From contig NZ_QPJM01000014.1 of NCBI RefSeq assembly GCF_003337575.1, positions 1 to 64,000 on the forward strand: DNA of 64,000 nt, given 5' to 3'. The notes beneath the pieces were generated by a model. It did not search any database. It saw only the letters and a list, made by a program, of their open reading frames with translations, and was not told the DNA's origin. The position numbers were made by a program, and so were the translations under genes. Every line of letters begins with the position of its first letter. The first letter of the stretch is position 1. The DNA is from Phyllobacterium bourgognense (GTDB lineage: Bacteria > Pseudomonadota > Alphaproteobacteria > Rhizobiales > Rhizobiaceae). Below, one piece after another: positions 1 through 64,000 of this stretch.

Positions 1-153
1 AAAAGGCTTGAACCAATCGATGCGCTTTCCATGCTTGGCCCAGAACTTCTCCGGATCCTTGATGCTCTGCTTGTACCAGCTCTGATAGGTTTCATTGTCG
101 ATAAGCGCGTTTTTCTTCGCGCTTGCCAGCACGGGATGAACCTTCTCGGACAT
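1..153 (-). CDS. acs: acetyl-CoA synthetase, N-terminal fragment
   Basis: This is the first 51 codons of a gene that runs off the left edge. The protein begins [16 protein letters not shown] and continues through [16 protein letters not shown] to [10 protein letters not shown], which matches the start of AMP-forming acetyl-CoA synthetase (acetate + ATP + CoA to acetyl-CoA, cytosolic, acetate assimilation). The ATG at 153-151 is preceded by a good ribosome binding site (GGAGGAAG, about 5 bases upstream). The catalytic core lies outside the window, so activity cannot be judged. It is transcribed away from the M15 peptidase gene, with a 294-base divergent spacer. Confidence 0.85.
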
Positions 154-196
154 CAACTTCCTCCAGAACCTGAGATGACGGGCCTCCACCCGAATA

Positions 197-212
197 CCTC
201 CCGAGCGGGAGG
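197..212. repeat. perfect palindrome in the acs leader
   Basis: CCTCCCG and CGGGAGG are perfect inverted repeats separated by two bases. They lie 44 bases upstream of the acs start codon, within the 154-447 intergenic stretch. It could be an operator or a hairpin in the acs leader. Nothing else in that spacer was recognised apart from a T/A-rich segment around 220-320. Confidence 0.4.
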
Positions 213-447
213 CGGATCGTTCTCATTATCATCAAGCAAATCAATGCGTAAATATGGCAAATCACCAGAATCGAGTGTTGTCAGGTCATGCAACACACCA
301 CGCGTAGTAATATACCGTTACATTTTGTCATGGAACCCGGTCCATTTTGAACACATTTCGGCGTGAACGGTCGCCGCATTGACTTGGGAGGACACATAAG
401 GCGCGCCGTACAATCATAAAAATCTGCGCCACACCAAGGATCGAAGA

Positions 448-984
448 ATGACAATTCAACCCTTGCGCAGTGTTGTGTTCCGCGCGAAATTCACGGTGCT
501 CTTTCTGATGGTGCTCGCGCTGGCAATCCCCGCGGATGCAGGAACGTTGCCTGAACCGTCAAATCCTCAAGAGCGGATCGGCGCTCACATGTTCGATGAC
601 GAGCACGCACATCTCTTGAAAGATTCCGTCTTCGACAAGATAAGCCCTCTGGTGCTCGCTGCCATGCCTCGCGGCAAGGCCTATATCGATTACAAGGCCC
701 CGTCGAAGTGTGTCCCGGAACGTTTAAGGAGTGTACTCAATCGCGTGTCCGCCAAGTATGGCCCGATAACCGTCAACTCTACCGTTCGTTCGCGATCACG
801 CAATCGTAGTGTCGGCGGCCGGGACAAGTCATATCATCTCAACTGCCAAGCTGTTGATTTCCGTGTACATGGCGGCGCGTCCGGATTGATCGGGTTTCTT
901 TCTTCCGCGAAAGATGTGGGTGGGCTGAAGCGCTACCCGGCGGGTTATTATCACATCGATACCGGGCCGCGCCGTAGCTGGTAG
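448..984 (+). CDS. exported peptidase of the M15 / YcbK type
   Basis: This is a 178-residue protein with an N-terminal signal segment (hydrophobic residues about 15-32, ending ADAG). The C-terminal half carries the zinc-peptidase pattern of the Peptidase_M15_3 family: SYHLNCQAVDFR gives His130 and Asp137, and GYYHIDTG gives His169. The family cleaves peptide bonds in murein cross-bridges, so a periplasmic cell-wall role is likely. The gene is monocistronic and ends 13 bases from the convergent yggS gene. Two cysteines (about 88 and 133) could form a disulfide. Substrate specificity is unknown. Confidence 0.75.
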   Translation: MTIQPLRSVVFRAKFTVLFLMVLALAIPADAGTLPEPSNPQERIGAHMFDDEHAHLLKDSVFDKISPLVLAAMPRGKAYIDYKAPSKCVPERLRSVLNRVSAKYGPITVNSTVRSRSRNRSVGGRDKSYHLNCQAVDFRVHGGASGLIGFLSSAKDVGGLKRYPAGYYHIDTGPRRSW

Positions 985-997
985 GCCAATCTACGAC

Positions 998-1660
998 CTA
1001 GCGAGTGCCGAAAATCGCCGAGCCGACGCGCACCGACGTCGCGCCGAAACCTATGGCGATCCGGTAATCGCCCGACATGCCCATGGAAAGCTTCTCCACG
1101 CCGGCATCGGCCGCAATCTTGCGCAAAAGGGCAAAATGTGGCCCGGGGTTTTCATCGGCTGGCGGAATGCACATCAGGCCCTCGATTATCAGGCGATGCA
1201 CTTCACGGCAGCGCGTTATGAAGGCCAAGGCTTCCTTTGGTTCTATACCGGCTTTCTGGGGTTCCGAGCCGGTGTTGACTTGAACGAAGAGTTTCGGAAA
1301 GCGGTTCTGCTTCTTCATTTCCACGGCCAGAGTTGAAGCAATCTTCTCGCGATCGACAGTTTCGATCACATCAAAAAGAGCGACAGCTTCCTGCGCTTTG
1401 TTGGATTGCAGCGGGCCGATCAGGTGCAATTCGATATCCGGAAAATCGCTACGCAGGTACGGCCATTTCGCTTGAGCCTCCTGCACGCGATTTTCACCGA
1501 AAACGCGCTGCCCCGCTTCGATGATCGGGCGAATAGTGTCGCCATCAAAAGTCTTGGAGACGGCTATCAATGTCACCGAGCCTTCTGAGCGATTGGCCTC
1601 GGCTTCGGCTTTGCGAATTTCGCTTTGAACGGCAAAAAGTTGTTCAACGGCATTGGGCAT
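998..1660 (-). CDS. YggS family pyridoxal phosphate homeostasis protein
   Basis: This 220-residue single-domain protein belongs to the PLPBP/YggS family, which binds PLP without known catalysis and buffers vitamin B6 and amino-acid metabolism in the cytosol. The PLP lysine lies in the motif TLIAVSKTF (Lys36). Other family motifs are FGENRVQEA, HLIGPLQSNK, VQVNTG, GLMCIPP and LSMGMSGDYRIAIGFGATSVRVG near the C-terminus (quoted in parts). Length is normal for the family. It converges on the upstream M15 peptidase gene and stands alone. Confidence 0.92.
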   Translation of the reverse strand: MPNAVEQLFAVQSEIRKAEAEANRSEGSVTLIAVSKTFDGDTIRPIIEAGQRVFGENRVQEAQAKWPYLRSDFPDIELHLIGPLQSNKAQEAVALFDVIETVDREKIASTLAVEMKKQNRFPKLFVQVNTGSEPQKAGIEPKEALAFITRCREVHRLIIEGLMCIPPADENPGPHFALLRKIAADAGVEKLSMGMSGDYRIAIGFGATSVRVGSAIFGTR

Positions 1661-1781
1661 GGCGCAGTTGAGTCCTATTTATGATACACGAGCCCGGTTT
1701 TCGCGGGTTCCTTCAGCTTCAAATGGTTGACGGTCCCACCAATACGTGGTGAAGGTCCCGCAAGGGTGTGTCGAGATTCAC

Positions 1782-1875
1782 GCCATGGTGGCCTGCAAAT
1801 GGTACTTTTCTGCGCTTCCGGTACTCATGAACCAAAAAGTTCACTCCGTTCCGGTTCTCGAAAATTACCATTTTC
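1782..1875. repeat. dispersed palindromic repeat, copy A
   Basis: This is one of two related copies of about 94 bases in the window; the other is at 13301-13394. Shared blocks include CTGCAAATGG, ACTTTTCTG/GCTTTTCTG, CTCCGTTCCGG/CTCCGCTCCGG and ACCATTTTCG. The centre is a small hairpin: TGAAC at 1828-1832, loop CAAAAA and GTTCA at 1839-1843. Outer arms pair imperfectly (1800-1810 with 1860-1870). It lies between yggS and leuS (gap 1661-1939), where no other feature was seen. It resembles palindromic intergenic repeats known from Brucella relatives, but that link is from memory. Confidence 0.7.
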
Positions 1876-1939
1876 GGCTCACCCTGACTTGAACTTCGAC
1901 GCACCCTAATCCAGTATCCTTTGCAAGAGAATCCCGTTC

Positions 1940-4558
1940 ATGGCAACCGAACGATACAATCCCCGTGTAGCCGAAAAGCATTGGCAGAAGGTTTGGGACG
2001 ACGCCAAACTTTTCGAAACGCCGAATGACGATCCGCGTGACCCGTACTACGTGCTCGAGATGTTCCCCTACCCTTCGGGTCGCATCCATATGGGCCACGT
2101 GCGCAACTATGCGATGGGTGATGTCGTTGCACGCTACAAGCGCGCCAAGGGATTCAATGTGCTGCATCCGATGGGCTGGGACGCCTTCGGCATGCCCGCG
2201 GAAAACGCCGCGATGCAGAACAAGGTTCACCCGAAGACCTGGACCTATCAGAACATCGCGACCATGCGCAGCCAGCTCAAATCCATGGGGCTGTCGCTCG
2301 ACTGGTCGCGCGAGTTCGCAACCTGCGATGTCGAATATTATCATCGCCAGCAGATGCTGTTCCTCGACTTCGTCGAAAAGGGGCTGGTGACGCGCAAATC
2401 CTCCAAGGTCAACTGGGATCCGGAGGACATGACCGTTCTTGCCAATGAACAGGTGATCGATGGCCGCGGCTGGCGCTCCGGCGCGCTGGTCGAACAGCGT
2501 GAGCTAACGCAATGGTTCTTCAAGATCACCGATTTCAATGAGGAATTGCTGAGCGCGCTGGACGATCTCGACCAATGGCCCGACAAGGTGCGGCTGATGC
2601 AGCGCAACTGGATCGGCAAGTCCGAAGGCATGCTGATCCGCTGGGCGCTGGATGATACATCGCACGCCGGCGGCGAGAACGAGATCGAGGTTTATACGAC
2701 ACGTCCGGATACGCTGTTCGGTGCGTCATTTATCGCGATCGCGGCAGATCATCCGTTGGCGAAGAAGGCCGCGGAAACCAATGCAGCGCTGGCGAAGTTC
2801 AACGAGGAATGCCGCCAGGCCGGCACGTCCGTTGTTGCGCTGGAGACGGCTGAGAAGAAGGGCTTCGACACCGGCCTGCGCGTTGAGCATCCGTTCGATC
2901 CGAACTGGAAGCTGCCGGTTTACGTCGCCAACTTCGTGTTGATGGATTACGGCACGGGTGCTATTTTCGGCTGCCCGTCGGGCGATCAGCGAGATCTTGA
3001 TTTCGCCAACAAATATGACTTGCCCGTAGTCCCTGTGGTCATGCCGAAGGATGCGGATGCAGCGACATTCCAGATCACCGAGACGGCCTATGTCGATGAC
3101 GGGGTGATGATCAATTCGCAATTCCTTGACGGGCTGACGCCTGCTGCGGCCTTCGATGATGTGGCGAACCGGCTGGAAAAGCAGACCATCGGCAACCGGC
3201 CACAAGGGGAGCGGAAGGTCAACTTCCGTCTGCGCGACTGGGGCATTTCACGCCAACGCTACTGGGGTTGCCCGATCCCGATGATCCATTGTGACGACTG
3301 CGGTGTTGTTCCTGTGCCGAAAGCCGATCTGCCGGTCAAGCTACCGGACGATGTCGAGTTCGACCGTCCGGGCAATCCACTTGACCGTCACCCGACCTGG
3401 CGACACGTCAACTGTCCGCAGTGCGGCAAGGCCGCGCGTCGTGAAACCGACACGATGGACACTTTCGTCGATTCGTCCTGGTACTTTGCGCGATTCACGG
3501 CGCCCTGGGAGAATGAACCCACCGATCCGAAGATCGCCAATCACTGGCTGCCGGTCGATCAATATATCGGCGGCATCGAGCATGCGATTCTGCATCTGCT
3601 CTATTCGCGGTTTTTCACGCGGGCGATGAAGGTCGCGGGCCATCTGGACATCAGCGAGCCGTTCAAGGGCCTGTTTACCCAAGGCATGGTCGTACACGAG
3701 ACCTACAAGGGCAAGGACGGCTGGGTTATGCCAGCGGAGGTCAAGGTCGAAGAGACTGAAGGCAAGCGCCGCGCGATCCTGATCGAAACTGGCGAAGAGA
3801 TCGAGATCGGCTCGATCGAGAAGATGTCGAAGTCCAAAAAGAACGTGGTCGATCCGGACGATATTATTGCTTCCTATGGTGCCGATACAGCGCGCTGGTT
3901 CATGCTGTCGGATTCGCCGCCCGAGCGCGACGTGATCTGGACGGAGGCAGGTGCCGAAGGTGCACATCGCTTCGTGCAGCGCGTGTGGAGATTGATATCG
4001 GAGGCAGCAGACGTGCTGAAGGCTGCCGAGCCTGCCACCGCCTCCGAGGGCGAAGCGCTGCAAATTTCCAAGGCAGCACACAGGACGGTCAAGCTGGTCG
4101 GCGAGGATATCGAAAAGCTCGCCTTCAACAAGGCCGTCGCCCGGCTGTACGAACTGGTGAATATTTTGTCCGGTCCCCTGCAGAAAATCGCCGCCGGGGA
4201 AGCTGACAAGGCGATGATCGCCGCGTGCCGCGAAGCGACCAACATGCTGTTGGCGATGGTCGGGCCGATGATGCCGCATCTGGCTGAGGAATGCTGGAAA
4301 GCGCTGAGCGACAAGGATCTTATAGCACATCAGCCATGGCCAACCTATGATGAGGCGCTGATCGTCGAGAACGATGTGACATTGCCGGTGCAGATCAACG
4401 GCAAGAAGCGTGGTGATTTGACAATTGCCCGCGATGCGGATCAATTGGCGGTCGAAAAAGCCGCCCTCGCGCTTGATTTCGTCAGGGCCGCGTTGAATGG
4501 TAATCCGCCAAAGAAAGTCATTATCGTACCGCAGAGGATCATCAATGTCGTTGCCTGA
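1940..4558 (+). CDS. leuS: leucyl-tRNA synthetase
   Basis: This class I aminoacyl-tRNA synthetase of 872 residues charges tRNA-Leu in the cytosol. The HIGH signature appears as HMGH (residues 50-53, in [15 protein letters not shown]). The KMSKS loop is at residues 628-632. The editing (CP1) domain lies between them, with [12 protein letters not shown] and its [10 protein letters not shown] segment. A zinc-ribbon-like CDDCG...CPQCG segment sits near residues 453-494. Length is normal. The 3' end overlaps lptE by 14 bases, so the two are translationally coupled. Confidence 0.98.
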
Positions 4559-5123
4559 TCGTTTTCAGCCAGGATCGCGTTCCGGGCGTCTGTTGTTGCG
4601 GGTCTGCGTGCTCGGTATGGCTCTCATTGCCGCCGGATGCCAGGTGAGGCCGCTGTACTCGACTCCCAGCCCCACGGTGACCGGAAGCGTCAACGACAAC
4701 ATACGCTCGAAGCTCGCCGGCATCTCGATCAACCAGCCCGGCGACCGCGTTACTCAAGAAGTACGCAACAACCTGATTTTCCTGTTTGCCGGCGGAGCAG
4801 GAGAACCGGCCAGTCCCGCCTATTCGCTGACGCTAAGCGTTTATTCCAGGGATCTGTCGCTGCTGCTCGTGCAGAATGCAACGAATGACAAATCCGGCCA
4901 GCCAACAGCTGGTTCGATGCGCATGACAGGCTCCTATACCTTGACGCGCCTCTCCGATGGAAAGGTTGTTGGTACCGGAACACGAATTGTCACTGCGGAT
5001 TACGACGCGCCAAGACAGCGTTACGCCGTACTCAGGGCGCAGCGCGACGCAAACAATCGCGCGGCGCGGGAGCTCGCGGAGTCGCTCAATCTCAGTGTCG
5101 CGCAGGATCTATCCAAGATTTAG
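4545..5123 (+). CDS. lptE: LPS assembly lipoprotein LptE
   Basis: This 192-residue lipoprotein has a basic N-terminus, a hydrophobic segment and a lipobox LIAAGC with Cys32 as the expected lipidated residue. LptE plugs LptD in the outer membrane and delivers LPS to the surface. The order leuS-lptE is standard in alphaproteobacteria. The ATG at 4545 was chosen over the upstream in-frame starts because it places a proper signal peptide at the N-terminus and overlaps leuS by 14 bases. The usual next gene in relatives, holA, is not present here. Confidence 0.85.
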
Positions 5124-5147
5124 GCAGACAACGTCGAGATACAGACA

Positions 5148-6305
5148 ATGCGCCTGACCTCGCTTTCCGCGAATGGTTATCGGTCGTTGCGTTCGATACG
5201 GCTCGATATCGGTTCGCTCGCACTGTTTGTCGGCGAGAACGGCGTCGGCAAATCCAATCTCTATCGAGCAATGCAGCTGATCAAGGCATCGGCGCAAGGG
5301 ACGCTTTCTTACGAGATTGCGCGCGAAGGTGGCATGCAGTCGGCTCTGTGGACCGGCAAGCGCCGATCCGGTCCTGTCCGCATGGTTTTCACTGCTGAAT
5401 TTGATGACGATGACACCGCAATCCGATCGGGTTATTCCGTTGAAACCGGTCTTGCCCCGAGTTACCAAGTGGAGGTCGGGCTGAGACCGCCCGCCGCCGC
5501 CGGTTTTGCTTTCGAGCCGCAGATCAAGGAAGAAACGCTGAGCATCGACAGCGGCCGTAGACCGGTCGAGATGATGAGCCGCAAGGGGCCGGCGGTGTTT
5601 GCAAGGGATGATTCCGGCCGGCGCGTCGAGCACCCGGTCAAGCTTCTCGATTCCGAGACGGGATTGGCAATTCTTGGCAGATCCGGGCGGTATCCCGAGA
5701 TTGGCGATCTGCGCACCACGCTGCTTGGTTGGCGCTTTTATCACGGCTTTCGTACCGATCGCGATTCGCCCGTTCGACGGCCGACATTGGCAATTACGGC
5801 GCCGATGCTGGACGAAGACGGGGGCAATCTTGCTGCTGTCTTTGCAACGCTGGTGCATATCCGCCAAGACACCGTTGATCTCGATCGCTGCATTGCCGAA
5901 GCGCTAGCCGGTGCCACCCTTGAGGTGCCGGTTCCGGGAGAGACCGCAACTTTTGGTCTGCGCCTTCCCGAATTTCCACAGCGCCTGTTTCGTCCGGAAG
6001 AACTGTCGGATGGTCAGATAAGGTTTCTGGCGCTGGCAGGGGCACTTCTTTCTTATCGGCTGCCGCGGCTGATCGCCTTGAACGAGCCGGAGACCAGCCT
6101 GCATCCGTCCATGCTGCCGGCTCTTGCCGACATGATCAGCCAGGCAGCGGAGCGCACGCAGTTGTGGATCGTCACGCATTCGCGTGCGCTGGCAGATGAA
6201 ATTTCTGCCCGGACCGGCGTGCGCGCCATGACCGTAGTCCGCCAGGACGGCGCAACATCCATCGAGGGATTGAGGCTAGACGGCCGTTTAGGCCACGATG
6301 ACTAG
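5148..6305 (+). CDS. AAA family ATPase (OLD/RecF-like, COG4637 type)
   Basis: This 385-residue protein is a predicted P-loop ATPase of the SMC/RecF/OLD-like class. Walker A is GENGVGKSN (residues 29-37), an ABC-like signature occurs as LSDGQIRFLALAG, and Walker B is LIALNEPETSLHP, followed by a histidine switch region (VTHSRAL). No TOPRIM nuclease domain is visible, so this is not a complete OLD nuclease. It starts 24 bases after lptE and may be cotranscribed. Such stand-alone ATPases are widespread in rhizobia and their role is unknown. Confidence 0.75.
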   Translation: MRLTSLSANGYRSLRSIRLDIGSLALFVGENGVGKSNLYRAMQLIKASAQGTLSYEIAREGGMQSALWTGKRRSGPVRMVFTAEFDDDDTAIRSGYSVETGLAPSYQVEVGLRPPAAAGFAFEPQIKEETLSIDSGRRPVEMMSRKGPAVFARDDSGRRVEHPVKLLDSETGLAILGRSGRYPEIGDLRTTLLGWRFYHGFRTDRDSPVRRPTLAITAPMLDEDGGNLAAVFATLVHIRQDTVDLDRCIAEALAGATLEVPVPGETATFGLRLPEFPQRLFRPEELSDGQIRFLALAGALLSYRLPRLIALNEPETSLHPSMLPALADMISQAAERTQLWIVTHSRALADEISARTGVRAMTVVRQDGATSIEGLRLDGRLGHDD

Positions 6306-6396
6306 TGAGTGGCGTTGGAGTTCATAGCCTGTAAGTAGATGCAATCGGCGGCTCCTTCCTAACCCAGCGATGAGAAAACTAATTCTTTCACACAAG

Positions 6397-6408
6397 ATTC
6401 TATGGAAT
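6397..6408. promoter_or_regulatory. short inverted repeat upstream of the ssu operon
   Basis: ATTC-TATG-GAAT is a 12-base inverted repeat inside a T-rich stretch about 100 bases before ssuA. It is the only symmetrical element in the 205-base spacer after the AAA ATPase gene. A role as operator for a sulfur-starvation regulator is a guess from position alone. Confidence 0.2.
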
Positions 6409-6510
6409 TTCTTTTCTCTATCAGATTGGTCGAGTTAACTAGCATTGGACCCAATTCCCGGTCGGGCGGGAAGGCTTTCATCAACAAAGCCCGCATCCGC
6501 AGAGGGACCA

Positions 6511-7466
6511 ATGTCCAGATTGACACGTAGAGCATTTGGCGCGGCGCTTTTTACTGCGGCCATGCTCGCCACCACATTCCTGCACGCTGCCGAGCCCTTG
6601 AGGGAGTTGAAGATCGGCTTCCAGAAGACGGGCCTGCCGGTCGTGGCCCGACAGCAGCAGGTGATCGAAAAAGCACTTGAACCGAAGGGTATTGCGGTTA
6701 AATGGGTCGAGTTCACCGCAGGACCACCGCTTGTCGAAGCGCTGAATGTCGGCAGCATCGATGTCGGCTGGGTCGGCGATGCGCCGCCTATTTTTGGCCA
6801 GTCGGCAGGCTCCGCCATTGTCTACGCCGCGGCTCTAGCGCCCAATGGCAAGGGCGAAGCCATCATCGTCAAGCCGAACTCGCACATCCAGTCGCTTGCC
6901 GACCTCAAGGGCAGGAAAGTAGGCGTAGGCAAAGGGACAAGCGCCCACAATCTTCTCATCGCGGCGCTGGCGAAAGCCAATGTGGGCTACGATGAAATCA
7001 CCCCGGTTTTCCTGAGCCCGGCCGATGCTGCGGCGGCGTTTGCGAGCGATAAGATCGATGCCTGGGCAATCTGGGATCCGTTCTTCGCTATTGCCGAGAC
7101 GCGCTATAATCCGCGCATTCTGGTTCGCACGAGCGACGTTCTCAACGTCAACACCTACCTCATTGCCAATCGCGATTTTGCCAAGGTACATCCAGAAGTG
7201 GTGACGGAGACGATCGGCGCACTGAAGGTCGCAGCTGATTGGGCCAACGCCAACAAGGACAAGGTAGCCGAAGCTTTGCACGAAGTGACCGGCGTGCCTC
7301 TCGACGCACAGACCCTCGCGGCGAACCGTTCCGTTTCAGCGTCGAACCGATTACACCGGCAATAATCGCGCATCAGCAGGAAACCGCTGACCGCTTCTTC
7401 AAGCTGAAGCTCATTCCCAATGCCATCAGGATTTCCGATGCCGTATGGACGGCCCCAAGCAACTAG
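6511..7466 (+). pseudogene. ssuA: sulfonate ABC transporter substrate-binding protein, frameshifted near the 3' end
   Basis: This encodes the periplasmic binding protein for aliphatic sulfonates. The N-terminus has a Tat-like signal (SRLTRRAFGAALF) before ...HAAEPLRELKIGFQK. The frame starting at ATG 6511 (AGAGGGA upstream) runs to a TAA at 7363-7365 and gives 284 residues. From about 7329 the family's normal C-terminus continues in another frame (RFSVEPITPAIIAHQQ...ISDAVW) up to TAG at 7464-7466. Restoring one T near 7329-7330 would give a normal protein of 318 residues. As written, the last 45 residues of the domain are lost. It may be a real mutation or a sequencing error. It is the first gene of ssuADCB. 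Confidence 0.8.
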
Positions 7467-7468
7467 CA

Positions 7469-7518
7469 GCCGAGGATATTCACGCCATGCTGGCCTGCAA
7501 ACATCTGCCAGCCTCGGC
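7469..7518. repeat. truncated copy of the dispersed repeat, forming a hairpin
   Basis: Bases 7478-7500 match the left flank of repeat copy A (1777-1799) at 22 of 23 positions (ATTCACGCCATG-x-TGGCCTGCAAA). The rest of the repeat is missing. Flanking bases form nested stems: GCCGAGG at 7469-7475 with CCTCGGC at 7512-7518, and CTGGC at 7490-7494 with GCCAG at 7507-7511. The element sits between ssuA and ssuD and may influence read-through between them. Confidence 0.5.
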
Positions 7519-7544
7519 CCACAAAATCAGGATTGGATATTCTA

Positions 7545-8699
7545 ATGACGCAGCAAGGCCCACTCGATTTCTTCTGGTTCATCCCGACGCACGGCGATGG
7601 CAGCTATCTTGGTTCGGAACGGCAGCAACGGCCGCCGGAACATGATTACCTCCGCGAGATTGCGCAAGCGGTCGATCGCCTGGGCTTCCCGGGTGTGTTA
7701 TTGCCAACGGGGCAAAGCTGCGAGGATTCCTGGATCACCGCAGCGGGGCTCGCCGCGCATACGGAGCGGCTGAAGTTTCTGGTGGCATTGCGTCCGGGTG
7801 TGACGTCCCCGGTTTTCGCAGCGCGGCAGACGGCGGCACTGGACCGCCTGAGCAACGGGCGTCTGCTGCTGAACGTGGTCGTTGGCGGCAATCCCAAGGA
7901 ACTTGCAGGCGACGGCGTCTTCCTGCCGCATGATCAGCGCTATGAACAGGCAGCCGAATTCCTGAAGATCTGGCGCGATCTTGTCTCCGGCAAAACGGTC
8001 GACTTCGACGGCAAACATTATCGGGTCGAAGGCGGAAGGCTTGACCTCCTGCCTGTACAGGAACGCGCGCCGCTCTATTTCGGCGGTTCATCCGATGCGG
8101 GACAGGATCTTGCTGCAGAACAGGTCGACATGTACCTGACCTGGGGCGAGCCGGTGGGACAGGTTGCCGAAAAGATCGAGCGTGCACGGGCAAAGGCGGC
8201 TCTCAAAGGTCGCAAGCTGCGCTTTGGCATCCGGCTGCATTTCATCGTACGCGAGACCGAGGATGAGGCGTGGGAGGCCGCAGACCGGCTGATCAGCAAG
8301 ATCACCGATGAGCAAATCGAAGTCGCGCAAGCGCGGTTCCTCAAGGAAATGGATTCTGTCGGACAGCGCCGCATGGCGGAACTGCATGGCGGACGCCGCG
8401 ACAAGCTTGTTGTCGGTCCCAACCTTTGGGCGGGCGTTGGCCTCGTACGTGGCGGTGCCGGCACCGCACTTGTCGGATCACCGCAAAGCATTGCTGCACG
8501 TATTCGCGAATATCAGGCGGTTGGCATCGATACGGTGATCGGTTCGGGCTATCCGCATCTGGAAGAAGCCTACCGTGTTGCGGAACTTCTGTTTCCGGAA
8601 CTTGGTCTTGGCGGAAATGCGCGTGCCCCGCGCCGTTCGATCGAGAACGAGTTTGGCGTTGGCTTTTATGGCGACAAACGCCTGCAGGCTTCCTCATGA
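7545..8699 (+). CDS. ssuD: FMNH2-dependent alkanesulfonate monooxygenase
   Basis: This 384-residue flavin-dependent monooxygenase of the bacterial luciferase-like superfamily releases sulfite from C1-C10 alkanesulfonates, giving the aldehyde. Family motifs are [11 protein letters not shown] near the N-terminus, [32 protein letters not shown] and [15 protein letters not shown]. The ATG at 7545 has AGGA 12 bases upstream; a TTG at 7533 is in frame but has no room for a binding site. It overlaps ssuC by four bases (ATGA). The FMN reductase partner (SsuE type) is not in the window. Confidence 0.93.
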
Positions 8700-9475
8700 G
8701 CAGGGCGCTCCGTTCTATCGGGCGCAGCGCGCTGGGCTGGCTTTTGCCCGCCTTGCTGCTTGCGGGATGGGAAGGCGCGTCGCGAGCCGGGCTTATACCG
8801 GCCAACGTCTTGCCAGCACCGTCCGCTGTCGCAGAGGCGTTCTGGAAATTGCTCCTGTCGGGCGAACTCATCGAGAATATCCGCATTTCGACATTGCGTG
8901 CTCTCAGCGGCTTTCTCGTCGGCGGTAGCATCGGTTTCGTACTCGGCCTTGCCAATGGACTATCGGCGCTCAGTCGTGAACTGACCGACACGACGCTGCA
9001 GATGATCCGTAACATTCCACATCTGGCGTTGATACCGCTGGTCATCCTGTGGTTCGGGATAGACGAGGAAGCGAAACTGTTTCTCGTTGCGCTCGGCGTG
9101 TTCTTTCCAATTTACGTCAACACACTGCTTGGCATTCAGGGTGTCGATCCGCAGCTGGTGGAGATGGGGCGCATCTATGGCATGTCACGGACACAGCTCT
9201 TCCTGCGCGTAATCCTGCCGGGCGCGCTGCCCTCGATCTTCGTGGGCTTGCGCTATGCGCTTGGTATCATGTGGCTGACATTGATCGTCGCCGAAACGAT
9301 TTCCGCGTCCTCGGGTCTTGGCTACATGGCGATGCAGGCGCGCGAATTCCTGCTGATCGACGTCGTTGTTCTGTCGATCTTGATCTATGCGCTGCTCGGC
9401 AAGCTGGCGGATTCGCTGGCGCGGTTTCTCGAGCGGATATCACTGCAATGGCACCCTGCCTTCCAGACTGTTTGA
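8696..9475 (+). CDS. ssuC: sulfonate ABC transporter permease
   Basis: This 259-residue inner-membrane permease has about six hydrophobic segments. It carries the binding-protein-dependent transport signature (EAA loop) [19 protein letters not shown], which docks onto the ATPase SsuB. The start at 8696 overlaps the ssuD stop by four bases, indicating coupling. The open frame continues upstream of this ATG, but that part lies inside ssuD and has no membrane-protein character. Confidence 0.93.
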
Positions 9476-9484
9476 GGAACCAAG

Positions 9485-10279
9485 ATGACTGCAGCGACCG
9501 TAACAGCCCGCAAATCCTACTCCACGACGACGCCAGCCTATACGCCGGCACCGCAAGGCAAGGTCTCGTTCTCGTTTCGCAATGTGGCCAAGCAGTTTGG
9601 CGGCAAGGCAGTGCTGCAAGGCATCAACCTTGATGTCTACGAGGGACAATTCGTTGCGGTCATCGGCAAGAGCGGTTGTGGGAAGAGCACGCTGTTGCGT
9701 TTGCTCGCCGGGCTCGACAAGCCGACATCGGGCGAGATTGTTACAGGAGTCCTGGAAGCTGATCAGAAACGTACCCGCATCATGTTTCAGGAGCCGCGAC
9801 TTCTGCCTTGGGCTCGTGTGGTTGCTAATGTTGACGTTGGGCTGACCGGTATTGAAAAAGGCAGGGCTGCGCGCAAGAAAAGCGCGGAAATTCTGGCCGA
9901 AGTCGGACTGGCGGATCGTGGCGGCGAGTGGCCGTCCGTGCTTTCAGGCGGGCAGCGGCAGCGCGTTGCTCTTGCGCGGGCGCTGGTGGGGCACCCATCC
10001 ATATTGGCACTCGACGAACCACTGGGCGCACTGGATGCGCTGACTCGGATCGAGATGCAACAACTGCTGGAACGAATCTGGCTGGCGAAGAAATTTACCG
10101 CGGTTCTGGTGACCCATGATGTAGCCGAGGCCGTTTCGCTTGCCGACCGCGTTGTCGTCATAGACAGCGGACGCATTGCGCTCGATCTGGCGATCCCGGT
10201 TGAACGTCCGCGCCGGCATGCTTCGCCCGAACTGGCGTTTTTTGAGCGTCAGATACTGGATCAGTTGTATAATCGATAA
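9485..10279 (+). CDS. ssuB: sulfonate ABC transporter ATP-binding protein
   Basis: This 264-residue ABC ATPase powers sulfonate import. Walker A is GKSGCGKST, the Q-loop lies in [12 protein letters not shown], the signature is [15 protein letters not shown], Walker B is [12 protein letters not shown] and the switch is VTHDVAEA. The N-terminal 25 residues (Ala/Thr/Pro-rich) precede the ABC fold. It follows ssuC by nine bases and ends the operon, just before a terminator hairpin. Confidence 0.93.
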
Positions 10280-10282
10280 GAA

Positions 10283-10311
10283 AACACCCGCCTACGATGT
10301 CAGCGGGTGTT
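10283..10311. terminator. bidirectional hairpin between ssuB and fsa
   Basis: AACACCCGC (10283-10291) and GCGGGTGTT (10303-10311) form a nine-base-pair stem with an 11-base loop. On the minus strand it is followed by a short T run, so it fits best as the terminator of fsa. It can also stop ssu transcripts. Confidence 0.7.
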
Positions 10312-10334
10312 GCATTCAGATAGTAATACTCAGA

Positions 10335-10988
10335 TCAGGCGATCTTCTGGCCGGTCTTTGCCCAGTCAGCGAGGAAAGTCTCGAGACCCCTGTCGGTCAG
10401 CGGATGCTTGACGAGCGCCTTCAGCGTTGCTGGCGGCGCGGTTACGACGTCTGCACCGATGAGTGCGGCTTCCTTGACATGGTTGACTGTGCGGATCGAG
10501 GCCGCAAGGATTTCCGTCGGATAGTCGTAGTTGTCGTAGATCGTACGGATTTCGGAAATCAGCTCAAGGCCGTTGATGCCGATGTCGTCGATGCGGCCAA
10601 TGAAGGGCGAGATGAATGTTGCGCCCGCTTTCGCGGCCAGCAGCGCCTGATTGGCGGAGAAGCAGAGGGTCACGTTAACGAGGTGTCCGTCGGAACGAAG
10701 TGCCTTGCAGGCCCTGAGGCCGTCGAGTGTAAGCGGTACCTTGATGCAGATGTTGTCCGCGATCTTGGCAAGCACCGCCGCCTCTTTCATCATCTGCTCA
10801 TATTCGACCGCTGTCACTTCGGCCGAAACAGGTCCCTTGACGATGCTGCAGATTTCCTTGGTGACCTCGAAGATGCTGCCGCCGGATTTGAGAATCAACG
10901 AAGGGTTGGTTGTCACGCCATCGAGTAATCCAAGATCGTTGAGTTCACGGATTTCCTTTACATCGGCGGTGTCGACAAAGAATTTCAT
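10335..10988 (-). CDS. fsa: fructose-6-phosphate aldolase / TalC-type transaldolase
   Basis: This 217-residue TIM-barrel class I aldolase belongs to the small transaldolase subfamily. The N-terminus [16 protein letters not shown] and the motif GVTTNPSLI are typical. The Schiff-base lysine lies in ICIKVPLT (Lys83). Members either cleave fructose 6-phosphate to dihydroxyacetone and glyceraldehyde 3-phosphate or act as transaldolases, and sequence reading alone does not separate the two. The ATG has AGGAAGG upstream. It is divergent from priA across a 123-base spacer that should hold both promoters. Confidence 0.85.
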
Positions 10989-11111
10989 CGGAGCAGTCCT
11001 TCCTTATATGACTGATGGCCCAGCATTAGCTGCGCCGAATATGAGAGATGGGATATTTCTCTCGGAAAGTGACTTTTCTTTATCCGAAAGCCGCGTCAAG
11101 GTCACGCCCAT

Positions 11112-13295
11112 ATGAGCCAGGATTCGTTCATCCCGCAAAAAATAGTTCCCGTGCTTGTGCCGATGCCGGCCGAGCGGCCCTATAGCTATGCCGTGCCGGA
11201 CGGCATGGAGGTCAAGGCCGGTTCGATCGTGCGCGTGCCACTGGGACCACGCGAGGTCGCGGGCATTGTAACGGAGGGTTCGACAGACTCTATCGATGCG
11301 AAAAAGCTGCGGCCGATTTCGGAACTCTTTGACTGTCCTCCGGTCGATGATGGCATGATGCGGTTCATGCGCTGGGCTGCTGACTATACGATATCGCCGC
11401 CTGGCATGGTGGCGCGGATGGTATTACGGGTGCCTGCCGCCTTCGACCCGGAACCGCCTGTTCAGGGTTTGCGATTCTCCGGCCGCGAGCCTGACAGGAT
11501 GACGGGCGCCCGTGCCCGCGTATTGGAACTTGCGGAAGATGGAATGGCCTGGACCCGAACCGGGCTCGCTCATGCCGCTGGCGTGTCGGCAACTGTCATC
11601 GATGGTCTCGCCGCGCAGGGTGTGTTCGAACAGGTGATGATCCCGGCACGGCCAATCGTAGCTGCTCCCGATCCGGATTATGCGAAAGCAGCCTTGTCTC
11701 CCGATCAGACGCAAGCTGCAGATCAACTGGTCGAAGCGGTATCGACGAATGGCTTCTCGGTATCCTTGCTCGATGGCGTCACAGGCTCGGGTAAGACGGA
11801 GGTCTATTTCGAGGCGGTCGCCAAGGCTATCGAATGCGGCAAGCAGGTGTTGATCCTGCTGCCGGAGATTGCGCTGACCCAGCAATTTCTCGATCGGTTC
11901 CACGACCGTTTCGGTTCGAAACCTGCGGAGTGGCATTCCGACCTCGCTCCTCGCTCACGCGAGCGGGTGTGGCGTCAAGTTATGGAGGGTCAGGTCAGAG
12001 TTGTCGCTGGCGCGCGCTCGGCATTGTTCCTGCCGTTCAAGGATCTGGGATTGATCATTGTCGATGAGGAGCATGATCCGGCCTACAAGCAGGAGGATCG
12101 CGTGTTTTACAATGCGCGCGACATGGCCGTGGTGCGCGGGCATATCGGCAATTTTCCTGTGGTCCTGGCATCGGCAACACCATCGATCGAAAGTCAGGTC
12201 AACGCCCAACAAGGACGTTATACGCGTATTCGCCTGGCGGGCCGCTATGCGGAAGCTGCGATGCCCGACCTCAAATCGATCGACATGCGCAAATCACCGC
12301 CGCGACCGGGTGGTTTCCTTTCACCGGCGCTGGTCGAGGCGATCAACCAGACCTTGCAGCGCAAGGAGCAATCGCTGCTGTTCCTCAATCGCCGTGGCTA
12401 TGCGCCGCTGACTTTATGCCGGGTATGCGGCCATCGGTTTCAGTGCCCCGACTGTTCAAGCTGGCTGGTGGAGCATCGCTTTCGTGGTCAGCTCGTCTGT
12501 CATCAATGCGGGCACCGTGAGGCGAGGCCGGAGGCTTGTCCATCCTGTGGTACGCTTGACCATCTGGTCGCTTGCGGCCCGGGTGTCGAGCGCATCGCCG
12601 AGGAAGCGGAGAAGACATTCCCCGATGCGCGTATCATCGTCCTGTCATCCGATCTCATGGGTGTGAAGCGTCTGCGGCTTGAACTCGATGCAATTGCGCG
12701 CGGAGAAGCGGATATCGTCATCGGCACACAGCTCGTCGCCAAGGGGCATAATTTCCCCAACATGACGCTCGTCGGGGTTGTCGATGCGGATCTCGGGCTT
12801 GCCAATGGCGATCCGCGCGCTGCCGAGCGCACGTTTCAGTTGCTCAACCAGGTAACGGGGCGCGCCGGACGAACCGGCAAAAAGAGCCTTGGACTGTTGC
12901 AGACCTATCAACCGGACCATCCCGTCATGCGCGCGATCGTTTCTGGTGATGCACAAGCCTTTTACGAGCGTGAGATAGAGGAGCGAGAACGCTCCGGGCT
13001 GCCGCCATTCGGCCGCCTGGCAGCATTGATTATCTCGGCAGCAACACGGCCAGAGGCGGAAAATCATGCCCGGGCTTTACGGCGTGCAGCGCCTGCCTCA
13101 CCGCAGATCAGCGTGCTCGGTCCGGCGGAAGCGCCACTCGCGCTTGTTCGGGGGCGCCACCGCTTCCGGCTCCTGATCCATGGCACCCGCAAGGCGGATA
13201 TTCAGGGCTTTATCCGCGCCATGCTGGCGGCAGGACCAAAAGAACGGGGATCGGTGCGCGTGCAGGTTGATATTGATCCGCAAAGCTTCTTATAA
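11112..13295 (+). CDS. priA: primosomal protein N' (PriA helicase)
   Basis: This 727-residue 3'-5' DNA helicase restarts stalled replication forks. The N-terminal 3'-DNA-binding domain is followed by helicase motifs: Walker A DGVTGSGKTEVY, the DEEH box in IIVDEEHDPAYKQ, and ASATPS. A zinc-binding module with paired cysteines (CRVCG, CPDCS, CHQCG, CPSCG) follows. Motifs V and VI occur as IGTQLVAKGHNFPN and QVTGRAGR. Length is normal. It stands upstream of the atp region, with a dispersed repeat directly after its stop. Confidence 0.96.
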   Translation: MSQDSFIPQKIVPVLVPMPAERPYSYAVPDGMEVKAGSIVRVPLGPREVAGIVTEGSTDSIDAKKLRPISELFDCPPVDDGMMRFMRWAADYTISPPGMVARMVLRVPAAFDPEPPVQGLRFSGREPDRMTGARARVLELAEDGMAWTRTGLAHAAGVSATVIDGLAAQGVFEQVMIPARPIVAAPDPDYAKAALSPDQTQAADQLVEAVSTNGFSVSLLDGVTGSGKTEVYFEAVAKAIECGKQVLILLPEIALTQQFLDRFHDRFGSKPAEWHSDLAPRSRERVWRQVMEGQVRVVAGARSALFLPFKDLGLIIVDEEHDPAYKQEDRVFYNARDMAVVRGHIGNFPVVLASATPSIESQVNAQQGRYTRIRLAGRYAEAAMPDLKSIDMRKSPPRPGGFLSPALVEAINQTLQRKEQSLLFLNRRGYAPLTLCRVCGHRFQCPDCSSWLVEHRFRGQLVCHQCGHREARPEACPSCGTLDHLVACGPGVERIAEEAEKTFPDARIIVLSSDLMGVKRLRLELDAIARGEADIVIGTQLVAKGHNFPNMTLVGVVDADLGLANGDPRAAERTFQLLNQVTGRAGRTGKKSLGLLQTYQPDHPVMRAIVSGDAQAFYEREIEERERSGLPPFGRLAALIISAATRPEAENHARALRRAAPASPQISVLGPAEAPLALVRGRHRFRLLIHGTRKADIQGFIRAMLAAGPKERGSVRVQVDIDPQSFL

Positions 13296-13300
13296 AACTC

Positions 13301-13394
13301 GCCACGGCGGGCTGCAAATGGCGCTTTTCTGTGCTCCGGTGCTCACGTACCGAAAAGTACGCTCCGCTCCGGTGCTCGAAAAGCACCATTTTCG
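13301..13394. repeat. dispersed palindromic repeat, copy B
   Basis: This is the better-preserved copy of the repeat also found at 1782-1875. Its core hairpin is CGTAC (13346-13350), loop CGAAAA and GTACG (13357-13361). Outer arms TGGCGCTTTTC (13319-13329) and GAAAAGCACCA (13378-13388) pair with one mismatch. It starts five bases after the priA stop codon, so it may fold at the 3' end of priA transcripts. Confidence 0.75.
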
Positions 13395-13465
13395 CTACCC
13401 CATGACGAGTTTTGGGTCGGCGCTATGAAAGCAGGATTACAGGTAATTTGGGGAAGGGATAAGAA

Positions 13466-13855
13466 ATGGAACTTTATTGGCCGGCGACTACTGGCGAATG
13501 GCTGGCTTGGTTGTCAGCGGCAATCACAGTCATCTTCGGATTGATCCTGTTTTTTGCTCCTCGTGTCGCACTGAAAATCATGCGCCTGCAGACCAAACCC
13601 GAGCGGCCCGAAGCCATATCTGAAGTGCGCGCCACGTTTGCCGGATTTTATCTCGGACTTGGGCTAAGTGCGCTGGTTTTTTCCCAGCCGTTTCTCTGGA
13701 TCGCGCTTGGCGTTTCGTGGGGCTTTACAGTCTTCGGCCGGCTGATCTCGATGATGTCGGATCGGGGCAACACTGTTTATAACTGGATGTCGGTGCTTGT
13801 CGAAATTGCGCTGGCAACGGGCCCCTTGCTCTTTGCCTTCGGCTTCATTGCATAA
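13466..13855 (+). CDS. DUF4345-type small membrane protein
   Basis: This 129-residue protein has four likely membrane segments (about residues 12-34, 55-75, 77-95 and 105-128). The motif RATFAGFYLGLGLSAL resembles the DUF4345 family of rhizobial integral membrane proteins of unknown function. The start ATG is preceded by GGGAAGGGATAAGAA. It stands between priA and the atp operon. The 245 bases after it contain no recognised feature and should include the atp promoter. Confidence 0.65.
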   Translation: MELYWPATTGEWLAWLSAAITVIFGLILFFAPRVALKIMRLQTKPERPEAISEVRATFAGFYLGLGLSALVFSQPFLWIALGVSWGFTVFGRLISMMSDRGNTVYNWMSVLVEIALATGPLLFAFGFIA

Positions 13856-14100
13856 ACATGACAGCATTAGTTGAATCAGTTGCTCATAATTATCCAGAGC
13901 TGCGGCGATTCGGACGGCCTTTTTAGGGGATTCGCGTGTTGCGAGTCCTGAGTTCCTATGCTAGACGGCATTCAAATCTCGTCGGATACGGCTCTCGGGT
14001 TGTGCCTTCGGCGGTAAAAAAATCAATAATGCCAAAGATTTGACCGAAAATCCTTTCCGGTTTCCAGATTTTTGGCTCCAACGCAGAGAGCTTGTCGTTC

Positions 14101-16190
<2,090 letters not shown>

Positions 16191-16211
16191 CAATACGGAC
16201 GGGATGAACGG

Positions 16212-17090
16212 ATGCCTTCGTTAAAGGATCTGAGAAACCGGATCGCCTCGGTCAAGGCGACGCAGAAAATCACCAAGGCGATGCAAATGGTCGCCGCGGC
16301 GAAGCTGCGTCGTGCGCAGGAGGCTGCGGAAGCCGCTCGTCCCTATTCGCAGCGCATGGCTGCGGTGCTGGCGAACATCGCTTCCAATGTCGATGGCGAT
16401 GATGCGCCTGTGCTGATGAGCGGGACAGGCAAGGACGATGTGCATCTGCTTGTCGTCTGCACTTCTGAACGTGGCCTTTGCGGCGGGTTCAACGCGCAGA
16501 TCGCGCGTCTGGCTCGTGATCATACCCGCCGGCTTCTCGCCGACGGCAAGACGGTCAAGATCATTACCGTTGGCAAGAAAGGCGCAGATATCCTGCGCCG
16601 TGATCTCGGCAAGAACATTATCGATCACGTCAATCTGCGCGAAGTCAAAACGCTTGGTTTTGTCAACGCTGACGAGATCGGACACAAGATCATTACGCTC
16701 TTCAATGAAGGTGCGTTCGACGTTGCCACGCTGTTCTATTCGGAATTCAAGTCGGTGATCGCCCAGATACCGACTGCCCAGCAGTTGATTCCGGCCAGTG
16801 CCATCGGCGATGTCGAGCCGGAGAGCGCAGGCGATGCAGTTTATGAATATGAGCCGGATCCGGCCGCCATTCTCGGCGATCTGATCCCGCGTAATATTTC
16901 CGTCCAGGTTTTCCGCGCTCTCCTTGAAAACGCGGCATCGGAGCAGGGTGCACGTATGTCCGCCATGGACAATGCAACCCGCAATGCCGGTGACATGATC
17001 AACAAGCTGACAATGTCGTACAACCGCCAGCGTCAAGCCCAGATCACCAAAGAACTGATTGAAATTATTTCGGGCGCGGAAGCGCTCTAA
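16212..17090 (+). CDS. atpG: ATP synthase F1 gamma subunit
   Basis: This 292-residue central-shaft subunit couples proton-driven rotation to catalysis. The N-terminal coiled-coil helix ([20 protein letters not shown]), the central [10 protein letters not shown] motif and the C-terminal helix with [14 protein letters not shown] are all present. It follows atpA by 21 bases. Confidence 0.98.
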
Positions 17091-17102
17091 TCGCGAAGGT
17101 AA

Positions 17103-18734
<1,632 letters not shown>

Positions 18735-18746
18735 CGCACGACTGAT

Positions 18747-18764
18747 GGCGGGCTGCGGCCCGCC
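18747..18764 (+). other. stem-loop between atpD and atpC
   Basis: GGCGGGC (18747-18753) pairs with GCCCGCC (18758-18764) around a four-base loop, followed by TTT. The T tract is too short for an efficient terminator. An intercistronic hairpin that stabilises the atpD message or lowers atpC expression fits better. Confidence 0.55.
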
Positions 18765-18791
18765 TTTCGCCACAGGATTTGAGTGAATATC

Positions 18792-19199
18792 ATGGCAGAA
18801 GCCTTTCAGTTCGAACTCGTGTCACCGGAGCGTCTGCTTCTTTCGGAGCAGATCACCGAGGTCGTCGTGCCAGGTACCGAGGGTTATATGACTGTCATGG
18901 CGCACCATGCGCCATTGATGGCAACAGTGAAGCCGGGCGTCGTCGCCGTGAAGACACCGGACGGCAAGCTGGACCGTTACGTCGTTTTCGGCGGCTTCGT
19001 CGATATCACGCCCGACGGCTGCACGCTCCTTGCAGAATCGGCAGTACACGTCACCGATATAAGGGCCGATGAGCTGCAGAACCGCATAAAGGACGCCCAG
19101 GAAGACTTCGAAGACGCGACAACCCGCGAAGATCGGGCCAAGGCAGAAGACCTTCTCGGCCAACTGAAGACGCTCGAGGAAGCCATCAAGGCTGCTTGA
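18792..19199 (+). CDS. atpC: ATP synthase F1 epsilon subunit
   Basis: This 135-residue rotor subunit regulates ATP hydrolysis. The N-terminal beta-sandwich has the motifs FQFELVSPERLLLSEQ, VPGTEGYMTVMAHHAP and YVVFGGFVDI, followed by the two-helix C-terminal domain. The ATG at 18792 is preferred to an in-frame GTG nine bases upstream because the protein then begins MAEAFQFELVSPE like its homologues. It is the last gene of the operon and is followed by a strong terminator. Confidence 0.96.
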   Translation: MAEAFQFELVSPERLLLSEQITEVVVPGTEGYMTVMAHHAPLMATVKPGVVAVKTPDGKLDRYVVFGGFVDITPDGCTLLAESAVHVTDIRADELQNRIKDAQEDFEDATTREDRAKAEDLLGQLKTLEEAIKAA

Positions 19200-19226
19200 T
19201 TGGGCCAAACGGATCAATGATAAATC

Positions 19227-19250
19227 AAGCGGGCTCCGGCCCGTTTTTTT
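19227..19250 (+). terminator. Rho-independent terminator of atpHAGDC
   Basis: AAGCGGGC (19227-19234) pairs with GCCCGTTT (19239-19246) around the loop TCCG. The T run extends to 19250. It lies 27 bases after the atpC stop. Confidence 0.92.
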
Positions 19251-19310
19251 ATGGCGTTGTTCTGGCAATCAAAGGTGAATGGGTCTAGGTGGCGAATGGC
19301 GGGTTCTAGC

Positions 19311-19335
19311 GGAACAAACACGGCAACGGCTGGTT
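19311..19335 (+). promoter_or_regulatory. candidate EcfG-type promoter
   Basis: GGAAC (19311-19315) is followed after exactly 16 bases by GGTT (19332-19335), close to the EcfG consensus GGAAC-N16/17-CGTT. The start codon of the next small gene is 34 bases downstream. The GGAAC context (GGAACAAAC) is the same as at the csbD-type gene promoter at 48290. Confidence 0.5.
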
Positions 19336-19369
19336 GATAAGAAACGACAACTCAGCGTGGAGCCTAGCT

Positions 19370-19612
19370 ATGTCCGAACCAGCCACCACCATGATAGCCG
19401 TCGTGGTTTTCGATAAAGATGATTCCGGAACGCTCTATTCTGTCGGCGAACCGCAGGCACATGGGACAGAAGAGCTCGCCGTGTCAGCGGCGAAGGAACT
19501 GGCTTCCCAACATGACGGAGTTATTGCATGGAAACGGGAGGGTAGCAGCACTGATGATGCTGGCCGGCTTACGATCCTTTATAAGGCGGGTGAAGCCATA
19601 GATATGGAGTAA
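19370..19612 (+). CDS. small hypothetical protein, possible stress regulon member
   Basis: This 80-residue acidic soluble protein begins MSEPATTMIAVVVFDKDD. The ATG at 19370 has GGAG eight bases upstream; the frame also extends 12 codons further upstream, where no binding site is seen. No signal peptide or membrane segment is visible, and the family was not recognised. The composition (VVVFDKDDSGTLYSVGE, then AAKELASQHDG) suggests a small alpha/beta fold. The EcfG-like site at 19311 points to general stress control. Confidence 0.6.
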   Translation: MSEPATTMIAVVVFDKDDSGTLYSVGEPQAHGTEELAVSAAKELASQHDGVIAWKREGSSTDDAGRLTILYKAGEAIDME

Positions 19613-19706
19613 CGGCCGCGCCGGTGATGAACGGCCGGATCATGTTCTTTCCAAAGCTATCGCGCTAAGATCGTTCCGAGAGACTATAGGGCGGGGCGAG
19701 AAAGAA

Positions 19707-20492
19707 ATGAGGCGTCTGTTTGTCGGTGCTGCTATCGTCGTTGCCGTCTACCTGTTGCTGGCGTATGTGGCTCTTCCAATGGCCTGGACTCACTATGAAC
19801 GACAGCCAGGCCTCGCCGATCATCCCATGGTGACGAAGACTGGACGCGGCATTCCGGGCGACCCGCTTAACGTAGGACTCATAGGTAATCGTGAGGACAT
19901 CATCCGTGCCATGCATGCCGGTGCCTGGTATCCTGCTGATCCTGTCACCTTGCGTTCCAGCATTGATATCATTGGAAGCGTGATGCTCGACCGGCCTTAC
20001 GACAAGGCTCCGGTCAGTCCGCTATTTTATGAAGGCCGCCGCGAGGACCTCGCTTACGAAATGCCCGTTGGCAGCAGTGCAAAGCAGCGACATCATGTTC
20101 GTTTGTGGAAGGTGCTCGATACGGGCGTAGAACAACGGCCCGTGTGGCTCGGTTCCGCAACCTTCGACCAACGCGTGGGATTCAGTGAGTATACCGGTCA
20201 AGTAACGCATGACATCGCACCGGATATCGATGCCGAGCGTGATTATTTTGCCAATAGTCTTACGCAGGCGGGTATGGTGGAGACGATCTATCAGGTCTCG
20301 GGCGTCGGGCCGACGCTGAATGGCCGCAATGGCGAGGGCAGCCCGTATTTTACCGATGGCGAAATTCGCATGCTGACCTTGGTCCATGACGGGCAACGCC
20401 GGAGCCAACCGCCTGAAATATTGGCCTCACCGCCGCTCATTCAAGCCAAGGACAATGCCTGGATGACAATCAAGGATGCGTTGGGCAACTAA
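19707..20492 (+). CDS. LssY C-terminal domain protein
   Basis: This 261-residue protein has one N-terminal membrane anchor (about residues 5-25) and a periplasmic domain. The segments GDPLNVGLIGNREDIIRAMH, AGAWYPADPVTLRSS, DLAYEMPVGSS and RHHVRLWKV match the LssY_C family. This domain was first seen at the end of LssY in a Legionella type I secretion locus and also occurs alone or fused to PAP2 domains. Its biochemical function is not established. It stands between the small protein at 19370 and the dioxygenase gene, all on the plus strand. Confidence 0.75.
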   Translation: MRRLFVGAAIVVAVYLLLAYVALPMAWTHYERQPGLADHPMVTKTGRGIPGDPLNVGLIGNREDIIRAMHAGAWYPADPVTLRSSIDIIGSVMLDRPYDKAPVSPLFYEGRREDLAYEMPVGSSAKQRHHVRLWKVLDTGVEQRPVWLGSATFDQRVGFSEYTGQVTHDIAPDIDAERDYFANSLTQAGMVETIYQVSGVGPTLNGRNGEGSPYFTDGEIRMLTLVHDGQRRSQPPEILASPPLIQAKDNAWMTIKDALGN

Positions 20493-20577
20493 GCGCGGTT
20501 GTTCAGCCGAGATTTTGACAGCTGATAATATATTGCCCATCGTTGGGCCAGTGAGAACGCTATTCCTGGAGGAAGCC

Positions 20578-21420
20578 ATGAGCGCACACCCTTCGCATAC
20601 TGTAAGCGCTGATACCGATAAAGATCTCAATACCCTGCAAACCGACGGTATTGTTGGCAAGAAGGGCGCGTTCTCGCGCGAATGGGCGGAGAATATGCGT
20701 GAGGACATGATGACCGCTTTCTGGTCAGCAATTCAGCGGCCGGGCGGTGCTGTTGGTCGCGGGCCGCGGCGCTGGTATGTCGAGATACATCCAGAGGAAT
20801 TTGGCGGCTTTGTCGATCTCGTCACACATCCGTGGGTCATGGCCATGTGCGAGAATGCTTTGGGCAGGGATTATCAGATCGTCGAGATTGGTTTTGATGT
20901 GCCATTCCAAGGTGCGAAGTACCAGCCATGGCATCGCGATTTTCCTTCTCCGCGCGAGACTTATGAAGGGCGACGCATTACATCGCTGGCGTTCAACCTG
21001 ACCGGCGTAGACGTGACGGAAGATATGGGACCTTTCGAGGTTGCGCCTGGCACTCAGTATGAAGATGGACGGACGTGGAAGCATGAGATGTTTCCTTCGA
21101 GGGAGATATGGCCGATGTTTCAGGAGCGGGCAGTCAGGAAATATCCAGAACTTGGCGACATATCCTGTCGTTCGGCGCTGACGGTACACCGCGGAACCGA
21201 GCACGCTTCACCGATCGCCCGGCCCGTCATGGTGCTTGGCGTCGATGCCCCGGGGGCAGGGCACGCCGAATTGCACGACTTGATGGTGACGCAGAATTAC
21301 TTCGACGCGCTGCCTCTATCAGTCCGTGAGCATCTCGTTTGCCGCGTCGTCGACAAACTCGTGCCGGTCACCCAGAAACATGACATTGAGGGCCTTGTCA
21401 TGGGGGCGGATCCTGTGTGA
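20578..21420 (+). CDS. phytanoyl-CoA dioxygenase-like Fe(II)/2-oxoglutarate enzyme
   Basis: This 280-residue protein is probably a PhyH-family non-heme iron oxygenase, hydroxylating an unknown small molecule with 2-oxoglutarate and O2. The metal motif HxD is His119-Arg-Asp121 in QPWHRDFPSP, and the distal histidine is His204 or His209 in VHRGTEHAS. The ATG at 20578 has a strong site (GGAGGAAG); the in-frame extension upstream overlaps the LssY_C gene and has none. Substrates of bacterial PhyH proteins range from siderophores to secondary metabolites, and nothing nearby identifies one. Confidence 0.72.
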   Translation: MSAHPSHTVSADTDKDLNTLQTDGIVGKKGAFSREWAENMREDMMTAFWSAIQRPGGAVGRGPRRWYVEIHPEEFGGFVDLVTHPWVMAMCENALGRDYQIVEIGFDVPFQGAKYQPWHRDFPSPRETYEGRRITSLAFNLTGVDVTEDMGPFEVAPGTQYEDGRTWKHEMFPSREIWPMFQERAVRKYPELGDISCRSALTVHRGTEHASPIARPVMVLGVDAPGAGHAELHDLMVTQNYFDALPLSVREHLVCRVVDKLVPVTQKHDIEGLVMGADPV

Positions 21421-21526
21421 TGCCTGTTGAGGCGGCCAGGAATGACAACGCGGTAGAAGGCCGTCTTTACCGCATCTTTCATTGTTCGAGCCTATAAAGT
21501 GCCGACCGGATCTCTGGAAGGCATCG

Positions 21527-22279
21527 ATGAACACTTTCAATCGCTGGATGACGATGTTCGAGGCTTTGTCGCCCGTCAGGCAGATACTGCTGTTGCTCGG
21601 TCTCGGCTGTGTCCTCGCCAATGGCCTGGCTGCCCTCTTCTTCAAGCTCGGCGGTTACGACAGTCTCGACAAGACGATCCTTCTAACAACGCTTATCGTT
21701 ATCGTCGTCGGAGGGCCGCTTGGAGCATTTCTGGTCGGATTGAACTATCGCCTGAAGGTTATGGCGCACGAGCTCGACATCGCATTCCGCAAGGACGGGA
21801 TGACAGGACTGTCAACGCGTCATGAGTTTTATCTGCGGGTCGAGCAAATGATCCTTGGTAACAATCCTGCTCTCAGTGCCGGGGCCGTGCTTTATATAGA
21901 TGCCGATCACTTCAAGTCGGTCAACGATCGGTTCGGCCACGCCGCTGGAGATGATGCGCTACAAGAGATCGGAACTCTCATTGGAAAGCGGTTGGGTCGG
22001 CGGGACGTCGGCGCGCGCTTTGGCGGCGAAGAATTTGCAGTTTTCCTAGCCGATGCAGACTATGGCAAAGCATCATGGGTGGCGCACGGCATACTGCTCG
22101 ATGTTCGAGGCATATCGCGGAAAGTCGCCCGGACCGAATTGTCGTTGACGGTCAGCATCGGCGTTGCGTTTCATGAGCCTGGGCAAACACTGGAACAACT
22201 GGTCAATGCTGCGGACGAATGCCTTTACCGGGCCAAGAACCAAGGGCGCGACCGCATCGTTTACGAGATGGCTTCGTAG
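21527..22279 (+). CDS. membrane-bound diguanylate cyclase (GGDEF)
   Basis: This 250-residue protein has two N-terminal membrane segments (about residues 14-35 and 45-70) and one GGDEF domain. The active-site motif is GGEEF in VGARFGGEEFAVF, with the upstream substrate motifs YIDADHFKSVND and GHAAGDDAL. It should make cyclic di-GMP from two GTP. The allosteric inhibitory site (RxxD five residues before GGEEF) is GRRD, so feedback inhibition is probably lost. No input domain beyond the membrane anchor is visible. Start ATG 21527 follows GGAAGG. Confidence 0.88.
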   Translation: MNTFNRWMTMFEALSPVRQILLLLGLGCVLANGLAALFFKLGGYDSLDKTILLTTLIVIVVGGPLGAFLVGLNYRLKVMAHELDIAFRKDGMTGLSTRHEFYLRVEQMILGNNPALSAGAVLYIDADHFKSVNDRFGHAAGDDALQEIGTLIGKRLGRRDVGARFGGEEFAVFLADADYGKASWVAHGILLDVRGISRKVARTELSLTVSIGVAFHEPGQTLEQLVNAADECLYRAKNQGRDRIVYEMAS

Positions 22280-22303
22280 GACCAGGGCACTAGCTCCAGG
22301 CTA

Positions 22304-23197
22304 TCAAATCGTCTGGACTTTGCGCATATCGCTCAGTTGCCGCTTCATATTGTGAAACCGTGCTTGATCTTCGAGGGGACGGCGCATCGCGACGCTGGTC
22401 GAAAGAATATCGATCACGACGAGCGCTGCGATGCGCGAGATCGTCGGCGTATACATATTGGTGTTCTCAAGAGTCTCGACGATCAAAGCCACGTCACAGT
22501 AACTGGCGAGCGGCGAGTCCGAGCCCGTCAGACAAATAACGGCGGCGCCATTTGCGCGAGCAATACGGGCAATCTCTATAATGGAACGGGTTGTTCCCGT
22601 ATTGGAAATCACAAAAGCAACATCGCCCTGCTTCATCATCGAGGCGATCATGATTTGCTGATGCGAATCGAGCTGTGCCCCGCAAGGAACGCCAAAGAGT
22701 GGAAATTTCTGCTGGGCGTCGTGCGCAACGATGCCCGACGCGCCAAAGCCAAAAAATTCGATAGTCCGGGCGTTGGCGAGAATATCGATGGCTTTGTGCA
22801 GCGCTGCCCTGTCGAGGTGTGATCTCGCCCAATCGAGACTGGTCATGGTGTACTCGAAGATCTTTTCGGCCACGGTCTCCGGATCATCGGTCTCGAGCAA
22901 GACTGAATGGGTCGCCGGTGTACCAAAAGCCAGGCTTTGCGCGAGCCGTATCTTGAAATCCTGAAAACCTTTGCACCCGATTGCCATAGCAAAACGCAGA
23001 ACCGTAGGCTGACTGACCTCGGCAAATGTTGCTGTCTCGCCCACTGTCGCGTTCAGGATCCGCTGGGGGTCCTTCAGAACCACATCCGCGACCTTACGAT
23101 CGGATTTGCGCAGCTCGGCGCGCATCGTGCGAATAATTTCTATGATGTTCCGACCTGAGCGGGTCTCCCTTTCGTTATCGTCTGCTTCTCTATGCAT
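22304..23197 (-). CDS. RpiR/MurR family transcriptional regulator
   Basis: This 297-residue regulator has an N-terminal HTH_6 domain (KVADVVLKDPQRILNATVGE, with recognition helix in VSQPTVLRFAMAIGCKGF). Its C-terminal SIS domain binds phosphosugars (FFGFGASGIVAHDAQQK, ISNTGTTRSIIEIA). It is the last gene of a three-gene minus-strand unit, two bases after the dehydrogenase-like gene. It is therefore cotranscribed with the enzymes it probably controls. Palindromes over both divergent promoters (24821-24845 and 24935-24946) are good candidate operators. The effector is likely a sugar phosphate made by the adjacent kinase or isomerase. Confidence 0.9.
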   Translation of the reverse strand: MHREADDNERETRSGRNIIEIIRTMRAELRKSDRKVADVVLKDPQRILNATVGETATFAEVSQPTVLRFAMAIGCKGFQDFKIRLAQSLAFGTPATHSVLLETDDPETVAEKIFEYTMTSLDWARSHLDRAALHKAIDILANARTIEFFGFGASGIVAHDAQQKFPLFGVPCGAQLDSHQQIMIASMMKQGDVAFVISNTGTTRSIIEIARIARANGAAVICLTGSDSPLASYCDVALIVETLENTNMYTPTISRIAALVVIDILSTSVAMRRPLEDQARFHNMKRQLSDMRKVQTI

Positions 23198-23199
23198 CG

Positions 23200-24153
23200 C
23201 TAGCGCTCCGATGCTTCCAGAGCGATTGCGGAAATCCGGTCGAACGATGGCCCCGCCACAGGGATTTCAATATTGAAGACTTCGGCGATTACCTGCGTCC
23301 AGCCATGCAGGAAGTAGGTCCATCCATCCACAACCTGCAGATTGCGGCTCCGTTGCTGGTTGCGTGCCTGGTCGAGAAAAATCAGATCGCCTCGATAGTT
23401 GAGGTCCCATACCACAGAGCGCTCAGAAAATTGGCAGCCGCTGGATAATGGCGAGCCAGGTGCATCCTTGCCGAGGCCCGTGGCATTGATGACGAGCGAG
23501 CCCGGTTTGAGCCTGCGTAAGACATTGTCGTTGGCTCCAGTCCCAGGGGTCAGGACGTACTCTATGGGGACGACGCTTTCGATCCGCTCATGAATGCGGC
23601 GGATTTCATCCAGCCGTTCCTGGCTGCGATCGGACACGAGTATCCTCCCCGGGACGTCCTCACCGCGCGAACGGTGCATCAGATGCCATGTAATCGCAAT
23701 TGTGGAGCCGCCTGCGCCCATGCAGAAGAGATCAGCTTCACTGCCGGAAAAATACTGCTCGCCGAGAAAGCCATCTATGGCAAGACCAGACGAAATTGGA
23801 TCTTTCGCATGACAGATCAGGCTGCCATCCCGTTTGGAAATGCAGCTGGTTTCACCCATCAATTGTGCGAGCGGATCGATGGTGTCGAACATGTCGCGGC
23901 AAGCATGGAAGAGATCGATCTTGTGGGTCGTTACCAACGCGCCAAGTGAAAGGGGGTCGTCCCGAATGAACGCCACAGCCTCGCGGTAGGCGGCAGGATC
24001 GTCATGGAGTTTGAAATCGATGCCCTTGATGACAGCGTTTTCAAGCCCGAGATACTCGGCCCAAGCGGGAAAGACCTTCATGATGGAGCTTTTGCCGGTT
24101 GTGACGCCGATGAAGTAAAGTGTGGGCAGCGTCGCTGGTGAGTAAGATGTCAC
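23200..24153 (-). CDS. shikimate dehydrogenase family oxidoreductase
   Basis: This 317-residue protein has the AroE/YdiB fold. The N-terminal substrate domain keeps the catalytic lysine in ALVTTHKID (Lys78) and the paired acidic residue in HAKDPISSG (Asp118). The nucleotide domain has FCMGAGGST, INATGLGKDAPGSPLS and a WDLNYRGDL segment. It is about 40 residues longer than AroE and lies in a sugar-transport locus, so it is unlikely to be the biosynthetic shikimate dehydrogenase. Oxidation or reduction of a cyclic polyol or keto acid derived from the imported sugar is the more plausible role. It follows the cupin isomerase gene by 29 bases. Confidence 0.78.
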   Translation of the reverse strand: MTSYSPATLPTLYFIGVTTGKSSIMKVFPAWAEYLGLENAVIKGIDFKLHDDPAAYREAVAFIRDDPLSLGALVTTHKIDLFHACRDMFDTIDPLAQLMGETSCISKRDGSLICHAKDPISSGLAIDGFLGEQYFSGSEADLFCMGAGGSTIAITWHLMHRSRGEDVPGRILVSDRSQERLDEIRRIHERIESVVPIEYVLTPGTGANDNVLRRLKPGSLVINATGLGKDAPGSPLSSGCQFSERSVVWDLNYRGDLIFLDQARNQQRSRNLQVVDGWTYFLHGWTQVIAEVFNIEIPVAGPSFDRISAIALEASER

Positions 24154-24182
24154 TTACGGTTCTCCAGATGAGTGGTTTTTGA

Positions 24183-24800
24183 TCAGGTATAATTCTTTAT
24201 GAGCGCAGCGACCTCTTCGCCTGTTCGCGGGTTGTAAGAGGTGTTGTCCACGAGTTCCCACCCGTCACCACTGCTCATAACACGATGGCGCATTCCGTTT
24301 GATTTTTCGATGATGCTGTAATCCTGGCCGCTGTCGGAAGGGTAAGCGAAGACCATCACAAGGTCCGTTTCACCGATGTTGATGGAGCGATGAATCCAGT
24401 ATGGCGGAACATAGCAGATGGTCTGGGCCGTGATTTCGATGATGCGCGTCTCACCCTCCGGCGATTCCAATTGCATGAGACCATGCCCGCTTTGACCGTA
24501 ATAAATCTCGGGCCGATCCGCCTTCGCGTGAATGTGGCCACGCGTGAGGAAAAACTCCTTGCCGACGCGACCGGGATTCATGCGGGTGACGCCGTAATTA
24601 AGATCGCCGGCATGCGAGCCCGGTCGAAAATCTTCGACACTGTAGACGACCGGATCATTCAGGCTTTTTACGAGCGCCGCATGTGCGTCTGCGTTCTCAT
24701 AGACTCCGGTCAGGTCGCTCAAGCGTTTTTCATAGCGACCGGTGTGGCCGCTCATTCGGCCGGCAACAGGGTCTACGAGGCAGGCGACCGGTTCGCGCAC
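24183..24800 (-). CDS. cupin-type glucose-6-phosphate isomerase
   Basis: This 205-residue protein of the archaeal-type cupin phosphoglucose isomerase family (PF06560) interconverts glucose 6-phosphate and fructose 6-phosphate, or related sugar phosphates, using a bound metal. Ligands are visible: His89 and His91 in TRGHIHAK, Glu98 in RPEIYYG and His137 in YWIHRS, with the spacing of the archaeal enzyme. The start is GTG 24800 with GGAG 13 bases upstream; the in-frame ATG further up is followed at once by a stop. Bacterial members are few, and Ensifer meliloti is one known case. It is the first gene of the minus-strand operon. Confidence 0.87.
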   Translation of the reverse strand: MREPVACLVDPVAGRMSGHTGRYEKRLSDLTGVYENADAHAALVKSLNDPVVYSVEDFRPGSHAGDLNYGVTRMNPGRVGKEFFLTRGHIHAKADRPEIYYGQSGHGLMQLESPEGETRIIEITAQTICYVPPYWIHRSINIGETDLVMVFAYPSDSGQDYSIIEKSNGMRHRVMSSGDGWELVDNTSYNPRTGEEVAALIKNYT

Positions 24801-24820
24801 GATAGTATCAATCTCCGTTC

Positions 24821-24860
24821 TGTAGTAAAATTACATAAAACTACAAAAGTGCGCGTGCAA
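24821..24860 (-). promoter_or_regulatory. promoter of the isomerase operon with RpiR-type operator
   Basis: On the minus strand a -35 TTGCAC (24860-24855) and a -10 TATGTA (24837-24832) are separated by 17 bases, about 25 bases before the GTG start of the isomerase gene. The -10 is covered by TGTAGT-N13-ACTACA (24821-24845). Within this, TGTAGTAAAATTACA (24821-24835) resembles the HexR-type box TGTAAT-www-ATTACA of the same regulator family. Binding here would block the promoter. Confidence 0.6.
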
Positions 24861-24918
24861 GCGAATATTTGGAATGCGAGCGGACCGCTTGCTCGCGGTC
24901 GTTCGGGGTAGAATTGTG

Positions 24919-24947
24919 TTGACTGACAAAAATTGCGTAATTACGCT
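24919..24947 (+). promoter_or_regulatory. promoter of the ABC transporter operon with overlapping palindrome
   Basis: TTGACT (24919-24924) and TACGCT (24942-24947) are spaced by 17 bases. The perfect 12-base palindrome GCGTAATTACGC (24935-24946) covers the spacer end and the -10. It shares the core GTAATTAC-like half-site with the operator at 24821. It is a likely second binding site for the RpiR regulator. Confidence 0.5.
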
Positions 24948-24967
24948 ACAAATAGTTCGGGGGGATA

Positions 24968-24989
24968 CATCAAGGTCAGGCCCTTGATG
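24968..24989 (+). other. stem-loop in the 5' leader of the transporter operon
   Basis: CATCAAGG (24968-24975) and CCTTGATG (24982-24989) form a perfect eight-base-pair stem with the loop TCAGGC. It ends directly before the ribosome binding site GGGAGGAGAG of the leader ORF, so it could stabilise the message or affect initiation. Confidence 0.5.
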
Positions 24990-25000
24990 GGAGGAGAGAG

Positions 25001-25063
25001 ATGTCGTTTTTTGAGGTGCCCTGCTTCCGGATCGCAGTCTATTGCGTCAGCGGTGCGGCATGA
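25001..25063 (+). CDS. 20-residue leader ORF coupled to the first permease gene
   Basis: An ATG at 25001 follows one of the best ribosome binding sites in the region (GGGAGGAGAG directly upstream). It opens a 20-codon frame (MSFFEVPCFR then IAVYCVSGAA). Its TGA at 25061-25063 overlaps the permease ATG at 25060 as ATGA. The permease ATG itself has no ribosome binding site. The arrangement suggests that ribosomes reach the permease by termination-reinitiation from this leader peptide. No family is recognisable at this length. Confidence 0.55.
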   Translation: MSFFEVPCFRIAVYCVSGAA

Positions 25064-25935
25064 CTCGAAATGATCCGATCAAGCATTTTTTCATCTGGCC
25101 AGCGCTGCTGATCGTCCTGGTGATTTCCATATTTCCGTTGATCTATTCGCTAACGACCAGCTTCATGAGCTTGCGGCTCGTCCCGCCAATTCCGCCAAGA
25201 TTCGTCGGATTCGGCAACTATGCCGAGCTTCTGCAGAATCCAAGGTTCTGGCACGTCGCGTGGACGACGACGATCATCGCCTTCATCTCTGTGGCCCTGC
25301 AGTACGTCATAGGTTTCTCCGTGGCGCTCGCTCTCAACCGAAATGTTCCGGGCGAGGGTCTGTTTCGCGTCAGTTTCTTGCTGCCGATGCTTGTAGCGCC
25401 AGTTGCCGTTGCTCTGATCGCGCGGCAAATCCTCAACCCGACCATGGGTCCGCTCAATGAGCTAATGACAATTTTCGGCTTTCCCAACCTGCCTTTCCTG
25501 ACACAGACGCGATGGGCTATCGGCGCGATTATTTCCGTTGAGGTTTGGCAATGGACACCTTTCGTCATGCTCATGTTGCTTGCAGGGCTGCAGACCTTGC
25601 CGGATGATGTCTACGAGGCGGCGGCGCTGGAGAATGCCAACTCATGGCAGCAATTCTGGGGGATCACCTTCCCGATGATGCTGCCAATTTCGGTGGCGGT
25701 GGTCTTTATCCGGCTGATCGAGAGCTACAAAATCATCGATACGGTGTTTGTCATGACCGGTGGAGGTCCGGGGATTTCAACCGAAACCCTGACGCTTTTC
25801 GCCTACCAGGAAGGCTTCAAGAAGTTCAATCTTGGTTATACGTCGGCGCTATCCTTCCTGTTCCTGATTGTCATCACAGTCATTGGCCTCGTCTATCTTG
25901 CGATCCTGAAGCCCTATCTGGAGAAGCACAAATGA
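25060..25935 (+). CDS. sugar ABC transporter permease (MalF type)
   Basis: This 291-residue inner-membrane protein has about six membrane segments. It carries the EAA loop YEAAALENANSWQQFWGITF, which contacts the ATPase. It begins MTRNDPIKHFFIWPALL, typical of UgpA/MalF-like permeases of CUT1 importers. The start overlaps the leader ORF stop, and the stop overlaps the next permease start, both as ATGA. The substrate cannot be inferred from the permease alone. Confidence 0.9.
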   Translation: MTRNDPIKHFFIWPALLIVLVISIFPLIYSLTTSFMSLRLVPPIPPRFVGFGNYAELLQNPRFWHVAWTTTIIAFISVALQYVIGFSVALALNRNVPGEGLFRVSFLLPMLVAPVAVALIARQILNPTMGPLNELMTIFGFPNLPFLTQTRWAIGAIISVEVWQWTPFVMLMLLAGLQTLPDDVYEAAALENANSWQQFWGITFPMMLPISVAVVFIRLIESYKIIDTVFVMTGGGPGISTETLTLFAYQEGFKKFNLGYTSALSFLFLIVITVIGLVYLAILKPYLEKHK

Positions 25936-26960
25936 GTGTGAGGGATCTGAAGGGGAATGGACGCTGGTGGGCACTTGCTGGCTGCCTGCTTTGGCTGGCG
26001 TTTACGTTCTTCCCGCTCTATTGGGTGGCAATAACGTCGTTCAAATCGCCATTGGGCGTTGTCGGCGGGCCGACATACCTGCCCTTTGTCGATTTTGAAC
26101 CGACATTGACTGCCTGGAGTGAACTTTTGTCGGGCCAGCGCGGACAGTTCTACAATACCTTCATGGCATCGACGATTGTCGGCCTCTCGGCTTCGGTCAT
26201 CGCGACAGCGGTCGGTTCGATGGCAGCCTACGCCCTCGTGAGGTTTACCTTCGAGGTCAAACTTCTGACGGGCGTTATATTCGTCGTAGTGGCTTTCGGT
26301 GGATACCTGCTCGGACGACATGTTGCGGGTTTTGGACAAGCAACATCGCTCATTTATGCCTTTGTCGCAGCCCTCGCTCTCGCGATCGGCTCCAGCCGGA
26401 TACGGCTCCCCGGTCCCATTTTGGGCAATGACGACATTGTCTTCTGGTTCGTCAGCCAACGCATGTTTCCGCCGATCGTTGCGGCATTCGCGTTGTTCCT
26501 GATGTATACTGAAATGGGAAAGCTCGGATTCAAGCTCGTCGATACCTATACCGGACTGACCTTCGCCTATGTGGCTTTTTCACTACCGATCGTGATCTGG
26601 CTCATGCGCGATTTCTTTGCCGCATTGCCCATCGAAGTGGAGGAAGCGGCGATGGTGGATAATGTTCCCTCGTGGAGAATATTCTTTGGCATCGTGGTGC
26701 CAATGTCGAAGCCAGGACTGATAGCGACGTTCATGATCACGTTGGCGTTCGTCTGGAACGAATTTTTGTTTGCGCTGTTTCTGACGAACTCCAGATGGCA
26801 GACTCTTCCAATTCTCGTCGCGGGTCAAAACAGTCAGCGCGGCGATGAATGGTGGTCGATTTCTGCGGCCGCCTTGGTGGCCATCATACCCATGGTTATC
26901 ATGGCTGGAATTCTGAGCAGGCTGATGCGCTCCGGCCTGCTTTTGGGAGCGATAAAATAA
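25932..26960 (+). CDS. sugar ABC transporter permease (MalG type) with extra membrane insert
   Basis: This 342-residue permease is about 60 residues longer than typical MalG-type proteins. The EAA loop is EEAAMVDNVPSWRIFFGIVV, and the N-terminal TM plus ITSFKSP segment is standard. The excess lies between the segment YALVRFTFEVK and the conserved RMFPPIVAAFALF. It contains two further hydrophobic stretches (LTGVIFVVVAFGGYLLG and SLIYAFVAALALAIG). The start overlaps the previous gene by four bases. It pairs with the preceding permease to form the channel. Confidence 0.88.
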   Translation: MSVRDLKGNGRWWALAGCLLWLAFTFFPLYWVAITSFKSPLGVVGGPTYLPFVDFEPTLTAWSELLSGQRGQFYNTFMASTIVGLSASVIATAVGSMAAYALVRFTFEVKLLTGVIFVVVAFGGYLLGRHVAGFGQATSLIYAFVAALALAIGSSRIRLPGPILGNDDIVFWFVSQRMFPPIVAAFALFLMYTEMGKLGFKLVDTYTGLTFAYVAFSLPIVIWLMRDFFAALPIEVEEAAMVDNVPSWRIFFGIVVPMSKPGLIATFMITLAFVWNEFLFALFLTNSRWQTLPILVAGQNSQRGDEWWSISAAALVAIIPMVIMAGILSRLMRSGLLLGAIK

Positions 26961-27003
26961 GCATTCACAATAACTGATCATCGTAAATTCCAGGGAGGAC
27001 AAC

Positions 27004-28458
27004 ATGAGAAGATTGCTATTGAGTACTACGGCTGCGGGTCTGCTGGCGATGGCGGGCGCGTCATCGGCACTTGCCTGCGACCCCGACTATACCGGCATCA
27101 CCCTGACAGCGACGACGCAGACCGGACCATATATCGCCTCCGCGCTGCAGCTTGCGGCCAAGGGCTGGACGGAGAAAACCTGCGGCAAAGTGAATGTCGT
27201 TGAATTTCCATGGTCGGAGCTTTATCCGAAGATCGTAACATCGTTGACATCGGGCGAAGACACGTTTGACGTGATTGCCTTCGCGCCAGCTTGGGCGCCG
27301 GATTTCACTGACTACCTCTCAGAAATGCCCAAGGCTATGCAGTCCGGAGCGGACTGGGAGGATATTGCTCCAGTTTATCGCGAACAGCTGATGGTCTGGA
27401 ATGGCAAGGTTCTGTCGCAGACGATGGACGGCGATGCGCATACCTATACATACCGTATCGATCTGTTTGACAAGCCAGAAAACCAGACGGCATTCAAGGC
27501 CAAGTACGGCTACGATCTGGCGCCGCCAAAGACCTGGAAGCAGTATCTCGATATCGCTGAATTCTTCCAGCAACCGGCGAACGGACTGTGGGGTACGGCA
27601 GAGGCTTTCCGCCGCGGCGGACAGCAATTCTGGTTCCTCTTCAGCCATGTTGCCGGATATACAAGCCATCCGGACAATCCGGGTGCCATGTTCTTCGATC
27701 CGGACACGATGGATGCCCAGGTCAACAATCCTGGCTGGGTCCGCGGGTTGGAAGAATATATAAAGGCGTCGAAACTCGCGCCGCCCAATGCGCTCAATTT
27801 CTCGTTCGGCGAAGTGAATGCGGCGTTTGCCGGCGGTCAGGTGGCGGAGTCGATTGGCTGGGGTGATACCGGTGTTATTGGCGCCGATCCCAAGCAATCC
27901 AAGGTTGCCGGCAATGTCGGCTCGGCATCGCTGCCTGGATCTGACGAAATCTGGAACTACAAGACCAAGAAGTGGGACAAGTTCGACCACGTCGTCCAAA
28001 CATCGTTTATGGCGTTCGGCGGGTGGCAGGCGGCTGTTCCCGCTTCGTCCAAAAATCAGGATGCGGCTTGGGATTATATCAAGTTCCTGTCCAGTCCCGC
28101 TGTGTCAGGACAAGCGGCGATCACCGGTGGCACCGGGGTCAACCCGTATCGCATCTCGCATACGACCAACGCCGATCTTTGGTCGAAGATATTCTCGCCG
28201 CGTGAGGCCAAGGAATATCTCGGGGCTCAGAAGGATGCCGTCACCGCGAAGAACACCGCGCTTGACATGCGCTTGCCGGGTTATTTCTCCTACACGGAAA
28301 TTCTCGAGATCGAGCTGTCGAAAGCATTGGCTGGCGAGGTAACGCCCCAGCAGGCGCTCGATACGGTGGCGCAGGGATGGAACAAGCTGACCGATGATTT
28401 TGGCCGCGACAAGCAGCTTGCGGCCTATCGCTCGTCAATGGGCCTCCCGGCAAAATAA
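27004..28458 (+). CDS. extracellular solute-binding protein, family 1 (sugar)
   Basis: This 484-residue periplasmic protein has a classical signal peptide (MRRLLLSTTAAGLLAMAG ending SALA, cleavage before CDPDY). It belongs to the large cluster of binding proteins for sugars and oligosaccharides in CUT1 importers. Aromatic residues typical of sugar stacking are frequent (YTYRIDLF, QQFWFLFSHVAGY, IWNYKTKKWDKF). It follows the permease genes by 43 bases with GGGAGGA before the ATG. A strong hairpin after its stop may raise its expression relative to later genes. Confidence 0.88.
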   Translation: MRRLLLSTTAAGLLAMAGASSALACDPDYTGITLTATTQTGPYIASALQLAAKGWTEKTCGKVNVVEFPWSELYPKIVTSLTSGEDTFDVIAFAPAWAPDFTDYLSEMPKAMQSGADWEDIAPVYREQLMVWNGKVLSQTMDGDAHTYTYRIDLFDKPENQTAFKAKYGYDLAPPKTWKQYLDIAEFFQQPANGLWGTAEAFRRGGQQFWFLFSHVAGYTSHPDNPGAMFFDPDTMDAQVNNPGWVRGLEEYIKASKLAPPNALNFSFGEVNAAFAGGQVAESIGWGDTGVIGADPKQSKVAGNVGSASLPGSDEIWNYKTKKWDKFDHVVQTSFMAFGGWQAAVPASSKNQDAAWDYIKFLSSPAVSGQAAITGGTGVNPYRISHTTNADLWSKIFSPREAKEYLGAQKDAVTAKNTALDMRLPGYFSYTEILEIELSKALAGEVTPQQALDTVAQGWNKLTDDFGRDKQLAAYRSSMGLPAK

Positions 28459-28470
28459 CGACAAAAGCCG

Positions 28471-28503
28471 CTATCCCGCCCGCCTCAGGTGTGGGCGGGA
28501 TAG
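28471..28503 (+). other. intercistronic stem-loop after the binding-protein gene
   Basis: CTATCCCGCCC (28471-28481) pairs perfectly with GGGCGGGATAG (28493-28503) over 11 base pairs with an 11-base loop. No T run follows, so it is not a simple terminator. It lies in the 116-base gap before the ATPase gene. It fits the known pattern of hairpins that protect binding-protein mRNA and set subunit ratios. Confidence 0.7.
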
Positions 28504-28574
28504 TTCGAGACGGGAAATGAGGCGTCCGTCGCCGCTGTAGCAGCGCGACGGAGTTCGTATGAAAAAGGCACAGC

Positions 28575-29666
28575 ATGTCCCTAGTGCGTTTGCAACAGGT
28601 CACCAAATCGTTCGGCAAGGTCGAGGTTATTCCACCACTCGATCTGGTGATCGCTGATAAGGAATTCGTTGTGCTTGTCGGGCCCTCAGGTTGCGGGAAG
28701 ACGACAACCCTGCGCATGATCGCCGGCCTGGAGCAGGCGACGTCCGGAGAAATCCGCATTGGTGACCGCGATGTCACCAATCTCCGTCCAGGTTTGCGCA
28801 ACTGTTCAATGGTGTTCCAGAACTACGCGCTTTATCCCCACATGACGGTCGCCGAGAATATCGGTTATGGCATGAAGGTGCGGGGCACGTCGAAGGCCGA
28901 CATTGAAACCTCGGTCGCAAACGCGGCTCGGATTCTCAACCTCGGGGCATATTTGCAGCGCAAGCCGAGCGCGCTTTCGGGCGGACAACGCCAGCGCGTC
29001 GCCATCGGCCGTGCCATTGTACGCCAGCCGGAAGTCTTTCTATTCGACGAGCCCCTTTCCAATCTCGATGCCAAGCTGCGTATTGAAATGCGAACCGAGA
29101 TCAAGCTTCTGCACCGCCGCCTGAAAACCACCATCGTCTATGTGACGCACGATCAAGTAGAGGCGATGACGATGGCCGATCGCGTGGTGGTGATGAACCA
29201 GGGACGTATCGAACAGGCGGCGGACCCGATCACACTTTATGAGTCGCCGAAGAATCTGTTCGTCGCCGCCTTCATCGGGGCACCAAGCATGAACTTCATC
29301 GAAGGCCGGCTTGAGCGGGATGGTAACGGGCTCAGCTTTCGGGCGGGAAATGATGTGAGGGTGCCAATACCGGCTAATCGAACACAAGCGCTGACGAGCG
29401 CGGCCGGCGAAGAGGTCGTGCTTGGCATCAGGCCGGAGCATACCATGACTGCGACGGGTTCGTTTCCAACGGTGCCGCTGAAAGTGGCTGATATCGAGCC
29501 GCTCGGACCACACACGCTTGCCATTGGCAAGACAGGGACTGCGCCATTCACGGCACAGGTTGCCGCGGGCTCGCCGATCCGTCCCGATGATGTCGTCAAC
29601 ATTCCGATCGATGTCGAAAGGATGCATCTGTTCTTGAAGAGTACGGGCGAAGCACTTGGCAGGTAA
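28575..29666 (+). CDS. sugar ABC transporter ATP-binding protein (MalK/UgpC type)
   Basis: This 363-residue ABC ATPase has a C-terminal TOBE regulatory domain. Walker A is [13 protein letters not shown], the signature is [16 protein letters not shown], Walker B is [15 protein letters not shown] and the switch is [18 protein letters not shown] marks the TOBE domain. It energises the two permeases upstream. Its last 11 bases overlap the kinase gene. Confidence 0.92.
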
Positions 29667-31158
29667 GCTCACGCTTGCGATCGATGTAGGCACGGGAAGT
29701 GTGCGAAGCGCGCTGGTGGATTCCAGGGGCAAAATCCTGGTGATCGCCGCGCGGGAACATGAGCAAATCGTACCGCAATTCGGCTGGTCGGAGCAGCGGC
29801 CCGGCGATTGGTGGCAGGGCGTCGTGGCGACGATCCGCGAGGTGCTCGACAAGGTTCCACGCGCGCGCGCCAATATCGATGCCATTGCCGCCTGCGGCCA
29901 GATGCATGGAACCGTGCTCGTAGACGATGCCGGCAAACTGGTACGTGACACCGCACCGCTGTGGAACGACAAGCGCACCGTCGGTTATGTCGCCGCCTTC
30001 GAAAAATTGCATCGGCCGGAAAGCTATCTCGCTGACTCTGCCAATCCGGCGACGCCCGCCTGGCCGGGTTTCAAGCTGCAGTGGCTGCGCGACAATGACC
30101 CTGATGCCTATCGGAGGGCGGCAGCAGTCCTTATGCCGAAGGACTATATCAATCTGCGCCTGACCGGCGAGATTGCCATGGATCGCACCGATGGTGGTGC
30201 AAGCTTCCTCATGGATCCGAGGACCATGGAATGGTCGGAAACGATGGTCGGGCTTCTTGGCCTAGACAGGATCAAGCTGGCGCCATTGCGTAATCCGCTG
30301 GAGATTCTTGGTCACGTCACGGAAAAAGCTGCGATAGAGACTGGCTTGCGCGAGGGGACGCCGGTCCTTGTCGGGGCAGGGGACTATCCGGCCGCGCTCC
30401 TTGGATCGGGTGTGTGCCGTCCGGGCATCGGATCGGAAGTCATGGGCACTTCCGCGATCATAACTGCCGTTGCGGACCAGCCGCTGCTTGAGGCGGCCGT
30501 TTGCAATGTTGGAACGGTCGAGGGCAATTGGGGCGCCTTCATGCTGCTGGAATCGGGCGGCGACGCCATGCGGTGGGCTCGTCGGGCTTTCCACGAAAAG
30601 CAGCTATCATATTCCGATATCGTTGCGAGGGCAGAAGAAGCCCCGCCGGGTTCGGAAAGGCTGTTCTTCGTGCCGTATCTCGCGGGCGAACGGCTTGGCG
30701 AACATCGCAATGCGCGTGCACAATATTTCGGGATAGGTGCATCGCACGGGCTGGCGCATATGCACCGTGCAATACTTGAAGGTGTTGCCTTCGCGGTGAA
30801 GCGTCACATCAATGTTCTCGATGGGATTTCTGCGGTGCCCCTTCAACGGATAGTCGCGTCGGGCGGCGGCGCGAAGACGAGCCTCTGGTTGAGGATCAAG
30901 GCAAGCGTCTACAACATACCGATTCTTGTGCCCGCTGAAGCTGAATGCGGCATCATCGGCTGCGCCATCATGGCAGCCACAGCGACGAGGCGCTTCGCTA
31001 GCCTGGAAGCGGCCGCGGACGCCCATGTTTCCTACGTTGATGAAATAATACCGGACCCGCGCTGGTCGGAAACGTACGCGCCGATGCAGATATTCTTCGA
31101 GAAACTGTATAGACACAGTCAGGCGCTCTACAACGATTTGGACCGATTGCCCCAATGA
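29656..31158 (+). CDS. FGGY-family carbohydrate kinase (xylulokinase-like)
   Basis: This 500-residue two-domain sugar kinase phosphorylates a ketose or polyol with ATP. The N-terminal phosphate-binding motif is [43 protein letters not shown] and the C-terminal [18 protein letters not shown] are family motifs. The only start that keeps the first motif is TTG 29656, inside the ATPase gene; translation is probably coupled. Being in an importer operon with an RpiR regulator and a phosphosugar isomerase, it should act on the imported sugar. Substrate identity is open. Confidence 0.87.
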
Positions 31159-31190
31159 CATTTAGCGAGTGAATCTAGAGGGTGACGCAT

Positions 31191-32051
31191 ATGCAAACGA
31201 AACTGGTCAAGACAGATGAGATCGAGCTGGCAACTGAAGCATTCGGCAATCCGGATGACCCGGCAATCCTGCTGATCATGGGTGCAATGGCCTCGATGCT
31301 GTGGTGGCCGAAAGAGTTCTGCCAGCGTCTCGCAGCCAAAGGCAGCTACGTCATTCGCTATGACAATCGTGATACGGGGCTTTCGACAAACTATCCGGCC
31401 GGCAAACCTGAATACAGCTTCGACGACATGACCGATGATGCGATCTGCGTGCTGGATGGCTACGGCATCTCGTCGGCGCATATCGTTGGGATGTCCATGG
31501 GAGGCATGATCGCACAACTTGTGGCATTGAAATATCCCGAACGATCGCGAACGCTGACACTGATAAGCACATCACCCGTCGGCGTTGATACCACTCATCT
31601 GCCCGGAATGACTGCCGCCTACGCAGAGCATTCCGCCAGCTACGCCGATCTCGATTGGTCAGATCGCATGCAGGTTATCGAGTTCATGCTTGCCGACGTC
31701 CGCGCGATTTCCAGTACGAGGCATTCGTTTGATGAGCAGAGTGCACGAGACTTTATCGCAACGGACTATGACCGTGCGCGGCGATTTGAAAGTGCAACCA
31801 ACCATTTCCTGATTTCCGGCGGAGACCAATGGAAGGACCAACTCACCGGCCTTCAACCGCCGCTTCTCGTCATTCACGGCACGTCTGATCCCATCTTTCC
31901 TGTCGAACATGGTCGCGAATTCATCAAGATCGTACTAAAGGCGCAGCTGGTTGAGATTGAAGGAGGTGGTCATGAACTGCATCCAGACGATTGGGACACA
32001 ATGCTCGAGGCGTTGATCGGGCACACAACGAGAAAAGAGAATACACGTTGA
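31191..32051 (+). CDS. alpha/beta hydrolase
   Basis: This 286-residue hydrolase has the nucleophile elbow GMSMGG, a late acid in HGTSDPIFP and a catalytic histidine in GGGHELHPDDW. The oxyanion region is LLIMGAMASMLWW. It resembles esterase/AclR-type alpha/beta hydrolases; the substrate is unknown. The ATG at 31191 has AGAGGG nine bases upstream and is favoured over the in-frame GTG at 31182. It begins 32 bases after the kinase stop and may belong to the same operon, perhaps deacylating or opening a lactone of the sugar. Confidence 0.75.
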   Translation: MQTKLVKTDEIELATEAFGNPDDPAILLIMGAMASMLWWPKEFCQRLAAKGSYVIRYDNRDTGLSTNYPAGKPEYSFDDMTDDAICVLDGYGISSAHIVGMSMGGMIAQLVALKYPERSRTLTLISTSPVGVDTTHLPGMTAAYAEHSASYADLDWSDRMQVIEFMLADVRAISSTRHSFDEQSARDFIATDYDRARRFESATNHFLISGGDQWKDQLTGLQPPLLVIHGTSDPIFPVEHGREFIKIVLKAQLVEIEGGGHELHPDDWDTMLEALIGHTTRKENTR

Positions 32052-32087
32052 TCGGTGAGATCCGGCACGCGGGCCCGAAGATTAAAA

Positions 32088-32612
32088 TTAGTCCAGTAGA
32101 TGCCTGAACGCTGCGACCACCTCTTCATAGACCTTGCGCTTGAAGGGAACGACGAGATCGGGCAATTGTGCCATTGGCTTCCACGCCCATTCGTCGAATT
32201 CGGCCGTATGACCGCCGGGAGGCGGGTTGATCGCAATTTCGGCTTCATTGCCGTCGAAGCGATAGGCGAACCATTTTTGTGTCTGACCGCGATATTTGCC
32301 TTTTAGCGCAACGCCAACAAGATGAGCAGGCAAATCGTAGTTGATCCAACTTGGCGCTTCGGCGAGGAGTGATACGGATTTCATACCTGTCTCCTCATAG
32401 AGTTCGCGCAAGGCCGCCGGTTCGGGATCTTCTCCTAGATCGATGCCGCCTTGCGGCATTTGCCATAGCTGCGTTGCACCATCCATTTCGTCATTGGCAG
32501 TGACGACGCGGTGCCCGGCCCAGACCAGACCTTGCCCGTTTAGCACCATGATACCAACGCAAGGCCGGTAGGGCAGGGATTCAGGATCGACAGGTTTCTT
32601 GTTCTTGCTCAT
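32088..32612 (-). CDS. rppH: RNA pyrophosphohydrolase
   Basis: This 174-residue Nudix hydrolase removes pyrophosphate from the 5' end of mRNAs and so triggers RNase E decay. The Nudix box begins [20 protein letters not shown] and continues with TGM, preceded by LWQMPQGG. The N-terminal [17 protein letters not shown] is typical of alphaproteobacterial RppH. It is the last gene of the minus-strand block envC-ctpA-deacetylase-rppH. Confidence 0.93.
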
Positions 32613-32638
32613 GCGAAATACTCCGGGGCCACCGGGTG

Positions 32639-33778
32639 CTAACCTTTTTGCGGATCGCGGACAAGGGCGGAGATAGGAACGATCTCTATACCTCGGGCCT
32701 TCGCCTCATTGGTCCATGATGTGACCGCCTCCACTGTTACGTCGAAAGCGGAGCCCGTGGCGATGGCACTCCCCTTGGCACGGGCAATGCGCTCCAGCTC
32801 ATCAAGCTTCTTCAGAATGGTACCGCGATCCTGTGACGCATCAATCAACAGGTCGGCAGCGGCGAAGGGTGCGCCCTGTTGCGCGGCAATGCTATCGGAC
32901 TTGCTGCGCGCCGATGTGCCGTCGTCCAGATAGAGCAGGCCACGCTTGGCAACATCCTGAATAACAGTGGTCATCGCTTCTGGTTCAGCAGTGAAGCGCG
33001 CGCCCATATAGTTCATGACACCTGTATAGTTGGTGATACGGCCCATTGTCCGGTGTAGGTTTTCCAAAGTCGCCGCCGGGGACGCATCCACGGTCAGCGT
33101 GTTGCGTCCCGGGTTGACCCGCGGATAGTCGTAGGGTTCGAGCGGGATCTGCATCAGGACTTCATGGCCATCCTGACGTGCTGCCTGCATCCAGCGGAGA
33201 AGGCTGTTGCCTTCCGGCGAGAAGGCCAGTGTCACTTCGGGAGGCAGCGCCCGTATCGCCTGTTGGGACCCCGTTTGCGACAGGCCTAACCCCCCGATGA
33301 CAATGGCGACGCGAGCACCGCGCGTACCCGACCATGGCCGGGCATAGATATCGAGTGGGCGACGGCCATCGGGCGCAATCATGGGCAATGGCCCCTGCGG
33401 GCTTTGCTCCAGCATATCGGGTTCGGGGATATGAGCAGTGCGCGGATCCTGGGCGCGCCGCGCAGGATCGCCAACGACGATTACCTTGGGGCCGCCTTCA
33501 GGCGCCGTGACGATATTGCTTGGCTGGCTTTTACTGTCCTGGGCTCGGGCGGGGGGCGGGATAACGGTCGGTGTGGCTTCCGCAACCTGCGGCTTTGGCA
33601 GTTCAGGTGCGGGCCGTCGGAAGCCTTGATGGCTGGTGTAGGTGACGAACGAGGCAAGACCGAGGACGCAGACAATCGCAGCCGATGGCAATAGCCAGCG
33701 GATTGGCGATATCTTGTCAGATTTTGAGTCTGGCCGTTTGCCGTTTTGTCCCAGCGGCCGGTTGAGATCGGAGTTCAC
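32639..33778 (-). CDS. divergent polysaccharide deacetylase family protein
   Basis: This 379-residue protein has one N-terminal membrane segment (about residues 28-48), a Pro-rich linker and a C-terminal NodB-like barrel of the DUF610/YibQ family. Family motifs are [41 protein letters not shown] and [12 protein letters not shown]. Metal-site residues typical of true deacetylases are partly changed, so activity is uncertain. It is likely periplasmic and linked to cell-envelope maintenance by its constant neighbours ctpA and envC. Confidence 0.85.
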
Positions 33779-33832
33779 GCGTTTTGGCCGCAGTGGATAT
33801 CAGGGAAGGAAACATGGTTGGGAAAATGAACC

Positions 33833-33870
33833 ATGGGGACCAGACTATAGGAGAAAAGTCCGGTCCCCAT
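33833..33870 (-). other. hairpin between ctpA and the deacetylase gene
   Basis: ATGGGGACC (33833-33841) pairs with GGTCCCCAT (33862-33870), and an inner GACT/AGTC pair extends the stem. It sits just after the ctpA stop codon. On the minus strand no T run follows, so partial termination or message protection is more likely than full termination. Confidence 0.6.
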
Positions 33871-33877
33871 TTTCATA

Positions 33878-35203
33878 TCAGTTAGGCACACCCTTCTTGG
33901 GATCAGCCGGGAAGGCTGCATTTGCCTGTTCGCCGCGCAGAAGCTTCAGCGCCTGGATCAGCTGCAGGTCGTCCTTCGGATCCGGCGGTACATAGGCGAT
34001 CGACCCGGAACCCTCGGCATCTTCTTGCACGCCTTTGATGTGACCCTTCAGGCTGGATTCACTCATTGGCTCCGCCTTGCCCTGAAGGTCGGCGGGAAGC
34101 GGCTGGTCGACAGCTATGTCCGGGACGATTCCCTTGCCCTGGATGGATTTTCCAGCAGGCGTGTAATAAAGCGCCGTCGTCAGACGCAATGCGCCGCTTT
34201 CGCCGAGCGGTATAATGGTCTGTACCGAACCCTTACCGAACGAGCGCGTGCCGAGGATCGTTCCACGGCGGTGATCCTGCAACGCGCCGGCTACGATTTC
34301 CGACGCACTGGCCGACCCGCCATTGATCAGGACGATCAGGGGCTTGCCATTGGTCAGATCACCAGGCCTTGCGTCGAACCGTGTGATATCCTGCGGATCG
34401 CGGCCACGTGTCGAGACAACCTCGCCCTTGTCGAGGAAAGCATCGGAGACGGCGACCGCCTGGTCGAGCAGACCACCGGGGTTCAAGCGCAGATCGAGCA
34501 CAAAGCCCTTGAGCTTGTCATCCGGGACCTTGCTCTGGATATCCTTGATTGCCTTCTGCAGGTCCTCGAAGGTCTGTTCGGTGAAGGAAATGACGCGGAC
34601 ATAACCTACGTCGTTATCGACCCGGGAGCGGACAGCTTTGACCTTGACCACGTCGCGGACAATGGTGAGCTTGATCGGCTTGTCGGCACCTTGACGAATG
34701 AGCGTCAGTTCGATTGGCGTGTTCACCTCACCGCGCATCTTGTCGACGGCGTCAGTAAGCGTCATGCCACGCACCTCAGTGCCGTCGATTTGCGAAATAT
34801 AGTCGCCCGCCAAGACGCCAGCCTTCGATGCCGGCGTGTCTTCGATGGGAGCGATGACCTTCACAAGTTCGTTTTCCATGGTGACTTCGATACCGAGGCC
34901 GCCGAATTCACCCTTGGTCTGAACGCGCATGTCCTGCGCCTGTTCGGCATTCATGTAGGATGAGTGTGGATCGAGCGAGGTCAGCATGCCGTTGATGGCG
35001 CTCTCGACCAGTTTTTTGTCGTCGGGTGGCGTGACATATTGGGCGCGGACGCGTTCGAAAATATCACCAAAAATTGATAGCTGTTTATAGGTATCGGTGC
35101 CCGCAGCTTCTGCAGCGGTTGTGGGCAGAGCTCCCTGCACAACGACCATTGCCGTCGCACCCAACAGGGCTCCGGCCATGAGAAGCGTTAGCCTACGTAT
35201 CAT
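33878..35203 (-). CDS. ctpA: carboxyl-terminal processing protease (S41)
   Basis: This 441-residue periplasmic serine protease has a signal peptide (MIRRLTLLMAGALLGATAMV), a PDZ domain around GLGIEVTMENELVKVIAP and a S41 catalytic domain. The Ser/Lys dyad is in GGSASASEIVAGAL and TRSFGKGSVQ. The ATG at 35203 follows GGAAGGACC; an in-frame extension upstream lies inside envC and lacks signal-peptide character. It overlaps envC by 11 bases. Alphaproteobacterial CtpA is linked to envelope integrity and turnover of murein hydrolases. Confidence 0.93.
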   Translation of the reverse strand: MIRRLTLLMAGALLGATAMVVVQGALPTTAAEAAGTDTYKQLSIFGDIFERVRAQYVTPPDDKKLVESAINGMLTSLDPHSSYMNAEQAQDMRVQTKGEFGGLGIEVTMENELVKVIAPIEDTPASKAGVLAGDYISQIDGTEVRGMTLTDAVDKMRGEVNTPIELTLIRQGADKPIKLTIVRDVVKVKAVRSRVDNDVGYVRVISFTEQTFEDLQKAIKDIQSKVPDDKLKGFVLDLRLNPGGLLDQAVAVSDAFLDKGEVVSTRGRDPQDITRFDARPGDLTNGKPLIVLINGGSASASEIVAGALQDHRRGTILGTRSFGKGSVQTIIPLGESGALRLTTALYYTPAGKSIQGKGIVPDIAVDQPLPADLQGKAEPMSESSLKGHIKGVQEDAEGSGSIAYVPPDPKDDLQLIQALKLLRGEQANAAFPADPKKGVPN

Positions 35204-36563
35204 TTGCGGTCCTTCCAGCAAGCCTTTCCGCCCACCAGGGAGCGGGATTAACAGGTTTTGTATCCTTCCGGAACTCAATGTAAAGCATTGGAGCTCCATT
35301 TCCCATCGGAACAGGTGCGGTACTCGCAATAAGTTGCTTGTTCATCACACCGACCGGTTCTCCAGCCAGTACAAACTGGTTCTGAGAGACGTTGATTTTA
35401 TTCATTCCCGCCAAGACAACATGATATCCATTGCCCGCGTCAAGTATCAAGAGTTGACCGTATGACCTGAATGCGCCCGCATAAAGGACTACGGCGTCGA
35501 CCGGTGAGGTAATCGTGGCACCTGGAGCGGTCGCGAGCGTGTCACCCTGAACCGTGCCGCCTACGCCGTCATCGTCGCCGAAATTCTTTACCAGCTTGCC
35601 TGCTGCTGGCATGGAAAGATGGCCTTTCAGCGACGCAAAATTGACCTGTGCCGAAAGGCGGCTTTGGTTGGAGGCGAAATCATCGGCACGTTGCTGGCTT
35701 GCGGCCATCTTCTGTTGCTCCTGTGCACTCGCAGCTTCGGCAGCCTTCTTGACCTCCTGCATGTCCTTTTCCATGGTGGTAATCAGATCACGCAGCGACG
35801 TGGCGCGCTTGGCGAGGTCCTCGGCATGCTGTTGCTCGGCGAGTCGCGTTTCTTCAGAGGCGGTTTGCATTTTTTGCTTCTCAGCCAGCAGCAGATCAAG
35901 TCGTGCCTTTTCTTCCGCCTGCCCTGAAAGTGCGGCGGTCAGACGGCTCCGTTCCTCGTCAATCGAGGTCTTGACGCGGGTTAGGTCCTTGAGATCTGCA
36001 ATCAGGGTTTCGGTTTGCTGACGCATTTCGGGAACAACAGCACCGAGAAGAACCGCGCTTCGCACCGATGCGAGGGCATCATCAGGACGAACTAGAATTG
36101 CCGGCGGCGGATTAAGGCCCATGCGCTGCAAGGCTGCCAGCACTTCGGCGAGCGCACCACGCCGGGATTTCAGCGATGTCTTTATGCTATCTTCCCGTTC
36201 GCGCAGACCGGCGAGCTTGTCGCTGAAGCCGGTTATATCCTCACTCAACTTTTTCTCGGTCTTGGCCGACTGGATGAGTGCGGCGGTTATCGTGGTTTGA
36301 TCCTTTTTGAGCGCTGCGATTTCATTGTCCAGCGCCGTGACACGCTCCGAGGACAGCGATATCTGCCCGGTCAGGTCTTCAAGTTCCTTGGCAGTTTGCG
36401 CGCGCTTTGCATCCAAAGGTTCCGGAGCCGGTTGCAAGCCATTTTCTTGCGCTTGAACAAACGATGGAATGACTGACATGCCGGCCAAGGCTACAATCAG
36501 GAAAACGACATGTGAGAATGTGCGTTTGACTTTCAGTGTTGCCTTTAATGCCTCAAATTTCAT
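35193..36563 (-). CDS. EnvC-type murein hydrolase activator
   Basis: This 456-residue exported protein has a signal segment (about residues 17-38), a long coiled coil (about 50-300) and a C-terminal LytM/M23 domain. The zinc ligands are not conserved: the HxxxD region reads GKLVKNFGDDDG and the HxH position reads YIEFR. It therefore should activate an amidase rather than cut peptidoglycan. This matches EnvC, which activates amidases at the septum. It is the first gene of the block with ctpA. Confidence 0.88.
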   Translation of the reverse strand: MKFEALKATLKVKRTFSHVVFLIVALAGMSVIPSFVQAQENGLQPAPEPLDAKRAQTAKELEDLTGQISLSSERVTALDNEIAALKKDQTTITAALIQSAKTEKKLSEDITGFSDKLAGLREREDSIKTSLKSRRGALAEVLAALQRMGLNPPPAILVRPDDALASVRSAVLLGAVVPEMRQQTETLIADLKDLTRVKTSIDEERSRLTAALSGQAEEKARLDLLLAEKQKMQTASEETRLAEQQHAEDLAKRATSLRDLITTMEKDMQEVKKAAEAASAQEQQKMAASQQRADDFASNQSRLSAQVNFASLKGHLSMPAAGKLVKNFGDDDGVGGTVQGDTLATAPGATITSPVDAVVLYAGAFRSYGQLLILDAGNGYHVVLAGMNKINVSQNQFVLAGEPVGVMNKQLIASTAPVPMGNGAPMLYIEFRKDTKPVNPAPWWAERLAGRTANDT

Positions 36564-36850
36564 TGCTGGACCGGACTAGAGCGATGGTTTGATCCCGACT
36601 TTAGGAAGACTTCGATTAATGAAGTATTAACCATAAACCAGCCGCGTCGAAAGTCGGATGATTTAGCATTCATGGACGTGGCGGAATTACGGCGCTCCGA
36701 TAGTCGCATTGACCTTTGGTCGATGCTTCTTGACGTGGATACTGTCCAAGGGGATGGAATTCGCTCCAACATATCTATATTTAGGTGGTGGCTGCATCTG
36801 CAAAATCACTCAGTGATATTGGGCATCCGGATGTGGCATCCCCTTCACCA

Positions 36851-37582
36851 ATGGTTCTCAACATGACCGATTTGACGATCGTAATCCCATGCTACAACGA
36901 GTCCGGCAACATCGGAAACCTGGTGAGGGAAATTAATACGGCGCTCTTATCCGGCCCATCCTATGAAATCATTGTGGTCGATGACGGGTCCGCTGATGGA
37001 TCGGCGCAGGAAGCAGCAGCGGCCGGCGACCACATCCGTGTGCTGTGCCACAAAAAACGCACCGGCAAATCACGCGCCTTGATCAGTGGCTTTCGGGCGG
37101 CCCAAGGCCGGTGGATTGCGACGCTGGATGGCGATGGCCAGAATGACCCGATGGATATTGCGCGATTGTGGCCTCGCCTTGAGCGCGCATCTCCGGCGCT
37201 TTTCGCGGGTGTAAGGAAACGGCGTAACGATGGTATCGTCAAACTGTTGACTTCAAGATCCGCCAATTTCGTGCGCAAACGGCTGCTGAAGGATGATTGC
37301 CGGGATGCGGGCTGCGGTTTCAAGATTCTTCCGGCTGTAGTAGCGCAAAGTCTGCCCTATTTCGACAACATGCATCGGTTTATTCCGGCTTTGTCGCAAC
37401 GGGCCGGGCTGCCAGTAATCGAGGTCGACGTCGAGGACCGGCCAAGACTGGCCGGCGTATCGAAATATGGTTTTTTTGACCGCGCCGCGGTGGCGTTTCT
37501 TGATACAGTCGGCGTTTTCTGGCTCATCCGCCGCTATTCTGATCCGGTATCGGTAACCGAGATGAATAGCGCTGGAAGCTAA
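36851..37582 (+). CDS. family 2 glycosyltransferase (polyprenyl-phosphate sugar synthase-like)
   Basis: This protein of about 243 residues is a cytosolic or membrane-associated GT-A transferase. Motifs are TIVIPCYNESGNIG, IIVVDDGSADGS and TLDGDGQNDP (the DxD-like site). It resembles dolichol/undecaprenyl-phosphate mannosyltransferases and may charge a lipid carrier with a sugar. The start is uncertain: ATG 36851 or 36863 gives the normal N-terminus, while an in-frame GTG at 36785 adds 22 residues. The 287 bases upstream (36564-36850) hold nothing else recognised. Its 3' end overlaps the convergent GT39 gene by 59 bases. Confidence 0.85.
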   Translation: MVLNMTDLTIVIPCYNESGNIGNLVREINTALLSGPSYEIIVVDDGSADGSAQEAAAAGDHIRVLCHKKRTGKSRALISGFRAAQGRWIATLDGDGQNDPMDIARLWPRLERASPALFAGVRKRRNDGIVKLLTSRSANFVRKRLLKDDCRDAGCGFKILPAVVAQSLPYFDNMHRFIPALSQRAGLPVIEVDVEDRPRLAGVSKYGFFDRAAVAFLDTVGVFWLIRRYSDPVSVTEMNSAGS

Positions 37583-38990
37583 AGGTTCGCAATTCACCAT
37601 TGAAGTTTCGCACTCGCGCGGTCACCCGTGTTACCGGTCCGATCGGCTGTGCGTCGGTGGGTAATCGCGCTAGTGCTTCTTCGCCAGGGTCGTCATTACC
37701 CTGCCAGACCAGAACAATATCCGAGGCTTCGCCCCGTTCAGGCGGCCAATGCAAGAGCGCTGCCACATTGCCCGCATCATCCTGACGGTTGGACGCGATC
37801 CTCGCAGGCGTGGGATTCTGTGCGCGGATCGCATCGGCTACGCCGTCGAAGGGAAAATTGAATCGAGGGGTGCCGAACAGGGCAATCATTGCGACTGCCA
37901 GGGGGGCAAGGATGTACATTGCGCCTGATATGACCAGTACATTGCGTGCGCCAAGTACCTGCGGCAAAGAAAGCGCCAAAAGGATCGCAGTTGGTGCCAG
38001 AATCGGGGCCATATAGCGCTCTGCGACGGAATGGTAATCGGCAATGAAAACCAATACGGCAAAGGCGCCAAGGCCGATCAGTATCGTGCGAAGCAGGAGC
38101 TTGCGGACATCCGCGCCGCCATCCGGCGGGGGACGTGGATGATCGCGACTCCGACCAATCCAGAAGATTATGAGCGCAGGGCCAGCCCACAGGAAAGTTG
38201 AAATCAGGAGGCTGGCTAGCCCGTCGATCCCTACCCGCGGAAGATCGAATGATTCCAGGTAGCCGATGGCCTGCGCAAGCTTATGCATTCTGCCGGCTGT
38301 CGCCGCCAAGGGTGCGTTGAGGGAAGCGACAATGACGGGTGTAAAAGCGGCAATGAAAATAGCAATCGAGATCCAGATCCGCCGCTCGAACAATTGACGG
38401 CGAATTGGTGCAGTCATCGCCGCGGCGATGAAGAAGCTGACCAGAAAAATGAAGAAGTTATATTTGGCCAAGGCCCCGATTGCCGCCCAGATACCAAACC
38501 AGATGTATGCCCGCGTACCCTTCCCCTCACGCAACAGGGCAAAGGCATGAACGATGCCGATTGATGCGGAAATAACGAGAATAGTATGTGCTGTAGTCTG
38601 GATGGACATCCAGACGATCTGCGGCAGAAACGCCGACGCAGTTAATGCTAGTACGCCTGCGCGGTCACCACCCAGTCGGCGCGCAGTATCGAAACTAAGC
38701 CAGTGATAGAGCCCAAGCAGGGAAAGGCGCACCAGAGCGACAGCAAGAACCCAGTTCCAACCAGTTAGTTCGAGCGCGAGTCGCACCAGCCAATTGTACA
38801 TTGGCGGATGCGAGTTGCCATAGTTCCAAGCGAACGCAACTTCGCCAACGAATTGCGCCTCATCAATTTCCATAAACCGTGAAAGAAAGAGGCGCAGTAC
38901 TAAAATGGCAAGGATGTACAGAACGATTGCACGCGGAGCGAGGCGCGCAAGTTTTGACCAATTGATTGGTGGGCCATCAAGTGAGGCCAT
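37524..38990 (-). CDS. family 39 glycosyltransferase (ArnT/PMT-like)
   Basis: This 488-residue integral membrane protein has about ten to twelve membrane segments. It has the first-loop acidic motif FMEIDEAQFVGE and YGNSHPPMYNW, typical of PMT/ArnT transferases that move a sugar from a polyprenyl-phosphate donor to lipid A or protein on the periplasmic side. The ATG at 38990 is used; a GTG at 39011 in frame adds seven residues. Pairing with the GT2 gene makes functional sense, since one would make the donor and the other would use it. The two genes overlap tail to tail. Confidence 0.85.
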   Translation of the reverse strand: MASLDGPPINWSKLARLAPRAIVLYILAILVLRLFLSRFMEIDEAQFVGEVAFAWNYGNSHPPMYNWLVRLALELTGWNWVLAVALVRLSLLGLYHWLSFDTARRLGGDRAGVLALTASAFLPQIVWMSIQTTAHTILVISASIGIVHAFALLREGKGTRAYIWFGIWAAIGALAKYNFFIFLVSFFIAAAMTAPIRRQLFERRIWISIAIFIAAFTPVIVASLNAPLAATAGRMHKLAQAIGYLESFDLPRVGIDGLASLLISTFLWAGPALIIFWIGRSRDHPRPPPDGGADVRKLLLRTILIGLGAFAVLVFIADYHSVAERYMAPILAPTAILLALSLPQVLGARNVLVISGAMYILAPLAVAMIALFGTPRFNFPFDGVADAIRAQNPTPARIASNRQDDAGNVAALLHWPPERGEASDIVLVWQGNDDPGEEALARLPTDAQPIGPVTRVTARVRNFNGELRTFSFQRYSSRLPIPDQNSGG

Positions 38991-39090
38991 GCTGAAATTT
39001 CGCCAGAACACCCTTGGCTCCCACGCTTCATATAGCGTGACCTACTACAAAAATTGAGTTTGCCGCAATCCCAGGCAGGTGCTCTAAAAA

Positions 39091-39127
39091 CACAAAAACC
39101 GCCGGTACGAAACCGGCGGTTTTTGTG
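39091..39127. terminator. strong bidirectional terminator
   Basis: CACAAAAACCGCCGGT (39091-39106) and ACCGGCGGTTTTTGTG (39112-39127) are perfect 16-base inverted repeats with a five-base loop, A-rich on one side and T-rich on the other. It lies after the DUF1328 gene stop and upstream of the GT39 gene, both on the minus strand, so it insulates them. Confidence 0.92.
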
Positions 39128-39138
39128 ATTTGCCGCAG

Positions 39139-39303
39139 CTAAGCGCGGCGTATGATACTGGCGATCAACGAGATCAGCAGCAGCGCCAGGAACACATAGA
39201 AAATGATCTGGGCGATGCCCGCCGAGGCACCGGCAATACCGCCGAACCCTAACGCTCCTGCCACAAGTGCTATGATCAGAAAAATTACAGCATAATAAAG
39301 CAT
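39139..39303 (-). CDS. DUF1328 small membrane protein (YtjA type)
   Basis: This 54-residue protein consists of two membrane helices. It begins [20 protein letters not shown], has the [20 protein letters not shown] motif of DUF1328, and ends IRRA. The ATG at 39303 has GGGAGATG upstream. A perfect EcfG-type promoter stands 30 bases before the start, so it should be induced by general stress. Function is unknown; homologues are common stress-linked small membrane proteins. Confidence 0.9.
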
Positions 39304-39332
39304 TTATCATCTCCCTGTCTTGTCGGATTCAA

Positions 39333-39357
39333 AACGGCCAAGACGCCCTTTTGTTCC
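39333..39357 (-). promoter_or_regulatory. EcfG-type promoter of the DUF1328 gene
   Basis: On the minus strand GGAAC (39357-39353), 16 bases and CGTT (39336-39333) match the general stress sigma factor consensus exactly. The DUF1328 ATG is 30 bases downstream. Confidence 0.8.
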
Positions 39358-39379
39358 CGAGGCAGGAGGTTGACCCGCT

Positions 39380-40174
39380 CTATGCTTTGGCTTTGCTGCT
39401 TTCTTTGAAGAACAGTGCCTGGGTGATTAATGCCTTCACCATATCAGGGTTGAACGGTTTGGTGACAAGGAATGTGGGTTCCGGCCGTTCTCCTGTCAGC
39501 AACCTTTCGGGGAAGGCGGTGATGAAAATAACGGGAACGGCATCCTGGCTGAGAATGTTGTTCACCGCGTCGATACCGGAGCTTCCGTCTGCAAGCTGGA
39601 TATCTGCCAGAATCATGCTCGGATGGGTGGCGGAGTAAATCTTGAGCGCCTCGTCGCGCGTGCGCGCAATGCCGACTACGCGGTGCCCGAGCGTCTGGAC
39701 CATGTGCTCGATATCCATGGCGATCAAAGGTTCGTCCTCAATAATCAGAATGTCGGTTGCGATCTGTTTCGAAATGCCGACGGATGCTTCATCCAACAGC
39801 CCGTAAAGTTCGCTATCCGTCACTTCTAGAATTTCCATCGTCTCTGACTGGCTGAAACCTTCAAGGCTGATCAGCAGGAAGGCCTGGCGGGCTTTCGGCG
39901 CGATGGCAGTAAGGTTGGCCGCTGCGTGTCGCTCCCAGCCGAACTCGGATTTCAGTTCGAGAGGCCGGACATTGACGGAGTTGAAATGTTTGATCAGCAG
40001 CTTGTAGAGGCTAGCACGATCGGAGCCTGCTTGAGGGAAAAGGGAAACGTCGGTGATGAGAATTTCAAGCGTCGCCGCAACATAGGCATCGCCGGAAGAT
40101 TGCGAGCCGGTGATAGCGCGAGCGAAACGGCGAAGATATGGCAGATGAGGGGCTATCCGGGTGGACAATGACAT
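39380..40174 (-). CDS. phyR: general stress response regulator PhyR
   Basis: This 264-residue protein joins an N-terminal sigma-factor-like domain (about 1-135) to a C-terminal receiver (about 140-260). The phosphoacceptor is Asp191 in MILADIQLADG, with acidic pair Glu146-Asp147 and Lys239 in VTKPF. When phosphorylated, the sigma-like domain binds NepR and frees EcfG. The ATG at 40174 gives the typical start MSLSTRIAPHLPYLRRFARA. It is divergent from nepR-ecfG. Confidence 0.96.
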   Translation of the reverse strand: MSLSTRIAPHLPYLRRFARAITGSQSSGDAYVAATLEILITDVSLFPQAGSDRASLYKLLIKHFNSVNVRPLELKSEFGWERHAAANLTAIAPKARQAFLLISLEGFSQSETMEILEVTDSELYGLLDEASVGISKQIATDILIIEDEPLIAMDIEHMVQTLGHRVVGIARTRDEALKIYSATHPSMILADIQLADGSSGIDAVNNILSQDAVPVIFITAFPERLLTGERPEPTFLVTKPFNPDMVKALITQALFFKESSKAKA

Positions 40175-40228
40175 TATAGTGATTTCCCTGTTTCGGGTGG
40201 GGTACTGAGGCGTGGTGAGTTCCTTCCT

Positions 40229-40255
40229 GAAACACTTTCGCAAAAAAAAAGTTCC
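40229..40255 (-). promoter_or_regulatory. EcfG-type promoter of phyR
   Basis: On the minus strand GGAAC (40255-40251) is followed by 16 bases and TGTT, keeping the GTT core of the -10 (40233 and neighbours). The -35 forms an inverted repeat with a second GGAAC at 40263-40267 facing nepR (AAGTTCC and GGAACTT). The nepR-side -35 lacks a good CGTT at the right distance. Confidence 0.6.
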
Positions 40256-40359
40256 CTGTAACGGAACTTTCTTCTTTGTCAGGAATTGTCATCATTAATG
40301 TGCCTTGGGTACAGGCTCTATTCATACTACAGCGACGAACCACCAGCAAAGATCAGACA

Positions 40360-40563
40360 ATGAACGCCAAAAAGAATTCTATTGACGCTCCTGAAAAGGT
40401 GCGAGTTCGTCGCCGCGACATCAAGAATGCTGAAACAGAAATTGGTCTGAAGTTACGCGCGCTTTACGCATCGGTGCAGGAGGAAGAAATACCGGCTCGT
40501 TTTCTCGATCTTCTTGAAAAGCTTGATGAGGCTGAACGCAATCATACGCAATCATCCAAATAA
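40360..40563 (+). CDS. nepR: anti-sigma factor NepR
   Basis: This 67-residue protein binds and silences EcfG until phosphorylated PhyR takes it away. The two conserved helices are visible: IGLKLRALYASVQEEEIP and ARFLDLLEKLDEAER. The ATG at 40360 gives a normal length. It lies 11 bases before ecfG, so the two are cotranscribed and probably made in balance. Confidence 0.93.
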   Translation: MNAKKNSIDAPEKVRVRRRDIKNAETEIGLKLRALYASVQEEEIPARFLDLLEKLDEAERNHTQSSK

Positions 40564-40574
40564 CAGGCTGTTGA

Positions 40575-41126
40575 ATGGTACATGAATCTGCCGACTTCAA
40601 GAGAGATTTGATTGCTGCCTTGCCGAAACTGCGAGCATTTGCAGTGTCACTGATCGGTAATCCGGACAGGGCGGATGACCTTGTGCAGGATACGATTATG
40701 AAAGCATGGGCCAAACAGGATTCGTTCGAGCCCGGCACCAATATCAAGGCTTGGCTGTTTACGATCTTACGCAACGAATTTTACAGTCAGATGCGCAAGC
40801 GCGGGCGTGAAGTCCAGGATTCCGATGGGATATTTACGGAGCAGTTGTCCGTTCATCCGGCACAATACGGCTCGCTTGACCTGCAGGATTTTCGCAAGGC
40901 GCTCGAAAAACTGCCCGACGATCAGCGCGAGGCGATCATACTGGTCGGCGCTTCGGGCTTTTCCTACGAGGAGGCTGCCGAGATCTGCGAGTGCGCCGTC
41001 GGAACGATCAAAAGCCGCGTGAGTCGCGCCAGAACTCGTCTGCAGGAATTGCTCGAGATTCAGGGAGAAGTGGACTACGGTCCTGATTCGATTGCGACGC
41101 AAGTCACCTCAAACAAGTTCGCCTGA
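40575..41126 (+). CDS. ecfG: general stress sigma factor EcfG
   Basis: This 183-residue ECF sigma factor of the ECF15 group has region 2 in LRAFAVSLIGNPDRADDLVQ through TNIKAWLFTILRNEFYSQMR and region 4 in LEKLPDDQREAIILVGASG, with EEAAEICECAVGTIKSRVSR contacting the -35. It directs RNA polymerase to GGAAC-N16/17-CGTT promoters, many of which are found around this gene. It forms a unit with nepR and is followed by a CHASE3 kinase gene. Confidence 0.95.
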   Translation: MVHESADFKRDLIAALPKLRAFAVSLIGNPDRADDLVQDTIMKAWAKQDSFEPGTNIKAWLFTILRNEFYSQMRKRGREVQDSDGIFTEQLSVHPAQYGSLDLQDFRKALEKLPDDQREAIILVGASGFSYEEAAEICECAVGTIKSRVSRARTRLQELLEIQGEVDYGPDSIATQVTSNKFA

Positions 41127-41334
41127 GCACAACTCGAGCATTTGCGTCAGTCGACAGGCTCGGGCACGGTCGGCAGATCAACGGGCCCCCCACTAAGAAC
41201 CACCCAACGGATGCAGATTCCCGATGCAGGACAATTCTGGATCGCCGGGTTTGCCGGGCAGGCTCCGACCATATATCAAAGGCATTTCGAACATACGGAG
41301 GGTACACTGTTTGTGGTGGTGGCGCAGAATTGTC

Positions 41335-42723
41335 ATGAGCTTTTCACAGAGGCCGCTGAGGGGCTTGGCGATCGTACTTTCACTCGGCATGATTATTGGT
41401 TCGGCCGGCTCAACGATTATCCTCGCGCGCAGCGTCAACAATCAGATCGACGATATCCTCGCGACCTACAGGGTGCGCGAACAGGCGTATGTTTCGCTGT
41501 CATTGATGACCGAGGCTCACAACAGCCAACGCGGGTTCATCTTGACGCAGAGCGCACTGCTCCTCGATCAATATCGGAACGTAACAGCCCGGCTCGACGA
41601 GAGTCTAAACACGCTTACGGAAATGACGAAGGGAAATCCGCGGCAGCACGCTACGGCGACTCGAATCCGCGATCTGGCAAAAGCAAAACAGAGAAACGTC
41701 GACGCGGCAATTGCCCAGGCGGTCGCGGGGATGAATACGGAAGCGCGAGAGTCCCTCGGATCAAATTTCGGCGTTGGTCAACTCGATGAAATCAACAAAA
41801 CTGTCGACAGCTTTCTCGCAGAAGAAGATCGAAGGCTGATTGAACGAAACATTGCTGTGGATCGAATGAGAAGCTGGCTAACGATTGCTGCGCTCTCTTC
41901 CCTCGGGGGTGCCCTCATTCTGGCAGTCATACTTGCGAACCGAACCAGGCGTTATGTTCGCAAGCTGACAGAGGGACAAACATTGCTTCGTTCAGAAAAA
42001 ATGATTTTGGAAAGCATGGTCCAGAACAGGACGGCGGAGCTCGAAAAAGCCATGCTCTTGGCAAAACGGGAGCGGGCGCGCGTGGAAACACTGCTGCAGG
42101 ATTCCGATCATCGTATCGGAAATTCGCTTGCGACCGTCTCGTCGCTACTCGGTATCCAGATGCGGGACGTATCATCGGAGGAAATACGCGCAGCACTTGG
42201 AGCTGCGCGCGACAGAATTCAGACCATTTCGTCCGCCCACAGACGTCTGCGACTTGGCAAGGATCATGAGACCGTCCGCGCTGACGAATATTTGCCGGAC
42301 GTCATCGCTGACATCAAGCAGTCGACCGCCCATGACCGGGATATCAGGATTGCTGCGCAGCTCGGCCCAATAAACCTCAGCTCTCGCGATGCGACCACTT
42401 TGGGAATCATCATCGGCGAGTTGACGATGAACGCCATAAAGCACGCTTTTCCGGGCAACAGGCCGGGAGAAATAAGAATTGATCTTGTGCGCGATGAAGG
42501 TGATGTCCTGCGACTGGAGATTGCCGATACGGGGATCGGCATGCAGAAGAGGTCAAAAAAACGCTCACCTGGACTTGGGTCGCTTATCGTCGATCAGCTT
42601 TGCCAGCAGTTCGGCGGGTCCGTTTCTTACTCTGTCAATCCGGGTGGAGGCACCTTGGTGAAGGTGGCGCTACCGGGCCTCATGGAGGTAAAGCCAGAGG
42701 AGGCCACCGAAAAAGATGAGTGA
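41335..42723 (+). CDS. CHASE3-domain sensor histidine kinase (HisKA_2 type)
   Basis: This protein of about 462 residues has two membrane helices (about 10-30 and 180-200) enclosing a CHASE3 sensor domain. A coiled coil, a HisKA_2 dimerisation domain with DHRIGNSLATVSSLLG (His259) and an ATPase domain (GELTMNAIKHAFPG, ADTGIGM, GLGSLIVDQL) follow. Kinases of this type next to phyR/ecfG usually phosphorylate PhyR. The start is uncertain: the frame is open back to ATG 41224, but 41335 puts the first helix at the N-terminus. Confidence 0.87.
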   Translation: MSFSQRPLRGLAIVLSLGMIIGSAGSTIILARSVNNQIDDILATYRVREQAYVSLSLMTEAHNSQRGFILTQSALLLDQYRNVTARLDESLNTLTEMTKGNPRQHATATRIRDLAKAKQRNVDAAIAQAVAGMNTEARESLGSNFGVGQLDEINKTVDSFLAEEDRRLIERNIAVDRMRSWLTIAALSSLGGALILAVILANRTRRYVRKLTEGQTLLRSEKMILESMVQNRTAELEKAMLLAKRERARVETLLQDSDHRIGNSLATVSSLLGIQMRDVSSEEIRAALGAARDRIQTISSAHRRLRLGKDHETVRADEYLPDVIADIKQSTAHDRDIRIAAQLGPINLSSRDATTLGIIIGELTMNAIKHAFPGNRPGEIRIDLVRDEGDVLRLEIADTGIGMQKRSKKRSPGLGSLIVDQLCQQFGGSVSYSVNPGGGTLVKVALPGLMEVKPEEATEKDE

Positions 42724-42731
42724 TGCCTTGG

Positions 42732-42953
42732 TCACAGCGTTGCCGCACCTGTTTCCGGTTTTTCGGCGTTCAACTGGTCAAGGGCAAGTTCGATATCCCG
42801 CAAATTTCGCGTCACACCATCATCGGGATCCATACCACTTTCTGTGGCTGCTCGCTGTAGTCCCCGAGCCTCGCTCAACAGTTCTTCCAGTTTGGCGATC
42901 TTCTGCACCCTGCTCAGGCTTTCGTCAGAAAGAATGTCATTCGCTTCAAGCAT
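42732..42953 (-). CDS. small hypothetical protein under EcfG-type promoter
   Basis: This 73-residue acidic, mostly helical protein begins MLEANDILSDESLSRVQK. A strong ribosome binding site (AAGGAGG, six bases upstream) and a perfect EcfG-type promoter support it as a real gene. A helix-rich segment with heptad character (KIAKLEELLSEARGLQRAA) could form a coiled coil. No family was recognised. It ends nine bases from the convergent kinase gene. Confidence 0.75.
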   Translation of the reverse strand: MLEANDILSDESLSRVQKIAKLEELLSEARGLQRAATESGMDPDDGVTRNLRDIELALDQLNAEKPETGAATL

Positions 42954-42980
42954 TTCGGCCTCCTTGGATAGCCTAGTGAA

Positions 42981-43005
42981 AACGAAGGTGCTGCATAAAT
43001 GTTCC
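42981..43005 (-). promoter_or_regulatory. perfect EcfG-type promoter (minus)
   Basis: GGAAC (43005-43001), 16 bases and CGTT (42984-42981) read on the minus strand towards the 73-residue protein gene, whose ATG is 28 bases downstream. It is back to back with another perfect site on the plus strand, six bases apart. Confidence 0.85.
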
Positions 43006-43011
43006 GATCAA

Positions 43012-43036
43012 GGAACAAAGGCCAAAGGGTTGCGTT
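43012..43036 (+). promoter_or_regulatory. perfect EcfG-type promoter (plus)
   Basis: GGAAC (43012-43016), 16 bases and CGTT (43033-43036) read towards the GAF/PAS histidine kinase gene at 43096. The kinase is therefore probably a member of the stress regulon as well as an input to it, giving positive feedback. Confidence 0.85.
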
Positions 43037-43095
43037 CTTGAGGAAGCTGAATAGGTGGGTATGAGTAGGGTGGCCATGCGTGCCATCATGTGGAT

Positions 43096-44622
43096 ATGAG
43101 ATCGGAAAACATTTCAGAAAGCACGTTAGAATTTCTGTCGGGGTCGTCGCGTCGTGATGTTCTTTCGAGTTTGAGAACGCTTGAAATTCGCGAACGTGAC
43201 AGTGAACTTCATTGTTTGACGGAACTCGCACTGTCCATGTCCAACAGCAGAGGCGCACAGATCACGCTTGTGGATGAGAAAAGAAGCCGTGTCCTGTCCT
43301 CTGCCGGCCGTCTTGGTATAGCCAACATCTGGGCTGTTGAAGCCAGTTCACTGGCCGCACCTGACAGGAGTTGCCTGATCATACTGGACGCTGCCGAGGA
43401 TGTGCGCTACTCCGAAATCGATGCTGTAACCCATGGGCCAAATCTTCGTTTCCTGGCCGTTGCACCGATCTGTGTCTCCGACGAATGCATTGGAGCTCTC
43501 AGTGTCCTGTCAGACGAGCCGCGAACGGAATTCGCTTCAATCCAGCAAGAGCAACTCATGCATCTGGCAAGACTTGCCGGTTCGTTTATCACGCTCAAAC
43601 GAGAATTCCGCACGGGAACCGATGCCGTGGCAAGGATGCATCAGGATGAAGATCGTAATTCCATGGCACTTGAGGTCGGCAATGTCGGCAGTTGGGTATG
43701 GGATCTGCGCACGGGCAAGTTCACCGGCAACAGGATGGCCTATTCCATGCTTGACCTTAGTCCCGATCATCCTGTCAGCGGCGAAGACGTCTTCAGAGCA
43801 ATGCACCCAGACGATTTTCCAAGGATGAAATCAGCCTTCACACGCGCACTCATCAACAATCAGGATTATGTCGGAGAATTCCGCGCTGCGTCATCAGGTC
43901 AATGGCTTCTAGGGCGCGGCCGTATTTTCGAACGCGATGCCCAAGGGAGACCGGTGGTTGCCGTTGGTGTCAATATTGATATTACGGACACAAAGAAGGC
44001 TGCCGAAAAGACGCGGCTTTTGCTGCGCGAGTTGAACCACCGTGTCAAAAACACCTTGGCGATGTTGCAATCACTGGCACGGCAGACGCTCAATCGAACG
44101 TCCGATCCAGCCGAGTTCATGGAAGCGTTTTCGGGGCGCCTTCGGGCCATTTCGGAAGCACACACATTGCTTTCTGATCGGGAATGGAGCGGCATCAGCC
44201 TAGTCGATCTAATTGCCAAGCAAGTGGAGCCTTATGCGGGTTTTGATCCTCGGCAAATCGAACTTTCCGGAGAGGACATGGTGCTGCCGCCGGACCACGC
44301 GCTCGGGCTTGGCATTGCGCTGCACGAGCTTGCGACCAATGCAGCGCGACATGGGGCCCTTTCCGTCGCCGACGGTCGTGTGCGGGTCTCATGGCAGATA
44401 GAGCCCGGTCTCGATGAGTCCCGCGTTACAATCCACTGGGTCGAATCCAACGGTCCAAGAGTGCTGCCTCCGGAAGTGCGAGGGCTTGGTGAAAGACTGA
44501 TCGAGCGCAGCCTTGATAAGGTTCTGTCGAGCAGCGTCAGGTTAAGCTATCCCGAAACTGGTATGGAGGCGTTGATTTCCATGCCAATCCGCGATCATTC
44601 AAATATCCTTGCCCAGAGATGA
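43096..44622 (+). CDS. GAF-PAS HWE-family sensor histidine kinase
   Basis: This soluble kinase of about 508 residues has an N-terminal GAF-like domain (about 25-180), a PAS domain with PAC (about 195-305, ending VGVNIDITDTKKA) and an HWE kinase core. The phosphoacceptor is His315 in LRELNHRVKNTLAMLQSLA, and the ATPase domain has ALHELATNAARHGAL and HWVESNGP. HWE kinases are typical partners of PhyR-type systems. The start could be GTG 43090 or ATG 43096. The 3' end overlaps the convergent holin-like gene by 24 bases. Confidence 0.88.
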   Translation: MRSENISESTLEFLSGSSRRDVLSSLRTLEIRERDSELHCLTELALSMSNSRGAQITLVDEKRSRVLSSAGRLGIANIWAVEASSLAAPDRSCLIILDAAEDVRYSEIDAVTHGPNLRFLAVAPICVSDECIGALSVLSDEPRTEFASIQQEQLMHLARLAGSFITLKREFRTGTDAVARMHQDEDRNSMALEVGNVGSWVWDLRTGKFTGNRMAYSMLDLSPDHPVSGEDVFRAMHPDDFPRMKSAFTRALINNQDYVGEFRAASSGQWLLGRGRIFERDAQGRPVVAVGVNIDITDTKKAAEKTRLLLRELNHRVKNTLAMLQSLARQTLNRTSDPAEFMEAFSGRLRAISEAHTLLSDREWSGISLVDLIAKQVEPYAGFDPRQIELSGEDMVLPPDHALGLGIALHELATNAARHGALSVADGRVRVSWQIEPGLDESRVTIHWVESNGPRVLPPEVRGLGERLIERSLDKVLSSSVRLSYPETGMEALISMPIRDHSNILAQR

Positions 44623-45075
44623 GGTGTCTTCAGGACGCCGTTTCTTCTTCTTCTTTGGTTTCGTCAGAAGCGATAGACCTCCGAATGCCACGAGAGGAAC
44701 TGCGAGCAGCATGAGCGCGCGCGATCGCAGAACAACCGGTGCTGCAGCAAGAGCTGCCACTGTAAGAAGAGCAGATGTGTCAACCTTTGCACGTTCGCGC
44801 TGGCGATTTCGCGCGGCGCGTTCGACAAACTTCATGACGATGTAAGTAATGATAGCCAAGCCGAATGCGCTACCGGCGAGGATCAACGATGCACGCATGT
44901 CGCCGTAGCGCTCGGCAAGGGCGATATAGGCAGCCACAACCAGGAAAATCACTCCGATAGTTGCCAGCACAGCGATAACGCCAGAGAAGATAGCGTTGCG
45001 CTTCAGTCTGCTTATCACGAGGCCAACCTCACCCGCGGCGACGCTGGTAAAAAGTGGAGCTAACAGTTTGAGCAT
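44599..45075 (-). CDS. phage holin superfamily-like membrane protein
   Basis: This 158-residue protein has two or three membrane segments (about 28-50, 60-82 and 115-135) and a very basic C-terminal tail (KPKKKKKRRPED). It resembles the Hol_X-like family of bacterial, non-phage membrane proteins found beside DUF883 proteins. It starts one base after the DUF883 gene ends, so the two form an operon. A role at the membrane under stress is likely, but the mechanism is unknown. Confidence 0.72.
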   Translation of the reverse strand: MLKLLAPLFTSVAAGEVGLVISRLKRNAIFSGVIAVLATIGVIFLVVAAYIALAERYGDMRASLILAGSAFGLAIITYIVMKFVERAARNRQRERAKVDTSALLTVAALAAAPVVLRSRALMLLAVPLVAFGGLSLLTKPKKKKKRRPEDTSSLGKDI

Positions 45076-45076
45076 G

Positions 45077-45415
45077 TCAGCGGCGGGCGATCAGGGCGAG
45101 AAGAAAACCGACACCGGCGGCGACGGCAATCGTGGTCAAGGGATGTTCACGAACAGTCTCGGTGAGCTGGTCTTCGAGCTCACGAGCCTGCATGCGAAGA
45201 TCTTCCAACGTTTCCTCACTGCGGACTTTTGCAGTTTCGTAAGAACTTGCTGCGCTGCGCGTGGCGTCCTTGGCAGAACTCTTTCCAATCTTGGCAAGCG
45301 TTGCTGCGATGTTCGCGATATCCTCCTTCAGAGCCGTGACCTGGGCTTGCAAATCCGAATTGCTATCGGTCGCGTCGTCAACCGCTTTGCGAATTTTTGA
45401 AGTAACCGTAGCCAT
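45077..45415 (-). CDS. DUF883 (ElaB/YqjD-like) membrane protein
   Basis: This 112-residue protein has a long amphipathic coiled-coil region and a single C-terminal membrane helix (TTIAVAAGVGFLLALIARR). This is the layout of YqjD/ElaB, tail-anchored proteins made in stationary phase that in E. coli associate with ribosomes. An EcfG-type promoter stands 40 bases upstream. It is cotranscribed with the holin-like gene. Confidence 0.87.
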   Translation of the reverse strand: MATVTSKIRKAVDDATDSNSDLQAQVTALKEDIANIAATLAKIGKSSAKDATRSAASSYETAKVRSEETLEDLRMQARELEDQLTETVREHPLTTIAVAAGVGFLLALIARR

Positions 45416-45454
45416 TGAAAAACTCCTTGAGAAAACGTCGGGATATCAGTCGAG

Positions 45455-45479
45455 AACTTTGGTCTGCAGCATTTGTTCC
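45455..45479 (-). promoter_or_regulatory. EcfG-type promoter of the DUF883 operon
   Basis: GGAAC (45479-45475), 16 bases and AGTT (45458-45455) on the minus strand. The core GTT of the -10 is intact. The distance to the DUF883 start codon is normal for this class. Confidence 0.65.
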
Positions 45480-45520
45480 ATGCATTGGAGACCGCTGCAA
45501 GCGGTCAACCTTTTTCAAGC

Positions 45521-45604
45521 TTATGAGAGATAGCCCATAAGCCACAAAATCAGGATGATCGGAAGGGGCAGACCAATCAGCCAAAGCAAGACACCGCGTA
45601 ACAT
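45521..45604 (-). CDS. 27-residue membrane peptide
   Basis: This short frame (MLRGVLLWLIGLPLPIIL, then ILWLMGYLS) is one hydrophobic helix with a conserved-looking Gly-Leu-Pro turn. AAGGAG lies seven bases before its ATG, a better site than many nearby genes have. It follows the DUF3309 gene by 56 bases on the same strand and is probably cotranscribed from that gene's stress promoter. Similar tiny membrane proteins occur in rhizobia, but no function is known. Confidence 0.6.
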   Translation of the reverse strand: MLRGVLLWLIGLPLPIILILWLMGYLS

Positions 45605-45660
45605 TGTAAAACTCCTTTTAAGCTGTCGGACGATTGCTCGTACTTAGGTCTAAAAATGCG

Positions 45661-45819
45661 TCAAATTCTGCCCATCAGAAGTAAAATCAACAGAACGACC
45701 AGAACTAATCCGACGAGTCCGGAGGGACCGTAGCCCCAATTCCTGGCGTGAGGCCAAGTTGGAAACACACCGATAAGCGCCAAGATGAGAATTATGATCA
45801 GAATTGTCGTTAGGGACAT
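45661..45819 (-). CDS. DUF3309 small membrane protein
   Basis: This 52-residue protein has two hydrophobic helices around the loop GVFPTWPHARNWGYGPSG, the hallmark of DUF3309. The ATG at 45819 follows GGGAGGAAGG. An EcfG-like promoter lies 38 bases upstream. Members are commonly found next to stress-response genes in alphaproteobacteria; their function is unknown. Confidence 0.88.
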   Translation of the reverse strand: MSLTTILIIILILALIGVFPTWPHARNWGYGPSGLVGLVLVVLLILLLMGRI

Positions 45820-45856
45820 TCCTTCCTCCCTCGCCTCGAAAACTGCACAGCTCCGA

Positions 45857-45881
45857 AACACGCGAACGAGGATTTGGTTCC
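45857..45881 (-). promoter_or_regulatory. EcfG-type promoter of the DUF3309 gene
   Basis: GGAAC (45881-45877), 16 bases and TGTT (45860-45857) on the minus strand. The GTT core is intact and only the first base of the -10 differs from the consensus. Confidence 0.6.
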
Positions 45882-46001
45882 CACGTGATCAGGTTGAACC
45901 AGTGGCCAGCAACGAAAATGCAACCAAATTGAGCCGACTTCGTTCCTGTCGCGGGGTTTCAATGGAGATGGATTTTATGGATGTCATGCCGGTAGGTTTT
46001 T

Positions 46002-47969
46002 ATGCCTTCTGAAGAAGCCGGGGGGACATCGCGTGCCGTCGAACGGGTAACCCAACGATCGATCTATACACCTGTTTCGGCGAATGCGGCGAATCGGTTT
46101 CCACCGGTTATTGTCGCGATTGCCGTTGTCGCAGCGCTTTATTTTGCCCGCGACATTTTCGTGCCATTGGCACTGGCTTTGCTCTTGACCTTTGCGCTGT
46201 CACCACTGGTCACCCGCCTGCACCGTTCGGGTGTGCCGAAGGGTGTTGCTGTATTGAGTGTTGTTACAACGGCGTTTCTTGTGATCTTCATTTTCGTCAG
46301 CATCGTTGCGAGTCAGCTCACTGTGCTGGCGCAAAACCTGCCAAGCTATCAATACAATATCGAGACGAAGATTCGCACGATCAAGGACGCGCAGTCGGGC
46401 AACAGTATTTTTGATCGGGGAGCACGCATGTTCAAACGCTTCAGCGAGGAAATTGGTCGGTCGGACGAAGTGGAACGTTTTGAAAGCGATAACCGAGCAG
46501 CGACCAAACCAGACCCGGCGCGACAGCCTCCCCAAAATGTTGCACCGCCTGCCCCTCTACCACCCCTGCGCGGAACAGATCCCAACAAACCCGTACCTGT
46601 GGAGATCCGCAATCCACCACCAGATCCCTTAAGTCTGCTACAGACCTTTGCCGGACCGTTAATCCAACCCTTGGCGACGATTGGCATTGTCATTGTGGTG
46701 GTCATTTTCATGCTTATGCGGCGTGAAGATTTGCGCGACCGTTTCATAAAGTTGGTGGGAGCCAGCGATATTCACCGAACGACAACTGCTCTGCATGATG
46801 CCGGCAAGCGCGTCGGTCAATATTTGCTGATGCAGCTGATCATCAATATCAGCTTCGGTGTGCCCATCGGGATCGGGCTGTGGTTCATTGGTATTCCCAA
46901 CCCGATGCTGTGGGGCATGCTGGCGATCGTTCTCCGTTTTGTGCCCTATATAGGACCAATCATCGCAGCTGCGTTTCCACTTATACTGTCGCTGGCGGTC
47001 GATCCGGGTTGGATGACGCTCTTCTGGACGGCCGCATTGTTCATCGTGCTGGAGCTCATCAGCAACAATATCATGGAGCCGCTTCTCTACGGTTCCAAGA
47101 CCGGTCTCTCCCCCGTTGCGATTCTGATGGCCGCCATTGTCTGGACCTGGATCTGGGGGCCGATCGGATTGATCCTGTCGACACCGCTCACCGTGTGTCT
47201 TGTCGTTCTTGGAAGACATGTGCCGAAGTTCGAGTTTCTCGATGTTCTTCTCGGCAATGAGCCGGTGCTCCTTCCGCCCCAACAGCTATATCAACGGCTG
47301 TTATCTGGCGATCCGGATGAAGCAACAGAGAAAGCAGAGGAATATTTGCAGTCAGCGACCGTCATGGATTACTACGCTTCGGTGGCCATCCCTGCGCTGC
47401 TGCTCGCCGAACACGATCGAGGCCGGGGTGTGCTTGACGAGCCGAGGCGCAATCGTGTGGCGCAAAGCATGATCCTGCTCGTCGAAAACCTTTCAGAATA
47501 CCATGATGTTGAAGACGAAGAAGTGAAGGAAGCCGAGGCGGAAGCCAAAGGCAAAAAGGCTGGCGCTGACGAAAAAAAGTCCAAAATTGAAAAGTCGAAA
47601 ACGATTGTCTCTGCAGGTGGACGCGGCGACCTCGATGATGCCGCAGCGGTTGTTCTAGGCGATATTCTGGAGCGCAAGGACTTTGATATTCGAGATATTT
47701 CCCATGACGAGCTTGAGGCGGTCAATATAGGCAAGCTTGATCTTAGTAACGTCAGCACCATCTGCATAAGCTATCTCAACACGTCTTCGGTCGCTCACGC
47801 ACGATATCTCGTCCGCCGCATAAGGCGGCGAAACGCGCGTATACAGATCGTTATCGGATTCTGGGCGGAAAACGCGGATGACATCGACGGTGAGAAGATC
47901 GTTGGATCAACACGCAATTGTTTTTTTGTATCGTCGATTGAAGCGATGATTCAACAGGTTTGCGAGTGA
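46002..47969 (+). CDS. AI-2E family transporter with large C-terminal cytosolic extension
   Basis: This 655-residue protein is far longer than typical AI-2E permeases (about 350-400). Residues about 30-410 form the membrane part, with conserved segments RFVPYIGPIIAAAFP, FIVLELISNNIMEPLLYG and WTWIWGPIGLILSTPLTV. A periplasmic or cytosolic Pro-rich insert lies near 150-215. Residues about 420-655 are soluble: a helical part, a charged linker (EAEAEAKGKKAGADEKKSK) and an alpha/beta segment (STICISYLNTSSVAHARYL, then IQIVIGFW) resembling a ligand-binding fold. The transported substrate is unknown. Confidence 0.83.
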   Translation: MPSEEAGGTSRAVERVTQRSIYTPVSANAANRFPPVIVAIAVVAALYFARDIFVPLALALLLTFALSPLVTRLHRSGVPKGVAVLSVVTTAFLVIFIFVSIVASQLTVLAQNLPSYQYNIETKIRTIKDAQSGNSIFDRGARMFKRFSEEIGRSDEVERFESDNRAATKPDPARQPPQNVAPPAPLPPLRGTDPNKPVPVEIRNPPPDPLSLLQTFAGPLIQPLATIGIVIVVVIFMLMRREDLRDRFIKLVGASDIHRTTTALHDAGKRVGQYLLMQLIINISFGVPIGIGLWFIGIPNPMLWGMLAIVLRFVPYIGPIIAAAFPLILSLAVDPGWMTLFWTAALFIVLELISNNIMEPLLYGSKTGLSPVAILMAAIVWTWIWGPIGLILSTPLTVCLVVLGRHVPKFEFLDVLLGNEPVLLPPQQLYQRLLSGDPDEATEKAEEYLQSATVMDYYASVAIPALLLAEHDRGRGVLDEPRRNRVAQSMILLVENLSEYHDVEDEEVKEAEAEAKGKKAGADEKKSKIEKSKTIVSAGGRGDLDDAAAVVLGDILERKDFDIRDISHDELEAVNIGKLDLSNVSTICISYLNTSSVAHARYLVRRIRRRNARIQIVIGFWAENADDIDGEKIVGSTRNCFFVSSIEAMIQQVCE

Positions 47970-48137
47970 GCGCCTCCAGGGATTCTCACGGATTCCAAGT
48001 CGTAAACTCATAAAATCTGATGGAATGGCGGACGGTTCGGCGGAGGGAAGACCCCGCCTTCCCGGTTCTCCTCGCATCGTCTTGCCGTTTCAGGCGCCAT
48101 TTTCACCAGATTTACGCGTTTACGACCAAGCTTTCGC

Positions 48138-48163
48138 GGAACCAAGAGCGAGCTGTCTACGTT
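48138..48163 (+). promoter_or_regulatory. near-perfect EcfG-type promoter with no coding gene downstream
   Basis: GGAAC (48138-48142), 17 bases and CGTT (48160-48163) match the EcfG consensus with the alternative spacer. No open frame with a ribosome site starts in the next 180 bases. Transcription should start near 48170 and enter a structured region. Confidence 0.7.
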
Positions 48164-48170
48164 TCCATCC

Positions 48171-48263
48171 AGCTGATCGAGCTTCGATCGGTAACTAGAG
48201 ACCCGGTGCCTGTTCCCCCGTGGGCGCCGGGTCGTTGGCTACCGCAATAAAATTATTATTTTT
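48171..48263 (+). ncRNA. candidate general-stress small RNA
   Basis: The predicted transcript starts about seven bases after the EcfG-type -10. A first hairpin pairs CTGATCGA (48173-48180) with TCGATCGG (48184-48191). The second is an 11-base-pair stem: GACCCGGTGCC (48200-48210) with GGCGCCGGGTC (48223-48233), one G-U pair, and a 12-base loop TGTTCCCCCGTG. A T-rich stretch follows (48251-48263). The C-rich loop is suited to pairing with Shine-Dalgarno sequences. A stress-sigma-controlled sRNA with a C-rich loop (GsrN) is known in Caulobacter; homology is not claimed. The preceding part of this 380-base gene-free stretch (47970-48137) shows only a small hairpin near 48045-48065. Confidence 0.5.
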
Positions 48264-48289
48264 CAAATGCTTGTAAAGTTTGAACCAGC

Positions 48290-48314
48290 GGAACAAACGC
48301 AAAACCCGGCCGCT
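48290..48314 (+). promoter_or_regulatory. EcfG-type promoter of the CsbD-like gene
   Basis: GGAAC (48290-48294), 16 bases and CGCT (48311-48314), one mismatch from CGTT. The CsbD-like ATG is 36 bases downstream. Confidence 0.65.
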
Positions 48315-48349
48315 TAATTCAGGTAGATGAACGCTTTAAGGAGTTCCTG

Positions 48350-48541
48350 ATGGGTAGTACCACCGATAAACTTTCCGGCGCGGCTAACAAGGCTGCTGGC
48401 AATGTCAGGCAGGCTGCCGGCAAGGCAACCGGATCGAAGGAAATGCAGGCGAAGGGCAAAATGCAGGAAATGAAAGGCGAAGCACAGCAGGCCAAGGGAA
48501 AAGCGAAGGATGCTGTGAAAAAGGTTGTCGATAAGGCCTGA
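48350..48541 (+). CDS. CsbD family stress protein
   Basis: This 63-residue, highly charged, Lys/Ala/Gly-rich protein has the repeated pattern KLSGAANKAAGNVRQAAGKA and KGKMQEMKGEAQQAKGKAKD. This is typical of CsbD-like proteins, which are abundant in stationary phase under stress sigma factors in many bacteria. AAGGAG precedes the ATG. The EcfG-type promoter at 48290 supports stress control. Molecular function is unknown. Confidence 0.92.
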   Translation: MGSTTDKLSGAANKAAGNVRQAAGKATGSKEMQAKGKMQEMKGEAQQAKGKAKDAVKKVVDKA

Positions 48542-48665
48542 TCGCCTTTGTCACCTCGAATTTTAGCTGGTCCCTTGTCGGGGCCGGTTGCTTTTCGTGC
48601 CAGAGTCTGTCGTGCTGTGTTTTTTAGACGAAATCAGACTTTCAAGCTTTAAGGGAAAACTGCCG

Positions 48666-49472
48666 ATGAGGATTAATGTGGGGTGTGAACTGACGTTCGA
48701 GTTTACGCAGGAAACGCCTCTGATTGCCATTTTGAACGTGCATCATTCGCGTTTTGCCGATCTGGAAGGTATCGAAACGTTCCAGACAACATTTGGTGCC
48801 AGTGTCGCTGGCTATCACGACCAGTTCGGCAACTGGTGTAATCGTATTCTCGCTGCGCCGGGCACATTTTTTTGCTCTACAAATGCCGTCGTCAACGACA
48901 GCGGCATGCCAGATCCTGTGGTTCTCGATGCTGTTCAGCACCGGGTGCAAGATCTTCCGGATGAAACGCTGGTCTATCTTATGGGCAGCCGCTATTGCGA
49001 GACGGATTTGTTGAGCGAGGAGGCGTGGCGCCTGTTCGGCCACGTACCGGAAGGCTGGCAACGCGTTCAGGCTGTGTGCGATTTCGTGCACAACCACATT
49101 GTGTTTGGCTACGAGCATTCGAACCCCACTCGCACAGCATCCATGGGATATTTCGAAGGCCGTGGTGTGTGCCGTGATTTCACGCATCTTGCAGTTGCCT
49201 TTTCCCGCTGTCTGAACATTCCGACGCGCTATTGCACTGGTTATATCACCGATATCGGCATACCATTGCCACATGCGGAAATGGACTTTTGTGCATGGAT
49301 GGAGGTTTACCTCGGGGGTCAGTGGCACGCTTTTGATCCTCGGAACAACCGACCCCGAATAGGCCGGATCAAGGTCGCGCATGGGCGCGACGCGGCGGAT
49401 GTGCCGCTGACGAATATATTCGGGCCGAATGTTCTGACGAAATTCAAAGTTTGGGCCGGTGAAGCTGTTTAA
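48666..49472 (+). CDS. transglutaminase-like cysteine peptidase family protein
   Basis: This 268-residue soluble protein has an N-terminal beta domain typical of bacterial transglutaminase-like proteins, followed by the catalytic core. The Cys-His-Asp triad is visible: Cys in GRGVCRDFTHLAVAF, His in the segment HAEMDFCAWMEVY or GQWHAFDPRNN, and Asp in HAFDPRN. No signal peptide is seen. The ATG at 48666 has AAGGG upstream and is preferred to an in-frame TTG at 48588. Substrate is unknown. Confidence 0.82.
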   Translation: MRINVGCELTFEFTQETPLIAILNVHHSRFADLEGIETFQTTFGASVAGYHDQFGNWCNRILAAPGTFFCSTNAVVNDSGMPDPVVLDAVQHRVQDLPDETLVYLMGSRYCETDLLSEEAWRLFGHVPEGWQRVQAVCDFVHNHIVFGYEHSNPTRTASMGYFEGRGVCRDFTHLAVAFSRCLNIPTRYCTGYITDIGIPLPHAEMDFCAWMEVYLGGQWHAFDPRNNRPRIGRIKVAHGRDAADVPLTNIFGPNVLTKFKVWAGEAV

Positions 49473-49549
49473 TCGCGTATTTTTCGCAACCTTCTGCGCT
49501 TCCCGCAGTTTTGTACGGGAGACGTTGGCGATGCCAAGGAGGAAAATGT

Positions 49550-49804
49550 ATGAGCCAAAGAGCGATCGATTTCGTTAATAATTGGATCGACACGAATGTC
49601 GATGCAAACAAACCGGCGGATATGGCACATCACGATCGTCGGCCCAAGCAGCTGGCCGAGAAATGTGCTGCGGATGCGGAAGCTGCGGGTATTTCCGAAT
49701 CAGAGATCAAGGATGGACTGGGTGATCTGGAAATTTGCATGATCACTGCGATAGACCGGGCAGCATTGGCCAAGGAGAGCCAAGCAGGCTTGAACGGTCA
49801 GTGA
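49550..49804 (+). CDS. DUF768 family protein
   Basis: This 84-residue helical acidic protein begins MSQRAIDFVNNWIDTNV and has the segment AEKCAADAEAAGISESEIKD. This matches DUF768, a family found mainly in Mesorhizobium and relatives, often in several copies. A strong AAGGAGG site precedes the ATG at 49550. Function is unknown. Its last seven bases overlap the end of the convergent dnaE2 gene. Confidence 0.83.
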   Translation: MSQRAIDFVNNWIDTNVDANKPADMAHHDRRPKQLAEKCAADAEAAGISESEIKDGLGDLEICMITAIDRAALAKESQAGLNGQ

Positions 49805-52800
49805 AAATCTCTTGATCTTGGTAAGATACGCACCTTGCGTGGATGACTGGCCCGTGGTCGATCCGGGACCGGATGTATTACCTCGTCGCTATGAGACACA
49901 GGTATGACAGTTCGTTGCTCGGAAAGACGGTGAAGATCTTCAGTCCGGTCGAAAAGTTTTCTGGCAACAATGTGCACGACATTATCGGCGCTTTGAACAG
50001 TACCTTCGATCAGGATAAGGCGTGATCCCATGACTTCCTTGCGATATTTTTCCAGTAGTTTTGCCCAGACAACGATGTTGGCTATGCCAGTTTCATCCTC
50101 AATTGTCATAAAGACGACTTTGCCATTGCCGGGCCTTTGCCGGACTGTAATCACGCCGGCAAGTTTGACCCGCCGATTATTGTTCAGACTGTTTGCCTGC
50201 TTGCATGTTACAATGTTTTCCGCCGCCAACACTTCACGCAGGAACTGCATTGGATGGCCTTTGAGTGAAAGCCGCGTCGATTCATAGTCGGCAATGACGT
50301 GCTCGGACATTTTCATCTGCGGTAGCCTGGTCTCGGCTTCACTTGCCAATTCATTCGTTTCAGCAACCTGGAATAGCGGCAGAGTTTCATTGTTGGGGAA
50401 ACGACGGACCGCCCAGAGCGCTTCGCGGCGATCAATTTCCAGCGAACGGAACGCATCGGCATCAGCAAGGAGAACAAAGGCTCGTCTTTCCAGTCGCGTC
50501 AGGCGGCGCAGTTCTTCGATGTCACTATAGTGGCGCTCGCGTCTTGCACAAATCTCGTCCGCCCAGGCTTTCGAAAAGCCTTCGACTTGTCGAAAGCCCA
50601 GACGCAAGGCAAGATTATTCTCGTCCATGCGTTCCAGCGTGTTGTCCCACTCGCTGAAGTTTATATCAACGGGACGTACCTCGACATCATGCTCGCGTGC
50701 ATCGCGGATGATCTGTGCGGGAGCATAAAAACCCATCGGTTGGGAGTTTAAAAGTGCTGCAGCGAATGTCGCTGGATGATGGCATTTGATCCAGGAAGAA
50801 ATGTAAACGAGGATCGCAAAACTCGCTGCATGGCTTTCCGGAAAACCATACTCACCAAAGCCCTTGATCTGGTTGAAGCAGTTTTCGGCAAAACTTCGCT
50901 CATAACCACGGCGGACCATACCTTCCACCATTTGTTTCTCCATTTCGTGGATCGTGCCTACATTGCGGAATGTGGCCATGGAACGGCGCAGTTTATTGGC
51001 TTCGTCGGGAGTGAATTTTGCTGCCTCGATGGCAATGCGCATTGCTTGTTCCTGGAATAGAGGGACACCAAGGGTTTTTTCGAGGACATTGCGTAGTTCA
51101 TCCTTATCGCCTTCGTCAGGGGAAGGAGATGGATAATGGACGTCCTCTATTTTGTTGCGCCGGCGCAGATAGGGATGAACCATATCGCCCTGGATTGGAC
51201 CAGGACGAACGATGGCAACCTCGATCACCAGATCATAGAATTTTCTTGGTCGAAGACGCGGCAGCATGTTCATTTGTGCGCGGCTTTCCACCTGGAACAC
51301 GCCGAGGGAATCGGCATTGCAAAGCATGTCGTAAACCGCGGGGTCTTCTTGGGGAATCGTTGCCAGTTCGTAACGGTTGCCCCCATGCAGATGAATGAGA
51401 TCAAAAGCCTTGCGAATGCAGGTCAGCATACCAAGTGACAGCACATCCACCTTCATGATGTTGAGTTCGTCGATGTCATCCTTATCCCACTCTATGAAGG
51501 TACGGTCTTTCATGGCCGCAGGCCCGACAGGGACGGTTTCGTCCAAGCGCTCCTGCGTCAGTACAAATCCGCCCACATGCTGGGAAAGGTGGCGTGGAAA
51601 ACCAATCAATTCGGTCGCGAGCCGGACGGCGCGCCGTATCATGACATTATCGGGATCCAGTCCCGCTTGCCGGATCTCGTTCTTTTCAACCGCCGTACCC
51701 CAACTGCCCCAGACCATATTGGCCAACGCAGCAGTAACGTCTTCGGTCAGTCCTAAAGCCTTGCCAACATCACGGATAGCGCTGCGCGGGCGGTAACTGA
51801 TGACAGTGGCCACGATGGCTGCACGATCGCGGCCATAACGCTTATAGACCCATTGCATCACTTCTTCGCGGCGTTCATGCTCGAAATCAACATCGATATC
51901 CGGTGGTTCCTTCCGCTCCGCCGAGAGGAATCGTTCGAACAAGACATCCGTGTGTTTTGGATCAACTGCTGTGATTGCAAGACAATAACAGACCGCGGAA
52001 TTGGCAGCGGAGCCGCGGCCTTGGCAAAGAATATTTTGCGAGCGGGCATATTTGACGATGTCATAAACCGTGAGGAAATAGGGCGCATATTCAAGCCCTT
52101 CGATTATCGCCAGCTCCTTCCGTAGAATCGCACATACCTTTTCCGGAATGCCTTCAGGATAGCGCAGTGCAGCACCTTTCCACGTTTCCTCGGATAGATA
52201 TTGTTGCGGTGTCTTGCCCGGTGGCACAGGTTCGTCAGGATAGTCATATTTCAGCTGATCGAGCGAAAAGCCGATCGGCTCAACGAAACGTTGCGTTTCC
52301 TGAAGCGCTAGAGGGAAATGCCGGAAAAGTCGCTGCATTTCATCAGGCGATTTCAAATGCCGTTCCGCATTCTTTTCCAGCTTGCGTCCGGCCGTATCGA
52401 TCGTGACATGTTCGCGAATGCAGGTCAGTACATCCTGCAATGGCCGCCGCGCAGCGGCGTGATAGAGCACATTATTGATCGCCAGCAAGGGAACGTTGGC
52501 CTCAGTTGCAATACGCGCCAGCTTTTCGCCGTACCGCCGGTCTGCACCCTGATGCGGCACTGCAAGGGCAAGCCAGACAGAGCCCGGTGCAGCAATGACA
52601 AGCTTTCTCAGGAACGCAGTCAAGATTTTATCTGCCCGTAACGGTGGAACGACCGCGATCTGAAAATCTTTTGCTCGAAAAAGAAAATCTTCGAAAAGGA
52701 GGTGGCACTCACCCTTGATTTTCGCCCGATCCTTGCCCTCGCTCAATAGACGGCAGAGCTGACCGTAGGCGGCGCGGTCGCGTGGGTAGACGAGCAGGTC

Positions 52801-53043
52801 TGGCGTGTCGTCGATAAAGACCAACCTGCATCCGATAAAGAGGTTCAGTCGTATTCCTGCTTTTTCCTTGAGCTCATTATGAGCCTTATAGGCCCGCACC
52901 ACACCCGCGAGTGTGTTGCGGTCAGCGATGCCTATGCCATCGAGCCCGAGTATGGCTGCAGCCTGCACCAGTTCATGCGGTTGCGAGGCGCCTTCAAGAA
53001 AGGAAAAATTACTGGTGACAGCAAGTTCCGTATAAGGCGGCAT
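49798..53043 (-). CDS. dnaE2: error-prone DNA polymerase DnaE2 (ImuC)
   Basis: This 1081-residue C-family polymerase acts in SOS mutagenesis and lesion bypass. The N-terminal PHP domain begins YTELAVTSNFSFLEGAS. The catalytic aspartates lie in PDIDVDF (residues 381-387) and downstream in IMKVDVLSLGML. The C-terminal OB domain has KLAGVITVRQRPGNGKVVF. It lacks the C-terminal tail of replicative DnaE1. It is the third gene of imuA-imuB-dnaE2, overlapping imuB by one base (TGATG). Confidence 0.96.
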   Translation of the reverse strand: MPPYTELAVTSNFSFLEGASQPHELVQAAAILGLDGIGIADRNTLAGVVRAYKAHNELKEKAGIRLNLFIGCRLVFIDDTPDLLVYPRDRAAYGQLCRLLSEGKDRAKIKGECHLLFEDFLFRAKDFQIAVVPPLRADKILTAFLRKLVIAAPGSVWLALAVPHQGADRRYGEKLARIATEANVPLLAINNVLYHAAARRPLQDVLTCIREHVTIDTAGRKLEKNAERHLKSPDEMQRLFRHFPLALQETQRFVEPIGFSLDQLKYDYPDEPVPPGKTPQQYLSEETWKGAALRYPEGIPEKVCAILRKELAIIEGLEYAPYFLTVYDIVKYARSQNILCQGRGSAANSAVCYCLAITAVDPKHTDVLFERFLSAERKEPPDIDVDFEHERREEVMQWVYKRYGRDRAAIVATVISYRPRSAIRDVGKALGLTEDVTAALANMVWGSWGTAVEKNEIRQAGLDPDNVMIRRAVRLATELIGFPRHLSQHVGGFVLTQERLDETVPVGPAAMKDRTFIEWDKDDIDELNIMKVDVLSLGMLTCIRKAFDLIHLHGGNRYELATIPQEDPAVYDMLCNADSLGVFQVESRAQMNMLPRLRPRKFYDLVIEVAIVRPGPIQGDMVHPYLRRRNKIEDVHYPSPSPDEGDKDELRNVLEKTLGVPLFQEQAMRIAIEAAKFTPDEANKLRRSMATFRNVGTIHEMEKQMVEGMVRRGYERSFAENCFNQIKGFGEYGFPESHAASFAILVYISSWIKCHHPATFAAALLNSQPMGFYAPAQIIRDAREHDVEVRPVDINFSEWDNTLERMDENNLALRLGFRQVEGFSKAWADEICARRERHYSDIEELRRLTRLERRAFVLLADADAFRSLEIDRREALWAVRRFPNNETLPLFQVAETNELASEAETRLPQMKMSEHVIADYESTRLSLKGHPMQFLREVLAAENIVTCKQANSLNNNRRVKLAGVITVRQRPGNGKVVFMTIEDETGIANIVVWAKLLEKYRKEVMGSRLILIEGTVQSADNVVHIVARKLFDRTEDLHRLSEQRTVIPVSHSDEVIHPVPDRPRASHPRKVRILPRSRDFH

Positions 53044-54599
53044 CAGGCGAAAATCCCGTGCAGAAACCAGCGCGGTGTGGGATCGCCACGCTCGTACAAG
53101 CCTTCGCGAAACACCCAGAAACGACGGCCTCTATTGTCTTCGAGGCGGTAATAATCCCGCGTCAGCGCGCCTGCATGTTCGCGCCACCACTCGGGGGCGA
53201 TGCGTTCCGGTCCCTCAGCCAAGGTGATAATATGTTGAACCCGGCGCCAGGTGAATCGTGCCGGGGCGGCATCAGGGACTTCAAACGTCGCATCAATCCG
53301 CTCGGGTGGCTGAAACAATCGGATCGGCCGCTCCGGAGGATTGCCCGGATTATGTTCTGGCGTCCGTTCAAACGCCATGTCCTGTCTTGCTGAGGCGGCA
53401 GGTTCCAGTGAAACTGCGCGTTCGGGAATATGCGTATCGACAGGCAGCGGGCGCAGCACACGGGAATTGCCAAGACGAATGGAAAGCCGGTCGACAAGCG
53501 TGTTGATCTCCTCTGTTTCTTGTACTCTGTCGTCGAGGCTTTTCTGGATCGCTTGGCTCTGCTCCACACGAACAGCGGCAAGCCGGATGATATCAAAACC
53601 ATAACCGGCATCGAGCGGATCGCTAAGTGTGGAAAGCCGCTCTTTCAATAGTCGAAACATGGGTTTTGTTTCGGTAATGGGACGTCCGGTCTGAATGCTG
53701 ATGCGACGTACATTGCCATCGGCGCGAAAGAAGCTGGCTTCGATCTCGCGGGCACCCTCAACTCTTTGTTGCAGGCGACGGAAAAGTTCGTCGCTCAAGG
53801 ACAGAAGAACGTGCTCTACGGATTCCATGGCGATAAGCGGTTCTGCCATACGACGCTCGACCATACAGACAGGGACGATACGGCGAGGAGTAATAGGTTC
53901 GTCCTGACGACCGAACAATGCATCGAGTCGGCTAACAAGATTTGCGCCAAAACGAGCCGTAAGTGCAGCGCGTGGCAAAACATCGATATCCCCAACGCTG
54001 CGTAAGCCCGCTCGCTTGAGACCGGCGAGATGGTTCTCTTCGATATCGAGACTGATAAGCGGCAAGGCGTATAATCTGCGCGTCTCGTCATTCCTGTCGA
54101 TGATGCCACCGGGCGAGTGTCGAGCAAGGGCGCGTGCTGCAGCGGGATTGCTTGCAAGAGCGGTCCGGACGATCATGCCATTGCACTGAAGGCGCTTATG
54201 AATATCTTGAACAAGCTGGCTTTCATTGCCAAAAAGATGAATGCAGCCGGTCAGGTCGAGAAGGAGGCCGTGAGGCTCATCAAGTGCCACAAGCGGTGTG
54301 TAGCGATCGCACCAATCGGCCAGCTTTTCGAGCAGGAAAGCATCCTTGCGCGGTGAGGCGAAAGCGATATCCAGTTTTTCAAATTGCGCGCGTGCATCTG
54401 TCAGTGCCATGCCTTTATAGAGCCCTGCCTTGGCAGCGTTTTCATCGACAGCTGTCAGCCGCAAGGCATTGGCAAGTTTGTCCACCACGATCAGGTGTTG
54501 ATCAGTATGGGCGCGTCCCGGATTTTCGCGTTTGAGGCGGTCGGTAGGAAGGTGCGGAAACCATAGTGCCAGAAACCGGCTCGATCTGTCTGAAAACAT
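53043..54599 (-). CDS. imuB: ImuB, Y-family polymerase-like protein
   Basis: This 518-residue protein with Y-family polymerase fold lacks the catalytic acidic residues; the region that would hold the first reads RFLALWFPHLPTDRLK. ImuB acts as a hub that binds the beta clamp, ImuA and DnaE2. A clamp-binding-like stretch lies near the middle of the C-terminal half. The start at 54599 (or 54605) overlaps the end of imuA by about 98 bases in another frame, a marked overlap typical of this cassette in rhizobia. Confidence 0.92.
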   Translation of the reverse strand: MFSDRSSRFLALWFPHLPTDRLKRENPGRAHTDQHLIVVDKLANALRLTAVDENAAKAGLYKGMALTDARAQFEKLDIAFASPRKDAFLLEKLADWCDRYTPLVALDEPHGLLLDLTGCIHLFGNESQLVQDIHKRLQCNGMIVRTALASNPAAARALARHSPGGIIDRNDETRRLYALPLISLDIEENHLAGLKRAGLRSVGDIDVLPRAALTARFGANLVSRLDALFGRQDEPITPRRIVPVCMVERRMAEPLIAMESVEHVLLSLSDELFRRLQQRVEGAREIEASFFRADGNVRRISIQTGRPITETKPMFRLLKERLSTLSDPLDAGYGFDIIRLAAVRVEQSQAIQKSLDDRVQETEEINTLVDRLSIRLGNSRVLRPLPVDTHIPERAVSLEPAASARQDMAFERTPEHNPGNPPERPIRLFQPPERIDATFEVPDAAPARFTWRRVQHIITLAEGPERIAPEWWREHAGALTRDYYRLEDNRGRRFWVFREGLYERGDPTPRWFLHGIFA

Positions 54600-55287
54600 G
54601 ATCATCACTTTCCCATTGCAGGATCCAATGGCCTGTCGTTCCCTGTCTGTTACGTATGAGCGTGGCATCGAAAACCGGATGGCCGGGTGCATTGGCGCCA
54701 CTCGATTGTGAAGATGCTGCCCGGATCAACCAGCGTGTGATGGCGGCATTTTCGCTGGGGTATGCACCCAGTCGTAGAAGAAAAGCCGGCACATCGGTTT
54801 GTTGCGCCGTCAGCAGCAATTTGCGCGAGGCGGTCAGGTCCAGACACTTCGGGTTGCTCCACGGCGCGATGATGACGGCGCCTGTGCCACGAATACCGAG
54901 ACTGTCCGAAGCAGCTTTCAAAACATCCTGCGGTGAGGCGCATCGCACGATGATAAGACGTTGCGGATCAAGCCCGATATTTTGCAAGCCGGGAGCATAT
55001 GGGAAGCCATTTTCTTGCGCTGCAAAATCTTCTTCCAACCATAGAACAGGGCTTTGGTCCGGAGACGCGCGAAGGACAAGGGCAATAGCGAAACCGGTCG
55101 CCGCACCTGCGTCGCCAGCTTCTTCTGCGAAGATTTCATGCACGGCACCGCGCTGCATCCCCTCGCGGAAGACGCGGTCGATATCATTGTCGCCGAAGTC
55201 AAAGGCGGAGCGCTGCGCAGCACGCGCATTCCTCTCTCCAAGAGATGCGATGTCGCGTCTCAACGCCGTAAGATCGACGGTTGTCAC
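54502..55287 (-). CDS. imuA: ImuA, SOS mutagenesis accessory protein
   Basis: This 261-residue RecA-like protein lacks a full set of ATPase motifs. It has the segments GAVHEIFAEEAGDAGAATGF, SPVLWLEEDFAAQENG, RLIIVRCASPQDVLKA and LLLTAQQTDVPAFLLR. ImuA supports DnaE2/ImuB-dependent mutagenesis and damage tolerance. It is first in the cassette, with a LexA-type box 18 bases upstream of its ATG. Confidence 0.9.
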   Translation of the reverse strand: MTTVDLTALRRDIASLGERNARAAQRSAFDFGDNDIDRVFREGMQRGAVHEIFAEEAGDAGAATGFAIALVLRASPDQSPVLWLEEDFAAQENGFPYAPGLQNIGLDPQRLIIVRCASPQDVLKAASDSLGIRGTGAVIIAPWSNPKCLDLTASRKLLLTAQQTDVPAFLLRLGAYPSENAAITRWLIRAASSQSSGANAPGHPVFDATLIRNRQGTTGHWILQWESDDHVFRQIEPVSGTMVSAPSYRPPQTRKSGTRPY

Positions 55288-55304
55288 TACGGTAGCCTTT
55301 CAAT

Positions 55305-55319
55305 GTTCATGATATGTTC
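55305..55319 (-). promoter_or_regulatory. LexA (SOS) box
   Basis: GTTC-N7-GTTC (55305-55308 and 55316-55319) is a perfect match to the alphaproteobacterial LexA direct-repeat box; on the minus strand it reads GAAC-N7-GAAC. It lies immediately upstream of imuA and should repress the cassette until DNA damage. Confidence 0.88.
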
Positions 55320-55379
55320 TATTATGGAATCCGATGACAGCAAGAGTCAAGCAGCATGTATTAGGTTGTGCGCGTGCCA

Positions 55380-55808
55380 TTATCGATCGATACGGGTGGA
55401 GAGAATAATCGACGACATGGTGCGTTCGACACCTTCAAGAGCGCCGATCTCGTCGAGCAATTTATCCAGTTCCTGTATCGAAGGTGCTTCAACGATAACG
55501 ATCATATCGAATTGACCGCTAACAGAATGAAGCGTTCTGACCCAGGCGATTTTTCGCAAGGCAGCCTCAACCTTCATTGCCAGTTTCGGCAAGGCAGTCA
55601 CCAGCACATGCGCCTTGACCAGGTTCTGTTCGTATTCGGGGGAAAGCTGAACACTATACCCCCTTATCATACCGCGTTTTTCCAGCCGCTCGATGCGGCT
55701 TTGCACAGTGGTGCGTGACACGCGCAGCTTGCGGGCAAGCTCGGCAGTCGAGGCTCTCGCATTCTCGCGCAGCAATGAAAGCAGGGCATGATCGGCTTCC
55801 GACAGCAT
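55380..55808 (-). CDS. Lrp/AsnC family transcriptional regulator
   Basis: This 142-residue regulator has an N-terminal HTH (ADHALLSLLRENARASTAEL, then ARKLRVSRTTVQSRIERLEK) and a RAM ligand-binding domain. The start at 55808 gives the usual MLSEADHALLSLL; an in-frame ATG at 55829 adds seven residues. It is divergent from the dehydrogenase gene at 55930, which it probably controls in response to an amino acid such as lysine. Confidence 0.9.
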   Translation of the reverse strand: MLSEADHALLSLLRENARASTAELARKLRVSRTTVQSRIERLEKRGMIRGYSVQLSPEYEQNLVKAHVLVTALPKLAMKVEAALRKIAWVRTLHSVSGQFDMIVIVEAPSIQELDKLLDEIGALEGVERTMSSIILSTRIDR

Positions 55809-55929
55809 AATGACAAATCCAATCGGCATATTGATAAACTAATAGCGTTGTTTCGTCAGTTTATAGACTTCATTTCGCCGAGCAATATGTGAAATTCATA
55901 TAAAGTTTTTATATGCGAGGGGAATCAAA

Positions 55930-57033
55930 ATGAAAGAGATCGTTGTCGTTGGAGCAGGGAAAATCGGCGGGACCATCGCTAATCTTCTGGCTGGTACGGG
56001 AGATTATCGCGTAACGGTCGTCGACCGGGCACAAGCCCAGCTAGATACCTTGGATGTATCGCCGCTCGTTGAAACCGCTTGCATCGAGATTTCCGAAGCC
56101 GAAGCGCTTGAAAGCGTTCTCAAGGGCAAATTCGCCGTGCTGAGTGCAGCGCCATTCCATTTGACCACGCGCATAGCTGAAGCTGCCGCCAAATCCGGCA
56201 TTCATTATCTCGATCTAACAGAAGACGTGGCCAGCACGCGCATCGTCAAGCGGCTGGCAGCGACCGCCAAGACCGCTTTTATTCCCCAATGCGGTCTTGC
56301 TCCGGGTTTCATCTCGATTGTAGCCAACGATCTGGCCAAGCGCTTCGATACCCTGGAAAGCGTGCGCATGCGCGTTGGCGCACTGCCGCAATATCCGTCA
56401 AACGCACTGAACTACAATCTGACATGGAGCACAGACGGGGTCATCAACGAATATTGCGAGCCCTGCGAAGCGATCGTCGATGGCGAGTTGACGGAGGTTC
56501 CACCGCTGGAAGAGCGTGAGGAGTTTTCGCTCGACGGGGTGACCTACGAGGCGTTCAATACGTCTGGCGGGCTCGGCACGTTGTGCGAAACGCTCCTCGG
56601 CAAGGTGCGTACACTTAACTATCGCACCATTCGTTATCCGGGCCACGCGGCCATCATGAAGGCGCTGCTCAACGACCTTGGACTGCGTGATCGCCGCGAT
56701 GTGTTCAAGGATATTCTTGAAAACGCCTTGCCGTCTACCTTGCAGGATGTCGTCGTGATTTTCGTTACGGTCAGCGGCCGCAAGAAGGGCCGTCTCCTTC
56801 AGGAAACCTATGCCAACAAGGTCTACAGCGGCCATATCGGATCGCAGCTTTATAGCGGGATCCAGATCACGACCGCGTCGGCCATTTGCGCCGTGCTTGA
56901 CATGCTCGCGAACGGCGCCTTGCCACAGCAGGGTTTTCTCAAGCAGGAAGATATTGCGCTTGACGCGTTTCTCGCCAATCGTTTCGGCAAGGCCTATGCG
57001 CAAGCGGAATCGGCTGGGCGGCTGGTTGCCTAA
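55930..57033 (+). CDS. saccharopine dehydrogenase / L-lysine 6-dehydrogenase family protein
   Basis: This 367-residue NAD(P)-dependent enzyme has an N-terminal Rossmann motif VVVGAGKIGGTIANLLA and the saccharopine dehydrogenase catalytic domain (CGLAPGFISIVANDLAKRF, LTWSTDGVINEY, RTIRYPGHAAIM). It is near the size of lysine 6-dehydrogenases and of single-domain saccharopine dehydrogenases, and the reading does not separate them. A divergent Lrp-type regulator suggests lysine catabolism. It ends at a strong terminator. Confidence 0.85.
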   Translation: MKEIVVVGAGKIGGTIANLLAGTGDYRVTVVDRAQAQLDTLDVSPLVETACIEISEAEALESVLKGKFAVLSAAPFHLTTRIAEAAAKSGIHYLDLTEDVASTRIVKRLAATAKTAFIPQCGLAPGFISIVANDLAKRFDTLESVRMRVGALPQYPSNALNYNLTWSTDGVINEYCEPCEAIVDGELTEVPPLEEREEFSLDGVTYEAFNTSGGLGTLCETLLGKVRTLNYRTIRYPGHAAIMKALLNDLGLRDRRDVFKDILENALPSTLQDVVVIFVTVSGRKKGRLLQETYANKVYSGHIGSQLYSGIQITTASAICAVLDMLANGALPQQGFLKQEDIALDAFLANRFGKAYAQAESAGRLVA

Positions 57034-57047
57034 CCATAGCCAGAAAC

Positions 57048-57074
57048 AAAAAGGCCACCCGTAGTGGCCTTTTT
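57048..57074. terminator. bidirectional Rho-independent terminator
   Basis: AAAAAGGCCAC (57048-57058) and GTGGCCTTTTT (57064-57074) form an 11-base-pair stem with a five-base loop, with A and T runs built in. It separates the convergent dehydrogenase and aminopeptidase genes and can stop both. Confidence 0.93.
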
Positions 57075-57093
57075 ATTTTCATGAACTCAACGA

Positions 57094-58344
57094 TCAAATC
57101 CATTCGCCCTTGCGCATCACGGGGACAGCGGAACCGTCCTTATTGATACCATCAACATCGATCTCGCCCGAACCGATCATCCAGTCGATGTGAATGAGGC
57201 TTTTGTTGCCACCTCGCTCCGCAACTTCATCGGGTGTCAGGATGCCGCCATTGACGAAGCATTTCGAATAGCATTGGCCGAGCGCGATGTGGCTCGCAGC
57301 GTTTTCATCGAAAAGCGTGTTGAAGAACAACAGGCCCGATGCCGAAATTGGCGAGGAATTTGGCACCAGCGCCACTTCGCCGAGGCGACGTGCGCCCTCG
57401 TCGGTGCCAAGCACCTTGTTGAAGACTTCTTCGCCCCGCGTCGCCTTGGCTTCGACAATCCTGCCGCCTTCGAAGCGGACCTGGATATTTTCGATGAGCG
57501 TGCCCTGGTGGGAAAGTGGCTTGGTGCTCGAAACATGACCATGGACCCGCAGTGCGTGGGGTGTCGTGAAAACTTCTTCGGTGGGAATATTCGGGTTGCA
57601 GGTAATGCCATTCTTCGCAACCGAAGCACCACCGTGCCATTCATGTTCATCGGCCAGGCCGACAGTGAGGTCGGTGCCGGGTCCCTTGAAATGCAAAGCC
57701 GAGAAAGTGTGCTCGTTCAGCCATTTTGTCCGTTTGTGCAAGGCGGCATTGTGATCACGCCAGGCACCGACAGGATCGTCCAGATCGACACGCGACGCCG
57801 CAAAAATTGCGTCAGCGAGCATGGTTATAGCTACTTCGGGATCCTGATCGGGAAATACCTGCTTCGCCCAGGATGGATTCGGGTACGAAACGATGTTCCA
57901 GTTGACTTCGAAATTGGTGATCTTTTCCAACGCAGGCTGATAGGCGCGTGACTGCGCCCGGTTGGCACGGGAGACTTTCTCCGGGTCCTCCGATGAGAGC
58001 AGCATCGGATTGTCACCGGCAACTGCAAGCCGAGCTGTATTGGCAGAAAAGGCTTTCGCCATTCCCTCAAACAGCCAGCCTGTGGCGCGATCGAAACTTT
58101 CGTCTGGCGCGTTGCGATAGCGCATAAGAGTGGCTTCTTCGTCGCTGTATAGCGATGTCACGAGACCCGCTCCCGCCTTGTAGGCGTGTTCTGTGATCCG
58201 ACGCACCAGAGGAACTGCGACAAGCGGGGCCGTGATCAGGAGATCTTGTCCGGGCTGTAACTGCAAGCCAATTTTGATAGCTACTTCCGCCAGACGATCG
58301 AGCTTGACGGGATCGACGGCGGGGATTTGGGGAGATGAGGTCAT
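57094..58344 (-). CDS. M29 family aminopeptidase
   Basis: This 416-residue cytosolic metallo-aminopeptidase is of the AmpS/AmpT type. Family motifs are ALHFKGPGTDLTVGLADEHE, NIPTEEVFTTPHALRVHGHV, EVALVPNSSPIS and FDENAASHIALGQCY, followed by HIDWMIGSGEIDVDGI. These supply the metal-binding Glu, His and Asp residues of the family. Length is normal. It releases N-terminal residues from peptides. It is monocistronic. Confidence 0.92.
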   Translation of the reverse strand: MTSSPQIPAVDPVKLDRLAEVAIKIGLQLQPGQDLLITAPLVAVPLVRRITEHAYKAGAGLVTSLYSDEEATLMRYRNAPDESFDRATGWLFEGMAKAFSANTARLAVAGDNPMLLSSEDPEKVSRANRAQSRAYQPALEKITNFEVNWNIVSYPNPSWAKQVFPDQDPEVAITMLADAIFAASRVDLDDPVGAWRDHNAALHKRTKWLNEHTFSALHFKGPGTDLTVGLADEHEWHGGASVAKNGITCNPNIPTEEVFTTPHALRVHGHVSSTKPLSHQGTLIENIQVRFEGGRIVEAKATRGEEVFNKVLGTDEGARRLGEVALVPNSSPISASGLLFFNTLFDENAASHIALGQCYSKCFVNGGILTPDEVAERGGNKSLIHIDWMIGSGEIDVDGINKDGSAVPVMRKGEWI

Positions 58345-58481
58345 TACGAATCCAACCTGGTCAATTAAAGGTTCTCGTCAGCATAGAACCGGATCAGTCT
58401 TGGTATCAAGCGACTGATCTGGAAATCGCTCTTGCAATTGGGGGGGCACAATATCCGAGACTGTGTCCCAGAATTAGCGGG

Positions 58482-59330
58482 TCAGATATCCTGATTAAGA
58501 AAATCAGCGAATTCGCTTTGATAGTCCGGATGCCAGCGCGACAAAGGTGGACGGTTCTTGATAACATCATTGGCTGCCCAGAGGATGCGCCGCTCATCGA
58601 GACTACGGGCTACATCGTTGTCCGGGCAAAGGATATAAAAATCACCGGCTGATACACGTTCCAGCATGAAATCGACCGTTTGTTCCGGCGTCCACGCGCC
58701 AGCTGGCTTTTCCGTGCGATCTCCTGCAGTCAAGGGCGTATAGACAAAACCCGGAATGAACAGATGAGCCGTTACGTGACAGTCCTTTGTGTTACGTAAT
58801 TCATGCTGCAAGGCTTCAGTGAAGGTCTTCACGCCCGATTTCGAGACATTGTAAGCAGGATCGCCAGGCGGTGTGGTTATGCCCTGCTTGGAGCCGGTAT
58901 TAATGATGAGGCCGGGTTTGCCTCGCCGGATCATGTCCGGGCCAAAAACCTGGCTGCCGCGGACTATGCCGAACATGTTTACGGCGATGATCCTGTCCCA
59001 GTGATCTGGATCGAAAACGCTGCTGCCAGGCTGGATGCCTGCATTGTTCATGAGGACGGCAATGCCGCCAAATCTGTCATTGACCGTCTGCTGCAGTTTG
59101 CGCAGATCTTCGACGTTAGTCACGTCTGTGGCGACAGCGATGACATCATCACCGGTGCTGGCGAGTTCAGAAACCACCGCATAAGCCCGGTCGAGTTTTT
59201 CACCTGCAAGATCAGCAATAGCGACCTTTAAACCCATGGAGGTGAAGCGTTTTGCAGCTGCAAGGCCGATACCCGATGCGCCTCCTGTGACTACGGCTAC
59301 ATGGGAAGGTGAAAAGGCAGGATGTACCAT
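58482..59330 (-). CDS. short-chain dehydrogenase/reductase
   Basis: This 282-residue Rossmann-fold oxidoreductase has the cofactor motif VVTGGASGIGLAAAKRF, NNAG in VLMNNAGIQ, the catalytic serine region NTGSKQG and the active-site YNVSKSG (Tyr and Lys). An acidic residue after the second strand (IADLAG) suggests NAD preference. The substrate cannot be inferred. A 137-base spacer before the aminopeptidase gene holds nothing recognised. Confidence 0.9.
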   Translation of the reverse strand: MVHPAFSPSHVAVVTGGASGIGLAAAKRFTSMGLKVAIADLAGEKLDRAYAVVSELASTGDDVIAVATDVTNVEDLRKLQQTVNDRFGGIAVLMNNAGIQPGSSVFDPDHWDRIIAVNMFGIVRGSQVFGPDMIRRGKPGLIINTGSKQGITTPPGDPAYNVSKSGVKTFTEALQHELRNTKDCHVTAHLFIPGFVYTPLTAGDRTEKPAGAWTPEQTVDFMLERVSAGDFYILCPDNDVARSLDERRILWAANDVIKNRPPLSRWHPDYQSEFADFLNQDI

Positions 59331-59401
59331 GGATTCGTCCTTTATCGTTACGTAGCGCTATCGCGGCAAGCTAACGGAACATGAGAACAGAAGTGTAACA
59401 A

Positions 59402-59824
59402 TTAGCCGAAATTCGGAACACGCAAATAATGTGCAAGCGGTGTCACTTGTTCCTTCGAGTCGCGTAAGTCAGACTTTCGCTCGGCGAATGCATCCTTTTG
59501 CCGGCGGGCGTCGAGAATCTCCTTTTCCGAGCTTTCGCCCATACTGAGAGCTTTGAGCAAAACCATTCGCGCGCTGTCGGCGATACCCGAGCGATTTTCG
59601 TTAAGAGCAATGTCGAGAATGACCCTGCGGAAATCCGTCGGTCCAACAAGTGTTACTGCACGTTCGCGCCGCCCATTTTCGGCGTCGATAAGCGCGTATA
59701 GTTTGTCACGGAGATCAGCACCGACATTCTCGTACTGCATGGAGAGATCCGGTGCAGCCGCGGCAAGCTTTTGCTTCTGCCGCTCGCGGTGCCGTCTTTG
59801 CCTCTCTGCATTACTGAGTGCCAT
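59402..59824 (-). CDS. conserved hypothetical protein with basic N-terminal helix
   Basis: This 140-residue soluble protein has a highly basic start (MALSNAERQRRHRERQKQK), a pattern found in several rhizobial and phage-associated small proteins and possibly DNA-binding. The middle (DLRDKLYALIDAENGRRERA) is helical. No family function is known. The 244 bases upstream (59825-60068), shared with the divergent DUF6074 gene, show no clear element. Confidence 0.65.
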   Translation of the reverse strand: MALSNAERQRRHRERQKQKLAAAAPDLSMQYENVGADLRDKLYALIDAENGRRERAVTLVGPTDFRRVILDIALNENRSGIADSARMVLLKALSMGESSEKEILDARRQKDAFAERKSDLRDSKEQVTPLAHYLRVPNFG

Positions 59825-60068
59825 GGGTTAATGCCGTAACGAATGCGAATCACTTTACACGAACCTGAATAAGCATGCGTGCCGTAGCGGGCAACATTGT
59901 GGTTGCGTTACACACAATCTGTTCGCTGGCTTGTTACATAACTTGTTACCTCCAATCATAGCGTTCCACGCGGCATGACGGGACATAGCTGAACACATTG
60001 TTAGGAACCTTCGCCTTATCGTTGAGCGAATCAATTGTAAGCGCGGCGTTGCCGAACTTGGGAAGAGT

Positions 60069-60365
60069 ATGAGTATGTTCGAAGCTGAATCCCCGATCCT
60101 ATGCCAGATCATTGCGTTCCCACTGACGAAGCGTGTGGCGAAAATTCGCGACGTGGCGGCGAAACTCATGGAAAAGACTACGGATCGGCAGGCGGAAGCC
60201 TATCGTAACCAAATTGCCGATACGCTGTTTCGGCACCTTGAGCGGATTGGGCTCCAGGAGGACGAGCAGGACGAGCAGGTCGGAGCATTCTTCACAGCAG
60301 TCGAGCTGGAACTGTCGCGTTTATACGATCTCACCGAAGACTATGGCGATACATCAGCCTACTAA
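60069..60365 (+). CDS. DUF6074 family protein
   Basis: This 98-residue acidic helical protein has the motif IIAFPLTKRVAKIRDVAAKL near its N-terminus and FRHLERIGLQEDEQDEQVGA later. These match the DUF6074 family of small rhizobial proteins. Function is unknown. It is followed by a hairpin separating it from the convergent gene at 60466. Confidence 0.72.
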   Translation: MSMFEAESPILCQIIAFPLTKRVAKIRDVAAKLMEKTTDRQAEAYRNQIADTLFRHLERIGLQEDEQDEQVGAFFTAVELELSRLYDLTEDYGDTSAY

Positions 60366-60419
60366 TCTTACGGAACGGTTCGATTGCACTGCAGGCTTTC
60401 ATTGACTGTGGGCGTGGAA

Positions 60420-60450
60420 AAGCCCGCCACCTGCGGCGACGGGCTTCTTT
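60420..60450. terminator. hairpin terminator between convergent genes
   Basis: AAGCCCG (60420-60426) and CGGGCTT (60440-60446) form the outer stem, with an inner CCGC/GCGG pairing, followed by CTTT. It lies between the DUF6074 gene and the convergent PepSY-like gene. Confidence 0.7.
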
Positions 60451-60465
60451 CGTCAGGTTGAGCGC

Positions 60466-60783
60466 CTATTCCACGGAAAGGACGTCACCAGTACGGCGAT
60501 CCACACTAACGCGCATATCGTTTCCGCGGCGATCCATACCCTCAACGACGAATCTTGACCTCGTGCGCCTTACGTCGTCAACGTCGCGAAGACCTTCGCT
60601 TCTGGCGATACGCACCGCTTCGCGCTCACTGATGTCCGAAAAACGGCGATAATCCCGTTCCGGCCGTGGCTCTTGTAGCCGAACACCGTCAGGACCAATC
60701 TGAATGGACTGAGCAAAGGCTTGGGGAGCCGATGCTATGGCGATTAACGCCGTTGCTCCGACGATAAGGATTTTTTTCAACAT
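60466..60783 (-). CDS. exported PepSY-like small protein
   Basis: This 105-residue protein has a signal peptide (MLKKILIVGATALIAIASAP, cleavage after QAFA). The mature part is rich in Arg and Asp and ends VSVDRRTGDVLSVE, a pattern of PepSY-type periplasmic domains (EREAVRIARSEGLRDVDDV). It may inhibit or chaperone a periplasmic enzyme. A perfect EcfG-type promoter 50 bases upstream puts it in the stress regulon. Confidence 0.75.
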   Translation of the reverse strand: MLKKILIVGATALIAIASAPQAFAQSIQIGPDGVRLQEPRPERDYRRFSDISEREAVRIARSEGLRDVDDVRRTRSRFVVEGMDRRGNDMRVSVDRRTGDVLSVE

Positions 60784-60832
60784 AACAGTCTTCCTTTTTT
60801 CAAATCAAATATCCCGCCCATTTGATAGAGTT

Positions 60833-60857
60833 AACGTTCACCAAGGGGCGGGGTTCC
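60833..60857 (-). promoter_or_regulatory. perfect EcfG-type promoter of the PepSY-like gene
   Basis: GGAAC (60857-60853), 16 bases and CGTT (60836-60833) on the minus strand match the consensus exactly. It is 12 kb from the stress island. Confidence 0.78.
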
Positions 60858-60920
60858 AACTTTTGGGAAAATGCTGGATTGCGCCTAAGCCAAAATACTA
60901 GGCGCAATTGCTAACCAAAC

Positions 60921-61889
60921 TTATCTGCAGCGTTTCAAGGAAAAGCTGTCGCCGCTCTCCAACGAATACCAGGTCAGGGTCCTCTTCGTCACGTCCCGCA
61001 GCTCGAAGGCATAACCATCGCTCAATTCAACCCGGTAATTGTTGCCATTGCGTTCGACATTCCTGATAGGCGTCCCGTCATACGTCCTGGTGTTGAAATC
61101 CCAGAGCCTGCCTCGGCAACTACCGTCAATCTGATCCCACCTGCCGACGAAAGTCATCTCTGCCGCCGGTTTGACCGCTGGCTTGATGGCAGGCTTTGCC
61201 ATGTTTGCTGCAACTTCGGCAGCTCTTTTCGCGTCGGCGGCCGCGGCCGCCGCTTTTGCGTCGGCGGCTTGCTTTTGTTTTGCATCGTCAGCGCTTTTTT
61301 GGTCCGCGCGCAGTTCCTCAATTCGCGCGTCAACCTTTGCAATATTATCGACACCAAGCACGTCGGCACAGTCAAGGAGCGCCATGCGTTTAGAAACCAG
61401 GTCCTCAAGGCCGGCAGCGTCGGCGCTCGCCTGCAGGTCGCGGCAAGTAGCGGACCGCTTTTCGGCCTGCGCAGCCTTTTCCTCGGCCGCCTTCGCATCG
61501 GCGAACGTCTGCTTGATGGCCGCCATGTGCTGTTTTGAGTCCTCAATCGTCGCTACGACACCATCGACGAAAGTAGCGGCCGGCGCGCACGCTGATTGAT
61601 CGACTTTCAAATGTTCTGCAGCGGAACGGTCGGCGTCTGCGATAATGTCCGTAGCTTGTTCGTTCCCATTCATTTCCTGGCGGAATTGCGCTTCTTGCGT
61701 GGCGGCATTGGCAAGGGATTGAGTGGCAAATGGATGATCGGCAAAGCAATACAGGTCAATGGCTTTGGCATAGGCGTTTGCCTTCGTGAATTTAAGCGCC
61801 TGAATGGCATCCCGCGTTTTGTCGTCAACGGCATATGCTGCGCTGGAAAAGGCGGCACAAATAATGGCTGCGGTAATGAACTTCTTCAT
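60921..61889 (-). CDS. exported hypothetical protein with Ala/Lys coiled-coil middle
   Basis: This 322-residue protein has a signal peptide (MKKFITAAIICAAFSSAAYA) and a helical N-terminal domain. A long Ala/Lys/Asp coiled coil follows (about 130-245, with KAAEEKAAQAEKRSATCRDL and AKAAAAAADAKRAAEVAANM). A compact C-terminal beta-rich domain (FVGRWDQIDGSCRGRLWDFN) ends in CR. Cysteines come in patterns suited to disulfides. No family was recognised. It is likely periplasmic, and no partner gene is adjacent. Confidence 0.6.
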   Translation of the reverse strand: MKKFITAAIICAAFSSAAYAVDDKTRDAIQALKFTKANAYAKAIDLYCFADHPFATQSLANAATQEAQFRQEMNGNEQATDIIADADRSAAEHLKVDQSACAPAATFVDGVVATIEDSKQHMAAIKQTFADAKAAEEKAAQAEKRSATCRDLQASADAAGLEDLVSKRMALLDCADVLGVDNIAKVDARIEELRADQKSADDAKQKQAADAKAAAAAADAKRAAEVAANMAKPAIKPAVKPAAEMTFVGRWDQIDGSCRGRLWDFNTRTYDGTPIRNVERNGNNYRVELSDGYAFELRDVTKRTLTWYSLESGDSFSLKRCR

Positions 61890-62104
61890 GGTTGCAATCC
61901 TTGCTCGACGCCTGTTCGGCAGGTACGAATTGAAATGCGCTAACCATGAAAATGTTCATGGGTTGAATGATAAAATCCCGCTGAAATATGGTTTGATTTT
62001 GTTCGCGCCGCATGAGAGCAGCAACGATCTTTCAAGGCCCTGCCACGCGTAATCGGTTGCTGCGTGGATCAGCTTCACGCGGTATTGACAGATTGCGTGT
62101 GATG

Positions 62105-63031
62105 CTAATCGTGGAAGGGTGTAACGAAGACGCGTTTGCCGAGCATGAAAGAGTCGGCAACATGCCTAAGCGGCGCTAGATCGACATCGGATTCCCCATT
62201 TTTGATCAGACTGGCGAATTGACGGTAAAGTGCTGCGTATTCCGTCTCCGATGAAACTGGAACAACCGTATCGTTGATGGTGAGCTTTGAACCGCCTTCA
62301 GCCAGAACCATCTTTCCAGCAGACGTTTCGGCAATAATGTCCCACGTTTGCTCGCCTAGTTGCCGCCAATCGAATTCCGCGCGAACAGGAATATTGTCAC
62401 TGTTCGTGAAATTAAGGTCGGCCGCGATAGGCGCATGTTTGTTTTCCGGAAATTCCAACGTCGCATTCCTGAGAAAAATGCCCGTCGGCAAGATATGCGT
62501 TATAATCGATAGCGCATTTATGCCGGGGTCGAAGACGCCGAGACCGCCGGCTTGCCATATCCAATCCTGATTGGGATGCCAGTGGCGGACATCTTCTTTC
62601 CAGATGACGTGGACGCTTTGGACATTCGTTGATGCCAGAAAAGACTTTGCAGCTTCAACGGCAGCAGCATATCGGGAATGCCAGCTGGCGAAAAGTGAAA
62701 CACCCTTCTCAATGGCAATTGCTTCAAGGTCTGCGACCTCGCTCAGCGTTGCTCCAGGCGGCTTTTCGAGAAACACATGCTTGCCAGCGCAGATCGCTTT
62801 GTGGGCCGCATCGTAGCGGAACTGAGGAGGCATGCACAGCGAGACCGCGTCGATGAACGGGACGGCATCGAGCATCGCCTCTATCGTCGGAAAATTCGGA
62901 ATGTTCTCGACCACGCCGTTACGGCTTGCCGCAGCGACAAGCTGCAAGTCGGGATTGCCGGCGATTGAAGGCAGGTGCTGATCGCGGGCAATTTTACCAA
63001 CGCCGACAATTGCTAGGTTGATTGGTGGCAT
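62105..63031 (-). CDS. D-galactose 1-dehydrogenase (Gfo/Idh/MocA family)
   Basis: This 308-residue NAD(P)-dependent sugar dehydrogenase has the Rossmann motif LAIVGVGKIARDQHLPSIA and EKP with catalytic Lys90 in HVFLEKPPGATL. The segments SLFASWHSRYAAAVEAAK, WKEDVRHWHPNQDWIWQ and GLGVFDPGINALSIITH strongly resemble Pseudomonas D-galactose 1-dehydrogenase, which makes D-galactonolactone. The ATG at 63031 follows AAGGGGA. No other galactonate-pathway gene is in the window. The 215-base spacer after the hypothetical protein gene (61890-62104) shows nothing notable. Confidence 0.82.
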   Translation of the reverse strand: MPPINLAIVGVGKIARDQHLPSIAGNPDLQLVAAASRNGVVENIPNFPTIEAMLDAVPFIDAVSLCMPPQFRYDAAHKAICAGKHVFLEKPPGATLSEVADLEAIAIEKGVSLFASWHSRYAAAVEAAKSFLASTNVQSVHVIWKEDVRHWHPNQDWIWQAGGLGVFDPGINALSIITHILPTGIFLRNATLEFPENKHAPIAADLNFTNSDNIPVRAEFDWRQLGEQTWDIIAETSAGKMVLAEGGSKLTINDTVVPVSSETEYAALYRQFASLIKNGESDVDLAPLRHVADSFMLGKRVFVTPFHD

Positions 63032-63129
63032 AGCAAATCCCCTTTTGGAGGGGTTTAGCAATCGAACATGCCCTTAACAAGAGGCACCGTGACGGCAAGC
63101 GAATCTCGAGAATGCTACCTGATGCCTCG

Positions 63130-64000
63130 CTATTGCTCGCGGAAGGCTCGGCTAAACTGATCGGCGAGCGGCTTGGACAGGAAGGACATCGCTGTACGCT
63201 CTTCGGTCGAAACAAAGACTTCCACGGGCATACCAGGCAAAAGCTTGCTGTCCCCGAGCTTTTCGAGCTCGTCCGATGGCACGACGACGTCGGCCAGATA
63301 ATAGACCTGACCGGTCGAGGGATCGCTGCTGGTCGCCGCGGAAACATAGGCGATACGGCCATGCAGTTCCGGCGTTGTGCGCTGGTTGAAGGCCGAAAAG
63401 CGCAGTTTCGCCGGCTGTCCGACGAAAACCTGGTCGATATCGGTGGGTGACAGTTTCGCCTCTATCTTCAGCGCGGCATCTGCGGGGACAAGCGTCACCA
63501 GCTTCTCCGCCGGGGTGATAACACCGCCGATGGTGTGGACTGCGAGTTCGTTGACAGTACCCGAGAGCGGTGCGCGGATATCGGCGCGCGCGAGCCGGTC
63601 CTCGATCGCCACTCGCCGTTCTTTGAGTTCGGAGAGCTTTGGCTCGATTGCGCTCAGTTCACGCTGTGCTTCGGTGCGTGCTGTTTCATCGATGGCTATA
63701 ATCTGCAGGCGGATTTCGCCCATGCGGGCTTTGGCGCGCGCGATATTGGCTTCAACCTCGCCCCGTTCGCCGAGGAGCTTCGCCATTTCGCGGTCTATGA
63801 TATATTTTCGCGAGGTTTCGATGAGGCGTTTGTCTGTCAAGCCCTTGATTTTGCCGTGTTCGGTCTTGACCAACGCAATCTCGTCGATCTTGGCATCGCG
63901 CTGCGATTCAAGTCCCTTGATTTCCTCGCCGAGCTGATCGATGCCGAGGACCAACTGCTCCTTCTGACTCTTCCGATTCTGGCGATTGCCGTCAAACATG
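63130..64000 (-). CDS. HlyD-family type I secretion adaptor, C-terminal part
   Basis: The gene continues beyond the right edge, so its N-terminal anchor is missing. About 290 residues are visible. The coiled-coil hairpin (KGLESQRDAKIDEI through EANIARAKARMGEI) is followed by the lipoyl/beta-barrel part with RADIRAPLSGTVNELAVHTI, GGVITPAEKLVTLVPADAAL and the HlyD signature region PGMPVEVFVSTEERTA. It would bridge an ABC exporter in the inner membrane and an outer-membrane channel for protein export. The methionine at the window edge lies within the coiled coil and is not the true start. Confidence 0.9.
   Translation of the reverse strand, partial: MFDGNRQNRKSQKEQLVLGIDQLGEEIKGLESQRDAKIDEIALVKTEHGKIKGLTDKRLIETSRKYIIDREMAKLLGERGEVEANIARAKARMGEIRLQIIAIDETARTEAQRELSAIEPKLSELKERRVAIEDRLARADIRAPLSGTVNELAVHTIGGVITPAEKLVTLVPADAALKIEAKLSPTDIDQVFVGQPAKLRFSAFNQRTTPELHGRIAYVSAATSSDPSTGQVYYLADVVVPSDELEKLGDSKLLPGMPVEVFVSTEERTAMSFLSKPLADQFSRAFREQ

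Follow-up and report, generated by a model that had tools for sequence, protein, structure and literature searches.

The stretch between an AI-2E permease gene and csbD in Phyllobacterium bourgognense carries an EcfG-type promoter followed by two hairpins, which raises the question of whether it is an independent small RNA gene belonging to the general stress response, a displaced copy of a stress RNA of other genera, a leader of csbD, or a terminator or piece of a small protein gene. Phyllobacterium is a plant-associated bacterium, and the putative RNA adjoins its general stress response genes. In the literature examined, the mechanism of small RNAs under the stress sigma factor is known from one alphaproteobacterium, through GsrN, and expression from few others. 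We analysed a stretch of 64,000 nucleotides (the window), which is part of a 5.6-Mb genome and contains the following features:

39380-40243, minus strand: phyR, near ecfG (PhyR domain)
40360-40563, plus strand: nepR, adjoining ecfG (NepR domain)
40575-41126, plus strand: ecfG (Pfam Sigma70_r2/r4)
46002-47969, plus strand: AI-2E family transporter (permease) gene (Pfam AI-2E_transport), upstream neighbour of the RNA in 20/20 genomes
48138-48163, plus strand: EcfG-type promoter, GGAACCAA on the -35 side and CGTT on the -10 side, with a 17-base spacer after GGAAC
48170-48243, plus strand: proposed small RNA of about 65-100 nt, with a start near 48170 as judged by the promoter and an uncertain end
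48172-48192, plus strand: hairpin 1, nine consensus pairs, two-sided changes at 4/9 pairs, 94.2% of cells paired
48200-48233, plus strand: hairpin 2 with 13 pairs, resembling a terminator in some species, two-sided changes at 3/13 pairs, 9/13 invariant, 100% of cells paired
48213-48220, plus strand: C-rich loop UUCCCCCG with five consecutive C, proposed pairing seed
48244-48264, plus strand: AT-rich stretch with a T run, possible 3' end by its sequence, genus-wide identity only 42%
48290-48315, plus strand: second EcfG-type promoter, for csbD (GGAAC-N17-GCTT in the window), following the RNA in 20/20 genomes
48350-48541, plus strand: csbD (Pfam CsbD, E 4.8e-16)

Promoter, hairpins and their conservation

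The island comprises phyR, nepR, ecfG, a CHASE3-HisKA_2 kinase gene, an HWE kinase gene and the genes for a DUF883 protein, the AI-2E permease, CsbD and a transglutaminase-like protein. In all 20 Phyllobacterium genomes the RNA lies 7.3-9.7 kb downstream of ecfG with the permease gene directly upstream, and csbD follows on its 3' side in 19 of them; in the window, 168 bases separate the permease stop codon from the RNA element. A preliminary description of this DNA had placed the RNA inside the PhyR-EcfG island, upstream of csbD, behind a GGAAC-N17-CGTT promoter, and both the place and the promoter hold.

The promoter boxes lie at 48138-48142 (GGAAC) and 48160-48163 (CGTT), 17 bases apart. Taken by itself, such a motif is only moderately special: GGAAC-N16..19-CGTT is found seven times in the window, where 2.2 are expected, a count reached by one of 100 shuffles, and with this chance rate conservation is needed to decide. 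The pair GGAACCAA...CGTT precedes the RNA in 20/20 Phyllobacterium genomes, each box with 100% and the spacer with 47% mean pairwise identity. In such an alignment a variable spacer flanked by two invariant boxes is a promoter-type constraint, and control of the RNA by EcfG appears well supported at the sequence level. Elsewhere in the window, two divergent EcfG-type promoters (42981-43036) belong to a small gene (42732-42953, minus strand) and the HWE kinase gene (43090-44622, plus strand), and this divergent pair was found again at most Phyllobacterium loci.

Downstream of the promoter, the segment 48168-48263 folds with a minimum free energy of -41.2 kcal/mol (z -4.8; none of 200 shuffles equally stable), and the two hairpins announced in the preliminary description are present. 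Its five-C loop also stands, its stem of 11 base pairs does not: we count 13 pairs, including three G-U pairs, two of which adjoin the loop. The exposed loop UUCCCCCG is near-invariant and sits in the last hairpin; CCTGTTCCCCCGTGGG is exact in 19/20 Phyllobacterium genomes, the remaining one (G012) having CCTGTGCCCCCCGTGGG. An unpaired yet near-invariant loop is the pattern of a putative pairing seed. The 3' end had been called the weakest point, rightly so, as the T-rich stretch at about 48244-48264 abuts no stem. A consensus scan of 48000-48600 found no terminator at the RNA, the sole one lying after csbD (48564-48590). Five of the 20 species (L016-L020) have a terminator-like arrangement, with four or five T, including two that pair in the consensus stem, directly 3' of CCGGG, and there hairpin 2 may be the end of the RNA. 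Most other species, that of the window among them, have a shorter or displaced T run; in these remaining species the 3' end could possibly arise by processing or at a later stop.

Conservation was followed at several levels. A DNA search of 59 genomes found the element in every Phyllobacterium genome, the window genome plus its 19 congeners, and nowhere in the 39 genomes of other genera. The covariance model R1, built from the 19 sequences of alignment A1 (without L004, whose stretch is identical to that of L003), found one match per genome in 20/20 Phyllobacterium genomes (E 1.3e-12 to 1.1e-18), so that the RNA is single-copy throughout the genus. In a collection of 84,980 genomes, an exact 20-mer of the RNA occurred in 16 contigs, 14 of Phyllobacterium and two of isolates named 'Rhizobiales bacterium'. 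Mean pairwise identity across the 20 genomes was 0.28 upstream, 0.47 in the spacer, 0.49 in the leader, 0.69 in hairpin 1, 0.89 and 0.94 in the stem arms of hairpin 2, 0.99 in the loop, 0.40 in the tail, 0.42 downstream and 0.94 in the -35 box of csbD, with element borders shifted by one base relative to the coordinates listed above. Within the stems, 97.6% of cells are paired and 7/22 pairs show two-sided compensatory changes; the covariation score is 0.251, compared with 0.176 in shuffles, while sliding gives no more than 0.093, and species relatedness may lie behind part of this covariation.

No conserved reading frame crosses the element: no frame is free of stops across all 20 genomes, each of the three being interrupted in some species, and insertions or deletions of one or two bases occur. 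Conservation of stems and loop in related genomes with conserved flanking genes was one of the tests that the preliminary description had set, and both are kept in 20/20 Phyllobacterium genomes, with covariation and promoter-like constraint. Together the pattern of constraint looks like that of a small RNA gene, and we consider this locus to be probably a stand-alone gene for a trans-acting small RNA of the general stress response.

Known and putative stress RNAs of other genera

Rfam 15 gave no match at gathering score in the window, and its sub-threshold matches, the best being a microRNA model at E 0.023, were rejected as chance-level. A scan of 297 genomes of the family with R1 returned 24 matches at E<=0.01, of which five were strong and belonged to the five Phyllobacterium genomes in the set, while 19 were weak (at most 34 bits). 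One of these, L028, extends past a contig end. The other 18 were readable and were discarded, being mostly terminators or CCTCCTCCC-loop hairpins; a loose motif of GGAA type precedes two of the 18 (L029 and L037), whose 3-kb loci contained no phyR, ecfG or kinase match. Judged by sequence, the RNA is confined to Phyllobacterium. Locus L029 (G235:C2:163616-163702, minus strand), from another genus, deserves mention for a GGAACCAA promoter-like site followed by three C-rich-loop hairpins and a terminator, the final hairpin (GGCCCGGTGC...GCGCCGGGC) being similar to hairpin 2 of the Phyllobacterium RNA.

The kind of RNA is already known, since sigma-E2 promoter motifs precede 23 small RNAs of S. 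meliloti and microarrays supported this for eight intergenic regions (PMC3616915). In Caulobacter crescentus, GsrN pairs through a C-rich loop with G-rich sites in mRNAs, katG being a target that it activates (PMC5869019). Like GsrN (about 100 nt), the Phyllobacterium RNA is small, has a promoter of the general-stress sigma factor (EcfG/sigma-T) and exposes a C-rich loop; GsrN has this loop in its 5' part and is cleaved to a 5' isoform, whereas here it lies in the last hairpin. The likeness to GsrN drawn in the preliminary description is good for promoter and C-rich loop and fails for the position of the loop. This comparison is by description, R1 having been searched within the family only, and katG, the target of GsrN, is found in just 2/20 Phyllobacterium genomes.

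Nearer relatives offer a second comparison. ReC64 of Rhizobium etli is an EcfG1-dependent RNA of 88 nt, mapped by RACE, downstream of phyR-tcrY (PMC3892343), and Tien et al. proposed GsrN-like RNAs near the general stress response (GSR) loci of Rhizobiaceae, for which a C-rich loop is described (PMC5869019). Such RNAs share with ours the EcfG promoter, the GSR island, the short length and the C-rich loop; they differ in sequence and hairpin number, and they lie downstream of phyR and a kinase gene, whereas the Phyllobacterium RNA is found on the far side of ecfG, with the permease gene and csbD as its neighbours.

We compared 40 GSR loci from other genera. A script found 13 in which two or more CCCC runs come after a phyR-side EcfG-type promoter, and 12 were kept by eye, L124 being dropped as no terminator was visible; two more (L092 and L098), with GGAACCAAG promoters and variant -10 boxes, match the model R2, built from five phyR-side RNAs, giving a total of 14/40 loci. 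In the 12, promoter and ecfG are 1.4-3.1 kb apart and the RNAs show C-rich-loop hairpins; the phyR-side RNAs occupy the place of ReC64 and the GsrN-like RNAs. On the opposite strand of the phyR side, the 40 loci have many EcfG-type motifs, in which no C-loop RNA was seen by eye and which are likely mRNA starts only. The phyR-side RNAs resemble the Phyllobacterium RNA in the GGAAC promoter, the C-rich-loop hairpins and a terminator-like last hairpin, but those measured have two or three C-rich hairpins in 105-182 nt, the Phyllobacterium RNA having a single C-rich loop and a length of about 75 nt. Examples are L099:12625-12748(-) and L103:13061-13191(-), and the set extends to genera beyond the few species proposed in the available parts of PMC5869019 and PMC3892343.

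A competitor to an RNA of independent standing is that it is a true orthologue of these phyR-side RNAs, moved and shortened in Phyllobacterium. Promoter type, island and C-rich loops are common to both, the phyR-side RNA found at 14/40 loci elsewhere was not seen at that place in the window, and R1 matched one of these RNAs in 790 kb (E 0.0011; 26.8 bits in another search), inside the EcfG-driven RNA of L103. Set against this, R2 scores at best 14.5 bits on the Phyllobacterium RNA, unrelated terminator-like hairpins reach 34 bits with R1 (L027), and place and hairpin number are unlike. We regard common descent as conceivable but doubtful.

At E<=1e-4, R2 matched 18/151 family genomes (14/109 genera) and none of the three Phyllobacterium genomes in that list; since it is sensitive only to close kin, this silence counts for little. 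Within the genus, 22 weak matches at E<=1 were spread over 15/20 genomes, and the nine inspected contained no EcfG-driven C-loop RNA. Two of the matches (L132 and L138) have GGAAC about 160 nt upstream and were set aside, as they cover the end of a small open reading frame beside phyR (DUF1328 in the window) and its terminator. Four others (L127-L130, from Phyllobacterium G015, G014, G011 and G012) are CCTCCTCCC triple hairpins with no GGAAC promoter upstream, which we take to be CCTCCTCCC-loop RNAs of Rhizobiales; these share C-rich-loop hairpins with the Phyllobacterium RNA and differ in their three CCTCCTCCC loops and in the missing promoter. They make up a separate small RNA candidate. As for the DUF1328 gene of the window (39139-39303, minus strand), it has an EcfG-type promoter (39357-39333, minus strand) and is flanked by phyR and a membrane glycosyltransferase-like gene, at the site where other genera have the kinase gene and the C-loop RNA.

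A literature search, whose coverage left out most subscription papers, gave no description of a Phyllobacterium stress sRNA. Such RNAs are known in relatives, but the Phyllobacterium RNA appears to form a new family at an unusual location; the alignments and searches indicate that it is very probably a real small RNA gene family of the genus, outside Rfam and of a known kind. Its position raises the question of whether a stress-response island keeps a small RNA despite a change of place.

Relation to csbD and the permease gene

The RNA could also be the 5' leader of csbD, a long mRNA beginning at 48170 whose hairpins regulate csbD in cis as an attenuator or stability element. The gene lies on the same strand and starts about 140 nt 3' of the loop in most species, and read-through is possible because the terminator is weak in most of them. 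However, a second GGAAC promoter stands between the RNA and csbD in 20/20 genomes (strict CGTT as -10 box in 19, GCTT in the window), and a leader with its own downstream promoter needs no invariant loop. G019 retains promoter, stems and loop of the RNA though csbD is lost: the gene has shrunk to a three-codon frame (ATG GCT TGA), and the 20-kb stretch contains neither a csbD match nor a transglutaminase gene. With csbD having its own promoter and G019 an RNA without csbD, the RNA is not just a csbD leader, and we hold this explanation to be improbable. Outside the genus, csbD was present in 12/20 genomes with 15 matches; a single EcfG-type promoter lies within 450 nt of 11 of these, and in no case are there two in that distance; by sequence, five-C runs occur upstream of csbD in L210, L216 and L221, none of them behind a second GGAAC promoter.

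It is very improbable that the hairpins, despite lying 168 bases past the permease stop codon in a region crossed by open reading frames of 57 and 76 aa, are a mere terminator of the permease gene, which would require neither the invariant upstream promoter nor an invariant 8-nt loop, or a piece of an unrecognised small protein gene, against which stand the stops in each of three frames in some species and the indels of one or two bases.

Proposed action and candidate targets

Release of EcfG from NepR by PhyR under stress is established in other Alphaproteobacteria. If the locus is a stand-alone stress RNA gene, stress would act through PhyR to free EcfG from NepR, and EcfG would start transcription at the 48138 promoter. 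Once folded into its two hairpins, the RNA would expose the UUCCCCCG loop of hairpin 2 for pairing with one or several mRNAs at G-rich sites, in all likelihood ribosome-binding sites, and would alter the translation or stability of these mRNAs. By analogy with GsrN, pairing through the C-rich loop is the likely mode of action.

The target cannot be carried over from Caulobacter. A katG gene (PF00141) is absent from the window genome and present in only 2/20 Phyllobacterium genomes, which excludes it as conserved target, and any conserved target must therefore differ from that of GsrN. A genus-wide, single-copy, covarying RNA with a near-invariant loop, in mostly katG-free species, may offer a clean system for asking what a C-loop RNA does without its best-known target.

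Full 10-nt complements of the loop are not enriched in the window genome (five, the RNA's own site included, vs seven for the reversed pattern). Thirty full-complement sites were checked among the matches listed and yielded no candidate, nine being the RNA itself and the other 21 lacking related proteins. In the leaders of the island genes (20 loci) there was no consistent loop complement; that of the permease has GGGG in 13/20 genomes, the window not among them. Loop complements 3-11 bases before an ATG exceed the reversed pattern in 19/20 genomes (15 vs 6 in the window genome; 8 vs 9 in the exception, G017), an excess that G-rich ribosome-binding sites alone would produce.

The most recurrent site among the matches listed was CGGGGGAACCCATG, found in 18/20 genomes at the nuoJ start in each, which forms a 9-nt perfect complement of the loop. 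As a target, nuoJ is a weak candidate, because it was selected as the most recurrent match of a search, because CGGGGGAAC precedes nuoJ in 5/28 other genera as well, and because the site does not track the loop: it is lost in G010 and G011 despite an unchanged loop and kept in G012 with a changed one. Across 18/20 Phyllobacterium genomes (L255 plus 17 further loci) the ribosome-binding site of nuoJ, GGAAATCGGGGGAACCCATG, is itself nearly invariant, and it is partly shared outside.

We mention as a speculation, and a rather unlikely one, that Phyllobacterium swapped the phyR-side stress RNA for a compact RNA elsewhere, in which one hairpin would serve as both 3' end and seed loop, re-aimed from katG at different mRNAs, for instance that of the respiratory complex I gene nuoJ. 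Among the matches listed there were 24 further loci with a loop complement before an ATG, mostly short frames, and those that recurred belonged to a 102-aa protein (three genomes), a 77-aa protein (two) and an 81-aa frame (two).
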